A DNA stretch of 64,000 bases from contig NZ_JAERQM010000012.1 in the NCBI RefSeq assembly GCF_019029495.1, positions 1 through 64,000 of the forward strand. The letters run 5' to 3'. The notes under the pieces were generated by a model. It saw only the letters and a program-made list of their open reading frames with translations, did no database searches and had not been told where the DNA came from. This document shows positions 1 to 64,000 of the stretch, piece by piece. Position 1 is the first letter of the stretch, and each line of letters starts with the position of its first letter. Origin of the DNA: Falsiroseomonas oleicola. GTDB taxonomy: Bacteria > Pseudomonadota > Alphaproteobacteria > Acetobacterales > Acetobacteraceae. Position numbers and translations under genes: made by a program.

Positions 1-168
1 CTTCTCTGCCATGTGCTCAGTATGCCACCCGGCCCGCCGCGACGCACGCCTTGCCTGAGCGGAATATATTCAGGGCCGGTCAAACTGACCCACTACCGGC
101 TCCGCCGCATGGTTGACCGACGCGGCGCGGCCGGATGATCCTGCACAGCAGATCAGGAGTCCGCCTCG

Positions 169-645
169 ATGCCCCGCATGCTGCGTTTCACCTTTGTCGA
201 TGCCGGGGTGTCCGGCCGTGTCGAATTGCATGAGACACTCGCCGCCCGCACGGTCGATGCGATCTGGGGCGCGTTGGCCACCCCGGTGCGGCAGCTTTCC
301 TTCCACGCCATGTTCGCCGGGCCGGAGATCATGATCGGCCTGCCGCCGGAGAACCAGACCTTCGATCCGCGCAGCCTGCCGCCGGAGAACCAGACGGTGA
401 TCCCCACGCCGGGCGACGTGCTGTGGTTCTACCAGGCGCCGAACATGATGAAGGGCCTGGCCGACGAGTTCTGGGAAATCGGCATGTTCTACGGCGACGG
501 CGGCCGCGTCTTCGGCCCGCTCGGCTGGACCCCGGTGACCATGTTCGGCCGCATGCTGCCCGAGGATCTTCTTCAGTTTGCCAAGGAGTGCGCGGATATC
601 CGGCTGCACGGCGCGAAGATGCTGGAGATCAGGCGGGAAGAGTAG
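169..645 (+). CDS. DUF3830 family protein
   Basis: A 158-residue protein that I place in the DUF3830 family by its overall pattern: an N-terminal FTFVDAGVSGRVEL strand, a central LPPENQT segment, and the PGDVLWFYQ and MFYGDGGRVFGPLGWTPV motifs. The family is small and cyclophilin-like with no settled activity; members often lie beside amidohydrolases, peptidases and transporters. The ATG is chosen because TCAGGAGT lies about ten bases upstream. The motif LPPENQT occurs twice, twelve residues apart, and an exact 22-base repeat underlies it. Base composition matches the bulk of the window, unlike the next gene downstream. No signal peptide or membrane segment is visible. The family call is fairly secure, the function unknown. 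Confidence 0.75.
   Translation: MPRMLRFTFVDAGVSGRVELHETLAARTVDAIWGALATPVRQLSFHAMFAGPEIMIGLPPENQTFDPRSLPPENQTVIPTPGDVLWFYQAPNMMKGLADEFWEIGMFYGDGGRVFGPLGWTPVTMFGRMLPEDLLQFAKECADIRLHGAKMLEIRREE
338..395 (+). repeat. Short in-frame direct repeat inside the DUF3830 gene
   Basis: A 22-base segment at 338-359 recurs exactly at 374-395, 36 bases later, so each copy encodes LPPENQT within a twelve-residue unit. It may be an old in-frame duplication now conserved in the family, because both copies keep the reading frame and neither disrupts the predicted fold. Confidence 0.7.
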
Positions 646-688
646 TATCGTTCAAGATACGAATAATCCCTAGAAGGAACTAGATGCT

Positions 689-1678
689 GTGTCCGCCGAC
701 GAGCCTCCAGTTGCGGCGGTGACCGAGTCTGGGTCGGCGTTCGCGAAGGTGGCCGAAGGAGGTTTGCTACGGTTGCTGGTTAGCAAGCCAGTCCAGGAAG
801 CTATCGGCCGCCTCGTCAGCTCCGCTGTTGATGTTCCTGCGCTTGTCTTAGAGAAGCGGAATCAACGGAACAGAGACGAGATAGCCGCGCAGTCTAGAAT
901 AACCCGGGCTCTTTCAGAGGTTGCAGCTAAGCGGATTTCGAAAGATTCTGAACTCGTCCAGCGTGCCATAGACCGCTGGGTCGGAGACCTGGCAAATAAG
1001 CAGCAGGCGCGTGAAGATGTTGCGAGAAGGACGCTGGAGCATCTGGCCGACAATCCGCCACCTGCCTATCAGGCTGAAGGTCCATCCATTGATTTCATGG
1101 GATATTTTGCGAATGTTGCGGAATCAGTAACCTCCGATTCACTTCGGGATTTGCTCGCGCGACTTCTGGTCGGGGAGATTCGGAATCCCGGAACGATTTC
1201 CAGGCAAGCAGTTCAAATCGCCTCACTTATGGACCAGAAGGCGGTCCAAGCGCTCTGGTCGATAAAGCCTTGGTTGATCGGGAGTACGCCGGCGTGGCTT
1301 CCGTCGGTGGGGCCCTTTGCTGAATCAGATGGTATAAAGAAAATACATCTTCTTGACGCAATCTCGGTGTTGAGGGTTAGTGAAGCAGCGGGTGTAAAAT
1401 TCGTAAATGAGGGAAAAGCATTGCTGCAGTGCCAAGTTGGTGGAATTTTGCTGCATTCTAAGAATGGACAAGAAAAATTCCCTCTTATAGTTGGCGGTGC
1501 TCACCTTACGCCGGCTGGAGAAGAAATCGCATCTTTGATTCCTTCGCAAGACTCAGTAAGTTTAGAGGATATTGGTAGGGGGTTTTCACAGCTTAGAGGT
1601 CTTGATAAAGTAGAGATCTGTGAGGTCGTTAAGGTCGATAACCTACTTTATCCGGTTAATGTCCGTTCTTTGGCATAG
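689..1678 (+). CDS. DUF2806-like protein, probably acquired
   Basis: A 329-residue protein whose middle (about residues 130-190) reads as the conserved DUF2806 core: IDFMGYFANVAESV, DLLARLLVGEIRNPGTISR, then a segment on the fate of the last residues before a Trp. An Arg/Glu/Lys-rich helical stretch at about 55-120 precedes it. GTG at 689 is chosen because GAAGGAAC lies eight bases upstream; the ATG at 684 opens only a short dead frame. Composition is strikingly different from its neighbours: the last 350 bases are AT-rich with many A/T-ending codons, which points to horizontal transfer. It stands alone between an ordinary gene and a convergent operon. The function of the family is unknown; a defence role is only a guess. 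Confidence 0.65.
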   Translation: MSADEPPVAAVTESGSAFAKVAEGGLLRLLVSKPVQEAIGRLVSSAVDVPALVLEKRNQRNRDEIAAQSRITRALSEVAAKRISKDSELVQRAIDRWVGDLANKQQAREDVARRTLEHLADNPPPAYQAEGPSIDFMGYFANVAESVTSDSLRDLLARLLVGEIRNPGTISRQAVQIASLMDQKAVQALWSIKPWLIGSTPAWLPSVGPFAESDGIKKIHLLDAISVLRVSEAAGVKFVNEGKALLQCQVGGILLHSKNGQEKFPLIVGGAHLTPAGEEIASLIPSQDSVSLEDIGRGFSQLRGLDKVEICEVVKVDNLLYPVNVRSLA

Positions 1679-1718
1679 CCAGCCATCATTCATTGGCGGG
1701 TTGCAGTATTATTATTCT

Positions 1719-2687
1719 CTACTTTCGCTCCACCACCTCCACCACCTGGTCGCCGGCATAGAGTGGCATCCAGGGGCGGCGGATGGAGCCGACCCAGGCG
1801 GATGTCGCGGGGCAGGTGATGGTCTCCACCACCTGGCCGGTCATGTCGACCATATGGCCCATGATGTCCCCGGCGGCCATGTCCTGGCCGGGCTCCACGC
1901 GGCAATCCCAATAGCCGCCCTGGCTGCACTTCACATGCACCGCGTTGCCGCCATAGCGGATGTCGCTGGCCGTCGGCGGCTGCCCGGGGATCATCCCCAG
2001 CGCCTGCGCCGTGCCGGTGAGCGCAGTGGCGAAATTGTCGAGGTCGAGCGGCCGCACCCGGGCGCCGCCGCCGCTTTCCACGATCAGCGCGGCCTTGTTG
2101 TGGCGGCGGGTGACGTTGGTGAGGAAGGTGCCCTCCATCCAATCCTCCGTCGCGCCCCATTGGTAGCGGCTGCCGACCTGCGCCGAGAGCTTCTGGGAAG
2201 CGAGCTGCGCCGGCGACGTGCCCTTGGCGTCGTGGATGACGTAGAAGGCGGTGATCGTCAGCTCCCCGCCGCTGTGCAGGTCGAGCACCGCATCGCCGCC
2301 ATGCTCCCCGGCGAGCGCCAGCAGCCGGTCGGCGAGTTGTTCACCGACGCTGCCCCTGGGACTGCCGGGGAAGATGCGGTTCAGGTTGGTGCCGTCCTGC
2401 GGGATCAGCCGGCTGTGCATGCGCTGGCCGAGCGGATTGGCGCACATCAGCGCGGCGATGCTGCCCTTGAAGGTCTTGAGGTCCAGCCCGCGGAGGAAGC
2501 GCGCGGCCGCGATCGGGCCGACATTCTCGCCGCCATGGATCAGGCACTGGATGTACAGCCGCGGCCCCGGCAGCGCGCCGCGCGCCAGCATGACGGGGGA
2601 GAGCAGCGGGCCGATCGGGTCGCTGGTCAGCGCGATGGTGCCGGTGGCGAGTTCGCCGGGGGCGGCCTCGGCGGTGCCGAATTTCAT
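1719..2687 (-). CDS. Succinylglutamate desuccinylase/aspartoacylase family hydrolase
   Basis: A zinc carboxypeptidase-fold (M14-like) hydrolase of 322 residues. The metal site is visible as His51 and Glu54 in HGGEN and His138 in LDLHSGG; NLNRIFPG at 101-108 is the family's substrate-carboxylate motif. Relatives remove an acyl group from an N-acylated amino acid or diamine. AGGAGG lies nine bases before the ATG. It is the last gene of the minus-strand importer operon, 20 bases after the ATPase gene, so it probably acts on whatever that polyamine-type ABC system brings in. The exact substrate cannot be read from sequence; ectoine and N-acyl-diamine catabolic relatives are similar in context. 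Confidence 0.85.
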   Translation of the reverse strand: MKFGTAEAAPGELATGTIALTSDPIGPLLSPVMLARGALPGPRLYIQCLIHGGENVGPIAAARFLRGLDLKTFKGSIAALMCANPLGQRMHSRLIPQDGTNLNRIFPGSPRGSVGEQLADRLLALAGEHGGDAVLDLHSGGELTITAFYVIHDAKGTSPAQLASQKLSAQVGSRYQWGATEDWMEGTFLTNVTRRHNKAALIVESGGGARVRPLDLDNFATALTGTAQALGMIPGQPPTASDIRYGGNAVHVKCSQGGYWDCRVEPGQDMAAGDIMGHMVDMTGQVVETITCPATSAWVGSIRRPWMPLYAGDQVVEVVERK

Positions 2688-2707
2688 GGGTGATCCTCCT
2701 GGGAACT

Positions 2708-3736
2708 CTATTCGGGTGGCAGCGCCACCAGGTCGCCGCGGGTCCAGCGCGCCGTGGCTGGCCCGCCGGTGCGAAAACGGTCGGCGAGCGAGGCCGGCCC
2801 CTCGGCCAGCAATTGCCGCCCGCCGGGCAGCCGCAGCACGGCCTGGGTGCCGGTGCCGAGGAAGCTCAGCAGCTCCACTGTGCCGGACACGGCATTCGGC
2901 CCCTCGGCCGGCGCGTCATCCAGCGTCACCCGCTCCGGCCGCAGCACCAGCGTGCCATCCGGCGCGTCCAGCGGAATGCCATCCTCCGACCGCCCATCGC
3001 GACTGACCAAGATGTTGGCGCGGCCGATGAAGCTGGCGACGAAGCGCGTCGCCGGGCGCTCATAGACCTCGCGCGGCGTGCCGAGCTGTTCCAGGCGGCC
3101 CTTGTTCATCACCGCGATGCGGTCGGAGATGGCCATCGCCTCCGCCTGGTCATGGGTGACGAACAGCGTGGTCAGGCCAAGTTCCGTCTGCAGGCGACGC
3201 AGTTCGATCCGCGTGCCTTCGCGCAGCAGGGCGTCGAGGTTGGAAAAGGGTTCGTCCAGCAGAACCACCGCGGGGTTGATGACCAAAGCGCGGCCAACGG
3301 CGACGCGCTGCTGCTGGCCGCCGGAAAGCTGCTTCGGCAGCCGGGCCTCCAGCCCCTGCAATTGCAACAGGGAGACCATGCGGGCGACGCGCTCCGCGAT
3401 CTCGGCCTTGGCCACGCCGCGCCGCTTCAGACCGAAGGCGATGTTTTCGGCGACGCTCAGATGCGGGAACAGCGCGTAGGACTGGAAGACCATGCCGGTG
3501 TCGCGCTGATGCGCGGGCATGGTGGTGATATCCTTGCCACGCAGCAGGATGCGGCCTTCGCTGGGCTCGATGAAGCCCGCAACCATGCGCAGCGTCGTGG
3601 TCTTGCCGCAGCCGGAGGGGCCGAGCAGCGCCACCAATTCGCCTGCCGCGACGGTCAGATCCATGCGGGCCACGGCGGTGGTGCTGCCATAGCGGCGCGC
3701 CAGCCCGTCCAGCACCAGTTCCGCGCTGTTCGTCAT
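2708..3736 (-). CDS. ABC transporter ATP-binding protein, spermidine/putrescine type
   Basis: The 342-residue ATPase of a PotABCD-like importer. Walker A is GPSGCGKTTT at 39-48, the Q-loop region MVFQSYALFPHL follows, the signature is LSGGQQQRVAVGRAL, Walker B is VVLLDEPFSNLD, and the switch His is in FVTHDQAEAM. The last 100 residues carry a TOBE-like regulatory region (LVLRPERVTL). It overlaps the upstream permease by four bases (ATGA), which supports translational coupling. Binding-protein, two permease and ATPase genes are all present in order, so the importer looks complete. Substrate class is inferred from family; polyamine, opine or another cationic amine is possible. Confidence 0.93.
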   Translation of the reverse strand: MTNSAELVLDGLARRYGSTTAVARMDLTVAAGELVALLGPSGCGKTTTLRMVAGFIEPSEGRILLRGKDITTMPAHQRDTGMVFQSYALFPHLSVAENIAFGLKRRGVAKAEIAERVARMVSLLQLQGLEARLPKQLSGGQQQRVAVGRALVINPAVVLLDEPFSNLDALLREGTRIELRRLQTELGLTTLFVTHDQAEAMAISDRIAVMNKGRLEQLGTPREVYERPATRFVASFIGRANILVSRDGRSEDGIPLDAPDGTLVLRPERVTLDDAPAEGPNAVSGTVELLSFLGTGTQAVLRLPGGRQLLAEGPASLADRFRTGGPATARWTRGDLVALPPE

Positions 3737-4518
3737 CGGTTCGCATACATCTGTTGGGCCACCATCAGCAGCAGGGCCAGCAGGATGAGCATGGAGGAGA
3801 CGGCGGCGACCGTCGGGTCCATCTGCATCTGCGCGGCGCCGTAGAGAACGACGGTCAGCGGCGCGTCCCGGACGGAGCCCAGGAACAATGCCATCTCGAC
3901 CTCGTCGAAGGAGAAGATGAAGGCCAGCGCGGCGGCGGCGATCAGCCCCGGCCGCAGCACCGGCAGCGTCACCAGAAAGAACGCCTTGATGGGGGACGCC
4001 CCCAGGTTGCGCGCCGCTTCCTCGATGGCCGGGTCCACGCGCCGCAGCACGGGCAGCATGACTCGCAGAACCATGGGGACGCCGACCAGAAGGTGGGAAA
4101 TGACGAGGCGCGTCATGCCCGGGGGCGCGATTGGGTTGGCGGCGAAGAACAGCGTCAGCGCCACCGCCAGCACCAGCGCCGGCAGCACCAGCGGCGACAG
4201 GAACAGCGCCTCCAGCAAGGTCGATCCGGGGAAGGCGAAGCGTGTCAGCGCCACGGCGGCGGCGGTGCCGATCACCAGGGACAGAGCGGCGACCATCAGT
4301 CCCAGCCGCAGGCTGACGAAGAAGCCGTTCAGATAGCGCTGGTCCGCCAGCGCCGCCTGGTACCAGCGCAGCGAAAAGCCCTGCGGCGGAAAGGCGAGGT
4401 AGCCGGTATCGCTGAAGGAGGCCGCGACGATCACCAGCAGCGGCCCCAGCAGATAGACGAAGCCGAGCACCGCCATGCCCCGCAGCACCCAGCCGAGCGG
4501 TGTGCGCAGGCTGGTCAT
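3733..4518 (-). CDS. ABC transporter permease, PotC type
   Basis: The second inner-membrane subunit of the importer, 261 residues with about six hydrophobic segments. The EAA loop that docks the ATPase reads EEAARNLGASPIKAFFLVTLP. The start at MTSLRTPLG is chosen because its ATG overlaps the stop of the preceding permease by four bases; an upstream in-frame start would run deep into that gene. It overlaps the ATPase gene at its other end in the same way. The three genes are therefore one tightly coupled translation unit. Confidence 0.92.
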   Translation of the reverse strand: MTSLRTPLGWVLRGMAVLGFVYLLGPLLVIVAASFSDTGYLAFPPQGFSLRWYQAALADQRYLNGFFVSLRLGLMVAALSLVIGTAAAVALTRFAFPGSTLLEALFLSPLVLPALVLAVALTLFFAANPIAPPGMTRLVISHLLVGVPMVLRVMLPVLRRVDPAIEEAARNLGASPIKAFFLVTLPVLRPGLIAAAALAFIFSFDEVEMALFLGSVRDAPLTVVLYGAAQMQMDPTVAAVSSMLILLALLLMVAQQMYANR

Positions 4519-5339
4519 CGGTTCTTCTCCCCCAGCAACTTGCCGTAGGTGAGCGCGACCGAGAGCGAGATCACCAGCAGGATGGCGGCGATCGCCGCGG
4601 CGAAGGGCCAATCCAACAATTCCAGCGTCTGCTCATAGATCGTCACCGCCATGAAATGCGCCCTGGCGCCGCCGATCAGCGAGGGCGTGGCGAAGGCGGA
4701 GACAGATAACGAAAAAACCAGCAGCGACCCCGCCAGCACGCCACCGCGCGCCAGCCGCAGCGTCACCAGCCACATCGCGACGGCCGGCGAGGCGCCGAGA
4801 TTCATCGCCGCATGTTCCAGGTCCCGGTCCACGCCGCGGATCACCGCATAGAGCGTCACGATCATAATCGGCAGCAGCACTTGTGCGAGTGCGATCACCA
4901 CCCCCGTGAAAGTGCCAATCAGCTGGAAATCCGGCGGCACCAGCCCCGTGCCCTGCAACAGGCGGGAGGCGACGCCGGAGCGGAAGAACAACACCATCCA
5001 GGCGAAGCTGCGCACCACCGCCGACACCCACAGGGGAAAAGTGGTCAGCAGCAGCAACAGCCCCGCCCAGCGCGTCTCTGCCCGTGCCAGCAGGAAGGCC
5101 AGCGGAAAGCCCAGCACCAGCGTCACCAGCGTGACGCAAACGCCGAGCATCAGGCTGTTGCCGAGCACCCCGAGGTAATAGCTGTCGCCCAGAAAGCGGG
5201 AAAAGGTCGGCGGTCCGCCGAGCGATTGCAGGAACAGCCCGAGCTGCGGCCAGATGAAGAGGGTGGCGAAGATCAGCGCCGCCGGGGCCAGCAGCCCGGC
5301 GGCGATCAACCCCCGCCGAGCGTTCAAATCACCGTTCAT
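4515..5339 (-). CDS. ABC transporter permease, PotB type
   Basis: The first permease of the importer, 274 residues, with an N-terminal membrane segment (LIAAGLLAPAALIFATLF) and about five more. Its EAA loop is EHAAMNLGASPAVAMWLVTLR. The ATG lies directly after an 8-base-pair stem-loop, the last of an array of hairpins that separates this gene from the binding-protein gene upstream. No clear ribosome-binding site is seen outside that stem, so initiation may depend on the hairpin opening. The 4-base overlap with the next permease supports coupled translation. Confidence 0.92.
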   Translation of the reverse strand: MNGDLNARRGLIAAGLLAPAALIFATLFIWPQLGLFLQSLGGPPTFSRFLGDSYYLGVLGNSLMLGVCVTLVTLVLGFPLAFLLARAETRWAGLLLLLTTFPLWVSAVVRSFAWMVLFFRSGVASRLLQGTGLVPPDFQLIGTFTGVVIALAQVLLPIMIVTLYAVIRGVDRDLEHAAMNLGASPAVAMWLVTLRLARGGVLAGSLLVFSLSVSAFATPSLIGGARAHFMAVTIYEQTLELLDWPFAAAIAAILLVISLSVALTYGKLLGEKNR

Positions 5340-5458
5340 GTGGATGCTGATGCATCCACATGACCCTCAGGCGCCGGGCGCCGCGCATCCGCGCGGCTTG
5401 GCTGCGCGCCACTGGGCGCGGCGGCCATTCGGCCGCTCGGCGCGCTTGATGCGCGCCG
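5340..5458 (-). repeat. Array of five stem-loops between binding-protein and permease genes
   Basis: This 120-base gap is almost wholly made of perfect inverted repeats with 4-5 base loops: GTGGATGC/GCATCCAC (5340-5359), GCCGCGC/GCGCGGC (5380-5397), CGCGCC/GGCGCG (5405-5420), GCGGCC/GGCCGC (5421-5436) and CGGCGCGC/GCGCGCCG (5438-5458). It lies inside an operon, after the binding-protein stop and up to the base beside the permease start codon. Such intercistronic hairpins usually protect upstream mRNA or attenuate downstream expression, raising binding protein over membrane subunits. That role is inferred; the pairing is read directly. Confidence 0.7.
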
Positions 5459-5460
5459 CA

Positions 5461-6507
5461 CTAACGCGCGATCTCGCGGTTGAAGCGGTCGGTCCAGGCC
5501 GGGCGGCTGGCATTGATGACGTCCCGGTTCAGATCGGCCAGCTTGTCGGTCGGCGCCATGAAGGGTGCGACATCCGGCGGCAGTTGCGTCGCCGGGTTCA
5601 CCGGTGCCCAGCCGATCTCCCGCGCGATGGCGGTCTGCACCTCCGGGTCCAGGTGCCGGTTCAGCACGGCCGCCGCGATGTCGGCATTGCGCGACCGCTT
5701 GGCCACCGCGCCGGTCAGCAGCACGAAGGGCGCGCCTTCCTCGGGCACGGAATAGGCCACGGGGATGCCCATGGCGGAGCTGCGCATGGCCGAGGCGCCG
5801 TCATAGGGCATGATCCAGATATCGCCGGAGGCGAACAGCGTCTGCACCTCCGCCGCCGAGCGGAAGATATTGGCGCGGCCGGAAATCCGCTTCAGTGCGT
5901 CGAAGCCCGGGCCGATATTGCTCTCGCTGCCGCCATGGGCGCGGGCCAGCATCACCAGGAAGTCGGTGCCATAGCCGTTGGTGATATGCGGGAAGGCGAT
6001 ATGGCCCTCGAATTCCGGGCGGAAGAAGTCCTTGTAGCTGCGCGGCGGGTTCGCGACCTTGTCCGGGCGATACAGGATGCCTTCCGTCACCAGGCCCCAG
6101 GCGATCCAGTGGCCATCGGCATCCTTGAGACTGGCCGGGACGCTGGCGAAGTTCGACGCATCCGGCAGCTTCTGCGTCAGATCGCCGGCTTTGGCGGCAA
6201 CCTGCTGGCCGCCGGAGAACATGAACAGGTCGATCTGCGGCGCCTGCGCCTCGGCGCGCATGCGGGCGAAGGCATTGGCCGAGAGCAGCGGCGTCTGCGT
6301 GCCACGCGCCCCGGTCTCCCGCGTTACCACGTCATAGACCATGCGCTGGATCAGGTCCTGGCTCGGCCCGCCAAAGGCCGTGGCCACGATTTCCCGCCCC
6401 GCGAAGCGCTGCTGCGCGCGCGCCTGGCCCGCCAGCAATGGCAGGGCTGCGGCGGCGAAAGCGGAGCGTCGCGTCAGTGGACGCGACATGATTCCATCAC
6501 GCGACAT
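5461..6507 (-). CDS. ABC transporter substrate-binding protein, spermidine/putrescine type
   Basis: The periplasmic receptor of the importer, 348 residues. The N-terminus has a twin-Arg (RPLTRRSAF), a hydrophobic stretch and a GQARAQQ cleavage site, so export through Tat or Sec is expected. The mature part follows the PotD/extracellular family 1 pattern (EIVATAFGGPSQDLIQRM near its start). The start at 6507 is favoured by AAGGAT about a dozen bases upstream; ATG 6489 is a possible shorter start. It follows the Rieske gene by 90 bases on the same strand and precedes the hairpin array and the permease genes. Confidence 0.9.
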   Translation of the reverse strand: MSRDGIMSRPLTRRSAFAAAALPLLAGQARAQQRFAGREIVATAFGGPSQDLIQRMVYDVVTRETGARGTQTPLLSANAFARMRAEAQAPQIDLFMFSGGQQVAAKAGDLTQKLPDASNFASVPASLKDADGHWIAWGLVTEGILYRPDKVANPPRSYKDFFRPEFEGHIAFPHITNGYGTDFLVMLARAHGGSESNIGPGFDALKRISGRANIFRSAAEVQTLFASGDIWIMPYDGASAMRSSAMGIPVAYSVPEEGAPFVLLTGAVAKRSRNADIAAAVLNRHLDPEVQTAIAREIGWAPVNPATQLPPDVAPFMAPTDKLADLNRDVINASRPAWTDRFNREIAR

Positions 6508-6597
6508 GGGGCCGGTATCCTTGGAGGGCGAGCGTTTGAATTGTCCGGACTATGCGACCGCGACGCGGCGGCTCGCAAGCCCCGTCGCGGTGCGCTG

Positions 6598-7635
6598 CTA
6601 GGCCATCTCCGGCAGCCGGGCTTCCACTTCGTCATGTTCCGCCAGCAGGGCGGCGAGGCGGCGGCGCATCTCGATGCCGGGCTTGTCGGCCGGCATGTGC
6701 AGCTCCGCCCCCATCTCCAGCGGCACGTCGAAGGTGGTGGTCTCCAGCACCCCGCGATCCTCCTCCGTCACCGCGCGGTCGAAGGCGATCACCTTCGCCG
6801 CCGGCGCCTCGGCCTCCGTGTCATTCCGAAGCACCCATTGGCAGATCATGCTGTGCTGGTCGTCGATCGGTGTCGCGCCGGTGCACAGGATGTGGGTCAG
6901 GCCGGTCGGGTAGTCGATGCGGCTGGCGCGGAAGAAGGGCAGGAACCAGCGGCCCTCGATCACCCGTACCGTGCGATCGCTGTCGGACTTCACCAGTTCC
7001 TTGCTGATGCCGCGATTCGAGACCGGCGCCTCCGACCGCATGATGAAGCCCCAGTCGGTGTGCTCGATGGTGGAAGGCGCCGGCCTGGGGTCTTCCGGAA
7101 TGCCGAAGGTGGCGGCATGCACATAGGAGAAATGCGCGGTATCAAAACTGTTCTCCATGATCCGCAGGCCGGAGACGGCCCAGGGTTCGTGGAATTCGTC
7201 GATGCGGCGGAAGGCGGGATCGGCCGCTTCGGGGATCTCGGGAATCGCCATCAGCGGTTCCTCCAGGCAGACCCAGATCCAGCCGTAGCGGCTGGCGGCG
7301 TGATGCGCCTTCGCGCCGCCCTTCAAGCCGCGCAGCGGGTCATGCGCCTGCGGCACCTTCACGCAGCGGCCATCGGCGCCATAGGCCCAGCCATGATAGC
7401 CGCAGGCCAGCGCCGGGCCTTCCGGCACATCCCGGTCCAGGAAGCCGGTGGAGAGCTTCGCCCCGCGATGCGGGCAGCGATCGGCCAGCGCCGCCGGGGC
7501 CCCGCCTTTGCCGCGCCACAGCACGATGTCCTGGCCGAGCAGGCGGAAGGGCACCGGCTTATCGGCGGTCAGCGCGGCTTCCGGCATCACCGGATACCAG
7601 AATCGACGCAGCACTTTTTGGCGCGTGGCCAGCAT
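6598..7635 (-). CDS. Rieske [2Fe-2S] aromatic-ring or demethylase-type oxygenase
   Basis: A 345-residue oxygenase component with an N-terminal Rieske domain (Cys54, His56 in CPHRG; Cys78, His81 in CGYHGW) and a C-terminal catalytic domain whose mononuclear iron ligands are Asp165, His168 and His173. The length and RRFWYPVM opening match the vanillate O-demethylase/phthalate oxygenase side of the family, which needs a separate reductase; none is adjacent. The ATG at 7635 fits homologues, although no strong ribosome-binding site precedes it. It heads the minus-strand operon with the polyamine-type importer and is divergent from an NMT1 binding protein, across a 248-base gap in which I see no gene. 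A paralogue lies at 16169-17197. Confidence 0.88.
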   Translation of the reverse strand: MLATRQKVLRRFWYPVMPEAALTADKPVPFRLLGQDIVLWRGKGGAPAALADRCPHRGAKLSTGFLDRDVPEGPALACGYHGWAYGADGRCVKVPQAHDPLRGLKGGAKAHHAASRYGWIWVCLEEPLMAIPEIPEAADPAFRRIDEFHEPWAVSGLRIMENSFDTAHFSYVHAATFGIPEDPRPAPSTIEHTDWGFIMRSEAPVSNRGISKELVKSDSDRTVRVIEGRWFLPFFRASRIDYPTGLTHILCTGATPIDDQHSMICQWVLRNDTEAEAPAAKVIAFDRAVTEEDRGVLETTTFDVPLEMGAELHMPADKPGIEMRRRLAALLAEHDEVEARLPEMA

Positions 7636-7883
7636 GGGGGAGGTCCGTGGGCATGCCTCGCCGGGGATGGCGGCGCCCGGGCTTCGCAACCGCCATGCCA
7701 GCCGCTTTTGCGGGCAATCCGGGACCAATCGGCGATTTGCGCCCAAGAACAGGGCGGGCGCGCCTTGCAAAGTGGCAGAATCCCGCCCGCCAGGCCCCTG
7801 CAAGGCGGCACAGAGGTTGCTTGGTGCCCTCGGCGAAGAAACAGCTGCGCTGAAGCGCGCGCGCGACAGGAGACTTCACCGAT

Positions 7884-8909
7884 ATGCCGACCCCCCGCCG
7901 TACCCTGCTCGCCGCCGCCGGAGGCCTGCTGGCCGCACCAAACCTCGCGCGCGGCCAGGCCGCGCTGACGCCGATCAAGTTCTCCCTCGACTGGGCCTTC
8001 CAGGGTCCCCAGGCGCCCTATCTGCTGGCGCTGGAGCGTGGCTACTTCCGCGAGGAAGGGCTGGACGTCACCATGGATCGCGGCTTTGGCGCCGGCGACG
8101 TGCCGGTGAAGGTGGCCAGCGGCGCCTATCAGTTCGGCGTCGGCGACGTCTCCGCCGTGATGCGGCTGCGCCTGACCCAGCCCGGTACCGACCTGATCTG
8201 CCCCTTCATGCTGGCCCAGGGCAGCCCGCTTTCGGCCATCACCCTGCGCCGCACGGGCATCCGCACGCCGAAGGACCTGGAGGGCAGGAAGCTGGCGGCG
8301 CCGGAAACCGATGGCGGCCGGCAGTTCTTCCCGGCCTTCGCCCGCGCCACGGGAATCGATGTTTCGAAGATCACCTGGATCACCGTGACGCCGCCGTTGC
8401 GGGAGCCGATGCTGGCGCGCGGCGATGCCGATGCCATCACGGGTTTCGAGACCTCTGGCGTGTTCAGCCTGCGCGCGCTGAACATCCCGCAGGCCGATAT
8501 CCTGGTGATGCGCTATTCGAATTTCGGCGTGGCGCTGCTCTCCACCGGCCTCCAGGTGCGCAAATCCTATGCCGAGGCCAATCCCGCCGTCGTCACCGGC
8601 ATGATCCGCGCCATCATCCGCGGCCATGCCGATGCCTGGGCCGAGCCCGATGCGGCCATCGCCGCTTTGGTGAAGCGCGACCCGACCGCGCCCGTGGCGC
8701 TGGAGAAGGCGCGGCTGATCGCGAATTTCGAGTTCATCCGCACGCCGGATGTGCTCTCCGGCGGCTATGGCAACCTGCCGACGCCGCGGGTGCAGGCCAG
8801 CATCGAGACGATCCGCACCGCCTTCAACATCTCCGCCAGCCTTTCGGCCGGGGACTTCTACACCCCAGCCTATCTGCCGCCGGCCGACCAGCTCCGCCTG
8901 CCGGCCTGA
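7884..8909 (+). CDS. NMT1/THI5-type ABC substrate-binding protein
   Basis: A 341-residue periplasmic binding protein of the SsuA/TauA/THI5 class: signal peptide MPTPRRTLL...ARGQA, then FSLDWAFQGPQAPYLLALE, GYFREEGLDV and the SGAYQFGVGD region typical of the family. Relatives bind nitrate, sulfonates, taurine or pyrimidine-like thiamine precursors. AGGAGA lies upstream of the start. No permease or ATPase accompanies it, so it must share a transporter coded elsewhere. It is divergent from a Rieske oxygenase and about as similar to the binding protein at 17210 as expected for a paralogue (shared FSLDWA, GYFREEG, RGFG, TPPLREPML). Substrate unknown. Confidence 0.88.
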   Translation: MPTPRRTLLAAAGGLLAAPNLARGQAALTPIKFSLDWAFQGPQAPYLLALERGYFREEGLDVTMDRGFGAGDVPVKVASGAYQFGVGDVSAVMRLRLTQPGTDLICPFMLAQGSPLSAITLRRTGIRTPKDLEGRKLAAPETDGGRQFFPAFARATGIDVSKITWITVTPPLREPMLARGDADAITGFETSGVFSLRALNIPQADILVMRYSNFGVALLSTGLQVRKSYAEANPAVVTGMIRAIIRGHADAWAEPDAAIAALVKRDPTAPVALEKARLIANFEFIRTPDVLSGGYGNLPTPRVQASIETIRTAFNISASLSAGDFYTPAYLPPADQLRLPA

Positions 8910-8962
8910 CCCGCGACACGGAGGGGGGGCGGGGCACCGCCTCCCGGCTTCGTGCATGGATC

Positions 8963-9217
8963 ATGGCAAAAAAAAGGCGCAACCTGACCGCTCATTCGTG
9001 GATCGGGGGACCCACCATGTTGATCGGCCTCTGCCTTCTGGCAGGCACCACCGCATTGCTTGGCATGGCGAGCGTGGCGTTGAGCCTGCTTTCGGGCATG
9101 GATCTGGCCGGTCTTGGCGCGGCCGCCGGCTTCGGCCTGGTGTCCCTGGTCGCGGGCCTTGGCGCCACGGGCATGGCCCTGGGCCGGGAACGCGCGGAGC
9201 GTTTCAGCCGGAGCTGA
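8963..9217 (+). CDS. Small two-helix membrane protein, unknown
   Basis: An 84-residue frame with a basic N-terminus (MAKKRRNLT) and two hydrophobic segments at about 19-43 and 47-70, ending in a charged tail (RERAERFSRS). No family is recognised. The ribosome-binding site is weak; ATG 9017 is an alternative start that keeps both membrane segments. It follows the NMT1 protein by about 50 bases and is convergent with the next gene, overlapping its 3' end by 14 bases. Confidence 0.45.
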   Translation: MAKKRRNLTAHSWIGGPTMLIGLCLLAGTTALLGMASVALSLLSGMDLAGLGAAAGFGLVSLVAGLGATGMALGRERAERFSRS

Positions 9218-9629
9218 CGCGACGCGCCAGCAGCGGGGCCAGTGCCGGATCGGTGTAGCGGATCTCATGGCTCCGCACTTCCGGCTCCGCGCTCGCATCG
9301 CCCAGCGTGACGGTCAGGCAGAGGCTGGTGCCCATCAATTCCAGCCGCTTATGGCCGCGCCGCGGCAGCGGGATTCGGCGGCGGCGGCAGGCCTGAAGCA
9401 GCATGGCCAGCATGTCCGGCGCCTGGAAGGTCCAGCCCGGACGACCGCCAGGGCGCGGCGGATGCGGCACCAGCCGGCAGATCACCTCCCCGGAGGTGGC
9501 GGTGGCCATGTCGAGCCGCATGCGTCCGGTGCCGCTGGCCCAGCCAGGATCGGCCAGGGCCATGCCTTCCGACAGCGCCTCCAGCACCTCCTGCGGCGTG
9601 AACAGGATGTAGCGGACTTCCTTGGGCAT
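9204..9629 (-). CDS. Hypothetical protein
   Basis: A protein of 141 residues if translation starts at MPKEVRYILFTPQEVL; a longer frame reaches 9695. I do not recognise a family. The N-terminus looks like an amphipathic strand-helix, followed by a segment with DMATATSGEVICRLVPHP and a basic stretch RRRRIPLPRRGHKRLEL. No signal peptide, membrane segment or cysteine motif. Codon use is the same as in neighbours. It follows the lipid-kinase gene by 186 bases on the same strand, so co-transcription is possible but unproven. Confidence 0.55.
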   Translation of the reverse strand: MPKEVRYILFTPQEVLEALSEGMALADPGWASGTGRMRLDMATATSGEVICRLVPHPPRPGGRPGWTFQAPDMLAMLLQACRRRRIPLPRRGHKRLELMGTSLCLTVTLGDASAEPEVRSHEIRYTDPALAPLLARRVSSG

Positions 9630-9815
9630 GAGCGGGCGTCTCAGGACGTCGGCGAGGCGTCGGACGGGGGCATGGTTTTTGCGGCCCTCGACCACGATCC
9701 TGCCCCGGTCCCGCCGCTCGATTCGTTCCGCATCGCGATCCTGCCCAGCATGCTGCGCGGCAGGCTGGCATCCCAGCGCTGAAGGAAGCGATAACGGCGG
9801 GCCGGCGCAACTTTC

Positions 9816-10688
9816 CTACGGCAGCAGGATGCGCAGCGGCGTCGCGCCATCCTCCACCGAGACCGGCAGCAGCCCGGCCGGGTCGCCATCCGCCTGCACC
9901 GGCACCGCCGCGCCGGTCAGCACCACCTGCCGCGCCGGGCGTATCACCACCCCGGGCAGGCGCGGCACCAGGCCGAGCGGCAGGGCCGCGCCGGCCAGCA
10001 GGGCAGCGGCCGCGCCACCCTGGCGGAACAGCACCACCTGGAAGCCCGGCGCCGCCGGCCGGGCTGCGGGGGCCAGCAGGTGCCGCCCGGCATAAAGCCG
10101 GCCCTTGGTGACGATCACGCTGGCCGCGACCTCCGCCACGCCGCCATCCAGGCTGGCCGTGATCGGCGGATAGCCGTAGCGCGGTGCCTCCCGCAGCGCC
10201 TGCAGCACATAGGCGGCGCGGCCGAACTGGCGCTTCAGCCGCAGGTCCAGCGCGGCGACCACCGCCGCGTCGAAGCCGGCGCCCAGCATCTGCACGAACA
10301 GGATCTCCCGCCCATCGGCGAAGCGGGCATGGCCGGGCCAGACCAGGCCGGATTTCCCCTGGGCCAGCACCTGGGCCGCAGCCTCCGGCGTCCGGTTCAG
10401 GCCGAGCTCCCAGGCCAGCACATTGGCCGTGCCCAGCGGCAGCAGGCCGAGCGCCGCCGGGCTGCCCGACAGCCCCGCCGCCACCTCCGCGATGGTGCCG
10501 TCGCCGCCCGCCGCCACCACCAGCATGATGCCGCGCGCGGCCGCCGCCGCGGCGATCCGGCGCGCATCGCCGGGGCCGGCGGTCTCTGCCACCTCGGGCC
10601 GCAAGCCAAGCCGGAGAAGCGCGTCGAGGGCGCGCGAAAGGCGCCGCCGGCGGCCGGCACCGGCGGTGGGGTTGAAGACGATGAGCAT
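9816..10688 (-). CDS. Diacylglycerol kinase-family lipid kinase
   Basis: A 290-residue cytosolic or membrane-peripheral kinase of the DAGK/YegS/sphingosine-kinase fold. The start segment LIVFNPTAGAG is the first nucleotide-binding element and GGDGTIAEVA is the hallmark catalytic loop; PLGTANVLAWELGL follows. Such enzymes phosphorylate diacylglycerol or related lipids. The ATG at 10688 is chosen because homologues begin just before LIVFNP and AGGGCGAG precedes it. It is divergent from an LpxH-like phosphoesterase and a GT4 glycosyltransferase, a neighbourhood that suggests membrane glycolipid or phospholipid metabolism. Confidence 0.88.
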   Translation of the reverse strand: MLIVFNPTAGAGRRRRLSRALDALLRLGLRPEVAETAGPGDARRIAAAAAARGIMLVVAAGGDGTIAEVAAGLSGSPAALGLLPLGTANVLAWELGLNRTPEAAAQVLAQGKSGLVWPGHARFADGREILFVQMLGAGFDAAVVAALDLRLKRQFGRAAYVLQALREAPRYGYPPITASLDGGVAEVAASVIVTKGRLYAGRHLLAPAARPAAPGFQVVLFRQGGAAAALLAGAALPLGLVPRLPGVVIRPARQVVLTGAAVPVQADGDPAGLLPVSVEDGATPLRILLP

Positions 10689-10903
10689 GGCTCGCCCTAC
10701 CCCGCGCATGATGACAGCACGCCGACATCCGGCTGACGGTCGCGTGACATGCGCGCTGCGCATCCCGCCCCATCCCGCAATGCAGCAGAAGTCACTCAAG
10801 ATTCACGTCGCGCCGGGCCTTCCCGCGTTACTCCGCGACCGCGCAACGGAACTGTCAGCGATGCGTTCGCCGCGCGCGATGGATGAGGACGGGGCACAGA
10901 CGG

Positions 10904-11722
10904 ATGCACAACACAGAAACCCGGCGCCGCTACCGCACGGTCTTCCTCTCCGACATGCATCTCGGCACGCGCGGCTGCCGCGCCGATTTCCTGGCGGATT
11001 TCCTGCGCCGCGTCGAATGCGACCAGCTCTATCTGGTGGGCGACATCATCGATGGCTGGCGGCTGCGCAAATCCTGGTACTGGGATGCCGAGCATGACGA
11101 GGTGATCCGCCTGGTGCTGCGCCTGGCGCGCAACGGCACCGATGTCGTCTACATCCCGGGCAACCATGACGAGATGTTCCGCGACTGGCTGGGCCTCGAG
11201 GTCGCCGGCGTCCGCCTGGCGAAGGAGGCGGTGCATGAGGCCGCGGATGGCCGCCGCTTCCTGGTGATCCATGGCGACGAATTCGACAGCGTGGTGCGCT
11301 ACGCCAAGTTCCTCGCCCATCTCGGTGACTGGGCCTACGACACCGCGCTGGCCGCCAATCGCTGGTTCAACGCGCTGCGCCGCCGCTTCGGCTATCCCTA
11401 CTGGTCGCTGTCGCAATGGCTGAAGCGCCAGGTGAAGGAGGCGGTGAAGGCGATCGACCGCTTCGAGGTGGCGCTGGCCCAGGAAGCCCGCCGGCGGGGT
11501 CTGGACGGCGTGGTCTGCGGCCATATCCACCACGCCGAGATGCGGGAGGTGCAGGGCGTCCTCTACATGAATGACGGCGACTGGGTGGAAAGCTGCACCG
11601 CGCTGGTGGAGCATGCCGATGGCCGCTTCGAACTGGTGGACTGGGCCCAGGAAAACCGGCTGAGCTTCTTCCGCGACGCCACGCCCGCCCCAGCCCCTGC
11701 CCCGCTGCCGGAAACCGCATGA
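10904..11722 (+). CDS. LpxH-like calcineurin-type phosphoesterase
   Basis: A 272-residue metallophosphoesterase. The dinuclear metal site is complete: Asp17 and His19 in FLSDMHLG, Asp47 in VGDIIDGW, Asn87-His88-Asp89 in GNHDE, His123 in VIHGDEFD and GHIHHAEM near the C-terminus. The pattern is that of UDP-2,3-diacylglucosamine pyrophosphohydrolase LpxH, but alphaproteobacteria generally use LpxI for that lipid A step, so this paralogue may act on another lipid-linked phosphate. The start at the second ATG is chosen because homology begins at YRTVFLSD; 10883 is possible. It precedes a GT4 glycosyltransferase and the lipid A genes. Confidence 0.85.
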   Translation: MHNTETRRRYRTVFLSDMHLGTRGCRADFLADFLRRVECDQLYLVGDIIDGWRLRKSWYWDAEHDEVIRLVLRLARNGTDVVYIPGNHDEMFRDWLGLEVAGVRLAKEAVHEAADGRRFLVIHGDEFDSVVRYAKFLAHLGDWAYDTALAANRWFNALRRRFGYPYWSLSQWLKRQVKEAVKAIDRFEVALAQEARRRGLDGVVCGHIHHAEMREVQGVLYMNDGDWVESCTALVEHADGRFELVDWAQENRLSFFRDATPAPAPAPLPETA

Positions 11723-11849
11723 CCGCGTTTTCCACCTTTCGTCGCGCCGCCATCTCGGGCATCCGGGGCGCGCATGAAGGGCCTGCGGCGAAGGGGATGC
11801 ATTGGACGCGCAGTCGGTTTGGGGGATGGGCGCGCTTGAGGGCACGGAG

Positions 11850-12884
11850 ATGACGGCAGCGGCCGGTCCGCTTCGCATTCTCGTCGTCTCCGACGCATGG
11901 TATCCGCAGGTGAATGGCGTGGTCCGCACCATGGCGACGGTGGTGGCGGAGCTGACGCGGCTGGGTGATGTGGTGGAGGTGATCGGACCGGACCGATTCA
12001 CCACCATCCCGACCCCCGGCTATGCCGAAATCCGCCTGGCCCTGGCGCCGCGCCGCAAGCTGGCCCGGCTGGTGGACGCCTTCCGGCCTGACGCCGTGCA
12101 TATCGCGACGGAGGGGCCGCTGGGCTGGGCGATGCGCGGCATCTGCCGGGCAAGGGGCTGGCGCTTCACCACCTCCTTCCACACCAAGTTTCCGGACTAC
12201 CTGCACGCCCGCACCCGCATCCCGAAGGCCTGGTCCTGGGCGCTGATGCGCCATTTCCACCAGGCCGGAAACGGTACGCTCTGCGCCACGCCGACCCTGG
12301 CGGCCGAGCTGAAGGGCCGGGGATTCACCCATGTGGTGCCCTGGTCCCGCGGCGTCGACCTCGACCGCTTCCATCCGGCGGCGGGGGAGAATGGCGCGGC
12401 GGAGGGTTGGGAATCGCTGCCGCGCCCGATCTTCCTCTGCGCCGGGCGCGTGGCGGTGGAGAAGAACCTGGAGGCCTTCCTGGCGCTGGACCTGCCGGGC
12501 AGCAAGGTGGTGGTGGGCGATGGGCCGCAGCGCGCCGCGCTGATGCGCCGCTTCCCCGACACGCATTTCACCGGATGGCGGGAGAATGGCGCGCTGGCGC
12601 GGGCCTATGCGCTGGCCGATGTCTTCGTCTTCCCCTCGCTGACCGATACCTTCGGCCTTGTGCTGCTGGAGGCGCTGGCCAGCGGCACGCCGGTGGCGGC
12701 CTTCCCGGTGACCGGGCCGCTGGATGTCATCGGCGACCATCCCGTCGGGGCGCTGGATGGCGATCTGCGCGCCGCCTGTCTGCGGGCGCTGTCGGCGGAC
12801 CGTGCCGGCTGCCGGGCCTATGCGGCGCAGTTCTCCTGGGCCGCCTGCGCCCGCCGCTTCCGCGACAGCCTGCTGTATCGCTGA
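11850..12884 (+). CDS. Glycosyltransferase family 4
   Basis: A 344-residue GT-B glycosyltransferase. The N-terminal domain opens with LRILVVSDAWYPQVNGVVRT, the typical signature of MgtA/SqdX-like enzymes that glycosylate diacylglycerol or phosphatidylinositol. The C-terminal nucleotide-sugar domain contains FLCAGRVAVEKNLEAF and the acidic E-x7-E region FPSLTDTFGLVLLEALASG. A GGCACGGAG ribosome-binding site leads into ATG 11850. Together with the adjacent LpxH-like enzyme and the divergent lipid kinase it suggests synthesis of a membrane glycolipid; the acceptor and sugar are unknown. Confidence 0.9.
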   Translation: MTAAAGPLRILVVSDAWYPQVNGVVRTMATVVAELTRLGDVVEVIGPDRFTTIPTPGYAEIRLALAPRRKLARLVDAFRPDAVHIATEGPLGWAMRGICRARGWRFTTSFHTKFPDYLHARTRIPKAWSWALMRHFHQAGNGTLCATPTLAAELKGRGFTHVVPWSRGVDLDRFHPAAGENGAAEGWESLPRPIFLCAGRVAVEKNLEAFLALDLPGSKVVVGDGPQRAALMRRFPDTHFTGWRENGALARAYALADVFVFPSLTDTFGLVLLEALASGTPVAAFPVTGPLDVIGDHPVGALDGDLRAACLRALSADRAGCRAYAAQFSWAACARRFRDSLLYR

Positions 12885-12973
12885 TCGCGCGCCGATCCCG
12901 AGTTGGGGCTCGGTTTCCCGATTCCGCCCGGGCGTGCTACCGGCTGCGGCATGGCGTGTGTCCGACCCCGCCC

Positions 12974-13690
12974 ATGATGCGCAAGCTGATCCGGCATCCG
13001 GCGGTCCAGGGGGGGCTCGCGCGGATCGTCGGGCTGTACCTTTCCCTGGTGATGCGCAGCACGCGCTGGCAGCTTCTGGGCGCCGAGCCGGCGCTCGCGC
13101 TGGTGGCGCAGGGGCAGCCGCTGATCCTGGCCTTTTGGCATGAGCGCCTGCCGCTGATGCCGGCGCTGTTTCACCTTGCCACCGCGCGACTGCCGATGGT
13201 GGCCGGGTTGCGGCCGCAGGTGCTGGTCAGCCAGCACCGCGACGGACGCTTCATCGGCGCTGCCGTCGCCCGCTTCGGGGTGCAGATGGTCTATGGTTCC
13301 TCCCGTCGCGGCGGCGCCCAGGCGCTGGTCGGGCTGCTGCGCGGGCTGCGCCGAGGACAGCCGGTTCTCATCACCCCGGATGGCCCGCGCGGACCACGCC
13401 GCCAGGCCGCCGCCGGGGTGGCGCAGCTCGCCGCCATGTCGGGCGTGGCGGTGGTGGCGGTGGGCGCCGCGAGCAGCGCGCATCGGCGCCTCGGCTCCTG
13501 GGACCGCATGATGCTGCCGCTGCCCTTCGGCCGGGGCGTGCTGGTCTGCGGCGCGCCCATCAGTGTGCCGCGCGAGGGGGCGGAGGCGGCGCTGCCGGCT
13601 ATCGCCGAGGCGCTGGATGCCGCCTGTGCGGAGGCCGACCGGCTCTGCGGCGTGGTGGAGCCGCCCGCGCGGGCGCCAAGGCGCCGATGA
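12974..13690 (+). CDS. DUF374 lysophospholipid acyltransferase-family protein
   Basis: A 238-residue protein of the DUF374 branch of the PlsC/LPLAT fold. The key segments are ILAFWHERLPLMPAL (with the His of the acyltransferase motif), VSQHRDGRFI and ITPDGPRGPRR. In alphaproteobacteria this gene regularly sits just before waaA and lpxK, as here, and is thought to add or move an acyl chain in the lipid A/core pathway; that assignment is by context. Its stop overlaps the waaA start by four bases (ATGA). Confidence 0.87.
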   Translation: MMRKLIRHPAVQGGLARIVGLYLSLVMRSTRWQLLGAEPALALVAQGQPLILAFWHERLPLMPALFHLATARLPMVAGLRPQVLVSQHRDGRFIGAAVARFGVQMVYGSSRRGGAQALVGLLRGLRRGQPVLITPDGPRGPRRQAAAGVAQLAAMSGVAVVAVGAASSAHRRLGSWDRMMLPLPFGRGVLVCGAPISVPREGAEAALPAIAEALDAACAEADRLCGVVEPPARAPRRR

Positions 13691-15036
13691 CCCTGCCGAT
13701 CCTCGCCTGGCGCCTCGCCACCCGGCTGGTCGCGCCGCTGCTGCCCTGGCACCTCGCCCGTCGCGCGCGGCGGGGGAAGGAGGTCACGGCCCGCCTGCCG
13801 GAACGTCATGGCCTGGGTGCCGCCCGGCCGCCCGGCCGGCTGCTCTGGCTGCATGCGGCCAGTGTGGGGGAGGCGTTGTCGACCCTGCCGGTTCTGGAAG
13901 CGCTGCTGGCGCGGGACCCGGCCCTGCACCTGCTGGTCACCACCGGCACCGTGACGGGGGCGGAGGCGCTGCGCCGCCGCCTGCCGCCGGCCCTGACCCG
14001 CCCGGATGCCGGGGGCCTGCCGCGCATCGCCCATCGCTTTCTGCCGCTGGACGTGCCGGGCTGGGTGGCGCGCTTCCTCGATGACTGGCGGCCCGACGCG
14101 GGCGCGCTGGTGGAAAGCGAACTCTGGCCCAACCTGCTGGAGGCCGCCCGCGCCCGGCATCTGCCGCTGGCGCTGCTGAACGGGCGGATGAGCCCGCGCT
14201 CCTTCGCCCGCTGGCGCCGCTTTCCGCGCAGCGCGGCGCGTATCCTGGGCAGCTTCCGCCTGGTGCTGGCGCGGTCGGAGGGGGACCGGGCACGGTTGGC
14301 GGCGCTGGGGGCCACGGAGGCGCTATGCTGGGGCGACCTCAAGGCCTCCGCCGCGCCGCTGCCGGCCGAGGCCTCGGCGCTGGCGCTGCTGCGCCAGGCA
14401 ATCGGCGAGCGGCCGGTCTTCCTCGCCGCCTCCACCCATCCGGGGGAGGATGCGCTGGTGCTGGCGGCCCATGCGCTGCTGGCGCCGGCCTGGCCGGAAC
14501 TGCTGACCGTGCTGGTGCCGCGCCACCCGGAACGGGGCGCGGCGGTGGCGGACCAGGCGGCGCGGCAGGGGCTGGGCGTGGCGCGCCGGGCCGCCGGCGG
14601 CATGCCGGGGCCGGGGGTGGCGGTGTATGTGGCGGATACGCTGGGCGAACTGGGCCTGTTCTATCGCCTCGCCACCCTCGCGCTGATCGGCGGCAGCTTG
14701 GTGCCGCATGGCGGCCAGAACCCGTTGGAAGCGGCCCGGCTGGGCTGCCCGATCCTGCTCGGCCCACATACCTACAACTTCGAGGAGCCTGTGGCGCGGC
14801 TGATGGCGGCCGGCGGGGCCTGGCTGGTGGTGCCCGAAGCCGCCATGCTGGCGGAGGAGGTGGGCGGTATGCTATCCGATCCTGCGGGGCGCGAGGCCAT
14901 GGCCGCCGCCGCCGCCGCCATCGCGGAGGGCCAGGCCGGCCTGCCGGGCATGGTGGCCACGGCGCTGCTGGACCTTATGCCGGTTGTTTCCGGATCCGCC
15001 GAGGGTGGCACGGCCGGCCTGTCGCGCGGGACATGA
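13687..15036 (+). CDS. waaA: 3-deoxy-D-manno-octulosonic acid (Kdo) transferase
   Basis: A 449-residue GT-B enzyme that moves Kdo from CMP-Kdo to lipid IVA at the cytoplasmic face of the inner membrane. The N-terminal domain has the diagnostic LLWLHAASVGEALS and the acceptor-site ESELWPNLL; the C-terminal domain has VFLAASTHPGEDALV, LVPRHPERG, YVADTLGELGLFYRLA and the GGSLVPHGGQNPLEAA donor motif. It is a little longer than the usual 420-435 residues. Translation is probably coupled to the DUF374 gene, and lpxK follows 81 bases later. Confidence 0.95.
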   Translation: MTLPILAWRLATRLVAPLLPWHLARRARRGKEVTARLPERHGLGAARPPGRLLWLHAASVGEALSTLPVLEALLARDPALHLLVTTGTVTGAEALRRRLPPALTRPDAGGLPRIAHRFLPLDVPGWVARFLDDWRPDAGALVESELWPNLLEAARARHLPLALLNGRMSPRSFARWRRFPRSAARILGSFRLVLARSEGDRARLAALGATEALCWGDLKASAAPLPAEASALALLRQAIGERPVFLAASTHPGEDALVLAAHALLAPAWPELLTVLVPRHPERGAAVADQAARQGLGVARRAAGGMPGPGVAVYVADTLGELGLFYRLATLALIGGSLVPHGGQNPLEAARLGCPILLGPHTYNFEEPVARLMAAGGAWLVVPEAAMLAEEVGGMLSDPAGREAMAAAAAAIAEGQAGLPGMVATALLDLMPVVSGSAEGGTAGLSRGT

Positions 15037-15117
15037 GACCGGAGCCTGGCCTCCGGGCATAGTTGAGGGCCGCCCGTGGCGGCGTTTTGGTGAACGAAAC
15101 CTGATGGTCGAGGCCTG

Positions 15118-16104
15118 ATGCGAGCACCCGCCTTCTGGGCGGCCAGTGGTGGCGTGATGCCGCTGCTGCTGGCCCCCTTCTCCGCACTGTACGCGCAGGC
15201 CACCGCGCGGCGCATGGCGCAGCCCGGCTGGCAGGCGCCGGTGCCGGTGATCTGCTGCGGCAATGCCACGGCTGGCGGGGCCGGCAAGACCACGGTCGCC
15301 ATGGATCTCGGCCGGCGGCTGGCGGATCGTGGCGTCGCCGCGCATTTCCTGCTGCGCGGCTATGGCGGCACCACCAAGGGGCCGCTGCGGGTGGACCCCG
15401 CCACCCATGACAGCACGATGGTGGGGGATGAGGCGCTGCTGCTGGCCGAAATCCGCCCCACCTGGGTTTCCGCCGACCGCGCCGCCGGTGCCAAGGCTGC
15501 CGTGGCGGGCAATGCCCGCTGCATCGTCATGGATGACGGGCTGCAGAATCCGGGCCTCACCAAGGACCTTTCGCTGCTGGTGATCGATGGCGGCTTCGGC
15601 TTCGGCAATGGCCGCATCATCCCCGCCGGCCCGCTCCGCGAACCGGTGGCCGCCGCCGCCGCCCGCTGCCAGGCCGCGGTGATGATCGGGGAGGATGAGA
15701 CCGGTGCGCTGGACCTGCTGCCGCCGGGCCTGCGCGTGCTGCATGCCAAGCTGGTGCCGGGGCCGGAGGCGGCGATGCTGCGTGGCCAGCCGGTCTATGC
15801 CTTCTGCGGCATCGCCAACCCCCGCAAGTTCTTCGCGACCCTGCAGGAGGCCGGCGCCGTGCTGGCGGGGCGGGAGGCCTTCGGCGATCACTACCAGTAC
15901 GATGCCGAGGAAATCCAGCAACTGCTGGACCAGGCGGAGGCCGCGCGCGCCCTGCCCGTGACCACCAAGAAGGATTTCGTGCGCATCCCGGCGCAATTCC
16001 GGTCCCGCGTCACAGTGGTGACGGTGGGGTTGGAATGGGCTGAATCGGCGCAGATCGAGGGCCTGCTCGACCCGATCGCGGGGCGCGTGCCGATCCCGGC
16101 CTAG
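15118..16104 (+). CDS. lpxK: Tetraacyldisaccharide 4'-kinase
   Basis: A 328-residue membrane-associated kinase that phosphorylates the 4' position of the lipid A disaccharide. The N-terminal hydrophobic patch (LLLAPFSALYAQA), the P-loop GNATAGGAGKTT and the catalytic DDGLQN are all visible; LRGYGG and VGDEALLLAE are further family segments. GAGG lies seven bases before the ATG. Its place after waaA completes the DUF374-waaA-lpxK set. The middle base of the usual DDGFQN motif differs (Leu for Phe), which is common. Confidence 0.95.
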   Translation: MRAPAFWAASGGVMPLLLAPFSALYAQATARRMAQPGWQAPVPVICCGNATAGGAGKTTVAMDLGRRLADRGVAAHFLLRGYGGTTKGPLRVDPATHDSTMVGDEALLLAEIRPTWVSADRAAGAKAAVAGNARCIVMDDGLQNPGLTKDLSLLVIDGGFGFGNGRIIPAGPLREPVAAAAARCQAAVMIGEDETGALDLLPPGLRVLHAKLVPGPEAAMLRGQPVYAFCGIANPRKFFATLQEAGAVLAGREAFGDHYQYDAEEIQQLLDQAEAARALPVTTKKDFVRIPAQFRSRVTVVTVGLEWAESAQIEGLLDPIAGRVPIPA

Positions 16105-16168
16105 GCGGCGCCGCAGGCTGGCATGCAGGTTGCATCTCCCTGACCCGGTAACGGGCTGGGAGACCCCC

Positions 16169-17197
16169 ATGAAGATCGGTGATGCCGCCGTGTTCCGCCG
16201 CTTCTGGTATGCGGCGATGCCTGTCGAAAAACTGGATGAAGGACCGCAGCCCTTCGCCCTGTTCGGGGAGGAGATGGTGCTGTGGCGCGCCGCCGATGGC
16301 ACCGTCTCCGCGCTGGAGGATGCCTGCTGCCACCGCTCCGCGCGGCTCTCCTTGGGGGAGCAGCATGGCGATACCCTCGCCTGCCCCTATCACGGCTGGG
16401 AATTCAACGCCGCCGGCCAATGCACGCTGATCCCGCAGCGGCCGGAGGTGGCGCCGCCGGCCAGCGCCCGGGTGAAGGCCTATCACGTCGCCGAACGCTA
16501 CGGCTTCGTCTGGGTGGCGGTGGAGGACCCGCTGATGGGCATCCCCGAACTGCCGGAGGCCGATGACGGCGGCTACCGCATCATCCAGGAATTCCACGAG
16601 GCCTGGGACATGTCGCTGTTCCGCCTGGTGGATAACTGGTTCGACCTGGCGCATGTCGCCTTCGTCCATCGTGGCACCCAGGGCGACATCAAGCAGCCGG
16701 TGCCGCCGCCCGAGGATATCGAGGAATTCGATTTCGGCCTGATCTCCCGCGCCACCGTGCCGATCGCCAATCGCAGCGAGGGGAAAAGCTACACGGGCAT
16801 CGACAGCGACACGACGGTGCGCAAGCGCGTCGCCACCTGGTGGGCGCCGAATTGCCGCAAGCTGCACATCACCTATCCCAACGGGCTGCAGCACATCATC
16901 TTCACCACCGCGACGCCGCTGGGCGACAAGCGCATCCTGTTCACCCAGTTCTGCATCAGGAATGACAGCGAGGCGGATATCCCCGCCGCCGCCGCCATCG
17001 CCTTCGACCGCCGCGTGACGACCGAGGACAAGATCATCCTCGAGGCCACGCGCGCCGATGTGCCGATCATGCCGGGCGAGACGCCGGAGCAGGGCATGCC
17101 GCAGGACCGCGCCGGCAACCTGGCGCGCAAGAAGCTGCGCGCCATCGTCGAGACCTACTCCGCATCCACCCACGCGCCCGAACTCGCCACTGCATAA
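16169..17197 (+). CDS. Rieske [2Fe-2S] oxygenase, second copy
   Basis: A 342-residue oxygenase with Rieske ligands Cys53, His55, Cys72 and His75 (CCHRSARL...CPYHGW) and catalytic iron ligands Asp159, His162 and His167. It is clearly a paralogue of the gene at 6598-7635 (RRFWY opening, PLMGIPELPEA, FHEAWD) but diverged. GGGAG lies ten bases before the ATG. It is followed twelve bases later by an NMT1 binding protein, so oxygenase and receptor are co-transcribed. No reductase component is adjacent. The substrate is probably the ligand of the binding protein, perhaps an aromatic or heteroaromatic acid; this is inference. Confidence 0.88.
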   Translation: MKIGDAAVFRRFWYAAMPVEKLDEGPQPFALFGEEMVLWRAADGTVSALEDACCHRSARLSLGEQHGDTLACPYHGWEFNAAGQCTLIPQRPEVAPPASARVKAYHVAERYGFVWVAVEDPLMGIPELPEADDGGYRIIQEFHEAWDMSLFRLVDNWFDLAHVAFVHRGTQGDIKQPVPPPEDIEEFDFGLISRATVPIANRSEGKSYTGIDSDTTVRKRVATWWAPNCRKLHITYPNGLQHIIFTTATPLGDKRILFTQFCIRNDSEADIPAAAAIAFDRRVTTEDKIILEATRADVPIMPGETPEQGMPQDRAGNLARKKLRAIVETYSASTHAPELATA

Positions 17198-17209
17198 GGG
17201 AGACTGGAC

Positions 17210-18232
17210 ATGCTCACCCGACGTGGCGCGCTTGGCGCCGGCCTTGCCACCGCAGCCCTGATCTCCGCGCGGGATGCCCGCGCCCAGGGCCGCACCTGCC
17301 GCTTCAGCCTGGACTGGGCGATCAGCGGCTCCACCGCCTTCGCCCAGGTGGCGGAACGCGGCGGCTATTTCCGGGAGGAGGGGGTGGATATCCGCCTCTC
17401 GCGCGGCTTCGGCTCCGGCCGCGTGCCGATCGATGTCGGCGGCGGCGCCTATGACATGGGCTTCGGCGATTTCTCGTCGATGGCGAAGTTCGCGGCGGAG
17501 AATCCCTCGGTCGGCATGATGTGCGTGCTGATGGTGTTCGACGGGCTGCCGCTGGTCGCCGTCTCCCGCGCCGATGGGCCGATCCGCACGCCCAAGGACT
17601 TGGAAGGCAAGCGCATCGCCGCGCCGGAGGGCGATGCAGGGCGCCAGATCTTTCCCGTGTTCGCGGAGGCCGCGGGCTTCGACGCGGCCAAGGTGCAATG
17701 GATCAGCGTGACGCCGCCGCTGCGCGAGCCGATGCTGATCCGCGGCCAGGCGGATGCCATCACCGGCTTCGTCAGCTCCACCGTCATCAGCCTGAAGGGG
17801 CTGGGCATGCCGGAGGCGCAGCAGCGCATCATGCGCTACCGCGACTATGGCGTGCCGCTGTATTCCAACTGCGTCATGACCACCCGCACCTATGCCGAGG
17901 CGAACCCCGCCGTGGTGCGCGGCGTGGTGCGCGCCATCGCGCGCGGCGTGCAATCCATGGTGGCCGATCCGGCGGCCTCCGCTGTCGCGGTGAAGGCGAC
18001 GGAGCCGCTGGTGGACCAGGCGCTGGAGGAGGAGCGGGCGCGGCTGGTGAATGCCGAGCTCATCATGACCGACCATGTGAAGCAGCATGGCCTGTCCGCC
18101 ATGGACCCGGCCCGGCTGGCGCGGTCGCTGGACATCCTGGAGAAGGTCTACGCCTTTCCGAGGCGGCCCTCGGCGGAGGAGCTTTACACCAGCGCCTATC
18201 TGCCCGGCGCTGCGGACTTGAAGCTGAGCTGA
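17210..18232 (+). CDS. NMT1/THI5-type ABC substrate-binding protein, second copy
   Basis: A 340-residue periplasmic receptor with signal peptide MLTRRGALGAG...ARAQ and the same family marks as the protein at 7884 (FSLDWAISG, GGYFREEGVDI, SRGFGSGRVPIDV, TPPLREPMLIRGQADAITGF). AGGGAGACTGG precedes the ATG. It lies twelve bases after a Rieske oxygenase gene and has no permease or ATPase beside it. The two binding proteins share the acidic ligand-loop segment but differ elsewhere, which suggests related but not identical ligands. A long inverted repeat follows the stop codon. Confidence 0.88.
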   Translation: MLTRRGALGAGLATAALISARDARAQGRTCRFSLDWAISGSTAFAQVAERGGYFREEGVDIRLSRGFGSGRVPIDVGGGAYDMGFGDFSSMAKFAAENPSVGMMCVLMVFDGLPLVAVSRADGPIRTPKDLEGKRIAAPEGDAGRQIFPVFAEAAGFDAAKVQWISVTPPLREPMLIRGQADAITGFVSSTVISLKGLGMPEAQQRIMRYRDYGVPLYSNCVMTTRTYAEANPAVVRGVVRAIARGVQSMVADPAASAVAVKATEPLVDQALEEERARLVNAELIMTDHVKQHGLSAMDPARLARSLDILEKVYAFPRRPSAEELYTSAYLPGAADLKLS

Positions 18233-18240
18233 CTCAGAAA

Positions 18241-18269
18241 GCCCTCTCCCCCCGTCGGGGGGAGAGGGC
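18241..18269. terminator. Long inverted repeat between convergent genes
   Basis: A perfect 13-base-pair stem (GCCCTCTCCCCCC against GGGGGGAGAGGGC) with a three-base GTC loop lies eight bases after the NMT1 gene stop and before the esterase stop. It has no T-tract on either side, so it may act as a bidirectional transcription block or mRNA stabiliser rather than a classic terminator. Similar CCCTCTCCCC elements are widespread between genes in GC-rich proteobacteria. Confidence 0.7.
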
Positions 18270-18286
18270 GCGCCCGGCTCCGCCTG

Positions 18287-19300
18287 CTACCGCCAGAGCC
18301 CCTTGGCCGCGAGCCAGTCCTGCACCAGCGCCGCCACCTGGTCGCTGTTGCGGTCCATCATCAGCATATGGCTGTTGCCGGGGATTCCACGGCTCGGCAG
18401 GTCCACATCCTCCACCGTGCCGCCGGCCGCCGTGATCGCCGCAGCGAAGGCGCGGGCGTTGCGGCGGATGACGGACCAGCGCGGGTCCTGGTCGACATAA
18501 TCGCCATAGACCATCAATTGCGGCACATCCTTCAGCTTCGCGGCCTCCGCCGTCGCGCCGATGCCGGCGGGCTCGATCAGGACCAGCGCGCGGAACAGGT
18601 CCGGCCGCCGCTGCGCCACCTGCCAGGCCAGGGCGCCACCCTGGCTGTGCGCGATGACCACAGAAGGACCGACCCGCTCCAGCAGCGCGACATAGGCCGC
18701 GATCACATCGGCATCGGTGCCGAGGTAGCGGGCGACCACCTGGCGGGTGAAGGCTTCATAATGCTCGGTCGGGAACTGGTTGCCCGGCAGGACGGCGCGC
18801 GTGGCATAGGACCCCGCGCCGGTGCCGATGCGGAACCGCTCCCACGGATTCTGCGCCGGCAGGTGCAGCGGCGGCGCGTAGATCTCGGGCACCATGGCGG
18901 CGCCGCTGCGGCCACGCTCCACCGCATCCGTCACATAGGTGGCCCAGCCGCGGCGCAGGAAGAACTCGTCCCAGCCCGGCCGGCCATCCGGCGTCGTCTC
19001 ATAGGTCACGCCGGTCAGATAGGCGCCGTGCCAGAGCATCAGCGGCGCCGCGCCGCGCTGCGGGGCGGGCACCATGAAGCGGGCATACATCTGCCCCACC
19101 ATGTGGACGCCGTTCGGGTCGATGCGTAGTGGCACGCTGCCCGCGGTCGGCAGGTATTCGCGCACCGGCTGGCCCGAAAGCTCCACCTGCCGCCCGCCGA
19201 CATGGAAGGAGCCGAAGCGCTCCAGCGCGATCGGCTGCGCCTGGGCCGCGCCGCCGAGGCCGAGACAGGCCGCGACCAGCGCGGCACCCCATTTGGTCAT
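18287..19300 (-). CDS. Exported alpha/beta hydrolase (esterase)
   Basis: A 337-residue secreted hydrolase. The start MTKWGAALVAACLGLGGAAQAQ is a clean signal peptide, and GAGGGGAA lies before its ATG, so the longer upstream frame is rejected. The nucleophile elbow is AHSQGG, preceded by LMLWHGAYLTG (oxyanion region) and followed by the LIEPAGIG strand; the catalytic acid and His lie further on. It resembles the periplasmic esterases annotated beside many sugar or aromatic catabolic genes; no substrate can be named. Convergent with the NMT1 gene. Confidence 0.82.
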   Translation of the reverse strand: MTKWGAALVAACLGLGGAAQAQPIALERFGSFHVGGRQVELSGQPVREYLPTAGSVPLRIDPNGVHMVGQMYARFMVPAPQRGAAPLMLWHGAYLTGVTYETTPDGRPGWDEFFLRRGWATYVTDAVERGRSGAAMVPEIYAPPLHLPAQNPWERFRIGTGAGSYATRAVLPGNQFPTEHYEAFTRQVVARYLGTDADVIAAYVALLERVGPSVVIAHSQGGALAWQVAQRRPDLFRALVLIEPAGIGATAEAAKLKDVPQLMVYGDYVDQDPRWSVIRRNARAFAAAITAAGGTVEDVDLPSRGIPGNSHMLMMDRNSDQVAALVQDWLAAKGLWR

Positions 19301-19367
19301 GACATTTCCCCTCACCCGGGTTCGGTCCCGGCTGGGGAGTATCCTATGATGCAGGACGCCGTCGCGC

Positions 19368-19853
19368 CTACCGCCCGGACAGTGATTTTTCGAACAGGTC
19401 GAGCAGCGCCACGCCGAAGGCCCGCATATTGGCGGCGCGGTCACCATGCCCGGTTTCCAGCGTCACCACGACCTCCACAGGCCCGCTGATCGCGAGGCAG
19501 CTATGCCCCGCCGCATCGCCATAGCGATTGCCGCTGGGGCCGGAGGCGCCGGTTTCCGCGATGCCCCAGACCGTGCCGAAACGCGTCCGCAGGGTCCGCG
19601 CCAGCAGCATGGCATAGGGTTCGGAGGAGGAGCGCATCCCCGCCATCTCGGTGGCCGTGATCCCCAGAAGCTGTTCCCGTGCCGTGGCCGTGTAGACCAC
19701 CGCGCCGCCGAGGAAATAGGCACTGGCCCCCGGCACCGCGAGCAGGCTGGCCGAGACCAGCCCGCCGGCGGAGCTTTCGGCCACCGCCACCGTTTCGCGG
19801 CGCGCCTTCAACAGCGCGCCGACCGCCTCGCCCTTGGCAAACAGCGCCTGCAT
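19368..19853 (-). CDS. CinA C-terminal family protein (NMN amidohydrolase-like)
   Basis: A 161-residue stand-alone CinA C-terminal domain, the family that includes nicotinamide-nucleotide amidase PncC. Visible family marks are VAVAESSAGGLVSASLLAVPGAS, GGAVVYTATARE, IAETGASGPSG and the VTLETGHGDR region. It starts on the base after the gcvP stop codon, so it is probably the last gene of the glycine-cleavage operon, an unusual partnership. Function in this operon is unclear; pyridine-nucleotide salvage (NMN deamidation) is the family's best-known role. Confidence 0.83.
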   Translation of the reverse strand: MQALFAKGEAVGALLKARRETVAVAESSAGGLVSASLLAVPGASAYFLGGAVVYTATAREQLLGITATEMAGMRSSSEPYAMLLARTLRTRFGTVWGIAETGASGPSGNRYGDAAGHSCLAISGPVEVVVTLETGHGDRAANMRAFGVALLDLFEKSLSGR

Positions 19854-22756
<2,903 letters not shown>

Positions 22757-22760
<4 letters not shown>

Positions 22761-23134
22761 GCCAGGCCGTCCACGAAGGCGGCGTAGGCGGCCTCATCCA
22801 TCAGCGCGGCCACGGCCGCGGCATCGACGGCGGTCAGCTTGAAGAACCAGCCCTCCCCGGTCGGGTCGGAATTGATCAGCGCGGGATTCTCCCCCAGCGC
22901 CGCATTGCTTTCGGCGATGCGGCCGGCGAGGGGGGCATAGACGTCGGAGGCCGCCTTCACGCTTTCGACCACCGCGCAGGCCTCGCCCTCGGTGACGTCG
23001 CGGCCGGCCTCGGGCAGGTCGACGAAGACCACGTCGCCCAGCGCGTTCTGCGCGTGGTCGGTGATGCCGACGGTGGCGGTGTCACCCTCCAGCCGCACCC
23101 ATTCATGATCCTTGGTGAAACGCAGTTCGGCCAT
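22757..23134 (-). CDS. gcvH: Glycine cleavage system H protein
   Basis: A 125-residue lipoyl carrier. The lipoylated lysine is Lys60 in [12 protein letters not shown], and [12 protein letters not shown] at the N-terminus and GEGWFFKL near the C-terminus are diagnostic. It carries the aminomethyl group from GcvP to GcvT. It overlaps gcvP by four bases and lies 17 bases after gcvT. Confidence 0.97.
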
Positions 23135-23151
23135 GTCTCTGGGACCTTTTT

Positions 23152-24252
23152 TCAGCGGGCGTAGCGGTGGGGGATGAAAGGCAGGGCGGCGACGCGGCCG
23201 GGCAGGGCCTTGCCGCGCACCATCAGTTCGAGCGCCGTGCCATCGGCCGCCGCGCCGCGCGCGACATAGCCCATGGCGACGGGCGCATTGGCGGAGGGGC
23301 CGAAGCCGCCGGAGGTGATCTCGCCGACCACCTGGCCGCCGGCCTGCACCGGCGTGTGGCCACGGGCGGGCTGGCGGCCTTCCGGCTGGATGCCGATGCG
23401 CAGACGGCTCGGCCCGTTGTCGAGTTCGGCCCGGCAGCGCTCGGCGCCCTGAAAATCCCAGGCCATGCGGCGGCGCTTGCCCATGGTCCAGACCAGATTG
23501 GCTTCGACCGGGCTGGTGGTCTCGTCCAGGTCGTTGCCGTAGAGGCAGAGCCCGGCCTCCAGCCGCAGCGAATCGCGCGCACCAAGGCCCGCGGGCTGCA
23601 CGCCCGGCAGCGCCAGCAGCGCCTTGGCCAGCATGTCGGCCTGTTCGGCAGGTACGGAGATCTCGACGCCATCCTCGCCCGTATAGCCGCTGCGGCTGAC
23701 CAGACAGTTCACGCCGGCGATGCTGTGCTCGGCAAAATCCATGAACTTCATGGTGGCGATGCCGGGCGCCAGCGTGGCGAGCGCCGCCACCGCCTGCGGC
23801 CCCTGAAGCGCGATCAGCGCCCGGTCTGGCAGCGGCCGCAGCGTGACGCCGCTGGGCAGCACCGCCTCGATCGCCGGGATATCCAGATGCTTGCGGGAGG
23901 CGTTGAGCACCAGGAACAGCCGGTCGCCGCGATTGGCCACCATGAAGTCATCGAGGATGCCCCCCGTCTCCGTCATCAGCACGCCGTAGCGCTGGCGGCC
24001 GGGCTTCAGCCCCTGCACATCCGCCGGCGTCAGCTTTTCGAGGGCCGCCGCGGCACCTTCGCCCAACAGCTCTGCCTGACCCATATGGGAGACGTCGAAC
24101 AGGCCGGCGCTGGCCCGCACATGCAGATGTTCCGTCAGGATGCCGGCGGGATATTGCACCGGCATGGCATAGCCGGCGAAGGGCACCATGCGCCCGCCCA
24201 ATTCCCGGTGCAGCGATGCGAGCGGGGTCTCCAACAGTTCGGATTCGGCCAC
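23152..24252 (-). CDS. gcvT: Glycine cleavage system T protein (aminomethyltransferase)
   Basis: A 366-residue tetrahydrofolate-dependent aminomethyltransferase. [31 protein letters not shown] and [13 protein letters not shown] are the family hallmarks; the folate-binding Asp lies in the second half ([11 protein letters not shown]). It is the first gene of the gcvT-gcvH-gcvP-cinA operon and follows a glycine riboswitch. It is slightly shorter than E. coli-type proteins by its compact C-terminus. Confidence 0.96.
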
Positions 24253-24306
24253 GGTGCCCCCAAAGGCTTCCCACCGCCGAAATGGCGCCGGGTGATCCGT
24301 GACCCC

Positions 24307-24529
24307 CCTCTGTCCGGTGACCTGAGAGATTCGGCCGGGTTCTTTGCGAACCGGACCTTACTCCGTCGGTGCCGCCCCCCGTTCGGAAGGCGAGCTTTCC
24401 AGAGACCCGTCGCCACCTTTCGGCGACATCCCACGCGGCCCTTTTGCCTGAGCGTTTCCGGGGGCCGGTTGCGCCTTCGGCGGCGTCCCGTCAGCCCGCC
24501 GGGCTGCCGCGACACTCTCTCCCGCGTGG
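24307..24529 (-). promoter_or_regulatory. Tandem glycine riboswitch
   Basis: Two aptamers lie upstream of gcvT on the minus strand. The first (24431-24529) is closed by a perfect helix, CCACGCGG against CCGCGTGG, and holds GGGAGAG, GCCGAAGGCGCAA and ACGCTCAGGCAAAAGGG. The second (about 24307-24405) holds GGAAAG, CACCGACGGAGTAAGG and CGAATCTCTCAGGTCACCGGACAG, closed by CTCTG against CAGAG. These are the conserved glycine-aptamer elements. Such tandem riboswitches usually turn the glycine cleavage operon on when glycine binds. The rest of the 387-base gap holds only the leader of the divergent peptidase gene; no ORF is supported. Confidence 0.93.
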
Positions 24530-24639
24530 TTCAGACGGGAGAGGCCCGTATGCCCGAGCGGACCCGCCCGCGCAACGGCGGTCTTGCCGAAGACCCCGCC
24601 CGACCTGATGGTATCCGGCCGGAACGACATGGGGAAACG

Positions 24640-25776
24640 ATGCTGGAACTGACGGAAGCGGCGCTGCTGGCCGCCCTGCGCGGCTGGGTGGAGATCGAAA
24701 GCCCGACCCAGGATGTCGCCGCGGTGAACCGCATGGCCGACCATGTGGAGGCGAAGCTGCGCGCCATCGGCGCCCGAATCGAGCGCATTCCCGGCACCGA
24801 CGGCTATGCCGATATCCTGATCGGCCGGATCGCGGGCGAGGAACCCGGCCCCGGCCTGCTGCTGCTGGGCCATATCGACACGGTGCATCCGGTCGGCACC
24901 CTGGCCACGAAGCTGCCCTTCCGGGTGGAGGGCGACCGCGCCTATGGCCCCGGCACCTATGACATGAAGGGCGGCAATGCGATGGCGCTGGCCGCGCTGG
25001 AACATATCCACGCCCAGGGCCGCCGGCCGCGCCTGCCGGTCAGTTTCATGATGATCCCGGATGAGGAGGCGGGCAGCCCCTCCTCCCGCGCCGCGATCGA
25101 GGCGGAGGCGCTGCGCCACGCGGCGGTGCTGGTGCCGGAACCTTCAGGGGAGGGCGGCCGGCTGACGGTCGGCCGGCACGGCATCGCGCGCTACCACCTG
25201 CGCACCATCGGCCGCCCCGCCCATGCCGGCGCCACCCATGCGGAGGGCCGTTCCGCCATCCGCGAAATGGCCCGGCAGGTGCTGGCGATCGAGGCGCTGA
25301 CGGATTACGCGCGCAACTTCTACGTCAATATTGGCACGATTTCGGGCGGCACGCATGAGAACATGGTGCCGGTGGAATGCCGCGCCATCTGCTACGCGCT
25401 GGTGCCCACGGCGGTGGAGGCGGCGGAGCTGCGCGACGCCCTGTTCGCGCTGCGCCCGCATGACCCGGATGTGGTGCTGGAGGTGGTGCCCGGCCTGTCC
25501 CGCCCACCCTTCGCCAAGACCCCGGCGGGCCAGGCGCTGTACGATCAGGCCAAGGCGCTGGCGGCCGATGGCCCCTTCCCGGTGCTGGGGGAACGTGTGG
25601 CCGGCGGTGGCAGCGACGGCAATTTCACCGGCGCGCTCGGCGTGCCGACGCTGGACGGTCTCGGCGTCATCGGCGGCGGCCCGCACAGTTTTGAGGAGCA
25701 CATCCTGACCGGCTGCCTGGTGCCACGCACCCGGCTGTTCGTGCGGCTGTTCGAGACGCTGGAAAGGCCGGGCTGA
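24640..25776 (+). CDS. M20 family metallopeptidase (carboxypeptidase G2-like)
   Basis: A 378-residue cytoplasmic di-zinc peptidase. Metal and catalytic residues are visible: His78 and Asp80 in GHIDTV, Asp108 in YDMKGGN, Glu142-Glu143 in PDEEAG, and a C-terminal His in GGGPHSFEE. The dimerisation (lid) domain lies between about 190 and 300. It resembles glutamate carboxypeptidase/CPG2-like enzymes. The ATG at 24640 follows GGGGAAA; the longer frame is only an extension into the riboswitch region. It is divergent from the glycine-cleavage operon. Confidence 0.9.
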   Translation: MLELTEAALLAALRGWVEIESPTQDVAAVNRMADHVEAKLRAIGARIERIPGTDGYADILIGRIAGEEPGPGLLLLGHIDTVHPVGTLATKLPFRVEGDRAYGPGTYDMKGGNAMALAALEHIHAQGRRPRLPVSFMMIPDEEAGSPSSRAAIEAEALRHAAVLVPEPSGEGGRLTVGRHGIARYHLRTIGRPAHAGATHAEGRSAIREMARQVLAIEALTDYARNFYVNIGTISGGTHENMVPVECRAICYALVPTAVEAAELRDALFALRPHDPDVVLEVVPGLSRPPFAKTPAGQALYDQAKALAADGPFPVLGERVAGGGSDGNFTGALGVPTLDGLGVIGGGPHSFEEHILTGCLVPRTRLFVRLFETLERPG

Positions 25777-25803
25777 CAGGGGGCAGGCAAGGCCGCGCGC
25801 CGT

Positions 25804-25883
25804 CGAAACACTGTTTCGGGGCGTTTCGTGCAACTGCGGCGCGAAGGCTTTGTCCTTGCAACGACCGATGGTCGGATTAGCGT
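25804..25883 (+). promoter_or_regulatory. Putative promoter with two operator-like dyads
   Basis: The 153-base gap before the peroxidase operon holds CGAAAC-ACT-GTTTCG (25804-25818) and CGACC-GAT-GGTCG (25862-25874). The second dyad lies between a TTGCAA at 25856 and a weak TAGCGT at 25878, the spacing of a -35 and -10 pair. This looks like a repressor-controlled promoter, but no regulator gene is adjacent. Confidence 0.35.
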
Positions 25884-25929
25884 GGCGACCTTCACGCCGG
25901 CCATGGTCGTAGAAGCGGGGGGCTGACCG

Positions 25930-26577
25930 ATGTCGAATGTCGCGGGCAAGGCCTATGGGATGAACGTCGTCACCCCCATGCGGCCCTGGAAGACCTGGAT
26001 CAACCGGCTGCTGTTCATGGTGGCGCGCACCCAGCCACAGCAATTGGGCGGGCTGCTGGGCCTTTCCATCATCCACTTCGCCCGCTGGGTGATGATCCGC
26101 CGCGACCAATGGCCCGATCTCGGCCAGGGCAGGCCTGTCATCGACAATGACTACATGCTGTTCGTCAGCAACTTCAACGGCACCTGGGACCAGTATATCG
26201 ACGCCTTCAGCGACGGCATTCCCAACGGCCTGGACCTGTTCTGGTATTCCAGCACGAAATACCCGGGCTCCATCCCGATCACGCCCTTCAAGAACTACAT
26301 CCGCGCCAACCAGATCGACACCGGCTACTACTACAACGCCACCCCCGGCGCGGCGCAGCGCGACATCAAGGCGGCGCTGCGGGTCTGGTCGGTGCTGGAC
26401 GACCTGCGCACCCAGCATGCGAAACTGCCCCCGGCGGAATTCGCCGAGGCCTGGCGACGCGCCTTCGTCGCCATCCAGAACGACCTGCCCTCCCCGGGTC
26501 ATGCGCCCGTGGCTAGCAACGACACCCAGAATGCCGACCTGAACCGAGAGGCGCTGATCCGCCGGCCGCGCGACTGA
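25930..26577 (+). CDS. Conserved hypothetical protein of the DyP-P450 operon
   Basis: A 215-residue protein of no family I can name. It has two conserved-looking motifs also present in the next gene: IIHFARW at 47-53 and MLFVSNFNGTWDQYIDAF at 76-93. A strand-strand-helix pattern and the later FKNYIRANQIDTGYYYNATP suggest a ferredoxin-like alpha/beta fold of the kind DyP peroxidases are built from; that fold is my inference. A basic, aromatic N-terminus (RPWKTWINRLLFM) may touch the membrane but is not a full helix. It begins the operon with the next three genes, spaced by 13 bases. Confidence 0.7.
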   Translation: MSNVAGKAYGMNVVTPMRPWKTWINRLLFMVARTQPQQLGGLLGLSIIHFARWVMIRRDQWPDLGQGRPVIDNDYMLFVSNFNGTWDQYIDAFSDGIPNGLDLFWYSSTKYPGSIPITPFKNYIRANQIDTGYYYNATPGAAQRDIKAALRVWSVLDDLRTQHAKLPPAEFAEAWRRAFVAIQNDLPSPGHAPVASNDTQNADLNREALIRRPRD

Positions 26578-26590
26578 GGGGAGACGAACC

Positions 26591-27541
26591 ATGCCCAATT
26601 TCGACGGCGGCCACTACTTCCTCACCGCCCTGGTGCCGATCCGCGGCGACCTCTGCGCCGATCCGCGCACGGATGCGACCGTCACCTCCCATCTGCATGA
26701 GCTGCGCGCGACGCTGGCGGCGCTGCCGACGGCCTTGCAGACCCCGGCGACGGAGAAGATCGGCCTCAACAGCCCCTTCGCGCGCGGCAACCGCACGCAT
26801 TTTGCCCGCTTCGCCATTCTCGATGATGTGGCCTTCAACGGGCGCGGCCAGCGTGACCCGATCGCGGTGGCGCTGGGCCTGGGCAAGCAGCCGAGCGTGG
26901 CGGATCCGGTGGACCGGCTGCCCTGTTCCTACCTGATCTTCGTGGCGGATTTCGACGCGCCGGATGGCAGCCAGGCGGCGCTGGACGACTACCTGGCGCA
27001 TCTCTGGCAGATCATGGAGCCGGAGCTGCGCAACATCTTCGGCCATTGCGACGGCCATGCGCGGCTGACCGATGCGGCGGGTTTTTCCGGGTTGATCCGC
27101 GCTTGCCAGGTCGAGACCACCATGCCCTTCAACGACTACTGGCAGGGCGCGCCGCCGCTCACGCCGCTGCCGCTGAAGCGCCTGCTGCTGCCGGCGCTGG
27201 TGGCGGCCGGGGCGCTGGTGCTGGGGCTGCTGATCGGCATCTTCGCGCAGGGCTGGCTGTGGCTGTCGCTGGCCGGGCTGGTGGCGCTGCCGGTCGCGCT
27301 GTGGTGGGCCTATTCCCGGGTGATGGCGGCCGCCGCCGTGCCCTTCCCGATGGCGCCGCGCTCCGACCTGCCATCGGTTTTGAAGGCGCTGTATCTGCAA
27401 CAGCAGGTCACCCGCTTCGCCATCGACACCCAGGGCGCGGACCCCGCGACGCTGCACGCCGCCTTCGGCGACTTCCTGGCGCGCCACAGGCCGGAGGATG
27501 CGGCCGCACCCACCCAGCGCCCCGGCGTGGTCAAGTGCTGA
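26591..27541 (+). CDS. Conserved membrane-anchored hypothetical protein of the DyP-P450 operon
   Basis: A 316-residue protein in three parts: a soluble N-terminal region with GGHYFLTALVPIRGD, then THFARF at 69-73 and YLIFVADFDAPDG at 114-126; two adjacent membrane helices at about 197-220 and 222-242; and a short soluble tail. The HFAR and FVADFD motifs match those of the preceding protein in order and spacing, so the two look homologous. The tail ends with a basic Lys-Cys. GGGAGACGAACC precedes the ATG. It probably holds a complex of this operon at the inner membrane. No known family is recognised. Confidence 0.7.
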   Translation: MPNFDGGHYFLTALVPIRGDLCADPRTDATVTSHLHELRATLAALPTALQTPATEKIGLNSPFARGNRTHFARFAILDDVAFNGRGQRDPIAVALGLGKQPSVADPVDRLPCSYLIFVADFDAPDGSQAALDDYLAHLWQIMEPELRNIFGHCDGHARLTDAAGFSGLIRACQVETTMPFNDYWQGAPPLTPLPLKRLLLPALVAAGALVLGLLIGIFAQGWLWLSLAGLVALPVALWWAYSRVMAAAAVPFPMAPRSDLPSVLKALYLQQQVTRFAIDTQGADPATLHAAFGDFLARHRPEDAAAPTQRPGVVKC

Positions 27542-27548
27542 GGAGATC

Positions 27549-29186
27549 ATGAGCATGGCCGTGCAGCTCGACCTCGCCGATATCCAGGGCAATGTCCTCA
27601 CCGCCTATGGCCGCCTCGGCTTTCCCAAGGGGCGCTTCCTGCTGCTGAACATCGCGGATGCGCGGGCCGGGCGCACCTTGCTCGACATGCTGCGGCCCTA
27701 TGTCACCACGGCGTTGCGCTGGCCCTCCTCCAAGGACAAGGAACCACCGCCCGGCACGGTGTTCCAGCGCCGGCCGCAGGTGGCGGTGAATGTCGCCTTC
27801 ACCTTCTGGGGTCTGCTGGCGCTCGGCGTGCCGATCCGCACGCTGCGCGGCATGCCCGATGAATTCATCGACGGCATGCCCGCCCGCGCCGACATCCTTT
27901 GCGACAATTTCCCGAAACACATCGAGGAGGCCTGGGACCCGGTCTGGCTCTGGCGCGACGATCCCAGGCGGCGCGTGCATGTGCTGCTGACGCTGAACGC
28001 GCAGATGAACGATGACGGCACGCCGGTGGAGCGCCTCGATGAGGTAACGCGGGAGATTCTCGGCTTCATTCATGCGATGCAGGGGAAGGTCACGCTGCTG
28101 TCGGGCCATCGCGGCGCGGATGAGCGCTGGCAGGATCTGTCGGCGCTGCTGGGCAGCCTGCCGGATGGCACGAAGACCCCGCTGCCCACCGAGCATTTTG
28201 GCTTCGTTGACGCCATTGGTGACCCGGTCTTCGAGGGCCAGCATGAACCGGACAAGATGGCCGCGCGGGTGGTCGGCCAGGGCAAGCTGCTGCCGGACCA
28301 GAGCTGGGCGCCGCTCGCCGCGGGCGAATTCCTGCTCGGCCATCCGGATGAATCGCAGGAGATCGCCGGCGGCCCCATGCCACTGGATTTCGCCCGCAAC
28401 GGCACCTTCATCGCCTATCGCAAGCTGCACCAGAACGTCGCCGCGTTCCGCGATGCCATGGACCGCATGGCGGTGACATTCGCCAAGGTGATGCAGGTGG
28501 GGCAGGAGGAGGCCTGCGAGACGCTGAAGGCCAAGATCGCCGGCCGCTGGTCGGATGGCGTGCCGCTGATCTCCGCGCCGACCTATCCCGAATGGCGCGC
28601 CGTGCAGGCGCGGCGCGTCGCGGCGGCGAAGGCGGGGGACAGGGCGACGCTGGCGGCGCTCGACCGTGCGCTGGTGGACTTCACCTTCCGCGACGATCCG
28701 CTGGGCGCCAAATGCCCCTTCGGATCGCATCTGCGGCGTTCCAATACGCGCGACATGATGGACCCGCTGCTGACATCCCCGGATCCGAAGAAATGGGGTG
28801 GCTCCGTGCTGAACAATCGCCGCCGGTTGTTGCGCCGCGGACTGCCCTATGGCGAGGCCGCGCCCGGCGCGACGGTGGATGACCAGGAGCATGGCATCGT
28901 CATGCTCGCCACCTGCGCCAGCCTGTTCCGGCAGTTCGAATTCGTGCAGCAGCAATGGATGCAGTACGGGCTGGACTTCAACACCGGCAACGACACCTGC
29001 CCGATCGTCGGCAATCACGGCGAGGATGCGAAATTCGTCATCGCCGCCGACCCCGCCTCCGGCAAGCCGCCCTTCATCTGCGACCGTCTGCCGCAATTCG
29101 TGGAGACGCGCGGTGGCGAGTATTTCTTCGTCCCCAGCATGACGGCGTTGCGCATGATCGCCGCCGGAATCGTGGACCCGACATGA
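27549..29186 (+). CDS. DyP-type heme peroxidase
   Basis: A 545-residue dye-decolorising-type peroxidase. Family marks are DIQGNVL at 11-17, QVAVNVAFTFWGLLALGV, GFVDAIGDP at 218-226 with the catalytic Asp221, CPFGSHLRR at 389-397 with proximal heme ligand His393, RRGLPYGE, FRQFEFVQQQW and TRGGEYFFVPSM. The usual GFxDG has Ala at its last place. No signal peptide is present, so it is cytoplasmic or held through its membrane-anchored neighbour. AGGAG lies just before ATG 27549, and its stop overlaps the P450 start (ATGA). It likely uses peroxide to oxidise a substrate shared with the P450. Confidence 0.9.
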   Translation: MSMAVQLDLADIQGNVLTAYGRLGFPKGRFLLLNIADARAGRTLLDMLRPYVTTALRWPSSKDKEPPPGTVFQRRPQVAVNVAFTFWGLLALGVPIRTLRGMPDEFIDGMPARADILCDNFPKHIEEAWDPVWLWRDDPRRRVHVLLTLNAQMNDDGTPVERLDEVTREILGFIHAMQGKVTLLSGHRGADERWQDLSALLGSLPDGTKTPLPTEHFGFVDAIGDPVFEGQHEPDKMAARVVGQGKLLPDQSWAPLAAGEFLLGHPDESQEIAGGPMPLDFARNGTFIAYRKLHQNVAAFRDAMDRMAVTFAKVMQVGQEEACETLKAKIAGRWSDGVPLISAPTYPEWRAVQARRVAAAKAGDRATLAALDRALVDFTFRDDPLGAKCPFGSHLRRSNTRDMMDPLLTSPDPKKWGGSVLNNRRRLLRRGLPYGEAAPGATVDDQEHGIVMLATCASLFRQFEFVQQQWMQYGLDFNTGNDTCPIVGNHGEDAKFVIAADPASGKPPFICDRLPQFVETRGGEYFFVPSMTALRMIAAGIVDPT

Positions 29187-30550
29187 GCGGGCTCCTGGGG
29201 AATGCGGCGCGCGCGACTGCGGTGCGCCTCGGCATGGCGGGCGCGGCGCTGGGTGCTGCCGGGAAGCTCGCGCTGCGCGGCGCCAGGGCCTATTCCGGTG
29301 GCGCTGACGGAAGAAAGCAGCGCATCGCCGCGCTGCTCGGCGCCACGGCGAATCAGCGGCTGGTCTTCGCGCTGCTGCGTGCGGCGAAGCCGAACCTTGC
29401 GCTGAGCCGCAAGCTGATCGCGGCCTATGACAACACCGGCACCGTCATCGTCACCCGCCATGCCGATGTGACGGAGGTGCTGGAACGCGAGACGGATTTC
29501 GCCGTCGTCTACGAACCCAAGATGCGCGCCATCACCGCCGGCGAGAACTTCTTCCTCGGCATGCAGGACAGCCCGGCCTATACGCGGGACGTGTCCAACA
29601 TGCGCCTCGCCGTGCGGCGCAGCGACCTGCCGGACATCGTGATTCCCTTTGTGGCATCGCAGGCGGAGGCGATCGTGGCCGGCAGCGGCGGCGCGCTGGA
29701 TGTGCCGCAGGCGCTGACCCTGCCGGTGCTGACCGGCTTGCTCGGCCATTACTTCGGCACGCCCGGCCCCTCCGGCCCCGTCATGGCCGATTGGACCACG
29801 CGGATGTTCTGGTACCTCTTCGTCGACCTGGCGGGAGAGGAGGCGGTGACGCAGGCGGCGATGCGGGCCGCCGCCGAATGCCGCGGCTGGCTGGATGTCG
29901 CCATCGCCGCCCGCAAATCCGCCCCGGCCGGCACGGACCAGGTGCTGGACCGCTGCCTCACCTTGCAGGCGGCGGGCGTGCCGGGGATGGACGACCTCGG
30001 CATCCGCAACAACCTGATCGGCTTGTTGATCGGCCTGGTGCCCACCCTGTCCAAGGCCAGCGTCAAGGCGCTGGACGTGCTGCTGGACCGGCCCGAAGCG
30101 CTGGAGGCCGCCCAGGCCGCCGCCCGCGCCGATGACGATGCCGCGCTCGCCGCCATAGTCTGGGAGGCGCTGCGCTTCGACCCCGTGAACCCCTTCATCT
30201 ATCGCCGCGCGGTGCGGGAGACGGTGATCGCGCGCGGCACGCTGCGGGCGCGGCGCGTGCCGGAAGGGGCGATGGTGCTGGCGGCCAACCTCTCCGCCAT
30301 GTTCGACCCCATCGCGCTGCAAAAGCCCGAGGAATTCCGGGCGGGGCGGGAGGCGGGCGGCTACATCCTCTGGGGCTATGGCATGCACACCTGCTTCGGC
30401 GCGCATATCAACCAGGCGGTGATTCCGCAGATGCTGAAGCCGCTGCTGCGCCGCCAGGGGCTGCGCCGTGCGCCCGGGGCGGCCGGGCAGGTGGATGGCG
30501 CGGGCACCCCCTTCCCGGTGCACTTTCGGCTGGAATTCGACAGTCTGTAA
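29183..30550 (+). CDS. Cytochrome P450, atypical I-helix
   Basis: A 455-residue P450 with the heme-thiolate loop WGYGMHTCFG (ligand Cys404) and the ExxR pair Glu328-Arg331. The I-helix reads GLVPT at 284-288: Thr288 is kept but the acid of the usual acid-alcohol pair is Pro287. P450s that use peroxide directly (CYP152) also have Pro near this place, so a peroxygenase or isomerase-like role is possible; that is inference. No ferredoxin or reductase is adjacent, which fits. A hydrophobic N-terminus precedes the globular part. Its start is coupled to the DyP stop. It ends the four-gene operon. Confidence 0.9.
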   Translation: MSGLLGNAARATAVRLGMAGAALGAAGKLALRGARAYSGGADGRKQRIAALLGATANQRLVFALLRAAKPNLALSRKLIAAYDNTGTVIVTRHADVTEVLERETDFAVVYEPKMRAITAGENFFLGMQDSPAYTRDVSNMRLAVRRSDLPDIVIPFVASQAEAIVAGSGGALDVPQALTLPVLTGLLGHYFGTPGPSGPVMADWTTRMFWYLFVDLAGEEAVTQAAMRAAAECRGWLDVAIAARKSAPAGTDQVLDRCLTLQAAGVPGMDDLGIRNNLIGLLIGLVPTLSKASVKALDVLLDRPEALEAAQAAARADDDAALAAIVWEALRFDPVNPFIYRRAVRETVIARGTLRARRVPEGAMVLAANLSAMFDPIALQKPEEFRAGREAGGYILWGYGMHTCFGAHINQAVIPQMLKPLLRRQGLRRAPGAAGQVDGAGTPFPVHFRLEFDSL

Positions 30551-30605
30551 CCGCTTGCGGGCGCCGCCGCGCAATGGTCTGCTGACCAAAAGCGGAGGAC
30601 ACGAC

Positions 30606-31160
30606 ATGGCGCGCCTGCCCTATCGCGACGCGGACGAGCTGGCGGCGGAGGACAAGCCGCTTCTGGTGCGGCCGGTCAATCTGTACCGCGCCATGGTGAA
30701 CAATCCGGGGATCACCCGCGCCTTCCTCGGCCTGGCCAACCAGATCCGCCACCAGGGCGTGCTGGATGGGCGGCTGCGCGAACTGGCGATCCTCCAGGTC
30801 GGCTGGGTCACGCGCTCCCCCTATGAATGGTCGCATCATGTGGCTATCGGGCGCGGTTTTGGCGTGACGGATGCCGATCTGCACGCCATCGCGGCGGAGA
30901 CGCGGGGCGAGGCCAGCGGGTTGGAACCCATCGCCCGTGCCGTGCTGCGCGCGGCGCGGGAGATGGCGGAAGGCGCGGATGCGCTGCGCGACGTCACCTT
31001 CACGGAGTTGCGCGCCTATCTCGACGAGCCGGCGCTGACGGAGCTGCTGGTGGTGGTTGCCTTCTACTGCGGCGTGGTGCGATTCCTGGGCGCGGCGGGC
31101 ATCGAGGTGGAGCCGGATTACCAGCCGCATCTCAATGCCTTTCCGCTACCTTCAGACTGA
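30606..31160 (+). CDS. Carboxymuconolactone decarboxylase-family protein
   Basis: A 184-residue protein of the CMD/AhpD fold. The helical core RLRELAILQVGWVTRSPYEWSHHVAIGRGFGVTD carries the Glu-x-x-His-His pattern in place of the AhpD CxxC pair, so a peroxidase reduction role is unlikely. Members of this branch act in aromatic or lactone catabolism, often without a known reaction. GGAGG precedes the ATG. It follows the P450 gene by 55 bases and could be its fifth operon member. Its stop codon abuts that of the convergent GAF gene. Confidence 0.87.
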   Translation: MARLPYRDADELAAEDKPLLVRPVNLYRAMVNNPGITRAFLGLANQIRHQGVLDGRLRELAILQVGWVTRSPYEWSHHVAIGRGFGVTDADLHAIAAETRGEASGLEPIARAVLRAAREMAEGADALRDVTFTELRAYLDEPALTELLVVVAFYCGVVRFLGAAGIEVEPDYQPHLNAFPLPSD

Positions 31161-31649
31161 TCAGCCCGCCAGCCAGTCCGGAGTGACGACAAGCCCCAAC
31201 AGTTCCGCCAGCGCCTGCCATTCCGGCTGGACGTTTTCCGAGCCGAACAGAAAGTTCACCGTGCCGAGGCAGGCGCCCGCATGCAGGATCGGCACGTTGA
31301 CGATGCTGCGCAGGCCGAGGCCCAGGATCAGCTTGTGGTCGTCGAAGAAAGCCGTGATGGCGGCAGCACCTTCGCCAACAAAAACCTTCCGCTCCTCCAG
31401 CACATGCCGTCCCCAGGCGGTGTCCCGCTTCGGCTTGGCGCCGCCGACCGGATAGGCGGCGGCGTCGGTGCTGAAGATGCGGCGCACCGTCATGGTCGCC
31501 GCGTCGAAGCGCATGGCGGTGCACAGCCCATGGCCCATCGCCTGCCGCGCCACCGCCTCCGCCGCCCCCAGCAGGGCCAGCGGCCGCGCATCGCGCGCGG
31601 CCGCCGTCAACAAGGCCCTTTGTGGCGCGGTCAGCACCGCATCAGGCAT
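31161..31649 (-). CDS. GAF domain protein
   Basis: A 162-residue single GAF domain (about residues 20-150) with the sequence pattern LCTAMRFDAATMTVRRIFSTD, DTAWGRHVLEERKVFVGEG and SIVNVPILHAGACLGTVNFL. Such proteins are free small-molecule sensors or detached signalling modules. No output domain is present. Its start overlaps the end of the Bug protein gene by eight bases, so the two are probably co-transcribed and it may respond to the same ligand. Its stop codon abuts the convergent decarboxylase gene in the palindrome TGATCA. Confidence 0.82.
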   Translation of the reverse strand: MPDAVLTAPQRALLTAAARDARPLALLGAAEAVARQAMGHGLCTAMRFDAATMTVRRIFSTDAAAYPVGGAKPKRDTAWGRHVLEERKVFVGEGAAAITAFFDDHKLILGLGLRSIVNVPILHAGACLGTVNFLFGSENVQPEWQALAELLGLVVTPDWLAG

Positions 31650-32619
31650 CGGTCATGCCGATGCCCAGCTCCCGGATCACGCGGCCCCATTTCTCGGCAT
31701 CGGCCCGCAGCGTGCGGCCGAAGGCATCGGCGGATTCATTCACCACCTCCACGCCGATCGCCGCCATGCGGTCCTTCACCTCCGGCTGCATCAGCGCCTT
31801 GTTGATCTCCGCGTTGATCTGGGTGACGAGGGTCGCCGGCATGCCCTTCGGCCCCAGCGCGCCGTACCACACCGCCATCTCATAGCCCGGCACGGTTTCC
31901 GCGACGGTGGGCACATCCGGCAGCAGGCTGGAACGGCGGCCTTCCGTCACGGCCAGCAGCCGCAGCCGGCCGTCGCGGACATGGCTCAGGGTCTGGGTGC
32001 CGGCGCTGAAGAACAGCTGGGTCTGGCCGCCCACCGTGTCCTGCACCGCCGGCGCACCGCCGCGATAGGGCACATGCACCATCTCCACCCCCGCCATGCG
32101 TTCGAACATCGCCGCGCAGAGATGGTTGGTGGAACCGAGGCCGGCGGAGGCATAGGCCACCTTGCCCGGGTTCGCCTTGCAATAGGCGATGAACTCCGGA
32201 ACCGTATTGGCGGGCACGGAGGGGTGGATGACCATCGTGTTCAGCACATAGGCCAGCAGCGCGATGGCGGTGAAATCCTCGGCACCGTTGAAGGGCATGT
32301 TGTTGAACAGCGCATCGTTCATCGCATGCGTGCTCATCGACCCGAACAGCAGCGAATAGCCATCCGGCCGCGACCGCGCCACGACGTTGGAGCCGATATT
32401 GCCGGAGGCGCCGGAGCGGTTCTCCACCACGAAGGGCTGGCCGAGGGAGCGGCGCAGCGGCTCCGCCAGCACGCGCGCCAGGATATCCGTGGTGCCGCCA
32501 GCGGCCCAGGGCACGACGATGCTGACGGGGCGGTTCGGGTAGCGGTCCTGCGCGAAGGCCGGGGCGGCGGCGAGGCCGAGACCGGCGGCCAGGGCCGTGC
32601 GGCGGGTGATCTGGGTCAT
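31642..32619 (-). CDS. Bug/TctC-family tripartite tricarboxylate receptor
   Basis: A 325-residue periplasmic receptor. Signal peptide MTQITRRTALAAGLGLAAAPAFAQ, then the family marks RPVSIVVPWAAGGTTDILAR, VVENRSGASGNIGS, DGYSLLFGS and MVHVPYRGGAPAVQDTVGG. Relatives bind citrate, other dicarboxylates or amino acids. The membrane subunits TctA/TctB are not in the window, so it uses a shared transporter or senses. AAGGATGCAGAG precedes the chosen ATG; ATG 32628 lacks room for a ribosome-binding site. Confidence 0.9.
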   Translation of the reverse strand: MTQITRRTALAAGLGLAAAPAFAQDRYPNRPVSIVVPWAAGGTTDILARVLAEPLRRSLGQPFVVENRSGASGNIGSNVVARSRPDGYSLLFGSMSTHAMNDALFNNMPFNGAEDFTAIALLAYVLNTMVIHPSVPANTVPEFIAYCKANPGKVAYASAGLGSTNHLCAAMFERMAGVEMVHVPYRGGAPAVQDTVGGQTQLFFSAGTQTLSHVRDGRLRLLAVTEGRRSSLLPDVPTVAETVPGYEMAVWYGALGPKGMPATLVTQINAEINKALMQPEVKDRMAAIGVEVVNESADAFGRTLRADAEKWGRVIRELGIGMTDA

Positions 32620-32668
32620 GCTCTGCATCCTTATGCCGGCGACGGCCGGCGGCTGGGGAAGAAGGGTG

Positions 32669-33352
32669 TCAGGCGGCGTCCGAGAAGCGCCCGGCATCGG
32701 TCGCCTGGATCGCCTGGTGGATCGATTGCAGGTGCTGCCACATGGCGCGGTGCGCCTGGGCTGCATCCCGGTCGGCAATCGCCTCCGCCACCGCCTGGTG
32801 TTCGGCGGCGGCCTGGCGGCGCAGTGCGGGGGTGGCGATCAAGCCGCGCAGATGGCCCCAGGCGGTGCCGGCGCGGCAGGCCTCGATCTGCTCGAAGGCG
32901 TCGCGCAGCAGGGTGTTCTGGCAGGCGGCGGCCACCGCGCGGTGGAAGCTGGCGTCCCAGCGGCCCCAGCTTTCCTCGTCCTTCGCCTCCACCCCACGGC
33001 TGGCGCAGCGGCGGATGGCCTCGATATCGGCGGGCGTCGCCTTCAGCGCGGCGAGCGAAGCCAAGGCCGGCTCCAGCGTGCGCCGCGCCTCCATCACCGC
33101 CAACGGGTCGCTGGCCAGGGCCCGGCTGGCGGGGCCGGCGGCGGGCTTCAGGCCGAGCCAGGTGCCCTGGCCGACGCCGCGCCAGACGCGCCGTTCCAGT
33201 TCCATCCGCTGCAGCACACCCCGCAAGGCGCGGCGGCTGAGCCCCAGCAGGGGGGCGAGTTCGCGTTCCGGCGGCAGGCGGTCGCCCTCCCGCAGCCCTG
33301 CCTCATGCAGGTGGCGTTCCAGGCGGGCGCGGGCGTCATCCTCGGTGTTCAT
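32669..33352 (-). CDS. GntR-family transcriptional regulator, FCD type
   Basis: A 227-residue repressor with a winged helix-turn-helix (GDRLPPERELAPLLGLSRRALRGVLQRMELE) at about 20-55 and a helical FCD ligand-binding domain from about 80 on (RRTLEPALASLAALKATPADIEAI, AVAAACQNTLL). FCD regulators usually bind organic acids and repress neighbouring uptake or catabolic genes. It is divergent from the gamma-glutamyltransferase gene and upstream of the Bug receptor. Dyads at 33353-33374 and 33429-33448 in the shared gap are good candidate operators, the first touching its own start codon. Confidence 0.88.
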   Translation of the reverse strand: MNTEDDARARLERHLHEAGLREGDRLPPERELAPLLGLSRRALRGVLQRMELERRVWRGVGQGTWLGLKPAAGPASRALASDPLAVMEARRTLEPALASLAALKATPADIEAIRRCASRGVEAKDEESWGRWDASFHRAVAAACQNTLLRDAFEQIEACRAGTAWGHLRGLIATPALRRQAAAEHQAVAEAIADRDAAQAHRAMWQHLQSIHQAIQATDAGRFSDAA

Positions 33353-33374
33353 GGAACCAGACTAGTATTGGTCC
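33353..33374. promoter_or_regulatory. Imperfect GntR operator at the regulator start
   Basis: GGAACCA and TTGGTCC arms separated by eight bases form an imperfect dyad directly before the GntR start codon. The arm resembles that of the perfect dyad at 33429-33448, as expected for an autoregulatory site of the divergent regulator. Confidence 0.4.
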
Positions 33375-33428
33375 TGGAAAATGGGAAGAGGATGCGGCAA
33401 TGAGGGCCGGATATCCGCCAGTGAGGCG

Positions 33429-33448
33429 GAACCAATTTCAATTGGTTC
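33429..33448. promoter_or_regulatory. Perfect 20-base palindrome, likely GntR operator
   Basis: GAACCAATT and AATTGGTTC flank a TC centre, a perfect dyad that contains the TTGGT/ACCAA half-sites used by many FCD GntR proteins. It ends one base from the ribosome-binding site of the gamma-glutamyltransferase gene, so a bound regulator would block transcription of that gene. Confidence 0.6.
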
Positions 33449-33460
33449 AGGAGAGGCCCC

Positions 33461-35239
33461 ATCTTCACCACGCGCCCAGAGCTCCGCGGCACCTTCGGGG
33501 CCATCGCCACCACCCATTGGATCGCCAGCGCCGTCGGCATGTCGGTGCTGGAGCGCGGCGGCAATGCCTTCGACGCCGCCATCGCCGCCGGCTTCGTGCT
33601 GCAGGTGGTGGAGCCGCATCTGAACGGCCCGGGCGGGGAGGTGCCGATCATCCTGCAACACCCCGGCCAGGTGCCGCAGGTGATCTGCGGCCAGGGCCCC
33701 ATGCCGATGGCGGCGACGCCGGAACGCTTTTTCGAACTCGGCCTGAAACAGGTGCCCGGCACCGGCCTGCTGCCGGCCGTGGTGCCAGGTGCCTTCGATG
33801 CCTGGATGCTGCTGCTGCGCGACCATGGCACCTGGTCGCCCCGCGCCGTGCTGGAAGCCGCCATCGGCTATGCCGAGGACGGCTTTCCGGTGCTGCCCCG
33901 CGTCGCCTCCAGCATCCTGCCGGCCAAGGACTTCTTCCCCGCCGAATGGCCCAGCTCCGCCGAGGTGTGGTTGCCGGGCGGGGAGGTGCCGCGCCCGCGC
34001 GCCTTGCTGCGCACGCCCGGCATCGCCGCCACCTATCGCCGTATCCTGGCCGAGACGGAGGCCGTTGGCGGCAACCGCGAGGCGCAGATCGAGGCCGCCC
34101 GCCGCGCCTTCTACCAGGGTTTTGTTGCGGAGGCGGTGGACCGCTTTTACCGTCAGGCGGAGCTGATGGATTCCTCCGGCCGCCGCCATCGCGGCCTGCT
34201 GACCGGCGCGGACATGGCCCGCTACAGCGCCCGGGTGGAGCCCACCGTCGCCCGCGACTATCACGGCGTGACCGTCCACAAGACCGGCCCCTGGGGCCAG
34301 GGTCCCGTGCTGTTGCAGGCGCTGGCGCTGCTGGAGGGTTTTGACCTCGCCGCCATGGACCCGGCCGGGGAGCGCTTCATCCACACCATCGTCGAATGCC
34401 TGAAGCTGGCCTATGCGGATCGGGAGGTGTTCTACGGCGATCCGGATGCGGTGGAGGTGCCGCTGGCGACGCTGCTCTCGGCCGACTATGCCGCCACCCG
34501 CCGCGCTTTGGTGACGGAACAGGCCTCCATGGAACTGCGCCCCGGCGACCTGCCGGGCGCGGCGCAGCGGATGCGGGAGGTGCTGGCGATGGCCGGCGCG
34601 GAGAGGCCCGTGGGCCTCGGCCATGGCGAGCCCACCTTCGCGCCGCTGCCGGTGGAGTGGGGCGACACGGTGCATCTGGATGTGGTGGATCGCTGGGGCA
34701 ACATGGTCTCCGCCACCCCCTCCGGCGGCTGGCTGCAAAGCTCGCCGGCCGTGCCGGGGCTGGGCTTCTCCATCTCCACCCGCGGGCAGATGTGCTGGCT
34801 GGCGCCGGGCCATCCCAGCACGCTGCGCCCCGGCATGCGCCCGCGCACCACGCTGACGCCGACGCTGGTGACGCGGGACGGCGAGGCCGTCCTGGCGCTC
34901 GGCACGCCGGGCGGCGACCAGCAGGACCAATGGACCCTGGCCGTGCTGCTGCGGCATCTGCATCACGGGCTGGACCTGCAGGCCGCCATCGACCTGCCGC
35001 TCTTCACCAGCCGCCATTTCCCGCAGAGCTTCTATCCGCGCACGGTGGAGCCCGGGAAGCTGCTGCTGGAGGAGCGCTTCGGGCCGGAGGTCATCGCGGC
35101 CCTGCAGGCGCGCGGTCATGGCGTGAAGGTGGAGCCGCCCTGGTCGCTCGGCCGGGTCTGTGCGGTTGGGCGGCGGGATGGTTTTGTGCTCGCCGCCGCC
35201 ACCCCCCGGCTGATGCAGGCCTATGCCATCGGGCGCTGA
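33461..35239 (+). CDS. Gamma-glutamyltransferase family protein, AUC start
   Basis: A Ntn-hydrolase of 592 residues from the ATC at 33461. The conserved N-terminus FTTRPELRGTFG continues into the core strand, and AGGAGAGG ends four bases before that ATC. No ATG, GTG or TTG is in frame back to the stop at 33422. Starting at ATG 33539 would lose this conserved strand, so ATC (or a mutated ATG) is preferred. The self-processing nucleophile is Thr403 in GDTVHLDVVD, and processing would give a large and a small chain; GNAFDAAIAAG and GTPGGDQQDQ are further marks. No clear signal peptide is seen. Regulation by the divergent GntR protein is likely. The gene call is sure; the start is not. Confidence 0.85.
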   Translation: MFTTRPELRGTFGAIATTHWIASAVGMSVLERGGNAFDAAIAAGFVLQVVEPHLNGPGGEVPIILQHPGQVPQVICGQGPMPMAATPERFFELGLKQVPGTGLLPAVVPGAFDAWMLLLRDHGTWSPRAVLEAAIGYAEDGFPVLPRVASSILPAKDFFPAEWPSSAEVWLPGGEVPRPRALLRTPGIAATYRRILAETEAVGGNREAQIEAARRAFYQGFVAEAVDRFYRQAELMDSSGRRHRGLLTGADMARYSARVEPTVARDYHGVTVHKTGPWGQGPVLLQALALLEGFDLAAMDPAGERFIHTIVECLKLAYADREVFYGDPDAVEVPLATLLSADYAATRRALVTEQASMELRPGDLPGAAQRMREVLAMAGAERPVGLGHGEPTFAPLPVEWGDTVHLDVVDRWGNMVSATPSGGWLQSSPAVPGLGFSISTRGQMCWLAPGHPSTLRPGMRPRTTLTPTLVTRDGEAVLALGTPGGDQQDQWTLAVLLRHLHHGLDLQAAIDLPLFTSRHFPQSFYPRTVEPGKLLLEERFGPEVIAALQARGHGVKVEPPWSLGRVCAVGRRDGFVLAAATPRLMQAYAIGR

Positions 35240-36340
35240 TCAGATCTTCTGTGACGTCGCACCTTCGGCCGTCACGCTCTCCCGAAAGGCGAAGCCAATG
35301 CCGGGGCGGTCGGGCAGTTGCATCACGCCCCGCTCCGGCGTCATGTCCTCCGACAGGCGCTGGCGCAAGGCGAGCTGCGCGCCGTGCATCTCCAGCAGCC
35401 CGCCCTGGGCATGGCCGCCCATCAGCGCCGCATTGGCGATGTCCCAGCCACCGGCATGCGCCACCGGCGTGCCATAGGCTTCCGCGAGCGTCAGGATGCG
35501 CAGCGCGGCGCTGATGCCGCCGCAGAAGGCGGCATTGGGCTGCAGCCAGTCCACCGCGCCCATCGCCAGCGCGTCGCGGAACCAGGCCATGGACTGCACC
35601 ATCTGCCCGGCGCCGATGGGGATGCGGATGGCGCGGCGCAGGCTGGCCAGCGCGGCGAGGTCGTTGCCCAGCACCGGTTCCTCGAACCAGGCGATGTCAC
35701 ACTCCTCCACCAGCATCGCCAGGCGGCGGGCAGTGGCGACATCCAACCCGCAATTGGCATCGAGCATCAGCAGCGGTTCCGCACCGAGCGCGTCCCGCAC
35801 CGCGCGCACCCGTTTTGCATCCTCCGCCACGCCACGCCCGCCGGCGGCGACCAGCATCTTCACGCCGCGAAAGCCCTGCTCGACCGCGTCGTGGCAGACT
35901 TTTACGAGTTGCGCCTCGTCATAGCCGGGCAGGCCGACGGTGGCGTAGCAGGGCACCGCGGATCGCGCGCCGCCGAGCAGCCGCCATAAGGGCTCCCCCA
36001 GCCCGCGTGCCCGCAAATCCCACAACGCCATGTCCAGTGCCGACAAAGCGGAGACGAAGGCGCCGGTGGCGTTGCGGGTGTTGTACTGCGCGGTCAGGCG
36101 CGGGCCGATGGCCTCGATGGCCCGCGCATCCGCGCCGCGCAGCGGTTCCTCCATGCGCTGGATCAGCGCTGCCACCTCCTCCGCCAGGAAGCGGCCGGTG
36201 ACGCCGGTGCCGACCAGGCCATCCTCGGTCTCCACGCGGCAGCGCACGAAGGTAGGCGTCTCGCGCCCGGCATAGTTGGCGGCGGCCTTCACGGCCGGCA
36301 GGCGCTCGACCTGCGCGGTGATGGCGCGGATGCGGGTCAT
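35240..36340 (-). CDS. Mandelate racemase/muconate lactonizing-family enzyme
   Basis: A 366-residue enolase-superfamily enzyme: capping domain, then a TIM barrel with metal ligands in LLMLDANCGLD, IAWFEEPVLG and PIGAGQ. The C-terminal AHAGGWD holds a possible catalytic base. At the usual KxK base, the sequence is VKMLV, so only one of the two lysines is seen; a dehydratase or epimerase with another base is more likely than a classic mandelate racemase. GGGAGAG precedes the ATG. It follows the GntR gene on the same strand, and its stop abuts the gamma-glutamyltransferase stop. Confidence 0.85.
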   Translation of the reverse strand: MTRIRAITAQVERLPAVKAAANYAGRETPTFVRCRVETEDGLVGTGVTGRFLAEEVAALIQRMEEPLRGADARAIEAIGPRLTAQYNTRNATGAFVSALSALDMALWDLRARGLGEPLWRLLGGARSAVPCYATVGLPGYDEAQLVKVCHDAVEQGFRGVKMLVAAGGRGVAEDAKRVRAVRDALGAEPLLMLDANCGLDVATARRLAMLVEECDIAWFEEPVLGNDLAALASLRRAIRIPIGAGQMVQSMAWFRDALAMGAVDWLQPNAAFCGGISAALRILTLAEAYGTPVAHAGGWDIANAALMGGHAQGGLLEMHGAQLALRQRLSEDMTPERGVMQLPDRPGIGFAFRESVTAEGATSQKI

Positions 36341-36353
36341 GCTGTTCTCTCCC

Positions 36354-37112
36354 TCATGTGCCGTCCTGCGCGGCTTGTCCGATGGCTTCCAGGAAGCGCG
36401 CGCGGCCGAGGCGCGCATGCGCCTCCGCCAGCCCCCGCGCGCGCGCCGCATCACCGCGCAGGATGGCCTGCATCAGGGCGCGGTGCTCGTCATTGGCCTC
36501 CGTCATATGGCCGGGGCGTTCGAAGGAACGGCGGCGCAGCAGCAGCAGCTTGCGAGTGAGCTGCGCATAGAGCGCCTCCGCCTCCCGGTTGCCGCCGAAG
36601 GCCAGGATGCGGGCGTGGAAGTCGGAATTGATGCGGAAGAATCCTTCCCTGTCGCCATGCACGATCGCCGCATCCATCGCATCGACCATGATGCGCAGCA
36701 CCAGCGCCTGACCGGCGCTGATCCTATCCGCGGCGCGGGCGGCGGCCAGGCCGAACAGCGCGCCGTTGATCTCGTAGATATCCATCGCCTCGTCCTGGCC
36801 GAGGCTGCGGACGAAGGCGCCGCGATTCATGATGACGGTGACGAGACCGGTCTTTTCCAGTGCCCGCGCTGCTTCCCGCACCGGGCCGCGCGAGACGCCG
36901 AGCGCGCGGGCCAGCGCCACCTCGTTCAGCCTCTCGCCCGGCCGCAGCGTGCCATCGAGGATCAGCGCCTGAAGCCGACGCGCGACATCGAGGCCCAGCG
37001 GATGTGTGCGACGCAGCAAGGCATTTGCGTGCGGCGCAGCATCGCCATCGCGGCGTCGCGGTGACGTGGCGGTGGGTTCGGGCAGCGTCAGTGGCATCAG
37101 CGCATCTGCCAT
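36354..37112 (-). CDS. GntR-family transcriptional regulator, FCD type
   Basis: A 252-residue regulator. A Pro/Arg-rich lead of about 40 residues is followed by a winged helix-turn-helix (LRPGERLNEVALARALGVSRGPVREAARALEKTGL) and an FCD domain with the metal or ligand His cluster in INSDFHARILAFGGN and ANDEHRALMQAILRGD. It is divergent from the CoA-transferase operon at 37260 and lies 13 bases upstream of the mandelate-racemase gene, so it probably controls both. A dyad CTCTGA/TCAGAG in the shared gap is a candidate operator. Confidence 0.88.
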   Translation of the reverse strand: MADALMPLTLPEPTATSPRRRDGDAAPHANALLRRTHPLGLDVARRLQALILDGTLRPGERLNEVALARALGVSRGPVREAARALEKTGLVTVIMNRGAFVRSLGQDEAMDIYEINGALFGLAAARAADRISAGQALVLRIMVDAMDAAIVHGDREGFFRINSDFHARILAFGGNREAEALYAQLTRKLLLLRRRSFERPGHMTEANDEHRALMQAILRGDAARARGLAEAHARLGRARFLEAIGQAAQDGT

Positions 37113-37134
37113 CCCGGAAAGTGTTTACAGTTTC

Positions 37135-37162
37135 CTCTGAGCCTGACAAGCTGACGTCAGAG
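37135..37162. promoter_or_regulatory. Candidate operator dyad between GntR and CoA-transferase genes
   Basis: CTCTGA at 37135-37140 and TCAGAG at 37157-37162 form an outer inverted repeat, and the perfect palindrome CTGACGTCAG lies inside at 37151-37160. The position in the divergent promoter gap fits a GntR operator; the sequence does not match a known consensus. Confidence 0.35.
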
Positions 37163-37259
37163 CGAAAAAGAACCACCTCGGGAGGAGGTCGCCCATGGCC
37201 AAGCCAAGGCGAAGCCACGCTGTGTCGCGCCGCGCTGTGTCGCAGGGGATGCGCGGCGC

Positions 37260-38456
37260 ATGACGCAGGATGCCACCATCACCGGCCTGCCGCTGTCCGG
37301 ATTGCGCGTGCTGGACCTGACGGTCGCGCGTGCCGGCCCCACCTGCGTGCGCCATCTGGCGGATTGGGGGGCGGAGGTGATTCGCATCGCGCCGCCTTCC
37401 GCCGATGCGGGCGACATCACCGGCGACCAGGACGGCTTCGACTACCAGAACCTGCACCGCAACAAGCGCGCCATGCAGATCGACCTGAAGACGGAGGCGG
37501 GGAAGGCGATCTTCTTCCAGCTCGCCGCCACGGCCGATGTGGTGATCGAGAATATGCGCGCGGCGGTGAAATTCCGGCTGGGCGTGGACTATGCCAGCGT
37601 CAGCGCGGTCAATCCGCGCATCGTCTATGGCAGCATCTCCGGCTTCGGGCAGGACGGGCCCTATGGCCACCGCGCCGGTGTCGACCAGATCGCGCAGGGC
37701 ATGGGCGGGCTGATGAGCATCACCGGCGTGCCGGGCGCGGGGCTGGTGCGCGTCGGCATTCCGATCGCCGACCTCACGGCCGGCAATCTGCTGGCGCTGG
37801 CGGTGATGATGGCGCTGTATGATCGCACCCGCACCGGGCGTGGCCGCTGGGTGCATACCAGCCTGCTGGAAGTCATGGTCTTCATGCTGGATTTCCAGGC
37901 CAGCCGCTGGCTGCTGGCCGGCGAGGTGGCGGGGCAGGCGGGCAATGACCACCCGACCTCCATCCCCACCGGCGTCTATCCCACGGCGGATCGCCCCATC
38001 GCGCTGGCGGCATCCTCGCCGCGCATGTGGGAACGGTTCTGCGACGCGCTGGACAAGCCGGAATGGAAGACGCGCCCGGGCTGGAACACGCGCGACGGGC
38101 GTTCCGCCGACCGCGCCGCGATCAATGCGGCGATCAGCGAGGTGACCCGCACCAAGCCGAGCCTGCATTGGATCGAGATCCTGGACCCCGCGGGCATTCC
38201 CTGCGGCCCGATCAACACCATCGACCAGACTTTTGGTGATCCGCAGGTGCAGCATCTGCAGATGGCCAAGCCCGTTGCGCATCCGCGCCTCGGCGACCAG
38301 AAACTGGTGCGCAACCCGATCAACATGGCGGATGTGGACTGGGACATCCGCAACGCCACGCCGGATGCCGGCCAGCACACCGATGCGGTGCTGGCGGAGC
38401 TGGGCCATTCCCCCGACGACATCGCCAAGCTGCGCGCCGCGCGCATCGTGCAATAG
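37260..38456 (+). CDS. CaiB/BaiF (family III) CoA-transferase
   Basis: A 398-residue CoA-transferase that moves CoA between carboxylic acids. The catalytic aspartate is Asp171 in GIPIADLTAGN; LRVLDLTVARAGP near the N-terminus, ENMRAAVKFRLGVDY and CGPINTIDQTFGDPQVQ are family marks. No strong ribosome-binding site precedes the ATG. It is the first gene of an operon with a crotonase and an ABC importer, so it probably activates the imported organic acid with CoA. The acid is not identified. Confidence 0.9.
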   Translation: MTQDATITGLPLSGLRVLDLTVARAGPTCVRHLADWGAEVIRIAPPSADAGDITGDQDGFDYQNLHRNKRAMQIDLKTEAGKAIFFQLAATADVVIENMRAAVKFRLGVDYASVSAVNPRIVYGSISGFGQDGPYGHRAGVDQIAQGMGGLMSITGVPGAGLVRVGIPIADLTAGNLLALAVMMALYDRTRTGRGRWVHTSLLEVMVFMLDFQASRWLLAGEVAGQAGNDHPTSIPTGVYPTADRPIALAASSPRMWERFCDALDKPEWKTRPGWNTRDGRSADRAAINAAISEVTRTKPSLHWIEILDPAGIPCGPINTIDQTFGDPQVQHLQMAKPVAHPRLGDQKLVRNPINMADVDWDIRNATPDAGQHTDAVLAELGHSPDDIAKLRAARIVQ

Positions 38457-38467
38457 GAGCGCGCAAG

Positions 38468-39277
38468 ATGGACGGCATGACCCTCAGCCTGACCACGCCC
38501 AAGATCCTGGCGCGCATCGAGGACGGCATCGGCTGGCTGACCTTCAATCAGCCGGAGAAACGCAACGCCATCTCGCTGGAGATGTGGGAGGCGGTGGCTG
38601 ATGCGGCGCTGCGCTTCACCGAGGATCCGGCGGTGCGCGTCGTCGTCATGCACGGCGCCGGCGGCAAGGCCTTCGCCTCGGGCGCCGATATCAGCCAGTT
38701 CGAGAAGCTGCGCGACAGCGCGGAGGCGGAGGCGAAGTACTCCGCGGTCTCCGCGCTCGCGCGGCAGCGGCTGGAAGGCATGGGCAAGCCGCTGATCGCC
38801 ATGATCAACGGCTTCTGCATCGGCGGCGGCTGCGCCACGGCGATGGTCGCCGATATCCGCATCACCGCGGAGGATGGCCGCTTCGGCATCCCCGCCGCCA
38901 AGCTCGGCGTCGCCTATGCCTGGCACAGCCTGCGCCGGCTGGTCGCGCTGGTTGGCCCGGCCATGGCGAAGGAGATCATGTTCACCGGCCGCTTCCTGGA
39001 TGCCCAGGAAGCGCTGCGCGCCGGGTTGGTCAACCGCGTGGTGCCGGTGGAGCAGCTGGAGACCACGGTGCGGGAGATGGCGCTGACCATCGCGCGCAAC
39101 GCGCCGCTCTCGATCCGTGCCTCGAAGGAAGGCATCGACCAGATTGCCGGCGAGCCTTCCAGGATCGACCAGTCGCGCTTCGAGGCGCTGTACCGCGCCT
39201 GCTTCGACAGCGCCGACTACGCCGAAGGCCGCACCGCCTTCATGGCCAAGCGCCCCCCCGTCTTCAAGGGGGGATAG
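38468..39277 (+). CDS. Enoyl-CoA hydratase/isomerase-family protein
   Basis: A 269-residue crotonase-fold enzyme. Oxyanion-hole segments are FASGADISQF and NGFCIGGGCATAM. The second catalytic region is FGIPAAKLGVAY, so the glutamate normally found after the Pro (PE) is Ala here; the family call is sure but a plain enoyl-CoA hydratase is unlikely, and an isomerase, hydrolase or lyase is possible. TAGGAGCGCAAG precedes the ATG. It follows the CoA-transferase and precedes the ABC importer, as expected for processing the imported acid as its CoA ester. Confidence 0.88.
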   Translation: MDGMTLSLTTPKILARIEDGIGWLTFNQPEKRNAISLEMWEAVADAALRFTEDPAVRVVVMHGAGGKAFASGADISQFEKLRDSAEAEAKYSAVSALARQRLEGMGKPLIAMINGFCIGGGCATAMVADIRITAEDGRFGIPAAKLGVAYAWHSLRRLVALVGPAMAKEIMFTGRFLDAQEALRAGLVNRVVPVEQLETTVREMALTIARNAPLSIRASKEGIDQIAGEPSRIDQSRFEALYRACFDSADYAEGRTAFMAKRPPVFKGG

Positions 39278-39317
39278 AGCCCAGGACGTGCCTGCCAAGC
39301 CCAGGGAGGAAACAACA

Positions 39318-40373
39318 ATGAGCGGCTTCACCAAGCGCCAGATCCTGACCCTCACCACCGGCGTCGCCATCGGCGGTGCCAGCTTCCGTGCCGCCGCGCA
39401 GGACATGCCCGCGCATGAGCGCCAGCTTTATGAGGCGGCGCGGCGGGAAGGCGAGATCACCTGGTATTCCGGCCAGTACAATGCCGAAACCTCGGAAGCG
39501 GTCGGCCGCGCCTTCAACGAACGCTATCCGGGCGTGCGCTGCAATGTGGTGCGCAGCACGTCCCAGGTGGCGTTCCAGCGGCTGTCGCAGGACAACCGCG
39601 CCAATGCGGCGCAATGCGACGTCTTCAGCTCCACCAATTCGGGCCACTTCACCCAGTTGAAGCGCGAAGGGAAGCTGATGCAGTACCGGCCGGTGAATGC
39701 CGACGGCATGCTGCCCGCGATCCGCAACATGGATGCGGACAACTTCTTCCACACCAGCTTCCTCGGCCTGTTCCTGATGACGCACAACACGCGCCTCGTG
39801 CCGGAGGCGGAGGCGCCGCAGAGCTGGACCGATGCGCTGGACGGGAAGTGGAAGGACAAGCTGGCGGTCGGCCATCCCGGCTTCAGCGGCGCCATCGGCG
39901 TCTGGGCCGTGCAGATGCGCAAGATGTATGGCTGGGACTATTTCACGCGGCTGGAACGCAACAATCCGCAGATCGGCCGGTCGAGCCAGGATCCGGTGAC
40001 GACGCTGAATGCCGGGGAGCGCTCGGTGGGCCTCTGCGTGCCGGTGGGCACCACGGCGCTCGCCATCTCGCGCGGCAATCCGCTGAAGCTGATCTATCCG
40101 CGGGAAGGCGTTCTGGCGGCGATCTCGCCTTCCGCCATTCCGTCCAATGCGCCGCATCCGAACGCGGCCAAGCTGTTCATGGAATTCCAGGCGGGCAAGG
40201 GGCTGTCGGAGACGGTGCGGCGGACCTTCAACGAACCGCTGCGGCCCGATGTGCCGCCGCCGGAAGGCGGACGCCCGCTGGCCGATGTCACGCTGCTGAC
40301 GCCGACCCTGGAAGAGCAGGAGAAGGGCGTGCCCGAGGTGCGGGAAGCCTGGCGGGACACCTTCGGTGTCTGA
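39318..40373 (+). CDS. ABC substrate-binding protein, Fe(III)/2-aminoethylphosphonate type (first copy)
   Basis: A 351-residue periplasmic receptor of the extracellular family 1/AfuA type. Signal peptide MSGFTKRQILTLTTGVAIGG...AAAQ; then GEITWYSGQYNAETSEAVGRAF, FNERYPGVRCNVVR, LAVGHPGFSGAIGVW and NPQIGRSSQDPV. A strong GGGAGGA precedes the ATG. A close paralogue follows at once. The pair shares one permease and one ATPase. Iron is a common annotation for this family, but the CoA genes upstream suggest an organic acid or phosphonate instead. Confidence 0.9.
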   Translation: MSGFTKRQILTLTTGVAIGGASFRAAAQDMPAHERQLYEAARREGEITWYSGQYNAETSEAVGRAFNERYPGVRCNVVRSTSQVAFQRLSQDNRANAAQCDVFSSTNSGHFTQLKREGKLMQYRPVNADGMLPAIRNMDADNFFHTSFLGLFLMTHNTRLVPEAEAPQSWTDALDGKWKDKLAVGHPGFSGAIGVWAVQMRKMYGWDYFTRLERNNPQIGRSSQDPVTTLNAGERSVGLCVPVGTTALAISRGNPLKLIYPREGVLAAISPSAIPSNAPHPNAAKLFMEFQAGKGLSETVRRTFNEPLRPDVPPPEGGRPLADVTLLTPTLEEQEKGVPEVREAWRDTFGV

Positions 40374-40421
40374 CGCCGACATAATTGCGGCGCCTAACGC
40401 CGACGAATTGGGGAGAGAATA

Positions 40422-41486
40422 ATGACGAACATCACGAAGCGGGGCCTGCTCGGCGGCACGGCGGCGCTGACCGCGGCGGCGATCCTGCCCTTCCGCCATG
40501 CTTCCGCGCAGGACATGCCGGCGCATGAGCGGGAGCTGCATCAGGCAGCGCAGCGTGAGGGTGAGCTGACCTGGTACACCGGCCAGATGCAGGCGCAGCC
40601 CTCCGAGGCGATCGGCCGCGCCTTCACCGAACGCTATCCCGGCGTGCGCTGCAACGTGGTGCGCACCACCTCCCAGGTCGCCTTCCAGCGCCTGTCGCAG
40701 GATGCGCGGGCACGTGTGGCGCAATGCGACGTCTTCAGCTCCACCGACTACAGCCACTTCACCTTCCTGAAGGGCGAAGGCCGGTTGATGGCCTACAAGC
40801 CGCAGAATGCGGCGGGGCTGGTGAAGGCGGCGCGCGACGCGGCGGATGCGGACGGGCATTTCCAGATCTCCTACCTCGCGCTCTACATGCTCGCCCGACG
40901 CACCGATCGTCTGACGGAGGCGGAGGCGCCGAAAAGCTGGCGGGAACTGACCGATCCGAAATGGCGCGACAAGCTCGCGGTCGGCCATCCCGGCTTCAGC
41001 GGCGCCATCGGCAACTGGGCCATCATGATGCGCGCCGCCTATGGCGAAGCCTTCTTCCGCGAGCTGGAGCGCAACAAGCCGCAGATCGGCCGATCCGCGG
41101 GCGATCCGGTGACCACTCTGAATGCCGGGGAAAGGCTGGTCGGTGTCGGCATTCCCTCCGCCGCCACGCTGTTCAGCATCTCCCGCGGCAATCCGCTGGC
41201 GCTGACCTATCCGAGCGATGGCACGCTGCTGGTGCCGGCGCCGAGCGCGGCCATCGCCAATGCGCCGAAGCCCAATGCCGCCAAGCTTTTCATGGAATAT
41301 GTCACGGGCGCGGCCTATTCGCGCACGGTGCGCGAATACTCCGCCGAATCGCTGCGTCCGGAGGTGCCGCCGCCGGAAGGCTCCCGCCCGCTGGACGAGA
41401 TCAAGACCATCACGCCGACGCCGGATCAGGTGAAGAACGAAATGGTTGAGGTGAGGGAGCTCTGGCGTGACATTTTCGGCGTCTGA
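40422..41486 (+). CDS. ABC substrate-binding protein, Fe(III)/2-aminoethylphosphonate type (second copy)
   Basis: A 354-residue receptor clearly duplicated from the preceding gene: DMPAHERELHQAAQREGELTWYTG and LAVGHPGFSGAIGNW are shared almost throughout. Signal peptide MTNITKRGLLGGTAALTAAAILPF...ASAQ. GGGGAGAG precedes the ATG. Divergence is spread over the protein, so the two copies may bind different but related ligands or widen the affinity range. Confidence 0.9.
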   Translation: MTNITKRGLLGGTAALTAAAILPFRHASAQDMPAHERELHQAAQREGELTWYTGQMQAQPSEAIGRAFTERYPGVRCNVVRTTSQVAFQRLSQDARARVAQCDVFSSTDYSHFTFLKGEGRLMAYKPQNAAGLVKAARDAADADGHFQISYLALYMLARRTDRLTEAEAPKSWRELTDPKWRDKLAVGHPGFSGAIGNWAIMMRAAYGEAFFRELERNKPQIGRSAGDPVTTLNAGERLVGVGIPSAATLFSISRGNPLALTYPSDGTLLVPAPSAAIANAPKPNAAKLFMEYVTGAAYSRTVREYSAESLRPEVPPPEGSRPLDEIKTITPTPDQVKNEMVEVRELWRDIFGV

Positions 41487-41498
41487 TCGGCAAGGCCG

Positions 41499-43241
41499 AT
41501 GAGCGAAGCCCCCGCACTTCCCCAGGGCGCGGCGCAGGCAGTGCCGAGGCGGCTTTCCGGCCGCCTCGCGCGCTTCGAGCCGGTGACGCTGCTGTGGATC
41601 GCGCTGATCGCGATCCTGCTGTTCCTGGTTGCCTTCCCGCTCGGCAAGCTGCTGGTTGTCAGCTTCGAGACGCGCGGGACCGGCGCCTTCACGTTGATGA
41701 ACTACGTCTCGGCCTATGGCCGTTCGCGCTACGTCGATGCCCTGGTCAATTCGCTGATCCTCGGCCTCGTCTCCGCAACCATGGCGGTGGTGATGGCGGT
41801 GCCCATGGCCTGGGCGGTGTCGCGCACCGACATGCCGTTCAAGGGCCTGACCTGGGCCGTGGTGCTCGGCGCCTTCATCCTGCCGCCCTATCTCAGCGCG
41901 GTGGGCTGGATTCTGCTGGCCGGGCCGAATTCCGGCTTCCTCAACCTGGCGTGGCGCTGGGTGACGGGGGCGGAGGGCGCGCTGGTCAATATCTACAGCT
42001 TCAGCGGCATGGCGCTGGTCATCGCGCTGAATTCCTTCCCGCTGGTCTTCATCTTCGTCAAGTCGGCGCTCGACCTCGTTTCCTCGGAGATGGAGGATGC
42101 CGCCAATATCCTGGGCGCCGGCACCTGGACGGCGATGCGCAAGGTGTCGCTGCCGCTGGTCTGGCCGGCGATCGTGGCGGGTTTCATCATCGTCTTCCTG
42201 GAAGCCATCGCGCTGTTCGGCACGCCGGCCATCATCGGCATTCCGGCGCGCATCAATGTTGTGACAACACAGCTCTGGCAGTTCTTCGAGTATCCGGTGC
42301 GGGTGGAGGTCGCGGCCGCCTATGCCATGCCCCTGCTGCTGATCACCGCCGGCATGATCGTGGTGCAGAAGCTGATGCTGGCGCGCAAGGGCTATGTTTC
42401 CCAGACCGGAAAGGGCGGCGAGAGGCGGCCGATCAAGCTGGGGCCCTGGCGCTGGCTGGCCTTCGGCTGGTGCGCGATGGTCGGGCTGATGGCGGTGATC
42501 GCGCCGCTTTTCGTGCTGCTGCAGGCCAGCTTCGCCAAGGCCTGGGGCCGCGGCCTGGCCTGGGACAACCTGACCTTCGCCAATTACTACCTGCTGATCT
42601 TCGAGCATGAGATGGCGATGACCTCCATCTGGAACACCATCTGGTTCTCCGCCACGGCGGCGACCATCGCGGTGCTGCTCGCCCTGATGATCGCCTATAT
42701 CGTCAACCGGCGGCTGGTGCCGTTCGGAGAGGCGCTCGGCTTCCTGGCGATGGCGCCCTTCGTCATCCCCGGCATCGTCATGGCGATCGGCTTCTACGCC
42801 GCCTATGCCTCCCCGCCCTTCGCACTGTATGGCACGGCGACGCTCATCATCCTGGCCTTCGCGGCGCGCTTCCTGCCCATTGCCTATGCCAATTCCACCT
42901 CCGCCATCCGCGCCGTGCATCCGGAGATGGAGGAGGCGGCGCGCATCCTGGGCAGCGGGCGGCTGCACGCCATCCGCATGGTCACGGCACCGCTGGTGAA
43001 GAAGGCGCTGCTGGGCGGCTGGCTGATCGTGTTCATCGTCGCCTCCCGCGAATTGTCGGCGGCGATCTTCCTGGTCGGGCCGCGCACGCGGACGATGTCC
43101 GTGCTGCTCTACGACCTCAGCGAGGCCGGCAACTTCGAGGTCCTGGCGGCCTTCGGCGGGCTGCTGCTGCTGGTGACGATGGTCTTCGTCGGCATCGGGA
43201 TGAAGCTGGTCGGGCGTGACTTCATGCTGCGGAGAAACTGA
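41499..43241 (+). CDS. ABC transporter permease, fused two-domain (FbpB-like)
   Basis: A 580-residue inner-membrane protein with two permease domains in one chain, about twelve membrane helices. EAA loops occur at EDAANILGAGTWTAMRKVSLPL and EEAARILGSGRLHAIRMVTAPL, one per half. This fused form is usual for FbpB-type iron and 2-aminoethylphosphonate importers. It lies 12 bases after the second receptor gene and 2 bases before the ATPase gene, so the importer is complete with the ATPase as the partner of both receptors. Confidence 0.93.
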   Translation: MSEAPALPQGAAQAVPRRLSGRLARFEPVTLLWIALIAILLFLVAFPLGKLLVVSFETRGTGAFTLMNYVSAYGRSRYVDALVNSLILGLVSATMAVVMAVPMAWAVSRTDMPFKGLTWAVVLGAFILPPYLSAVGWILLAGPNSGFLNLAWRWVTGAEGALVNIYSFSGMALVIALNSFPLVFIFVKSALDLVSSEMEDAANILGAGTWTAMRKVSLPLVWPAIVAGFIIVFLEAIALFGTPAIIGIPARINVVTTQLWQFFEYPVRVEVAAAYAMPLLLITAGMIVVQKLMLARKGYVSQTGKGGERRPIKLGPWRWLAFGWCAMVGLMAVIAPLFVLLQASFAKAWGRGLAWDNLTFANYYLLIFEHEMAMTSIWNTIWFSATAATIAVLLALMIAYIVNRRLVPFGEALGFLAMAPFVIPGIVMAIGFYAAYASPPFALYGTATLIILAFAARFLPIAYANSTSAIRAVHPEMEEAARILGSGRLHAIRMVTAPLVKKALLGGWLIVFIVASRELSAAIFLVGPRTRTMSVLLYDLSEAGNFEVLAAFGGLLLLVTMVFVGIGMKLVGRDFMLRRN

Positions 43242-43243
43242 GG

Positions 43244-44311
43244 ATGTCGCGTCTTTCGCTCCAGGGGCTGACCAAGGCCTACGGCCTCAATCGTGTCGTC
43301 GATTCCATCGAGCTGACCCTGCAGGAAGGCGAATTCGTCTCCCTGCTCGGGCCTTCCGGCTGCGGCAAGACGACGACGCTGCGCATGATCGCGGGCTTCG
43401 TCGATCCGAATGAGGGCAGTATCTCGCTCGACGGCCAGGTGATCTCCGCCCCGGGCGCCGTGCTGCCGCCGGAAAAGCGTGGCATGTCCATGATCTTCCA
43501 GAGCTATGCGATCTGGCCGAACATGACGGTGGCGGAGAATGTCGGCTTCGGGCTGAAGCTGCGCAAACTGCCCTCCGACGACATCCGCAAGCGGGTGCAG
43601 GACATATTGGAGGTGGTGCAGATGGGCCACCTCGCGGCGCGCTATCCGGCGGAGCTGTCCGGTGGGCAGCAGCAGCGCGTGGCGCTGGCGCGCGCCATCG
43701 TGGTCAAGCCGGCGGTGCTGCTGCTGGACGAGCCGCTGTCGAATCTCGACGCCAACCTCCGCGAGGAGATGCGCTTCGAAATCCGCCGGCTGCATGACGA
43801 GTTCCGCATCACCACCGTCTATGTCACGCATGACCAGGCGGAGGCGATGGCGACATCGGACCGCATCGCGGTGATGAATGCCGGGCGGATCGAGCAGGTG
43901 GATGCGCCACACCTCCTCTACACCCGCCCACGCACACGCTTCGTCGCCGGCTTCATCGGCCGCACCAACCTGCTCTCCGCGGAGTTGCGCGACGGCCAGA
44001 TCGGCTTTGGCGGCATCGCCATGCAGGCGGGCCAGGTGCCGGGGGCCGAGGCCGCGATGGGCAACGATATCCTGGTCTCCGTCCGGCCGCAGAGCATCGG
44101 CCTGCATCGTGCACCGCCCAGCGGTGGCGGCCCGGTGCTGGAAGGCGTGGTGGCGCAGCGCACCTTCCTCGGCGAGACCTGGGACTATGTGGTGCAGGCG
44201 CAGGGCAGCGAGCTGCGTCTGCGCGCCACCGCGCCGCCTTTGCAGATCCATGATGTGGGCGAACGGGTCTGGATGGAGTTCGATCCGCAGCAGATGGCCA
44301 TGGTGGTGTAG
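43244..44311 (+). CDS. ABC transporter ATP-binding protein (FbpC-like)
   Basis: A 355-residue ATPase. Walker A is GPSGCGKTTTLRM, then IFQSYAIWPNM (Q-loop), LSGGQQQRVALARAIV, LLLDEPLSNLDANLR and VTHDQAEAMATSD (switch). A TOBE-type C-terminus follows (VSVRPQSIGLH). It starts two bases after the permease stop. It completes the importer whose two receptors are coded upstream. The MFS gene follows 32 bases later. Confidence 0.93.
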   Translation: MSRLSLQGLTKAYGLNRVVDSIELTLQEGEFVSLLGPSGCGKTTTLRMIAGFVDPNEGSISLDGQVISAPGAVLPPEKRGMSMIFQSYAIWPNMTVAENVGFGLKLRKLPSDDIRKRVQDILEVVQMGHLAARYPAELSGGQQQRVALARAIVVKPAVLLLDEPLSNLDANLREEMRFEIRRLHDEFRITTVYVTHDQAEAMATSDRIAVMNAGRIEQVDAPHLLYTRPRTRFVAGFIGRTNLLSAELRDGQIGFGGIAMQAGQVPGAEAAMGNDILVSVRPQSIGLHRAPPSGGGPVLEGVVAQRTFLGETWDYVVQAQGSELRLRATAPPLQIHDVGERVWMEFDPQQMAMVV

Positions 44312-44343
44312 CGCCCCGCCGGCAGGCCGTTACACTGGCGGGC

Positions 44344-45546
44344 ATGGACGCATCCCGCTTCGTCGCCGCCATCGTGGTGGCGCAGGTGCTGGCGCAGATC
44401 GGCGCCTTCACCCTGCCGGCCCTGTTGCCGGGCTACATGGCCCGGTGGCAGCTTTCCGCCACCGAGGCGGGCTGGCTGATCGGCGCCTTCTTCGCAGCCT
44501 ATGTCGCCGCCGTGCCGCTGCTGGTGGCGTTGACGGACCGGTTGCCGGCGCGGCGCATCTACCTGCTCGGCACCGCGCTGACCGCCGCCTCCCATCTCGG
44601 CTTCGCCTTCCTGGCGGAGGGGTTCTGGTCGGCGCTCTCATTGCGCGCCCTGGCCGGCATCGGTTGGGCCGGATGCTACATGCCGGGGCTGAAGGCCCTG
44701 GCGGATCGGCTGGAGGGGGCGGCGCAGTCGCGCGCCGTGTCCTGGCACGCGGCGGGCGTGGGCATTGCCGGCGCGGCCTCCTTCCTCGTCGCCGGCACGC
44801 TGGACGCGCTGGCGGGGCCGCAGGCGGCCTTCCTGTTCGGCGGCGTCGCTGCTCTGGTTGCCTTCGGCATCGGCGCGGCGGTTCTGCCCGCCACGCCGCC
44901 CAGGCGGCCCGAGGGCGCGCCCCCGCCCGGCGCCCTGCTCGATTTCCGCCCGGTGCTGCGCAACCGCGCGGCGATGGCCTGGATCGCCGGCTATACCGTG
45001 CATACCTGGGAAATGGCGGCGCTGCGTGCCTGGGCGGTGACCTTCCTGGCGCTGGTGATCGCCCGCCATGGCGCGCCGGCCTGGCTGCCGGGGCCGAACC
45101 TGCTGTTCACCCTGGCGGGGCTGCTGGGCATCGCCGTCTCCATCCTGGGCAATGAGACGGCGCAGCGTTTCGGCCGGGGTCGCGTGGTGGCCTGGGCGAT
45201 GGGTGCGGCGGCCCTGATGGCGGTGCTGACGGGCCTTTCCGCCATGGTTTCCGCGCCGTTGGCGGTGGCCTGCGTGCTGCTTTGGAACGCCGCGATCTAT
45301 CTCGACAGTTCGGCGCTGACGGCCGGCACGGTGCAGGGGGCAGAGCCGGGGCGGTGCGGCGCCACCATGGGGCTGCACAGCATGTGCGGCTATGCCGGCG
45401 GCTTCCTCGGCCCGCTCGGCGTCGGCGTGGCGCTGGACTGGGCGGGGCCGGAGGACCTCGCGGCCTGGGGCCTCGCCTTCGGCCATGTCGCGCTTGTCAC
45501 ACTGCTCGGCTTCGCGCTGCTGCGCCGGCTTGGCCGAACGGTGTGA
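44344..45546 (+). CDS. MFS transporter
   Basis: A 400-residue major-facilitator protein with about twelve membrane helices. The loop motif between helices 2 and 3, LTDRLPARRIYLLG, is present in a variant form. Similar proteins lie with CaiB-type catabolic operons, where they may import or export the acid or a product. It could be the last gene of the 37260 operon, 32 bases after the ATPase gene, or stand alone. Convergent with the Bug-receptor gene. Confidence 0.85.
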   Translation: MDASRFVAAIVVAQVLAQIGAFTLPALLPGYMARWQLSATEAGWLIGAFFAAYVAAVPLLVALTDRLPARRIYLLGTALTAASHLGFAFLAEGFWSALSLRALAGIGWAGCYMPGLKALADRLEGAAQSRAVSWHAAGVGIAGAASFLVAGTLDALAGPQAAFLFGGVAALVAFGIGAAVLPATPPRRPEGAPPPGALLDFRPVLRNRAAMAWIAGYTVHTWEMAALRAWAVTFLALVIARHGAPAWLPGPNLLFTLAGLLGIAVSILGNETAQRFGRGRVVAWAMGAAALMAVLTGLSAMVSAPLAVACVLLWNAAIYLDSSALTAGTVQGAEPGRCGATMGLHSMCGYAGGFLGPLGVGVALDWAGPEDLAAWGLAFGHVALVTLLGFALLRRLGRTV

Positions 45547-45572
45547 GGCGTTCCCGTATCCCGCAGGCGCTC

Positions 45573-46565
45573 CTATTGCGCCGTGATATTGGCCGTCCGC
45601 GCGGCGATGCGGGATCGTTCCAGATCCTGCGCGATATAGGTCGCGAAGCCCTCCGGCGTGGCGAGCGCGCCGGCCGCGGTCTCTCCGCCCATGCCGGTCA
45701 TGCGGGCCTGGAAATCGGGCAGGCGCACGATCTCCGCCATCGCCCGGCCGAGGCGGCTCATCGCCTCCGCCGGCGTGCCCGCCGTGGCGAGCAGGCCGAC
45801 ATAGGAACCGGCGGTGAAATCGGCGACGCCCTGCTCCGCCATGGTCGGCACATCCGGCAGGGCGTTGAGCCGCGCGGTGGCGGCGACGGCGACGATGCGC
45901 GCCTGGCCGGCGCGATGCAGCGGCAGGGCGGTGGAGAATTCGGTGAAGAGCAGCGGGATATTGCCCGCCAGGAAATCGGGCACCGCTGCGCCGCCGCCGC
46001 GATAGGGCACGTGCAGCAGCTTGGCGCCGCTGGCGGCGATGAAGGCTTCCAGCGACAGATGCGTGGCACTGGCCACGCCCGCCGTGCCCACCCCCAGCGC
46101 ATCCGGCTGGGCGCGGGAGGCGGCGACCACATCCGCCACGCCGCGATAGGGCGCGGAGGGCTGCACGACAAGGCAATGGGGCACCTGCATCGCCATGGCG
46201 ACCGGGGCGAAATCCTTCGCCGCATCATAGGGCAGCCGCGTCTGCACCACCGGATTGACACTGAGCGGGCCGTTGGAGCCGACCAGCAGCGTGTAGCCAT
46301 CAGGCTGCGCCCGTGCCACCGCCTGGGCGCCGACACTGCCGCCTGCGCCGGGGCGGTTCTCCACCACCACCGGCTGGCCGAGGCGTTCCTGAAGCAGCGG
46401 CTGCAACAGCCGTGCGATGGTGTCCGCATTGCCGCCGGCCGCGAAGGGCACGATGACGCGCAGCGGGCGGTCCGGCCAGGCGGCGCGGGCCGGCAGCACC
46501 TGCAAGGCGGGGATGGCACCGGCCGCGGCCAGCAGGGCACGGCGGCCCAGGCGGGGATGGATCAT
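45573..46565 (-). CDS. Bug/TctC-family tripartite tricarboxylate receptor
   Basis: A 330-residue periplasmic receptor with signal peptide MIHPRLGRRALLAAAGAIPALQ...ARA and family marks RPLRVIVPFAAGGNADTIAR, VVENRPGAGGSVGAQAVARA, GYTLLVGS and LLHVPYRGGGAAVPDFLAG. GAGGAAATGTC precedes the ATG. It follows the acyl-CoA synthetase gene by 135 bases on the same strand, so it may bring in the acid which that enzyme activates. No TctA/TctB genes in the window. Confidence 0.9.
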   Translation of the reverse strand: MIHPRLGRRALLAAAGAIPALQVLPARAAWPDRPLRVIVPFAAGGNADTIARLLQPLLQERLGQPVVVENRPGAGGSVGAQAVARAQPDGYTLLVGSNGPLSVNPVVQTRLPYDAAKDFAPVAMAMQVPHCLVVQPSAPYRGVADVVAASRAQPDALGVGTAGVASATHLSLEAFIAASGAKLLHVPYRGGGAAVPDFLAGNIPLLFTEFSTALPLHRAGQARIVAVAATARLNALPDVPTMAEQGVADFTAGSYVGLLATAGTPAEAMSRLGRAMAEIVRLPDFQARMTGMGGETAAGALATPEGFATYIAQDLERSRIAARTANITAQ

Positions 46566-46700
46566 GACATTTCCTCGACGATATTTGTTGCGTCCATCAT
46601 GACATTGGCCGAAGGCGGGTCAAGCGCGGCGGCGTCAAACCCCTGAAAAGACGGGATAGACACGGCTTCCGCATCAAGGCCGGCGGCGGCGGCTGAACCG

Positions 46701-48167
46701 CTACCGCGCCGCCGTGTCGAAACAGCCCTGCACCGTCACGGGCAGGGCGAATTTCTGGATGCGCTGGCTCGGCGTGCGCGCGAAGCCATCGACCAGGGCC
46801 AGGTAGCGCGGCCGCTGATGGCGCGCGAGGCGCGGGGCCAGCCAGGCGCTGAAGGCGGCGAGGTCGAGCGCCAGGCCATCGCGGGACTGCAGGAACAGCT
46901 TGATCTCCTGCTCCCCGATCTCGGCGGCGACGCCGATCATGGCGCAGTCGGCGACATCGGGATGCCGCGCCGCCACCGCCTCCACCTCCCAGGCCGAGAC
47001 ATTCTCGCCACGCACCCGCACGCTGTCCGTCATCCGCCCATGGAAGAACAGATTCTTGTCCGTATCCAGGCTGCCGGAATCGCCGGTGTGGAGGGCGCCG
47101 TGGCGCAAGGCCCTGGCGGTGGCTTCGGGATTGTCGAGATAGCCCTGGGTCAGTGCCAGGGGTTCATGCGCGCGCACCACGATCTCGCCACGCGCGCCCG
47201 GCGGCAGGGTGTTGCCGGCCGCGTCGAGGATGGAGACGTCGAACCAGGGCATGGCCCGGCCGACCGAGCCCGGCACGCCCGCCGCGTTGAAGGTGGAGAA
47301 GGAAGAAGCCTCCGTCATGCCATAGCATTCGCGCAGGTTCACACCGAAGCGCGCCTGCACCTGCGGCCAAAGCTCCACCGGGCAGCCGCCGCCCCAGGCG
47401 ATGCGGACGCCATGCGCGCGATCCTTCGGCGAAGGCGGCTGCTTCAGCAGGATCTGCAGGATGCCCCCGAGATAATGGATATGCGTGGCCCCCGCCGCGA
47501 CCACCTCGTCCCAGAATCGGCTGGCGCTGAAACGCGGCACCATGTGCAGCACCACGCGGCGCAGCAGCGGCGCCACCAGCATCTGCGCGCCGCCGATATG
47601 GTGCAGCGGCTCCCACATGAAGAACACGTCGTCATCCCGCGCATCCGCCACCAGCATCACGCCCTCCCCGGCGAGCCGCAGCATGCGGTGGGAAACGCGC
47701 ACACCCTTGGGCGGGCCGGTGGTGCCGGAGGTGGTGCAGATGGCGAAGTCCTCGGTCGCTTCTGGGGAAGCCTCCGCGAAGCGCGCGCCGGGCGCGGCTT
47801 CCAGCGCGGCCAGCGGCAGCACCTCCGCCGTGGTGTCGAGCGGCGTGTCGGCCAAAATCAGCTTCGGCCGCGTCAGCGCCAGCACATGGCGCAGCCCGTC
47901 GCCCACAAGCTGCGGGTTCAGCGGCACCCAGGCGATGCCCGCCTTGGCCATGGCATAGGCGACGGGCAGCGAACTCAGCGCATTCGGCAGCACCGCTGCC
48001 ACGCGGTCGCCCCGCGTCACGCCGCGGGATCGGAATGCCTGTGCCAGCGCATCGCTCTGCGCATCCAGCCCGGCCAGCGTCAGCGACGTATCGGCGGAGC
48101 GTGCAAGAACCCGTTCCGGTTCCGCCGCCACGGCGCGGCGCAGCAATTCGAGAAAGCCCTCGGCCAC
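46701..48167 (-). CDS. Acyl-CoA synthetase (AMP-binding, class I adenylate-forming)
   Basis: A 488-residue adenylating enzyme. The P-loop is TSGTTGPPKG, A5 is YGMTEA, A7 is HTGDSG, and the C-terminal lysine lies in RTPSQRIQKFAL. The length and TLAGLDAQSDALA opening are those of crotonobetaine/carnitine- or cyclohexanecarboxylate-type ligases. GTG at 48167 is chosen because homology begins at VAEGFLELLRRA; no ATG lies near that point. It is divergent from a crotonase and SDR pair, so the three probably degrade one acid. The acid is not identified. Confidence 0.88.
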   Translation of the reverse strand: MAEGFLELLRRAVAAEPERVLARSADTSLTLAGLDAQSDALAQAFRSRGVTRGDRVAAVLPNALSSLPVAYAMAKAGIAWVPLNPQLVGDGLRHVLALTRPKLILADTPLDTTAEVLPLAALEAAPGARFAEASPEATEDFAICTTSGTTGPPKGVRVSHRMLRLAGEGVMLVADARDDDVFFMWEPLHHIGGAQMLVAPLLRRVVLHMVPRFSASRFWDEVVAAGATHIHYLGGILQILLKQPPSPKDRAHGVRIAWGGGCPVELWPQVQARFGVNLRECYGMTEASSFSTFNAAGVPGSVGRAMPWFDVSILDAAGNTLPPGARGEIVVRAHEPLALTQGYLDNPEATARALRHGALHTGDSGSLDTDKNLFFHGRMTDSVRVRGENVSAWEVEAVAARHPDVADCAMIGVAAEIGEQEIKLFLQSRDGLALDLAAFSAWLAPRLARHQRPRYLALVDGFARTPSQRIQKFALPVTVQGCFDTAAR

Positions 48168-48228
48168 TTTGATCGCACCCCGTTTGCGGCTATCCGAGGA
48201 GGTAACGCCGCGCAGAGGCAGGAGCAAC

Positions 48229-49002
48229 ATGTCCGAGACCGCCGAAGACCATGTGCTGGCCAGCACGGAAGCGGGCATCCGCATCATCACCCTGAACCGC
48301 CCCAAGCGCCTGAATGCCTGGGACGCGCCGATGCGTGCCCGGCTGCTGGAGCTGCTCTCCGATGCGGCCGCGGACGACACAGTGCAGGCCGTGGTGCTGA
48401 CCGGCACCGGGGAACGTGCCTTCTGCGCCGGCCAGGACCTGAATGAGGGAAAGACCTTCGATGGCGACCGGGCGGAGGACTGGATCGAGGAATGGCGCGC
48501 CCTCTACGGGGCCATACGCGCCTTCCAAAAGCCGCTGGTCTGCGCGCTGAACGGCCTCGCCGCCGGCTCCGCCTTTCAGGTCGCCTTGCTGTGTGACATC
48601 CGCGTCGGCCATGCCGGGTCGAAGATGGGCCAGCCGGAGATCAATTCCGGCATCGTCAGCGCCACGGGCTTCTGGATCATCCGCGAGATGCTGGGCCTGT
48701 CGCGCGCCATCGAGATGGTGCTGACCGGCCGCATGGCGGAGGCGGAGGAATGCCACCGCCTCGGCCTGCTGCATCACCTGGTGCCGGCGGACGAGGTGCG
48801 CGCCACGGCGCTGCGCATCGCGCGGGAACTGGCCGACAAGCCGAAGCTCGCCTTCCGCCTGAACAAGCAAAGGTTCCGGGAGGCGACGCAGCCCGGCTTC
48901 GACGAGACCTTCGCCGCCGCCCGTGCCTTGCATCGCCAGGCCTTCAGCGACGGTGAATCGCAGCAGGTGATGCAGCGCTTCCTGGAGAAGGGAAAGGCGT
49001 GA
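48229..49002 (+). CDS. Enoyl-CoA hydratase/isomerase-family protein
   Basis: A 257-residue crotonase. The oxyanion hole is FCAGQDLNEG and NGLAAGSAFQVALLCD; the catalytic region MGQPEINSGI keeps the Pro-Glu pair, so hydratase or related lyase activity is likely, in contrast to the crotonase at 38468. AGAGGCAGGAGC precedes the ATG at 48229. It is divergent from an acyl-CoA synthetase and overlaps the next SDR gene by one base (TGATG). Confidence 0.9.
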   Translation: MSETAEDHVLASTEAGIRIITLNRPKRLNAWDAPMRARLLELLSDAAADDTVQAVVLTGTGERAFCAGQDLNEGKTFDGDRAEDWIEEWRALYGAIRAFQKPLVCALNGLAAGSAFQVALLCDIRVGHAGSKMGQPEINSGIVSATGFWIIREMLGLSRAIEMVLTGRMAEAEECHRLGLLHHLVPADEVRATALRIARELADKPKLAFRLNKQRFREATQPGFDETFAAARALHRQAFSDGESQQVMQRFLEKGKA

Positions 49003-49673
49003 TGCGCCACGCCATCGTCACCGGCGCCAGTTCCGGCATCGGGGAGGCCATCGCCCAGCGGCTGCTGCGCGACGGCTGGCGGGTGACCGGCCTCAGCCGG
49101 CGCGTGCCGGATGAGCAGCACGCCAACTACACCCATCGCAGCATCGATCTTCTGGATGCGGCGGCGCTGCCGGCGGCGTTGGAGGGGCTGGAGCCGACCG
49201 CGCTGGTCCATGCCGCCGGCGTGATGCGCGCGGCCATGCTGGGCGAATTGCAGGCGGAGATTGGCGCGCTGCTCTGGCGCCTGCATGTGGATGTCGCGGC
49301 GCAGCTCGCCGATGCGCTGGTGCCGCGCATGCAGGCGGGTGGGCGGGTGCTGCTGGTGGGCAGTCGCGCCGCCGGCGGTTCCGCCGGGCGTAGCCAATAT
49401 GCCGCGACCAAGGCGGCGGTGGTCGGCCTGGCGCGGTCCTGGGCGGCGGAGCTGGCGCCGCGCGGCATCACCGTGAATGTGATCGCCCCTGGCGTCACCG
49501 ACACGCCGATGCTGCGCGACCCCGCCCGCGCCCATCACCAGCCGCGCACCCCGCCGATCGGCCGCTACATCGCGCCGGCGGAGGTCGCCGCCTTGGCCGC
49601 CTTCCTGCTGGGGGAGGAGGCAGCGGCGATCACCGGGCAGCAGATCATGATCTGCGGGGGCGCATCGCTGTAA
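49002..49673 (+). CDS. Short-chain dehydrogenase/reductase
   Basis: A 223-residue SDR. The NAD(P)-binding loop is TGASSGIGEAI at the N-terminus; VHAAGVM, the catalytic Ser in VGSRAAGGSAGRS and the YAATK Tyr-Lys pair are all in place, and INVIAPGVTDTPM-like ...ITVNVIAPGVTDTPML follows. GTG 48999 is an alternative start, three bases earlier. The start codon shares its first base with the crotonase stop, so the genes are translationally coupled. It probably oxidises the beta-hydroxyacyl product or a related alcohol. Confidence 0.9.
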   Translation: MRHAIVTGASSGIGEAIAQRLLRDGWRVTGLSRRVPDEQHANYTHRSIDLLDAAALPAALEGLEPTALVHAAGVMRAAMLGELQAEIGALLWRLHVDVAAQLADALVPRMQAGGRVLLVGSRAAGGSAGRSQYAATKAAVVGLARSWAAELAPRGITVNVIAPGVTDTPMLRDPARAHHQPRTPPIGRYIAPAEVAALAAFLLGEEAAAITGQQIMICGGASL

Positions 49674-49687
49674 GGGATGGACGCACG

Positions 49688-49716
49688 GCAGCCCGGCGAC
49701 CGCGCAGGCGGGCTGC
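49688..49716. terminator. Possible hairpin after the crotonase-SDR pair
   Basis: GCAGCCCG pairs with CGGGCTGC across a 13-base loop after the SDR stop. There is no T-tract, so terminator function is uncertain. Confidence 0.35.
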
Positions 49717-49769
49717 ACAGCGGCGGCGGAGACGGCTAGGCTCGCCGCCTGGTCACGGAGTCCACCCCC

Positions 49770-51341
49770 ATGCGCCGCCTTTCCCTGCTGCTCGCCAGTG
49801 TCGCGCTGTCGCTGCCCGCCTGGGGCCCCGCCTGGGGGCAGGAGGCACGGATCGCCATCCAGACGGAAACGTCCTCCCTCGACCCGCATTTCGCCGTGGT
49901 CGGCGCCAATCATGCGGTGGCGCGCCATGTCTATGATCCGCTGGTGGCCTCAGACCGCTTCATGCGGCCGGTCGCCGGGCTGACCGAATTCTCCAATCCG
50001 GAGCCCGATGTCTGGGAATTCCGCATCCGGCCGGATGCGCGCTTCCAGGATGGCAGCCCGGTGACGGCGGAGGATATCCGCTTCTCCCTGGAACGCATGC
50101 CGCGTGTGCCGAACAGCCCGGCGCCGCAGATCCGCCTGGCGGGCAGCCTGACGGCCATCGAGGTGGTGGATGCGCGCACCATCCGCCTGCGCTCCCGCGG
50201 GCCGGACCCTTCGGTGCCGCTGAACGGCATGACCGCCTGGATCGTCTCCGCCCGCGCCGCCGCCACGGCGACGACGCAGGATTTCAATGCGGGGCGGGTC
50301 AATATCGGCTCCGGCCCCTACCGCTTCGTCGAATGGCAGCCCGGCTCCCAGCTTCGGCTTCAGCGCAACCCGACCTATTGGGGCGAGGCCCCGGCCTTCG
50401 AGCGGGTCAGCATCCGCTCCATCTCCAACGATGCCGCGCGCATGGCGGCGCTGCTGGCCGGCGATGTCGACCTGATCGATGCGGTGCCGCCCGGGGAGAT
50501 CGCGCGGCTGCGGGCGCGGCCGGGGATTGGCGTGACCAGCGCCACATCCTCCCGCTTCATCTATCTGGGCCTGGACCAGGGCAATGAGGTGACGCCCTTC
50601 ATCACCGCGAAGGATGGCAGCCCGCTGGCCCGCAATCCGCTGCGCGACCCGCGCGTGCGGCGTGCCCTTTCCATCGCCATCAACCGGCCGCTGATCGTCG
50701 ACCGCGTGATTTCCGGCGCCGCCACGGCCGCCGGGCAGATCGCGGTGGAAGGGCAGATCGGCTACGATCCGGACCTCGCCCCGCCGGCCTTCGATGCCGC
50801 CGCGGCACGCCGGCTGCTGGCCGAGGCCGGCTATCCGGACGGCTTCCGCATCACTTTGCACTCGCCCAACAACCGCTATGTGGAGGATGACAAGACCTCC
50901 CAGGCCATCGCGCAGTTCTGGGCGCGCATCGGGCTGGATGCGCGGGTGGAGGTGATGCCCTCCAACGTCTTCTTCACCCGCGCGGGGCGGCGCGAATTTT
51001 CGGTGTTTCTGATCGGCTTCGGGCATACCACGGGCGATGCCTGGCTGGGCATGTCGCAGGTGCTCCACAGCTTCGATGCGTCGCGCGGCCTCGGCGGGCT
51101 CAATCGCGGCCGCTACGCCAGCGCCGAATTCGACGCGCTGATGGCGGAGACGCGCAACATCGTCGATGTGCCGCGGCGCGACGCGATGCTGCGCCGGGCG
51201 CAGCGCCTCGCCTTCGAACAGGATACGGCGATCATTCCGCTGCATGTGCCCAACAATGTCTGGGCGCATCGCGCGAGCTTCACCTATGAGGGCGGGGTGG
51301 AGGAGGCGGTCTATGCGCCCTTCCTGCGCCCGGTGCGCTGA
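49770..51341 (+). CDS. ABC substrate-binding protein family 5 (peptide/nickel type)
   Basis: A 523-residue periplasmic receptor with signal peptide MRRLSLLLASVALSLPAWGPAWGQ. Family 5 marks are SSLDPHFAVVGANHAVARHVYDPLV, WEFRIRPDARFQDGSPVTAEDIRFS and ARRLLAEAGYPDGF. Relatives bind oligopeptides, dipeptides, nickel or oligosaccharides. No permease or ATPase gene is nearby. Its stop shares one base with the CocE-hydrolase start (TGATG), so it is co-translated with an exported or cytosolic hydrolase that may act on its ligand. Confidence 0.9.
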   Translation: MRRLSLLLASVALSLPAWGPAWGQEARIAIQTETSSLDPHFAVVGANHAVARHVYDPLVASDRFMRPVAGLTEFSNPEPDVWEFRIRPDARFQDGSPVTAEDIRFSLERMPRVPNSPAPQIRLAGSLTAIEVVDARTIRLRSRGPDPSVPLNGMTAWIVSARAAATATTQDFNAGRVNIGSGPYRFVEWQPGSQLRLQRNPTYWGEAPAFERVSIRSISNDAARMAALLAGDVDLIDAVPPGEIARLRARPGIGVTSATSSRFIYLGLDQGNEVTPFITAKDGSPLARNPLRDPRVRRALSIAINRPLIVDRVISGAATAAGQIAVEGQIGYDPDLAPPAFDAAAARRLLAEAGYPDGFRITLHSPNNRYVEDDKTSQAIAQFWARIGLDARVEVMPSNVFFTRAGRREFSVFLIGFGHTTGDAWLGMSQVLHSFDASRGLGGLNRGRYASAEFDALMAETRNIVDVPRRDAMLRRAQRLAFEQDTAIIPLHVPNNVWAHRASFTYEGGVEEAVYAPFLRPVR

Positions 51342-53167
51342 TGCGGCGCGAGGAATTCATGGTGGCCTGCCGCGACGGCGTGCGGCTGGCCACAGATGTC
51401 TACCTGCCGGAAGGCGACGGCCCCTGGCCCGTGATCCTGGAACGCACGCCCTACGGCAAGCGCGAGGTTTCCCGGTCCGAGCGCACCGAGGCCGACCCGA
51501 CGCCGCAGCGGCGGGAGGTGATGGCCGCGTATTTCGTCCAGCACGGTTACGCCGTGGTCTACCAGGATTGCCGCGGCCGCTACGGCAGCGAGGGTGAATT
51601 CATCAAGTATCTGTCGGATGGCGAGGATGGGTTCGACTGCTGCGCCTGGATCGTGACGCAGGCCTTCTGCAATGGCCGCATCGGCACCATGGGCCTCAGC
51701 TATGCCGCCCATACCCAGGCCGCGCTGGGCTGCCTGGACCCGCCGGGCCTCGCCGCGCAGATCCTCGATTCCGGCGGTTTTTCGGACGCCTGGCAGGGCG
51801 GCATCCGCCGGGGTGGGGCCTTCGAGTTGAAGCAGGCGAGCTGGGCCTTCAACCAGGCGCTGCTGGCGCCGGAGACCAAGGCCGATCCCGTCCGTGCGGC
51901 GGCGCTGAAAGCCGAGGACCTGGTCACCTGGTTCCACCGCTTCCCCTGGAAGCGCGGCCATTCCCCGGTCCGCCACGCGCCGGATTACGAGGACTACCTG
52001 TTCGAGCAATGGGAACACGGCGCCCGCGACGACTACTGGCAGCGCCTCGGCATCTTTGCGATGGGTTGGCACGACCGCTACGCGGCGGTGCCGAGCGTGC
52101 ATATGTCGTCCTGGTACGATCCCTATCCGCGCACGGCGACCGAGAATTTTTGCGGATTGCGGGAACATGGGCGCGGCACGCCCTCGCTGATCCTGGGGCC
52201 CTGGACGCATGGCAACCGGTCGCAGACCGCCTTTGGCGAGGTGGAGTTCGGGCCGGAGGCCACCATCGATTCCTGGGCGGGCGACTGGCGCGCCTTCCGG
52301 CTGCGCTTCTTCGACCGCTGGCTGAAGGAGTCCGCGAACGGCGTGGAGGACGAGCCGGCGGTGCGCGTCTTCGTCATGGGCGGCGGCAGCGGCCGGCGCA
52401 CGGAAAAGGGCCTGCTGGACCACGGCGGGCGCTGGCGCAGCGGCAGCGACTGGCCTTTTGCGGGCACCCGCATGGCGCGGTTTCACCTGCATGAAGATGG
52501 CCGGCTGGCGGAGGCGCCGCCCGCCGCCGAGGCGGCGCCGCTCGAATGGGATTCGGACCCGCGCCATCCGGTGCCGACCATCGGCGGCGCCATCACCTCC
52601 ATGGAGCCCGTCATCACCGGCGGCCCGATGGACCAGCGGGAGCGGGAGGGACACTTTGGCTGCCGCCCGCCCTATCTGCCGCTCGCCTCCCGCGCCGATG
52701 TGCTGGTGTTCCAGACCCCGCCGCTGGAGGCCGATGTGGAGGTGATCGGGCCGGTCACCGCCGAGCTGTGGATCGCGACGGATGCGCCGGACACCGACAT
52801 CACCGCCAAGCTGGTCGATGTGCATCCCGCGAGCGCCGACTACCCCCAGGGCTTCGCCATGAACCTCTGCGAGGGCATCCTGCGCTGCCGCTACCGCGAC
52901 GACCCAGCGGCGCCGAGCCCCATGGTGGCGGGGCAGCCCACGCGCATCACCGTGGAGCTGTTTCCCACCGCCAACCGCTTCCTGGCCGGCCACCGCATCC
53001 GCCTGGACATCGCCTCCAGCGAATTCCCGCATTACGACGTGAACCCGCAGACCGGGGAGCCGGAAGGGGCGGCGCGGCGGATGCGGGTGGCGGTGAACAG
53101 CCTGTTCTGCGACGCCGGCCGCCCCTCCGCCCTGCTGCTGCCGCTGGCGCCACCTGAAGCCGGGTGA
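51341..53167 (+). CDS. CocE/NonD family hydrolase
   Basis: A 608-residue alpha/beta hydrolase of the X-Pro dipeptidyl-peptidase/cocaine-esterase type. The nucleophile is Ser120 in GTMGLSYAAH, DCRGRYGSEGEF precedes it, and a jelly-roll-type C-terminal domain (ITVELFPTANRFLAGHRIRLDIASS) follows. No signal peptide is seen. It sits between two family 5 receptors, so it may hydrolyse an imported peptide or ester. The start overlaps the upstream receptor stop. Confidence 0.88.
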   Translation: MRREEFMVACRDGVRLATDVYLPEGDGPWPVILERTPYGKREVSRSERTEADPTPQRREVMAAYFVQHGYAVVYQDCRGRYGSEGEFIKYLSDGEDGFDCCAWIVTQAFCNGRIGTMGLSYAAHTQAALGCLDPPGLAAQILDSGGFSDAWQGGIRRGGAFELKQASWAFNQALLAPETKADPVRAAALKAEDLVTWFHRFPWKRGHSPVRHAPDYEDYLFEQWEHGARDDYWQRLGIFAMGWHDRYAAVPSVHMSSWYDPYPRTATENFCGLREHGRGTPSLILGPWTHGNRSQTAFGEVEFGPEATIDSWAGDWRAFRLRFFDRWLKESANGVEDEPAVRVFVMGGGSGRRTEKGLLDHGGRWRSGSDWPFAGTRMARFHLHEDGRLAEAPPAAEAAPLEWDSDPRHPVPTIGGAITSMEPVITGGPMDQREREGHFGCRPPYLPLASRADVLVFQTPPLEADVEVIGPVTAELWIATDAPDTDITAKLVDVHPASADYPQGFAMNLCEGILRCRYRDDPAAPSPMVAGQPTRITVELFPTANRFLAGHRIRLDIASSEFPHYDVNPQTGEPEGAARRMRVAVNSLFCDAGRPSALLLPLAPPEAG

Positions 53168-53256
53168 TGCCCGGCCGGTGACCCCGCGATGCGCTGGACA
53201 GAACGCCAGCGCCTTGCGCATCCTGCCGCCCTGCCAAAGACAGGGACAAAGGCACA

Positions 53257-54843
53257 ATGTTGCGTAAATCACCCCGCATGACGCTGCGTGGCGCCATCGG
53301 CGCGCTGGCGCTCGGCGCGCTGCTCGCCGGCGCGCCCGCTGCGAGCCAGGCCGCCACCTTCACCTGGGCCACCGCCAACGACATCCTCGGCCTGGACCCG
53401 CATGCCAACAACCATGGCGTGACCAACGCCATGAAGTCCAACGTCTATGAGCCGCTGGTGCGGCGCGAGCCCGATGGCTCGCTTTCCCCGGCTTTGGCCG
53501 AGCGCTGGGAGATGACCTCCCCCACCACCTGGCGCTTCCATCTGCGCCGTGGCGTGAAGTTCCATGGCGGCGAGGCCTTCACGGCCGCCGATGTGGTGCA
53601 TGCGGCGGAACGCGTGAAGCAGAACGACATGGCCTATGTCGTGCAGTCCGTGGCCGCGGTGCGCGCCATCGACGACCACACGGTGGAATTCGAGACGCGC
53701 GGGCCTAACCCGATCCTGCTGCAGGATCTGACGCTGTTCTTCATCACCTCCAAGGCCTGGATCGAGGCGAACAACGCCATGGCCGTGGCCCGCGCCGGCC
53801 AGCCGGGCGCCACCAGCACCTTCGTGCAGCTCAATGCCAATGGCACCGGCCCCTTCCGGGTGACGGAGCGCCTGGCGGATGAGCGCACCGTGCTCGTCCC
53901 CAATACCGAGTGGTGGGACAACGCCCAGCACGGCATCACCCGCGCCGTCTTCCGCCCGGTGGCCAGCCCACCGACCCGCGTCGCCGCGATCCTGTCGCGC
54001 GAGCTGGACGCGATGTATCATGTGCCGTTGCAGGATGTGCAGCGCATCTCCCAGGCGCAGGGCCTCCGCCTGATCCAGGGGCCGACGGCGCGCAGCATCT
54101 ACTTCGCCTTCGACGTGAACCGCGCCGAGAATGCGGATGCGCCCGGCACGCCGAACCCGCTGCGTGATGTGCGCGTGCGCCGGGCCATGTACCAGGCGAT
54201 CGACATGGGCACGATCACCCGCGTGATCCTGCGCAACTCCACCATCGCCGCCGGCCTGCCGATCGGCACCGCCATCAGCGGCTTCGTGGAATCGCAGAAT
54301 GCGCGCCTGCCCTTCGATGCCGCCGCCGCGCGGCGCCTGCTGGCGGAGGCCGGCTTCCCGAACGGCTTCCCCATCACGCTGAGCTGCCCCAACAACCGCT
54401 ATGTGAATGACGAGGCGATCTGCCAGGCCGTGATCGGCATGTTGCAGCGCGTCGGCATCCAGGCGCGGCTGGACAGCATTCCCTTCACCCGCTTCCTCCA
54501 GCGCGGCGCGAACAAGGAATACATGTTCTACATGCTCGGCTGGACGCCCGGGAATTTCGACATCACCAATCCGGGGCGTGAATTGCTGGGCGAGGGGTCG
54601 TTCAACTGGGGTGGTTTCCAGGACGACCGCATGGCGGAACTGCTGCGCCAGATCGCGGTGGAGACCGACCAGGCGAAGCGTCAGGACCTGTCGGGCCAGT
54701 ACTGGGCGCGCTTCCAGGAACTGCTGCCGATGATCCCGCTGCACCAGGAACCGCAGATCTTTGCCGTGCGCGACACGGTGGCGGAACTGCCGCTGCGCTC
54801 GAATGAGGATCTGGAACTGCGCCACGTTCGCATGCGGCGCTGA
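53257..54843 (+). CDS. ABC substrate-binding protein family 5 (peptide/nickel type), second copy
   Basis: A 528-residue receptor with signal peptide MLRKSPRMTLRGAIGALALGALLAG and family marks LGLDPHANNHGVTNAMKSNVYEPLVRR, WRFHLRRGVKFHGGEAFTAADVVHA and RRLLAEAGFPNGFPITLSCPNN. It is a paralogue of the receptor at 49770 but diverged through most of its length. A gap of 89 bases with a GCGCTGG/CCAGCGC hairpin separates it from the hydrolase. A strong terminator follows, so it closes this group of three genes. Confidence 0.9.
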   Translation: MLRKSPRMTLRGAIGALALGALLAGAPAASQAATFTWATANDILGLDPHANNHGVTNAMKSNVYEPLVRREPDGSLSPALAERWEMTSPTTWRFHLRRGVKFHGGEAFTAADVVHAAERVKQNDMAYVVQSVAAVRAIDDHTVEFETRGPNPILLQDLTLFFITSKAWIEANNAMAVARAGQPGATSTFVQLNANGTGPFRVTERLADERTVLVPNTEWWDNAQHGITRAVFRPVASPPTRVAAILSRELDAMYHVPLQDVQRISQAQGLRLIQGPTARSIYFAFDVNRAENADAPGTPNPLRDVRVRRAMYQAIDMGTITRVILRNSTIAAGLPIGTAISGFVESQNARLPFDAAAARRLLAEAGFPNGFPITLSCPNNRYVNDEAICQAVIGMLQRVGIQARLDSIPFTRFLQRGANKEYMFYMLGWTPGNFDITNPGRELLGEGSFNWGGFQDDRMAELLRQIAVETDQAKRQDLSGQYWARFQELLPMIPLHQEPQIFAVRDTVAELPLRSNEDLELRHVRMRR

Positions 54844-54864
54844 GCCAAGGCTGGTCCGCCCGCG

Positions 54865-54896
54865 AAGGCCCGCTCCGCAAGGGGCGGGCCTTTCTG
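54865..54896 (+). terminator. Rho-independent terminator
   Basis: A 12-base-pair stem (AAGGCCCGCTCC with GGGGCGGGCCTT, one G-T pair) around a GCAA tetraloop, then TTTCT. It lies 22 bases after the family 5 receptor stop. Confidence 0.85.
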
Positions 54897-54988
54897 CTGA
54901 CCGCTTGCCCGGGCAGGCGACCGGTCGCAGCATGGCGCGACACAGCGGGAGACCAGGCGATGACCGGCCATAACCAAACGGGCTTCCG

Positions 54989-55441
54989 ATGAGCGCCGCC
55001 ATTGCGGAGGCCTCCGCCGCGCTCGTCGCGCTGCTGCGCGACCGGCTGGAGCCGTCGCATCCGGTCATGCTGTCCCCGGCCGAGGGGGCGGAGGGGATCG
55101 CGCTGCGGTTGCTGCATCTGCGCCCCGATGCGCGCCACGCCAATCGCCCGCTCGGCTTCGACCCGCAGGGCACCCGCGCCGCGCGGCCGGATCTGGGGCT
55201 GGAACTGGTCTATCTGCTGACCGCGGAGCATGGGGAGGAAATGGCGGCACAGACCGCCCTCGGCACGGCGCTCGCCGTGCTGCATGGCAACCCGGTGCTG
55301 GAGACATCCTCCGGCGCCCGGCTCACCGTGTCCCTGCTATCGGCGCCGCTGGCGGAGATGACCATGGCCTGGACCGCGCTGCGGGAGACGCTGCGCTGCG
55401 GCGCGCTGATCGTGGTGTCGGGGGTGGTGTTGAAGGGCTGA
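54989..55441 (+). CDS. Orphan DUF4255 (Pvc16-like) protein
   Basis: A 150-residue protein whose pattern fits DUF4255: an N-terminal helix (AEASAALVALLRDRLEP), LRLLHLRPDARHANRP, LGLELVYLLTAEHGEEM, QTALGTALAVLHGNPVLE, LTVSLLSAPLAEM and WTALRETLRCGALIVVSGVVL. In contractile injection systems and related phage tail clusters this family caps the tail or sheath. None of those genes is seen around it; it lies between a terminator and pyrE, so it is either an orphan, a domesticated copy, or part of a scattered set. The family call rests on pattern alone. Confidence 0.6.
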   Translation: MSAAIAEASAALVALLRDRLEPSHPVMLSPAEGAEGIALRLLHLRPDARHANRPLGFDPQGTRAARPDLGLELVYLLTAEHGEEMAAQTALGTALAVLHGNPVLETSSGARLTVSLLSAPLAEMTMAWTALRETLRCGALIVVSGVVLKG

Positions 55442-55442
55442 T

Positions 55443-56120
55443 TCAGCCCGGCGCGGCCAGCCCACCATGCGCCGCCGACCAGGCGAAGGGATCGGCCAGG
55501 TAGCGCCGCAGCTCCGCCAGGGTCGCGGGCGGCAGAGCGCCGCGTGCCTCGGCCTCCGGAAGCACGTCTTCCCAGGTCGCCAGCGCGAAAAGGCGCGCGC
55601 CGACATCCGCGATGTCGGTCACCACGCGATCAAAAATGCCCCATTTGAACAGCACGAAGATCTGCGTGACCTCCGCCCCCGCGCGCGTTAAAGCGCGGCT
55701 GTAGCCGGCCTTGCTGCGGCCATCGGTGGTGACGTCGCTGACCAGCAGGGTGCGCGCGCCGGGCCGCAAGGCGCCCTCGATATGCGCATCGGCGCCGAAT
55801 CCCTGGGCGCGCTTGCGCACGGTGACGAAGGGCAGGTGGAAGCGCTCGGCCAGCATGGCGCCGATGGCGATGCCGCCCTGTTCCGTGGCCGCCACCGCGT
55901 CGAAGCCGTCGAAGCCGACCTCCGCCAGGATGCGGTCCTCCGCCCCTGCCAGCAGCGCCCGCCGCGCCAGGGGAAAGGAAAGTGCCCGCGGCATGTCGAG
56001 ATAGGCCGGGCTGGCCCAGCCGGAGGACAGCATGAAGGGCCGGTCCGGCCGCAGCAGGATGCTGCCGGTGTCGAGCAGGATGCGCGCCGTGCGGCGGCCG
56101 ATCCCGGGGTCCTGGGTCAT
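55443..56120 (-). CDS. pyrE: Orotate phosphoribosyltransferase
   Basis: A 225-residue type I phosphoribosyltransferase. The PRPP loop is SDVTTDGRSK at 128-137, the catalytic lysines lie in VRKRAQGFGADAHIEG, and TGSILLRPDRPFMLSSGWASPAYLD is the orotate-binding region. It converts orotate and PRPP to OMP. It overlaps the carbamoylase gene by four bases, an unusual pairing. A second, housekeeping pyrE elsewhere cannot be ruled out, since the C-terminus departs from the usual. Confidence 0.85.
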   Translation of the reverse strand: MTQDPGIGRRTARILLDTGSILLRPDRPFMLSSGWASPAYLDMPRALSFPLARRALLAGAEDRILAEVGFDGFDAVAATEQGGIAIGAMLAERFHLPFVTVRKRAQGFGADAHIEGALRPGARTLLVSDVTTDGRSKAGYSRALTRAGAEVTQIFVLFKWGIFDRVVTDIADVGARLFALATWEDVLPEAEARGALPPATLAELRRYLADPFAWSAAHGGLAAPG

Positions 56121-57418
56121 GCGCGCAATGCCTCCGCGCCCTGCAGCAGGATGGCCTGCAGCACCGCGGCGCCTTCGAGAAAATCGGCCATGTCCATCGC
56201 CTCATGCGGGTTGTGGCTGCCGTGTTCGTTGCGCACGAAGACCATGGCGCTGGGCACGCCGGCATTGGCGAAGATGGCCGCGTCGTGCCCCGCGCCGCTG
56301 GCCAGCACTTCGTGCGGCATGTCGCCTTCGGTGCAGATGCGCTGCGCCAGCGCCAGCAGCCGCGCATCCATCACCGCGGGCGGCGTGCGCACGGCGCTGC
56401 CGAGTTCGATTCGCACGCGGCGTTCCCGCGCGATCTCGCTCGCCTCGGCCTCGGCGAGTTGCCAAAAATCCTCCAAAGTGCGCTCGCTTTCGCTGCGGTA
56501 TTCCAGGGTGAAGCGCACTTCGCCGGGCACCCGCGTCATGGCGTGTTCGCGGGGGTCCGTGGTGAAAATCCCAAAAGTCATCACCAGGTCCTCGCCGCGT
56601 TCCAGCAGGGTGCGCCAGGTGGCGTCCAGCCGCATGGCGAGGTCGGCCGCCCCCAGCACCGCATCCCGCCGCAGCCAGCGCGGCACCGCGCCGGAATGCG
56701 CGGCTTCCCCCAGGCAGCGCGCTGCCGGGTGCCGGAAGTTGCCGCGGATGCCGGAGACGAGGCCGACCGGCACGCCGCGCGCGACCATCACCGGCCCCTG
56801 CTCGATATGCAGTTCGACGAAGTGCGACAGGCTCTGGGGGGCCAGCAGTCGCTGCCGCGCCTCGACCACGGCGACATCCGCCCCCTCCCGCGCCATGGCG
56901 TCGCGCAGTTTCAGGGAGGGGTCCTGGAGGCAGGGCAGGTCGAGCCATTTCGGGTCGAAGCTGCCGAACAGGGCGGAGGAGCCGAGATAGGGCCGGCCAT
57001 ACCAGGCGCTTTCCTCCCCGCGCAGCACCAGCAGCTTCAGGCTGCGCGCCCTCGGACCGGCCCGTTGCGCGCCGAGCAGCGCCAGCAGCCCCGCGATCAC
57101 CCCTGCGGCTCCATCGAAATTGCCGCCCTGCGGCACGCTGTCGAGGTGGGAGCCGCAGGCGGCGGCGGGCAAGGTGGGGTCGGTGCCGGGCAGGGTGATG
57201 TGCAGGTTGCCGGCGGCGTCCCAGGCGATCCCCAGCCCCGCCTCCCGCGCCACCGCCTCGATCCGCCGCATCGCCAGGGTTTCGGCGGGGCCGTAGGTCT
57301 CGCGGGTGATGCCGGTGCCGTCATGGTCGGTGGCGCGCATCTCGGCGAAAAGCCGGCCGGCGAGTTCGGCGAGGTCGGGGGCGATTCGGGGCAGGGGCGG
57401 TGCGCCGGGCAGGTCCAT
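56117..57418 (-). CDS. M20 hydantoinase/carbamoylase (N-carbamoyl amino acid hydrolase family)
   Basis: A 433-residue di-metal hydrolase. Ligands His91 and Asp93 in GSHLDSV, Asp102 in GGNFDGAAGV, Glu135-Glu136 in RGEESAWY, a His in ELHIEQGP and His near the C-terminus in NEHGSHNPHEAMD are in place. Relatives cut N-carbamoyl-L-amino acids, including N-carbamoylaspartate, ureidoglycolate and beta-ureidopropionate. The start at MDLPGAPP is chosen since the upstream frame is not conserved-looking. Its tie to pyrE and to nearby PyrK/PyrD-like genes suggests a ureido compound of pyrimidine metabolism as substrate. Confidence 0.85.
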   Translation of the reverse strand: MDLPGAPPLPRIAPDLAELAGRLFAEMRATDHDGTGITRETYGPAETLAMRRIEAVAREAGLGIAWDAAGNLHITLPGTDPTLPAAACGSHLDSVPQGGNFDGAAGVIAGLLALLGAQRAGPRARSLKLLVLRGEESAWYGRPYLGSSALFGSFDPKWLDLPCLQDPSLKLRDAMAREGADVAVVEARQRLLAPQSLSHFVELHIEQGPVMVARGVPVGLVSGIRGNFRHPAARCLGEAAHSGAVPRWLRRDAVLGAADLAMRLDATWRTLLERGEDLVMTFGIFTTDPREHAMTRVPGEVRFTLEYRSESERTLEDFWQLAEAEASEIARERRVRIELGSAVRTPPAVMDARLLALAQRICTEGDMPHEVLASGAGHDAAIFANAGVPSAMVFVRNEHGSHNPHEAMDMADFLEGAAVLQAILLQGAEALRA

Positions 57419-57562
57419 CGCCGCAGGCTCGCCCAGGGGGGCCGGCCGCGCAAGCCGCGCGGGCCCAGCCGCGCAGGCGGCACAGGTAAGGCTTGCGGCG
57501 GTGGCCCTTGGCAGCGGCGCGCCGCCACCCCACCATCCCGCCGCACACTGGGCCGGGCGCGC

Positions 57563-58582
57563 ATGGACAATCTCGACTTTCTCATCCTCCGCACCGGCGA
57601 GGCCGATGGCCTGGTGACCGCGGAGGAAGCCCTGGACGCCGTGGCGGAGGCCTGGCGGGAGCATGGTGCCGCCCGCAACCTGCTCTCCACCCCCGCCACC
57701 CTGTCCCTGGCCACCCCGCTGGCGCGGTTCCGGGTGAAGGGCGCGGTGCTGCCCGAATCCGGTCTGGCCGGCTTCCGCCTGATGTCGGAGGGGGAGGCAT
57801 CACGCGACTGGTTCTGGCTCGCCGATCTGGAAGGCCGCCCGCTGGCGCTGATCGAGGCGCGTTGGCTGCGCTCCCTCCGCACCGCCGCCACCGCCGCTTT
57901 GGCGGCGAAGCTGCTGGCGCCGGCGGGCATCACCAGCGCCGCGGTGATCGGTGCCGGCCGCATCGCCAGCCATCTGCCCGGCGTTCTCGCGCTGGCCCTG
58001 CCCGGGCTGACCACGCTGCATGTGGCGGCGAGGCGGGCGGAGGCGGTGGCGGAATTCTGCGCCGCGCACCAGATCGGCCTGGCCGCGACCCCGGCCGCCA
58101 GCCCCGCCGAGGCGGCGCGGCAGGCGGAGCTGGTCATCACCCTCTCCAGCGCCGAGGCCCCCGTGGTCGCCGCCGCCGATCTCCGCCCCGGCGCCACTGT
58201 CATCGCGCTCGGGGAGGCCGATCTGGCGCCGGATGTGCTCGGCTGGGCGCAGATGCTGGTCGCCGATGGGCCGGACCTCAGCCACCCCAATGGCAATGCC
58301 GCCGCCTGGATCGCCGCCGGTGCCACCAGCGCGTCGGCGCTGGCGGAACGCGCCGGGCCGGATCTGGGGCTGATCGCGGCGGGGCTGGCACCCGGCCGGG
58401 CCGATCCGGCGGCGAATGTGCTGGCGCTGGTGCAGGGCCTGGCGATCGGCGACCTGGCGCTGGCCGCCATCGCCTGGCGCAAGGCGCGGCTGCGCCGCCT
58501 CGGCCTGCGCTTCCCGATGGGTGAGGCCGCGGCAGCGCGCTTCCGGGGTCCGACCCCGCGCCGGAACCGCAGTCTGAGATAA
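57563..58582 (+). CDS. Ornithine cyclodeaminase/mu-crystallin-family protein
   Basis: A 339-residue NAD(P)-dependent protein. The N-terminal substrate half contains RFRVKGAVLPESGLAGFR and LRTAATAALAAKLLAP; the Rossmann dinucleotide loop is AVIGAGRIASHL. Members include ornithine cyclodeaminase, alanine dehydrogenase and imine reductases. It is divergent from the carbamoylase-pyrE pair. The catalytic lysine expected in the N-terminal half is present as Lys in the RVKGA segment. Substrate not assigned. Confidence 0.85.
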   Translation: MDNLDFLILRTGEADGLVTAEEALDAVAEAWREHGAARNLLSTPATLSLATPLARFRVKGAVLPESGLAGFRLMSEGEASRDWFWLADLEGRPLALIEARWLRSLRTAATAALAAKLLAPAGITSAAVIGAGRIASHLPGVLALALPGLTTLHVAARRAEAVAEFCAAHQIGLAATPAASPAEAARQAELVITLSSAEAPVVAAADLRPGATVIALGEADLAPDVLGWAQMLVADGPDLSHPNGNAAAWIAAGATSASALAERAGPDLGLIAAGLAPGRADPAANVLALVQGLAIGDLALAAIAWRKARLRRLGLRFPMGEAAAARFRGPTPRRNRSLR

Positions 58583-58590
58583 GTCCGGCT

Positions 58591-61329
58591 TCAGCAGGCG
58601 GGGTTCAGCACCTGCCGGACCTGCTCGGCGAGGTCGGCGAAGCGGTAGGGCTTTTGCAGCAGCGGCACGGCCCCCTCATGCCCGGTCTGCGCGAGGTCGT
58701 GGTCGCCCGAGGTGAACAGCACGCGCAGCCCGGGGCGCAGCGCCACCGCGAGCCGCGCCAGTTGGTAGCCATTGAGCCGGCCTGGCATGACGATGTCGGT
58801 GAACAGCAGGTCCACCGGCTCCGGCCGTTCCAGGGCAGCCAGCGCGGCCTCCCCATCCTCGACGGCGGTCACCTTGTAGCCGAGCCGCTGAAGCTGGTTC
58901 GTGGCGGTTTCCCGCAGCGCGGGGCTGTCCTCCACCAGCAGGATGCAGGCGCCACGCGGCGCCGGGATGGCGGCGGCGGCGGCGGCGGCATCCTCCACCT
59001 CGGCCGCCTGGGTCGCCTGGGGAAGATACAGCGTCACCCTCGTGCCCTGGCCGGGGGTGGATGCCAGGGCGATCCGGCCATTCGACTGACCGATGAAGCC
59101 GAACACCATGCTGAGGCCGAGTCCGCTGCCCTTGCCCATGGCCTTGGTGGTGAAGAAGGGCTCGAAGGCGCGGGCCGCGACCTCCGGATTCATGCCGGTG
59201 CCGGTGTCGCTGACCGTGATGGTCACGTAGTTGCCCGGCTCCATCCCGGGCGGGCCGGACATGCCGGCCTCGTGCCGCAGCGGCGCCGCCTCCACCCGAA
59301 GGGTGCCGCCATCGGGCATGGCATCGCGCGCATTGATGCACAGGTTGAGCAGCGCATTCTCCAATTGCGGCCCGTCGATCACCACCGGCAGCCGGATGTC
59401 GGATTCCACCACCTCCAGCGTGATCTGCGCCGCGAAAAGCCGGCGCAGCAGCGGCTGCATCTGGGACAGAAGGCGATTCAAATCGGTGACGCGCGGCGCC
59501 AGCGGATGCAGCCGGGCGAAGCTCAGCAGCCGCCCTGTCAGCTCCGCGCCGCGCTCGGCGGCGGCATGGATCACGTCGATGCCCTGCCGCAGGTCCGGGG
59601 GAAGGCCAGGCAGGTCCTGCATCAACTCGGCATTGCCGATGATGACCGCGAGAAGGTTGTTGAAGTCATGCGCCACGCCGCCGGTCAGCCGGCCGATGGC
59701 GTCCAGCCGCTGGGATTGGCGAAGCTGTTCCTCCAGATGTCGCTGTTCGGTGACGTCGCGCATGCTGCCGACCATGCGGCGCGGCGGACCGTGCGGGTCA
59801 TCGGTGACGAAGCCGCGGTCGATCACCAGGGCCAAGCTGCCATCCGCCTTCTGGAACTGGTATTCGGCTGACCAGGACGCGCCGCCGGATCGTGCGGCGG
59901 CCTGGCGGCCGGCCATCACCCGGGCGCGATCCTCCGGCGCGATGCGCGCCACCCACCAGTCCAGGGTGCCGGATGCGGGTGGCAAGGCGTGGCCGAACTG
60001 TTCCGGCATGCCCTCGCCCCAGGTGAGGGTGCCGGCGGCGATGTCCCAGTCCCAGACCACCTCCCCGGCCGCGCGGGCCAGCAGCCGCAGCCTTTCCTCA
60101 TTCAAGGCGATCGCCTGCTGCGTCTGCCGGCGTTCGGTGATGTCGCGCTCGATCGCCACCCAGTGGGAGATGGCGCCGGCGAGGCCGGTGACCGGGGCGA
60201 TATCCGCCTCCACCCAGAAGCGGCTGCCATCATGTCGCTGGTTCTGCGTCTCGGCGCGCAGCGCCCTGCCCTCGGCGATCGCCAAGGCGATCCGTGCCGC
60301 ATCCTCCGACTCCAGGCGCAGCGGATGGTAGGGCTGGCCCCGCAGCGCCTCCGCCGCAAGGCCGCTCTGCCGGGCGAAGGCGGCGTTGGCCCGCAGGATG
60401 CGCGGCGGGCCGCCGGGATGCGCTTCCAGGATCAGCACGGCGTCGTGGCTGGCATCCATGGCGCGTTGGTAGAGATCGATCTCCTCCGCGTCGTGCAGGC
60501 GGCGCAGCAGGGGGCGCAGGCTGCCGGCCAGGCCCAGCAGCATCGCGGCGATATCCTCCAGGTCGTCGCGCTCGCGGGCATAGCCGACGCTGAAGGCGAA
60601 ACGTTCGCTGCCGGTCGAGACCGGGGTGATGATCTGCGACTGGATTTTCTGCCGGACCGAGAGGCTGATGGCCGGGAAGCGGCGCTGCACGGATTCATCG
60701 ATGGCGCGGATGACCTGCTGCTCACCGCTGCTGGCGACCAGCCCTGCCAGGGAATTGTCGATGCGCACCACGCTGTGGCGCAGATGGTCGAGATAGGCTT
60801 CCGTCAGCTCTGGCGTGCTGGCCTGGCCGGCGACAAGCTGCATGTGCTCGCCATCCGGCCCGATGCGGAAACACAGGCAGAGCACGGCGCCGGTGGCGTC
60901 GCGCAGCGCCGCCATGGTGGCGTCCAGCGCCTGCGCCAGGCTCGGCGCATCGGCCACCAGGCGCAGCAGCCGTTCACGCAGGGCCAGGTTGTCCAGCGCC
61001 CTTTGCCGGGCCGAGGCCTCCGCCTGAAGGTCCAGCGCATCCACGGCGATGGCGGCAAGGTCGGCCACGATGGCCTGCTGCGTTGGGCTCAGCGGGGGGC
61101 GCGGCGTGGCGTGGTGCAGGCGCAGCGTGCCGCAGGGCGTGCCATCCGGCATGTGCAAGGCCGTGTCGTGGGTGAAGCCCGGCCTGGCGGCGTCCGGGAT
61201 CTCCGTCCGCAGGATGATGCGGGCTTCCTCTACACCGAGCAGGCCCCGCGCCAGGCGCTCGATCCGGGCGAAGGCGGCGGCCAGCGGCGTGTGCCGGTGG
61301 CCTTCCTCCTCGTGCTTCGTCGCGGACAT
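58591..61329 (-). CDS. PAS-containing hybrid sensor histidine kinase
   Basis: A 912-residue kinase. In order: two GAF-like regions (about 20-105 and 125-285), two PAS domains (about 285-405 and 415-535) with the SHWVAIERDITERR and VGSMRDVTEQRHL ends, a HisKA domain with phospho-acceptor His554 in TGGVAHDFNN, an HATPase with NALLNLCINARDAMPDGG (N box) and DTGTGMNPEV and GKGSGLGLSMV (G boxes), and a C-terminal receiver with Asp845 in FTDIVMPG. No membrane segment is seen, so it is a soluble sensor. AAAGGTGACC precedes the ATG; GTG 61335 is an alternative. No partner response regulator is adjacent. It is convergent with the cyclodeaminase-like gene. Confidence 0.93.
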   Translation of the reverse strand: MSATKHEEEGHRHTPLAAAFARIERLARGLLGVEEARIILRTEIPDAARPGFTHDTALHMPDGTPCGTLRLHHATPRPPLSPTQQAIVADLAAIAVDALDLQAEASARQRALDNLALRERLLRLVADAPSLAQALDATMAALRDATGAVLCLCFRIGPDGEHMQLVAGQASTPELTEAYLDHLRHSVVRIDNSLAGLVASSGEQQVIRAIDESVQRRFPAISLSVRQKIQSQIITPVSTGSERFAFSVGYARERDDLEDIAAMLLGLAGSLRPLLRRLHDAEEIDLYQRAMDASHDAVLILEAHPGGPPRILRANAAFARQSGLAAEALRGQPYHPLRLESEDAARIALAIAEGRALRAETQNQRHDGSRFWVEADIAPVTGLAGAISHWVAIERDITERRQTQQAIALNEERLRLLARAAGEVVWDWDIAAGTLTWGEGMPEQFGHALPPASGTLDWWVARIAPEDRARVMAGRQAAARSGGASWSAEYQFQKADGSLALVIDRGFVTDDPHGPPRRMVGSMRDVTEQRHLEEQLRQSQRLDAIGRLTGGVAHDFNNLLAVIIGNAELMQDLPGLPPDLRQGIDVIHAAAERGAELTGRLLSFARLHPLAPRVTDLNRLLSQMQPLLRRLFAAQITLEVVESDIRLPVVIDGPQLENALLNLCINARDAMPDGGTLRVEAAPLRHEAGMSGPPGMEPGNYVTITVSDTGTGMNPEVAARAFEPFFTTKAMGKGSGLGLSMVFGFIGQSNGRIALASTPGQGTRVTLYLPQATQAAEVEDAAAAAAAIPAPRGACILLVEDSPALRETATNQLQRLGYKVTAVEDGEAALAALERPEPVDLLFTDIVMPGRLNGYQLARLAVALRPGLRVLFTSGDHDLAQTGHEGAVPLLQKPYRFADLAEQVRQVLNPAC

Positions 61330-61506
61330 GGTCACCTTTCAATGAGTACCCCTTCGGATTCGGGAAGGGGCACGGAAGTGGCCCAGAATGCCTCGAATGC
61401 CGCGCCGCGTCATCCGTGCCGCGTCCTGGCGGGGTTTCGGCACTGGCCTTGCTTGACTTCACCCCCGCCGGCCCGAACATCCGCAGGGTCGGCGGATGGG
61501 GATGGC

Positions 61507-62340
61507 ATGGATCTCGGCCCAGATGGCGTAGCGGCGGACTTCCCGGTGCGGGAGCAGGTACTGACGGTGGCGGAGAGCGTGCCGGTCGGGCGGCGCTACC
61601 ATCGTCTGCTGCTGAACGCGCCGGGGCTGTCGGCGGCCAGCCGGCCGGGGCAGTTTTTTCACCTGCTTTGCCGGGACGGCGGGGGCAATGGCCCCTATCT
61701 GCGCCGGCCGATGAGCATCTGGCGCTGCGGCGAGGGAAAGCCGCTCGGTTTCCTGCTGCATGTGAAGGGCCGTGGCACGGCGGCGCTGGCGGCGCTGCGG
61801 GCGGGCGATCACCTTTCGGTGGTGGGTCCGCTCGGCCAGGGATTCACGCTGGATCCGGCCTGGCGGCGCATCCTGATCCTGGCGCGCGGCGTCGGACTCG
61901 CCACTCTTGCCCCACTGACGGAAGCCGCGGCGGCGCGGGGCATCGCGGTGCGGGCGGTGCTGTCGGCGCAGGCGCCGGAGGATCTGATGGCGGCGGAATT
62001 TTCCGGGGATTCCGGCGCCGAGATCACCCCCGTCTTCGACAGCGACGGGTCAAGCGCGGTGCCGGCGATGGAGGCGCTGCTGCGCGCAACCTTCGAAGGT
62101 TCGTCGCGGCCGGATGCGGTCTTCACCTGCGGATCGAACCGGCTGTTCCTGCTGTTGCAGCGGCTGGCGGGCGAATACGGCATTCCGGGCCAGATCGCGC
62201 TGGAACAGCAGATGGGCTGCGGCCTCGGCATGTGCTTCTGCTGCGTGCGGCAGATCCGCGCGCCGGATGGCCAGGTGGTGAACCTGCGGGTCTGCGCGGA
62301 GGGGCCGGTCTTCGACCTTCAGGCGGCGTTGGCATGGTAG
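61507..62340 (+). CDS. Dihydroorotate dehydrogenase electron-transfer subunit (PyrK-like)
   Basis: A 277-residue ferredoxin-NADP reductase-like subunit. RRPMSIW at 67-73 binds flavin, ILARGVGLATLAPL takes the place of the NAD-binding GGGxG, and a [2Fe-2S] site is formed by Cys238, Cys243, Cys246 and Cys263 (CGLGMCFCC ... VCAEG), matching PyrK spacing. With PyrD type 1B it passes electrons between NAD and dihydroorotate. Its stop overlaps the pyrD-like start. It is a strong call for the fold; the direction of the reaction is open. Confidence 0.9.
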   Translation: MDLGPDGVAADFPVREQVLTVAESVPVGRRYHRLLLNAPGLSAASRPGQFFHLLCRDGGGNGPYLRRPMSIWRCGEGKPLGFLLHVKGRGTAALAALRAGDHLSVVGPLGQGFTLDPAWRRILILARGVGLATLAPLTEAAAARGIAVRAVLSAQAPEDLMAAEFSGDSGAEITPVFDSDGSSAVPAMEALLRATFEGSSRPDAVFTCGSNRLFLLLQRLAGEYGIPGQIALEQQMGCGLGMCFCCVRQIRAPDGQVVNLRVCAEGPVFDLQAALAW

Positions 62341-63263
62341 ACCTTGCCGTCCGCATCGGCGGAATGACCCTGGCCAATCCGGTGATGCCGGCCTCGGGCA
62401 CCTTCGGGCCGGAGCTGGCCCAGGTCTTCGACCTGAACCGGCTCGGCGCGCTGGTGACGAAATCCGTCACGCCGCAGTACCGGGAGGGCAATGCCCTGCC
62501 GCGGCTCTGCGAGACCGAGGCCGGGGTGCTGAATTCCATCGGCATTCCCGGCAAGGGCCTGCCGCATTTCATCGAACATGCCATGCCGGACTGGCGCCGC
62601 TTCGCCGCGCCGCTGGTGGTGAGCCTTTCGGCCGATACGGTGGCGGCCTTCGCCGAAGCGGCGGCGCTGCTGGCGGCAACCCCCGGCGTGGCGGGGATCG
62701 AGGCCAATATCTCCTGCCCCAATCTGGAGGAGGATGGCCGCGCCTTCGCCATGCATCCGGAGACGGCGGGCGCCGCCATCGCGGCGATGCGCGCCGCCTG
62801 CGGCCTGCCGATCTGGGCCAAGCTGTCGCCCAACACCGCCGATATCGCCGCGGTGGCCCGCGCGGTGGAGGCGGCCGGGGCGGATGCGGTGGTGGTGGCC
62901 AATACCATTCTGGGGCTCGCCATCGACATCGACCGCATGGCGCCGAAGCTGGGGGCCGGGATGGGCGGCTTTTCGGGACCCGCCTTCAAGCCCATCGCGC
63001 TGCGGCTGGTCTGGCAATGCGCCCAGGCGGTGCGGATTCCGGTGATCGGCGTGGGCGGCATCGCCACGGCGGAGGATGCGGTGGAATTCCTGATGGCCGG
63101 CGCCAGCGCCATCCAGGTCGGCACCGCCAGCTTCGTCAGCCCCAATGCCCTGCTGGACGTGCTGGACGGTCTTTCGGCCTTTTGCGCCCGGCGCGGTTTT
63201 GCGCGCGTGTCGGACCTCACCGGGCTGGCCCTGCCCGGCCGCCTGCGGCCCGCGGCGGAGTGA
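62334..63263 (+). CDS. Dihydroorotate dehydrogenase, class 1B (PyrD-like)
   Basis: A 309-residue FMN enzyme. GMTLANPVMPASGTFG opens it, LVTKSVT holds the FMN lysine, the catalytic cysteine is Cys128 in ANISCPN, and NTILGLAIDID and VGTASFVSPNAL follow. Class 1B enzymes use Cys as base and pair with PyrK, as here, through a 7-base gene overlap. Aerobic alphaproteobacteria generally also have a membrane class 2 enzyme for pyrimidine synthesis, so this pair may serve another route. It overlaps the Rieske gene by one base. Confidence 0.92.
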   Translation: MVDLAVRIGGMTLANPVMPASGTFGPELAQVFDLNRLGALVTKSVTPQYREGNALPRLCETEAGVLNSIGIPGKGLPHFIEHAMPDWRRFAAPLVVSLSADTVAAFAEAAALLAATPGVAGIEANISCPNLEEDGRAFAMHPETAGAAIAAMRAACGLPIWAKLSPNTADIAAVARAVEAAGADAVVVANTILGLAIDIDRMAPKLGAGMGGFSGPAFKPIALRLVWQCAQAVRIPVIGVGGIATAEDAVEFLMAGASAIQVGTASFVSPNALLDVLDGLSAFCARRGFARVSDLTGLALPGRLRPAAE

Positions 63264-63592
63264 TGGCGGACGCATTGCGGCTCTGCGCCGAGGCGGAGGT
63301 GCCGGAAGGCGAGGGGCGGCGGGTGGAGACGGAGATCGGCGATTTCGCCGTCTTCCGGCTCGATGGCGCCTTCTTCGTCCTGGCCAATGCCTGCAGCCAT
63401 GGCCCCGGCCATCTCGGCCTCAGCCCGGTGGAGGGCGGGGAGGTGGTCTGCGAGGCGCATCGCGGCCGCTTCGACATCCGCACCGGCCGCGCCACCCGCC
63501 TGCCCTGCCGGGAGGCGGTGCAGGTCTGGGACGCGGTGCTGCGGGATGGCGCCGTCTGGATCGATCCGGCGCGGGGCCGGGTGGAAGACTGA
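63263..63592 (+). CDS. Small Rieske [2Fe-2S] ferredoxin
   Basis: A 109-residue stand-alone Rieske domain with ligands Cys44, His46 (CSHGPGHL) and Cys63, His66 (CEAHRGRF). It resembles ferredoxin subunits of ring-hydroxylating oxygenases. It shares one base with the PyrD-like stop and one with the LysR start (TGATG at both ends), so it is part of one tightly linked unit with PyrK/PyrD-like genes. It may feed an oxygenase beyond the window edge. Confidence 0.9.
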   Translation: MADALRLCAEAEVPEGEGRRVETEIGDFAVFRLDGAFFVLANACSHGPGHLGLSPVEGGEVVCEAHRGRFDIRTGRATRLPCREAVQVWDAVLRDGAVWIDPARGRVED

Positions 63593-64000
63593 TGGCGGTC
63601 GATTTCCTCGGGCTGGAAGCCTTCCTGTCGATCGCGGAGCGCGGGTCCTTCCGCAAGGCAGCGGCGCATCTCAACCTCTCCCAGACCGGGCTGTCCCACC
63701 GCATCCGCAAGTTCGAGGATGCGCTGGGCTGCCGCCTGCTGGCGCGCACCACGCGGCAGGTGACACTGACCCCCGCCGGACTGGAACTGGCCGGCCGCGC
63801 CCGGGCGCCGGTGGAAACCCTGGTGGCCGTTCTGGCGGAACTGCGCGCTGGCGCCGGGCGGGGGGAGCAGAGCGTGACCATCGGCTGCCTGCCGACCATC
63901 GCCGTGCACCACATTCCCCGCCTGCTGGTGGAATTCGCCCGCACCCATCCCGGCGTGACGGTGAAGGTCTTCGACAACTCCGCCAGCGAGATCGCCGATT
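63592..64000 (+). CDS. LysR-family transcriptional regulator (partial)
   Basis: The first 136 residues of a LysR regulator, cut by the window edge. The winged helix-turn-helix is FLSIAERGSFRKAAAHLNLSQTGLSHRIRKFEDALG and the start of the effector domain follows (VTIGCLPTIAVHH). It is co-directional and overlapping with the PyrK-PyrD-Rieske unit, which is unusual, since LysR genes are usually divergent from their targets. Confidence 0.9.
   Translation, partial: MAVDFLGLEAFLSIAERGSFRKAAAHLNLSQTGLSHRIRKFEDALGCRLLARTTRQVTLTPAGLELAGRARAPVETLVAVLAELRAGAGRGEQSVTIGCLPTIAVHHIPRLLVEFARTHPGVTVKVFDNSASEIAD

Follow-up and report, generated by a model that had tools for sequence, protein, structure and literature searches.

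Plant allene oxide synthases are P450s, and what DyP peroxidases do in nature is, to our knowledge, still largely open. In fungi, fusions of a dioxygenase and a P450 serve as linoleate diol, allene oxide and epoxy alcohol synthases, as described in an excerpt of PMC13049297. The CYP5619 proteins are P450-peroxidase/dioxygenase fusions that, according to an excerpt of PMC5919972, are unique to oomycetes and carry a degenerate CXG motif. A catalase-related allene oxide synthase/hydroperoxide lyase occurs in corals (excerpt of PMC5617202), and the RoxA-like di-heme proteins PA2077/PA2078 of P. aeruginosa oxygenate fatty acids (excerpt of PMC4496055). The words 'fusion', 'fused' and 'peroxidase' are absent from the main text of PMC8197338, the portion of that source covered here. 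No description of the gene set presented below appeared among the matches listed for open-access PMC full texts.

Gene organization of the locus

The window is the whole analysed stretch of 64,000 nucleotides, positions 1-64,000 of Falsiroseomonas oleicola contig NZ_JAERQM010000012.1, and coordinates count from its first letter. It encodes two companion proteins (P1 and P2), a DyP-type peroxidase (P3) and a P450 (P4) in four plus-strand ORFs separated by 13, 7 and -4 bases. The ORF coordinates confirm the spacing from which the earlier note took the genes to be one unit, and the unit is conserved across taxa.

25930..26577, + strand: P1, companion protein, 215 aa, no Pfam/NCBIfam match
26591..27541, + strand: P2, companion protein, 316 aa, with a barrel-like N domain, a predicted two-helix membrane hairpin and C-terminal helices
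27173..27334, + strand: codons of the predicted P2 membrane hairpin (residues 195-248), from AF2 helices and hydropathy
27549..29186, + strand: P3, DyP-type heme peroxidase, 545 aa, from Pfam DyP_N and Dyp_perox_C and the nearest solved chains
28209..28211, + strand: DyP Asp221, 22/22 in the family alignment
28728..28730, + strand: DyP His394, 22/22 in the family alignment
28833..28838, + strand: DyP Arg429-Arg430, 22/22 in the family alignment
29183..30550, + strand: P4, atypical cytochrome P450, 455 aa, from Pfam p450, ExxR and Cys404
30032..30046, + strand: P450 I-helix segment GLVPT, with Pro287 where other P450s carry Asp/Glu
30392..30394, + strand: P450 heme-thiolate Cys404, 42/42
30606..31160, + strand: carboxymuconolactone decarboxylase/AhpD-type protein (Pfam), 55 bases past the P450, a possible lineage-specific fifth gene

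The DyP start was taken as 27549, with GAGGAGATC just before it; the longest reading of the ORF begins earlier, at 27498. A promoter scan of 25600-31300 returned none, with 0.6 expected by chance.

The DyP-type peroxidase

P3 matches Pfam DyP_N (E 5.7e-8, 33.5 bits, cut-off 27.5) and Dyp_perox_C (E 1.8e-4, 21.7 bits, cut-off 20) and stays under the NCBIfam superfamily cut-off (78 vs 100.5 bits). The closest solved chains are 8re3 and the ancestral D-type DyP 7anv. All matches across Pfam, NCBIfam and solved chains are DyP models or DyP chains; none belongs to the animal/COX peroxidase family, which supplies the dioxygenase part of a DOX-CYP. Genome-wide, the older DyP model PF04261 has no match and PF21105 has one. 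We take Asp221 to be the distal aspartate and His394 the proximal heme ligand, and one of Arg429/Arg430 is probably the distal arginine. Domains and heme-pocket residues identify P3 as a putative DyP-type peroxidase.

Two companion proteins

The earlier note regarded P1 and P2 as related proteins of no known family, the second with a two-helix membrane anchor, and each of these points held. Pfam returned no match for either protein at E<=10, and NCBIfam was likewise empty. A broad P1 profile aligned with P2 in hhalign (probability 97.2, E 3.4e-11), a score that varies with the breadth of the P1 alignment, the narrower profile reaching only a probability of 3.5 (E 0.012). A P2 homologue from another genome (L036) matches both P1 (8.8e-5) and P2 (2.8e-16). 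The P1 family is marked by the motifs IHFARW and SNFNGTWDQY, invariant in a 69-row alignment.

The anchor of P2 stands as a prediction from the AF2 model (mean pLDDT 92.5), which places helices at residues 195-216 and 220-248, and from hydropathy, with hydrophobic segments within residues 193-241. P1 of the window has no such hydrophobic segment by a threshold that does mark one in 23 of 80 P1 relatives (the best 80 of 316).

Both companions may adopt a fold of the dimeric alpha+beta barrel type, as weak structural similarities (Z about 4-6) suggest. P2 residues 6-182 align to chains of the antibiotic-monooxygenase-like kind over 96-102 residues with a Z of 6.3 at best (rows with a higher Z of 6.8-7.6 concern the hairpin, not the barrel), and the N-terminal part of P1 reaches Z up to 5.3 on a low-confidence model (pLDDT 69.7). 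Foldseek found nothing at E<=0.001 with either model. Among solved structures, the P1 profile had no matches and the P2 profile none better than E 0.4, and PHROGs gave no match below E 0.4. Descent of P1/P2 from DyP was not supported, as profile comparison gave no likeness of either companion to DyP. Heme-iron release of the EfeB-like kind, prompted by IsdG and MhuD among the weak P1 matches, was set aside since the P450, GST and patatin genes do not fit it.

Conservation, fusions and exchange of the third partner

We surveyed the neighbourhoods of the best 80 of 316 relatives. P1 is accompanied by P2 in all 80 loci, in two of them as one P1-P2 ORF, and DyP comes next in all 76 with enough contig. 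A P450 follows DyP in 53 of these 76; in the other 23 none was found, so the P450 is not indispensable (two of the 23 have <=600 bases left). The four-gene block put forward earlier therefore recurs across taxa with P1, P2 and DyP as its constant part, while the P450 is not fixed. Order, strand and tight spacing are repeated in the 80 loci across several phyla with differing flanks, a recurrence that exceeds chance. Median gaps are 9.5 (78 pairs), 9 (74) and 13 (53) bases with gene starts picked by script, and 4-base overlaps are frequent.

Flanking genes vary. A GST gene follows the P450 in 18 of 53 loci and, with GST genes left out, the commonest families match only 4 of 134 flanking proteins. 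The AhpD-type gene is not counted as a core part because it was found in 3 of 80 other loci, all Falsiroseomonas (two directly after the block, one at 3.1 kb). Distance matrices of the four proteins correlate (Spearman 0.60-0.79, 44 loci), from which we draw nothing because the comparison has no unrelated gene as control.

In a Pseudomonadota sample, 27 of 398 genomes carry P1, all 27 with DyP at the locus. All parts also occur within single proteins of 1408-1633 aa, made up of a P450, a P2-like barrel, a hydrophobic stretch, a P1-like domain and a DyP; six of the 27 genomes encode such a fusion. The P2-like part is recognized by hhalign (94.7, E 6e-8), and the hydrophobic stretches lie between the P2-like and P1 parts. 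Plasmids carry such fusions too: three were read, including SARO_RS19865 of Novosphingobium aromaticivorans, and nine plasmid records match one fused protein over 80% or more of its length.

The third partner in the 27 genomes is a P450 in 16, a catalase-like protein in seven and a RoxA-like protein within the P1-DyP unit in one; three have none. P450 and catalase-like protein never occur together in the stretches read from these genomes; a Methylorubrum plasmid has both beside P1-DyP. In more distant relatives, catalase-like proteins of 332-446 aa stand where the P450 would be, and queries with them found no match in the 80 loci or the window; the RoxA-like protein was not found in the window either. 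Pfam Catalase scores above cut-off in two of nine scanned, and the one compared with solved structures (L134) had no match at E<=1e-6. The proximal R...Y is present in 9/9 and the distal His in 6/9, with Asn in L176, L178 and L168. Genes for a patatin and an acyl-CoA thioesterase follow a catalase-P1-DyP set; queries with both returned nothing from the 80 P1-P2-DyP loci.

A P450 without the I-helix acid

P4 matches Pfam p450 (E 6.2e-6), and its best solved matches include 5vws and, among others, CYP113A1. ExxR, Cys404 and Gly406 are each present in 42 of 42 aligned P450s. The earlier note called this P450 atypical, and it is: 41 of 42 have Pro in the position of the acid in the I-helix acid-alcohol pair, only L045 having Asp, and Thr288 is retained in 41 of 42. 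The position was set by an alignment to 5it1 plus L045, gap-free in the segment, and some profile alignments move it by one residue; the other 41 have no Asp/Glu at 286-288, and two have Glu at 285. All nine aligned fused P450s have PT. The acid is kept in the genome's two other P450s (AGHETT and AGHETS) and in a P450 that adjoins a catalase-P1-DyP set and is accompanied by a ferredoxin and a reductase of its own (AGHETT).

The earlier note had also stated that no ferredoxin or P450 reductase is present, and two queries, a ferredoxin and an FAD reductase, indeed found no relative in the whole 64-kb window. The ferredoxin, the one that accompanies the P450 beside the catalase-P1-DyP set, found no relative in the 80 loci either. 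The 134 flanking proteins match 153 families, and the 25 commonest of these include no redox partner; one relative of the FAD reductase is encoded 5.1 kb past a block (L071) that has no P450. Bacterial P450 redox partners are commonly encoded remotely, and those of P4 may be elsewhere in the genome. Since the conserved Thr288 is kept, reductase-fed chemistry could still operate.

Proposed function and alternatives

We conclude that the four-gene unit probably forms a peroxide-based oxidation machine. Fusions and gene order point to a physical complex, and the I-helix and the missing partners argue for peroxide as oxidant. We are evenly divided on a more specific form, a membrane-tethered two-heme complex whose P450 runs on (hydro)peroxide instead of reductase-fed oxygen, perhaps on lipids. 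The earlier note's proposal of a self-contained peroxide-driven oxidation complex at the inner membrane is supported in part. The predicted hairpin of P2 would tether the complex to the inner membrane, and P1 and P2 would be non-enzymatic or substrate-handling domains that dock DyP beside the P450. DyP would contribute peroxide or peroxide-forming chemistry. The oxidant of the P450 would be a compound with its O-O bond already in place, either H2O2 or an organic hydroperoxide, and not O2 with ferredoxin/reductase electrons. Because a catalase-like heme protein replaces the P450 in relatives, the second step may be a hydroperoxide conversion. The exchange of partners and a few neighbours, namely the patatin, thioesterase, RoxA-like and GST genes, suggest a hydroperoxide and a lipid as substrate, a hydrophobic compound being the likeliest.

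The unit might instead be an oxylipin-type synthase. DyP, together with P1/P2, would produce or shape hydroperoxides of fatty acids at the membrane, leaving their rearrangement to the P450 or catalase-like protein, in the style of the fungal dioxygenase-P450 fusions and coral catalase-related synthases; we consider this possible but somewhat unlikely. A P450 lacking the I-helix acid would suit it, as would the patatin, thioesterase, GST and RoxA-like neighbours and the substitution of P450 and catalase-like enzyme for each other, as in plant and coral allene oxide synthases. Its logic and fusion habit are those of DOX-CYP in the excerpted PMC13049297. The empty patatin and thioesterase queries in the best 80 of 316 loci speak against it, however, and diacylglycerol kinase (2 of 134 proteins) is the sole plainly lipid-touching family among the flank families listed. 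We also know of no DyP that dioxygenates fatty acids.

Detoxification, in which the set would reduce or degrade membrane hydroperoxides of the lipid or alkyl type and the AhpD-type and GST genes would share the task, is in our view unlikely. Peroxide defence suits the DyP, catalase-like, AhpD-type and GST genes, and a patatin could free damaged fatty acids, but a P450 does not readily suggest itself for defence, most sampled genomes of the phylum do without the set, and the AhpD-type gene is confined to Falsiroseomonas in the best 80 of 316 loci. We consider it quite unlikely that this is a conventional P450 monooxygenase operon whose redox partners are encoded elsewhere, with DyP clearing leaked H2O2 and P1/P2 acting as scaffold or on the lipid side. 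The conserved Thr288, ExxR and Cys and the frequency of remote partners in bacteria would allow it; the Pro in place of the acid, the replacement of the P450 by a catalase-like protein and the greater constancy of DyP than P450 (76/76 vs 53/76) weigh the other way. That the genes are neighbours without joint function, together by chance or common regulation, is very improbable and already disfavoured by the fusions and by the order and spacing kept with differing flanks.

Extending the preferred peroxide-based reading, we speculate, as a tentative and rather doubtful proposal, that this is a widespread bacterial membrane machine: DyP, held by two new barrel-type companions, would generate or select hydroperoxides for use by a second heme enzyme that can be exchanged, be it a P450 lacking the O2-activating acid, a catalase-like protein or a RoxA-like oxygenase. 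Such a bacterial counterpart of the eukaryotic dioxygenase-P450 synthases, built from unrelated parts, would produce signals derived from lipids, or membrane lipids in modified form. DyP's natural role becomes testable through the conserved partner set and the fusions, which show who the partners are, and N. aromaticivorans is a model organism carrying a fusion. P1 and P2, two families that neither Pfam nor NCBIfam models, are placed in a context, and the P450 group, if run by peroxide without redox partners, may be useful in biocatalysis.

Comparison with known systems

CYP152 peroxygenases use H2O2 and lack the acid-alcohol pair, having Arg-Pro at that site; P4 likewise lacks the acid and may use peroxide, judging from its sequence, but has Pro-Thr there. 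P3 aligns with the D-type DyP peroxidases 7anv and 6fsk over residues 7-536, nearly its full length, and differs in being longer (545 vs 484-488 aa), under the NCBIfam cut-off and accompanied by P1/P2. Coral catalase-related synthases (excerpt of PMC5617202) find a weak parallel in the catalase-like proteins in the P450's place (Pfam Catalase in 2/9), their partner being a lipoxygenase where ours is DyP. The single RoxA-like protein within a P1-DyP unit recalls PA2077/PA2078 (excerpt of PMC4496055). Oomycete CYP5619 (excerpt of PMC5919972) shares the fusion of a P450 to a heme peroxidase/dioxygenase, but is eukaryotic with a degenerate CXG, whereas Cys404 and Gly406 are intact here. Fungal DOX-CYP proteins, as excerpted in PMC13049297, likewise combine a heme peroxidase-type enzyme with a P450 that is, as far as known, self-sufficient, and have altered I-helix (SRS4) motifs; theirs is a cyclooxygenase-like dioxygenase, whereas this locus unites a DyP with two unnamed companion domains and a predicted membrane hairpin.

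Gene organization

The block consists of four ORFs on one strand, separated by 13 (P1-P2), 7 (P2-DyP) and -4 bases (DyP-P450). The ORF coordinates agree with the positions and spacings claimed in the earlier note.

The four-gene block and its neighbors (window coordinates)
ends at 25776, + strand, M20 peptidase, upstream neighbor
25930-26577, + strand, ORF, companion protein P1
26591-27541, + strand, ORF, companion protein P2
27549-29186, + strand, ORF, DyP-type heme peroxidase (P3)
29183-30550, + strand, ORF, atypical P450 (P4)
30606-31160, + strand, carboxymuconolactone-decarboxylase/AhpD-type gene, downstream neighbor, 55 bases past the P450

Purine-rich sequences resembling ribosome-binding sites lie 5' of P1, P2 and DyP, and also of the gene that follows the P450. 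The genome is 5.6 Mb, and the closest named P1 relatives (at most 93% identity) are from Falsiroseomonas, a genus of the Acetobacteraceae.

Conservation of the block

Protein searches recovered P1 from 8 of the 59 near relatives and, across the phylum, from 19 of 299 genomes. Scanning one genome per species yielded 316 close P1 relatives; the best 80 of these were analyzed and span Alpha-, Beta- and Gammaproteobacteria as well as MAGs labelled Verrucomicrobia and cyanobacterium. P1 and P2 occur together at 80/80 of these close loci, as a single ORF in two (L082, L115), and DyP is next in 76, i.e., 76/76 where the contig suffices, as the remaining four contigs stop within or right after P2. This gene-neighborhood survey corroborates the proposed conservation of a block across taxa. 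Membership of the P450 held in part: it follows DyP at 53 of the 76 loci (incomplete or broken at L070, L072, L093 and L128), and none was found after DyP at the other 23. Two of these 23 have at most 600 bases of contig remaining, giving a fraction of 53/74. Median gaps are 9.5 (P1-P2), 9 (P2-DyP) and 13 (DyP-P450) bases.

A GST-like gene follows the P450 at 18/53 close loci and occurs at 0/27 close loci lacking a P450; L070 has a short GST-like fragment upstream. Flanks vary between loci, and the 134 other flanking proteins (GST genes excluded) reach a maximum of four per family. An extra short DyP-like ORF sits between DyP and P450 at L093 (10691-13391). In an Ascidiaceihabitans MAG (L128, 9079-13833), the entire set is fragmented across several frames, which may reflect decay or a sequencing fault. 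At L109 (12669-14687), from a cyanobacterium-labelled MAG, a caspase-domain protein is encoded 3' of P1-P2-DyP. Finally, on a Granulicella plasmid (Acidobacteriota), the set consists of P1, DyP and a P2/P1-like protein, and a P450 is absent.

Varying third partner and fused proteins

A broad profile found the P1-like domain in 27 of 398 sampled Pseudomonadota genomes, the window's genome included. DyP is present at 27/27 loci: in 26 it adjoins P1, lies past P2 or is part of a fusion, and in G429 it is about 1 kb off. The third partner is a P450 in 16 genomes (about 1 kb past DyP in G304 and G316; G345 and G391 matched more weakly, at 93 and 32 bits), catalase-like in seven, RoxA-like in one (G167) and absent in three (G155, G429, G109). 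Within the stretches read, 0/27 genomes carry both a P450 and a catalase-like gene; a Methylorubrum plasmid outside this sample has both. Catalase-like queries matched nothing in the 80 close loci. The catalase-like partners keep R...Y in 9/9, and three from three genomes (L176, L178, L168) are unlikely to be plain catalases because Asn replaces the distal His. In G167 (L175, 8384-12094), P1-DyP, a 157-aa protein whose N-terminal stretch is hydrophobic, and the RoxA-like di-heme protein follow each other on one strand.

P450, P1-like domain and DyP form a single protein in 6/27 genomes. Named fusions are SARO_RS19865 of Novosphingobium aromaticivorans pNL2 and those of Sulfitobacter pSpoCB-1 and Pararhizobium qamdonense p2, and nine plasmid records span at least 80% of one fusion protein. 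Between the P450 and P1 lie hydrophobic segments and a P2-like, putatively barrel-type domain (hhalign 94.7, E 6e-8; 8 sequences, 5 from full fusions). Since all four parts are fused, their joint function appears near certain, and a physical complex of the four products would be a natural inference. SARO_RS19865 (L183, 7848-12179; strain DSM 12444), a 1443-aa P450-DyP protein, is annotated merely as "Dyp-type peroxidase domain-containing protein". In G439, a catalase-like part rather than a P450 is joined to DyP, and a Rhizobium sp. CC1099 plasmid (L185, 5857-8814) encodes a 985-aa P1-like/DyP fusion with hydrophobic stretches and without a P450.

Companion proteins

Searches of Pfam and NCBIfam gave no match for P1 or P2 at E ≤ 10, in line with the earlier description of companions of no known family. 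Profile comparison relates P1 to P2: a broad P1 profile built from 18 sequences matches a P2 profile built from 68 with probability 97.2 and E 3.4e-11. A narrower P1 profile (69 close sequences) did not recover this kinship (probability 3.5, E 0.012), which counts against it, though the profile diversity is small (Neff 2.0).

The P2 model is of high confidence (mean pLDDT 92.5, pTM 0.82). In it, an alpha+beta domain is followed by helices 195-216 and 220-248, which are predicted to make a hairpin in the membrane, and by a helical tail. The alpha+beta domain aligns best with antibiotic-monooxygenase-like dimeric alpha+beta barrels (Z ≤ 6.3), a similarity that, as the tool warns, may reflect no more than a widespread arrangement. 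Confidence in the P1 model is low (pLDDT 69.7, pTM 0.44); on this poor model, the N-terminal part has similar barrel-type matches (Z ≤ 5.3). Foldseek returned nothing at E ≤ 0.001 for either model. One DyP domain carries the Pfam name dimeric alpha+beta barrel, and profile comparison found no similarity of P1 or P2 to DyP.

Heme enzymes

P3 aligns with D-type DyPs across almost its full length, and D221, H394 and R429/R430 are kept in 22/22 relatives. The P450 ExxR motif and Cys404 are kept in 42/42 sequences. The I-helix reads GLVPT in the window and GAIPT or GAVPT in most relatives; Pro287 and Thr288 are each aligned in 41/42, with a one-residue shift of this segment in some profile alignments. 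In an alignment to a solved P450, gap-free over this segment, Pro287 coincides with the Asp in the acid-alcohol pair; L045, a divergent member of the 42 that likewise adjoins P1 and DyP, carries Asp here. Among 17 further or distant members (four at loci also within the 42), this position is Pro in 15, Ala in L170 and Asp in L045. As controls, the other two P450s of the window's genome carry AGHETT and AGHETS, and a Methylorubrum plasmid P450 adjoining a ferredoxin and an FAD-dependent oxidoreductase carries AGHETT.

One ferredoxin query had no match in either the window or the 80 close loci, the sole match to one FAD reductase query lies 5.1 kb from a P450-less block, and the commonest families of flanking proteins include no redox partners.

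Possible function and relation to known systems

The case for a lipid as substrate would rest on few loci. Plasmid p213 of Sphingomonas sp. AAP5 (L134, 3618-8307) encodes in one row catalase-like, P1-like and DyP proteins, an acyl-CoA thioesterase and a patatin-like phospholipase, and esterase-like and GMC oxidoreductase genes flank the set at L178. No DyP is known to act as a dioxygenase, which speaks against a lipid, as does the lack of matches among the 80 close loci to patatin and thioesterase queries. A lipid substrate is hinted at by the RoxA-like gene in G167, because the fatty-acid dioxygenase and diol synthase of P. aeruginosa are relatives of this family (PMC4496055).

P2 would supply the membrane link through its predicted hairpin. 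The P450 could draw on a preformed O-O bond, given that the I-helix acid is missing, a redox-partner gene was not found nearby with the queries used and a catalase-like protein occupies its place in relatives. Such use would resemble that of fungal dioxygenase-P450 fusions, whose P450s have altered I-helix motifs and are, so far as known, self-sufficient (PMC13049297).

Both enzyme families, DyP and P450, have been described before. The block resembles DOX-CYP in pairing a heme peroxidase with a P450, but it is not DOX-CYP because the peroxidase here is a DyP. Among the matches listed from the open-access literature, no description of the gene set was found. A paired heme peroxidase and P450 is a known kind of arrangement, to which P1 and P2 add two companion families that appear undescribed.
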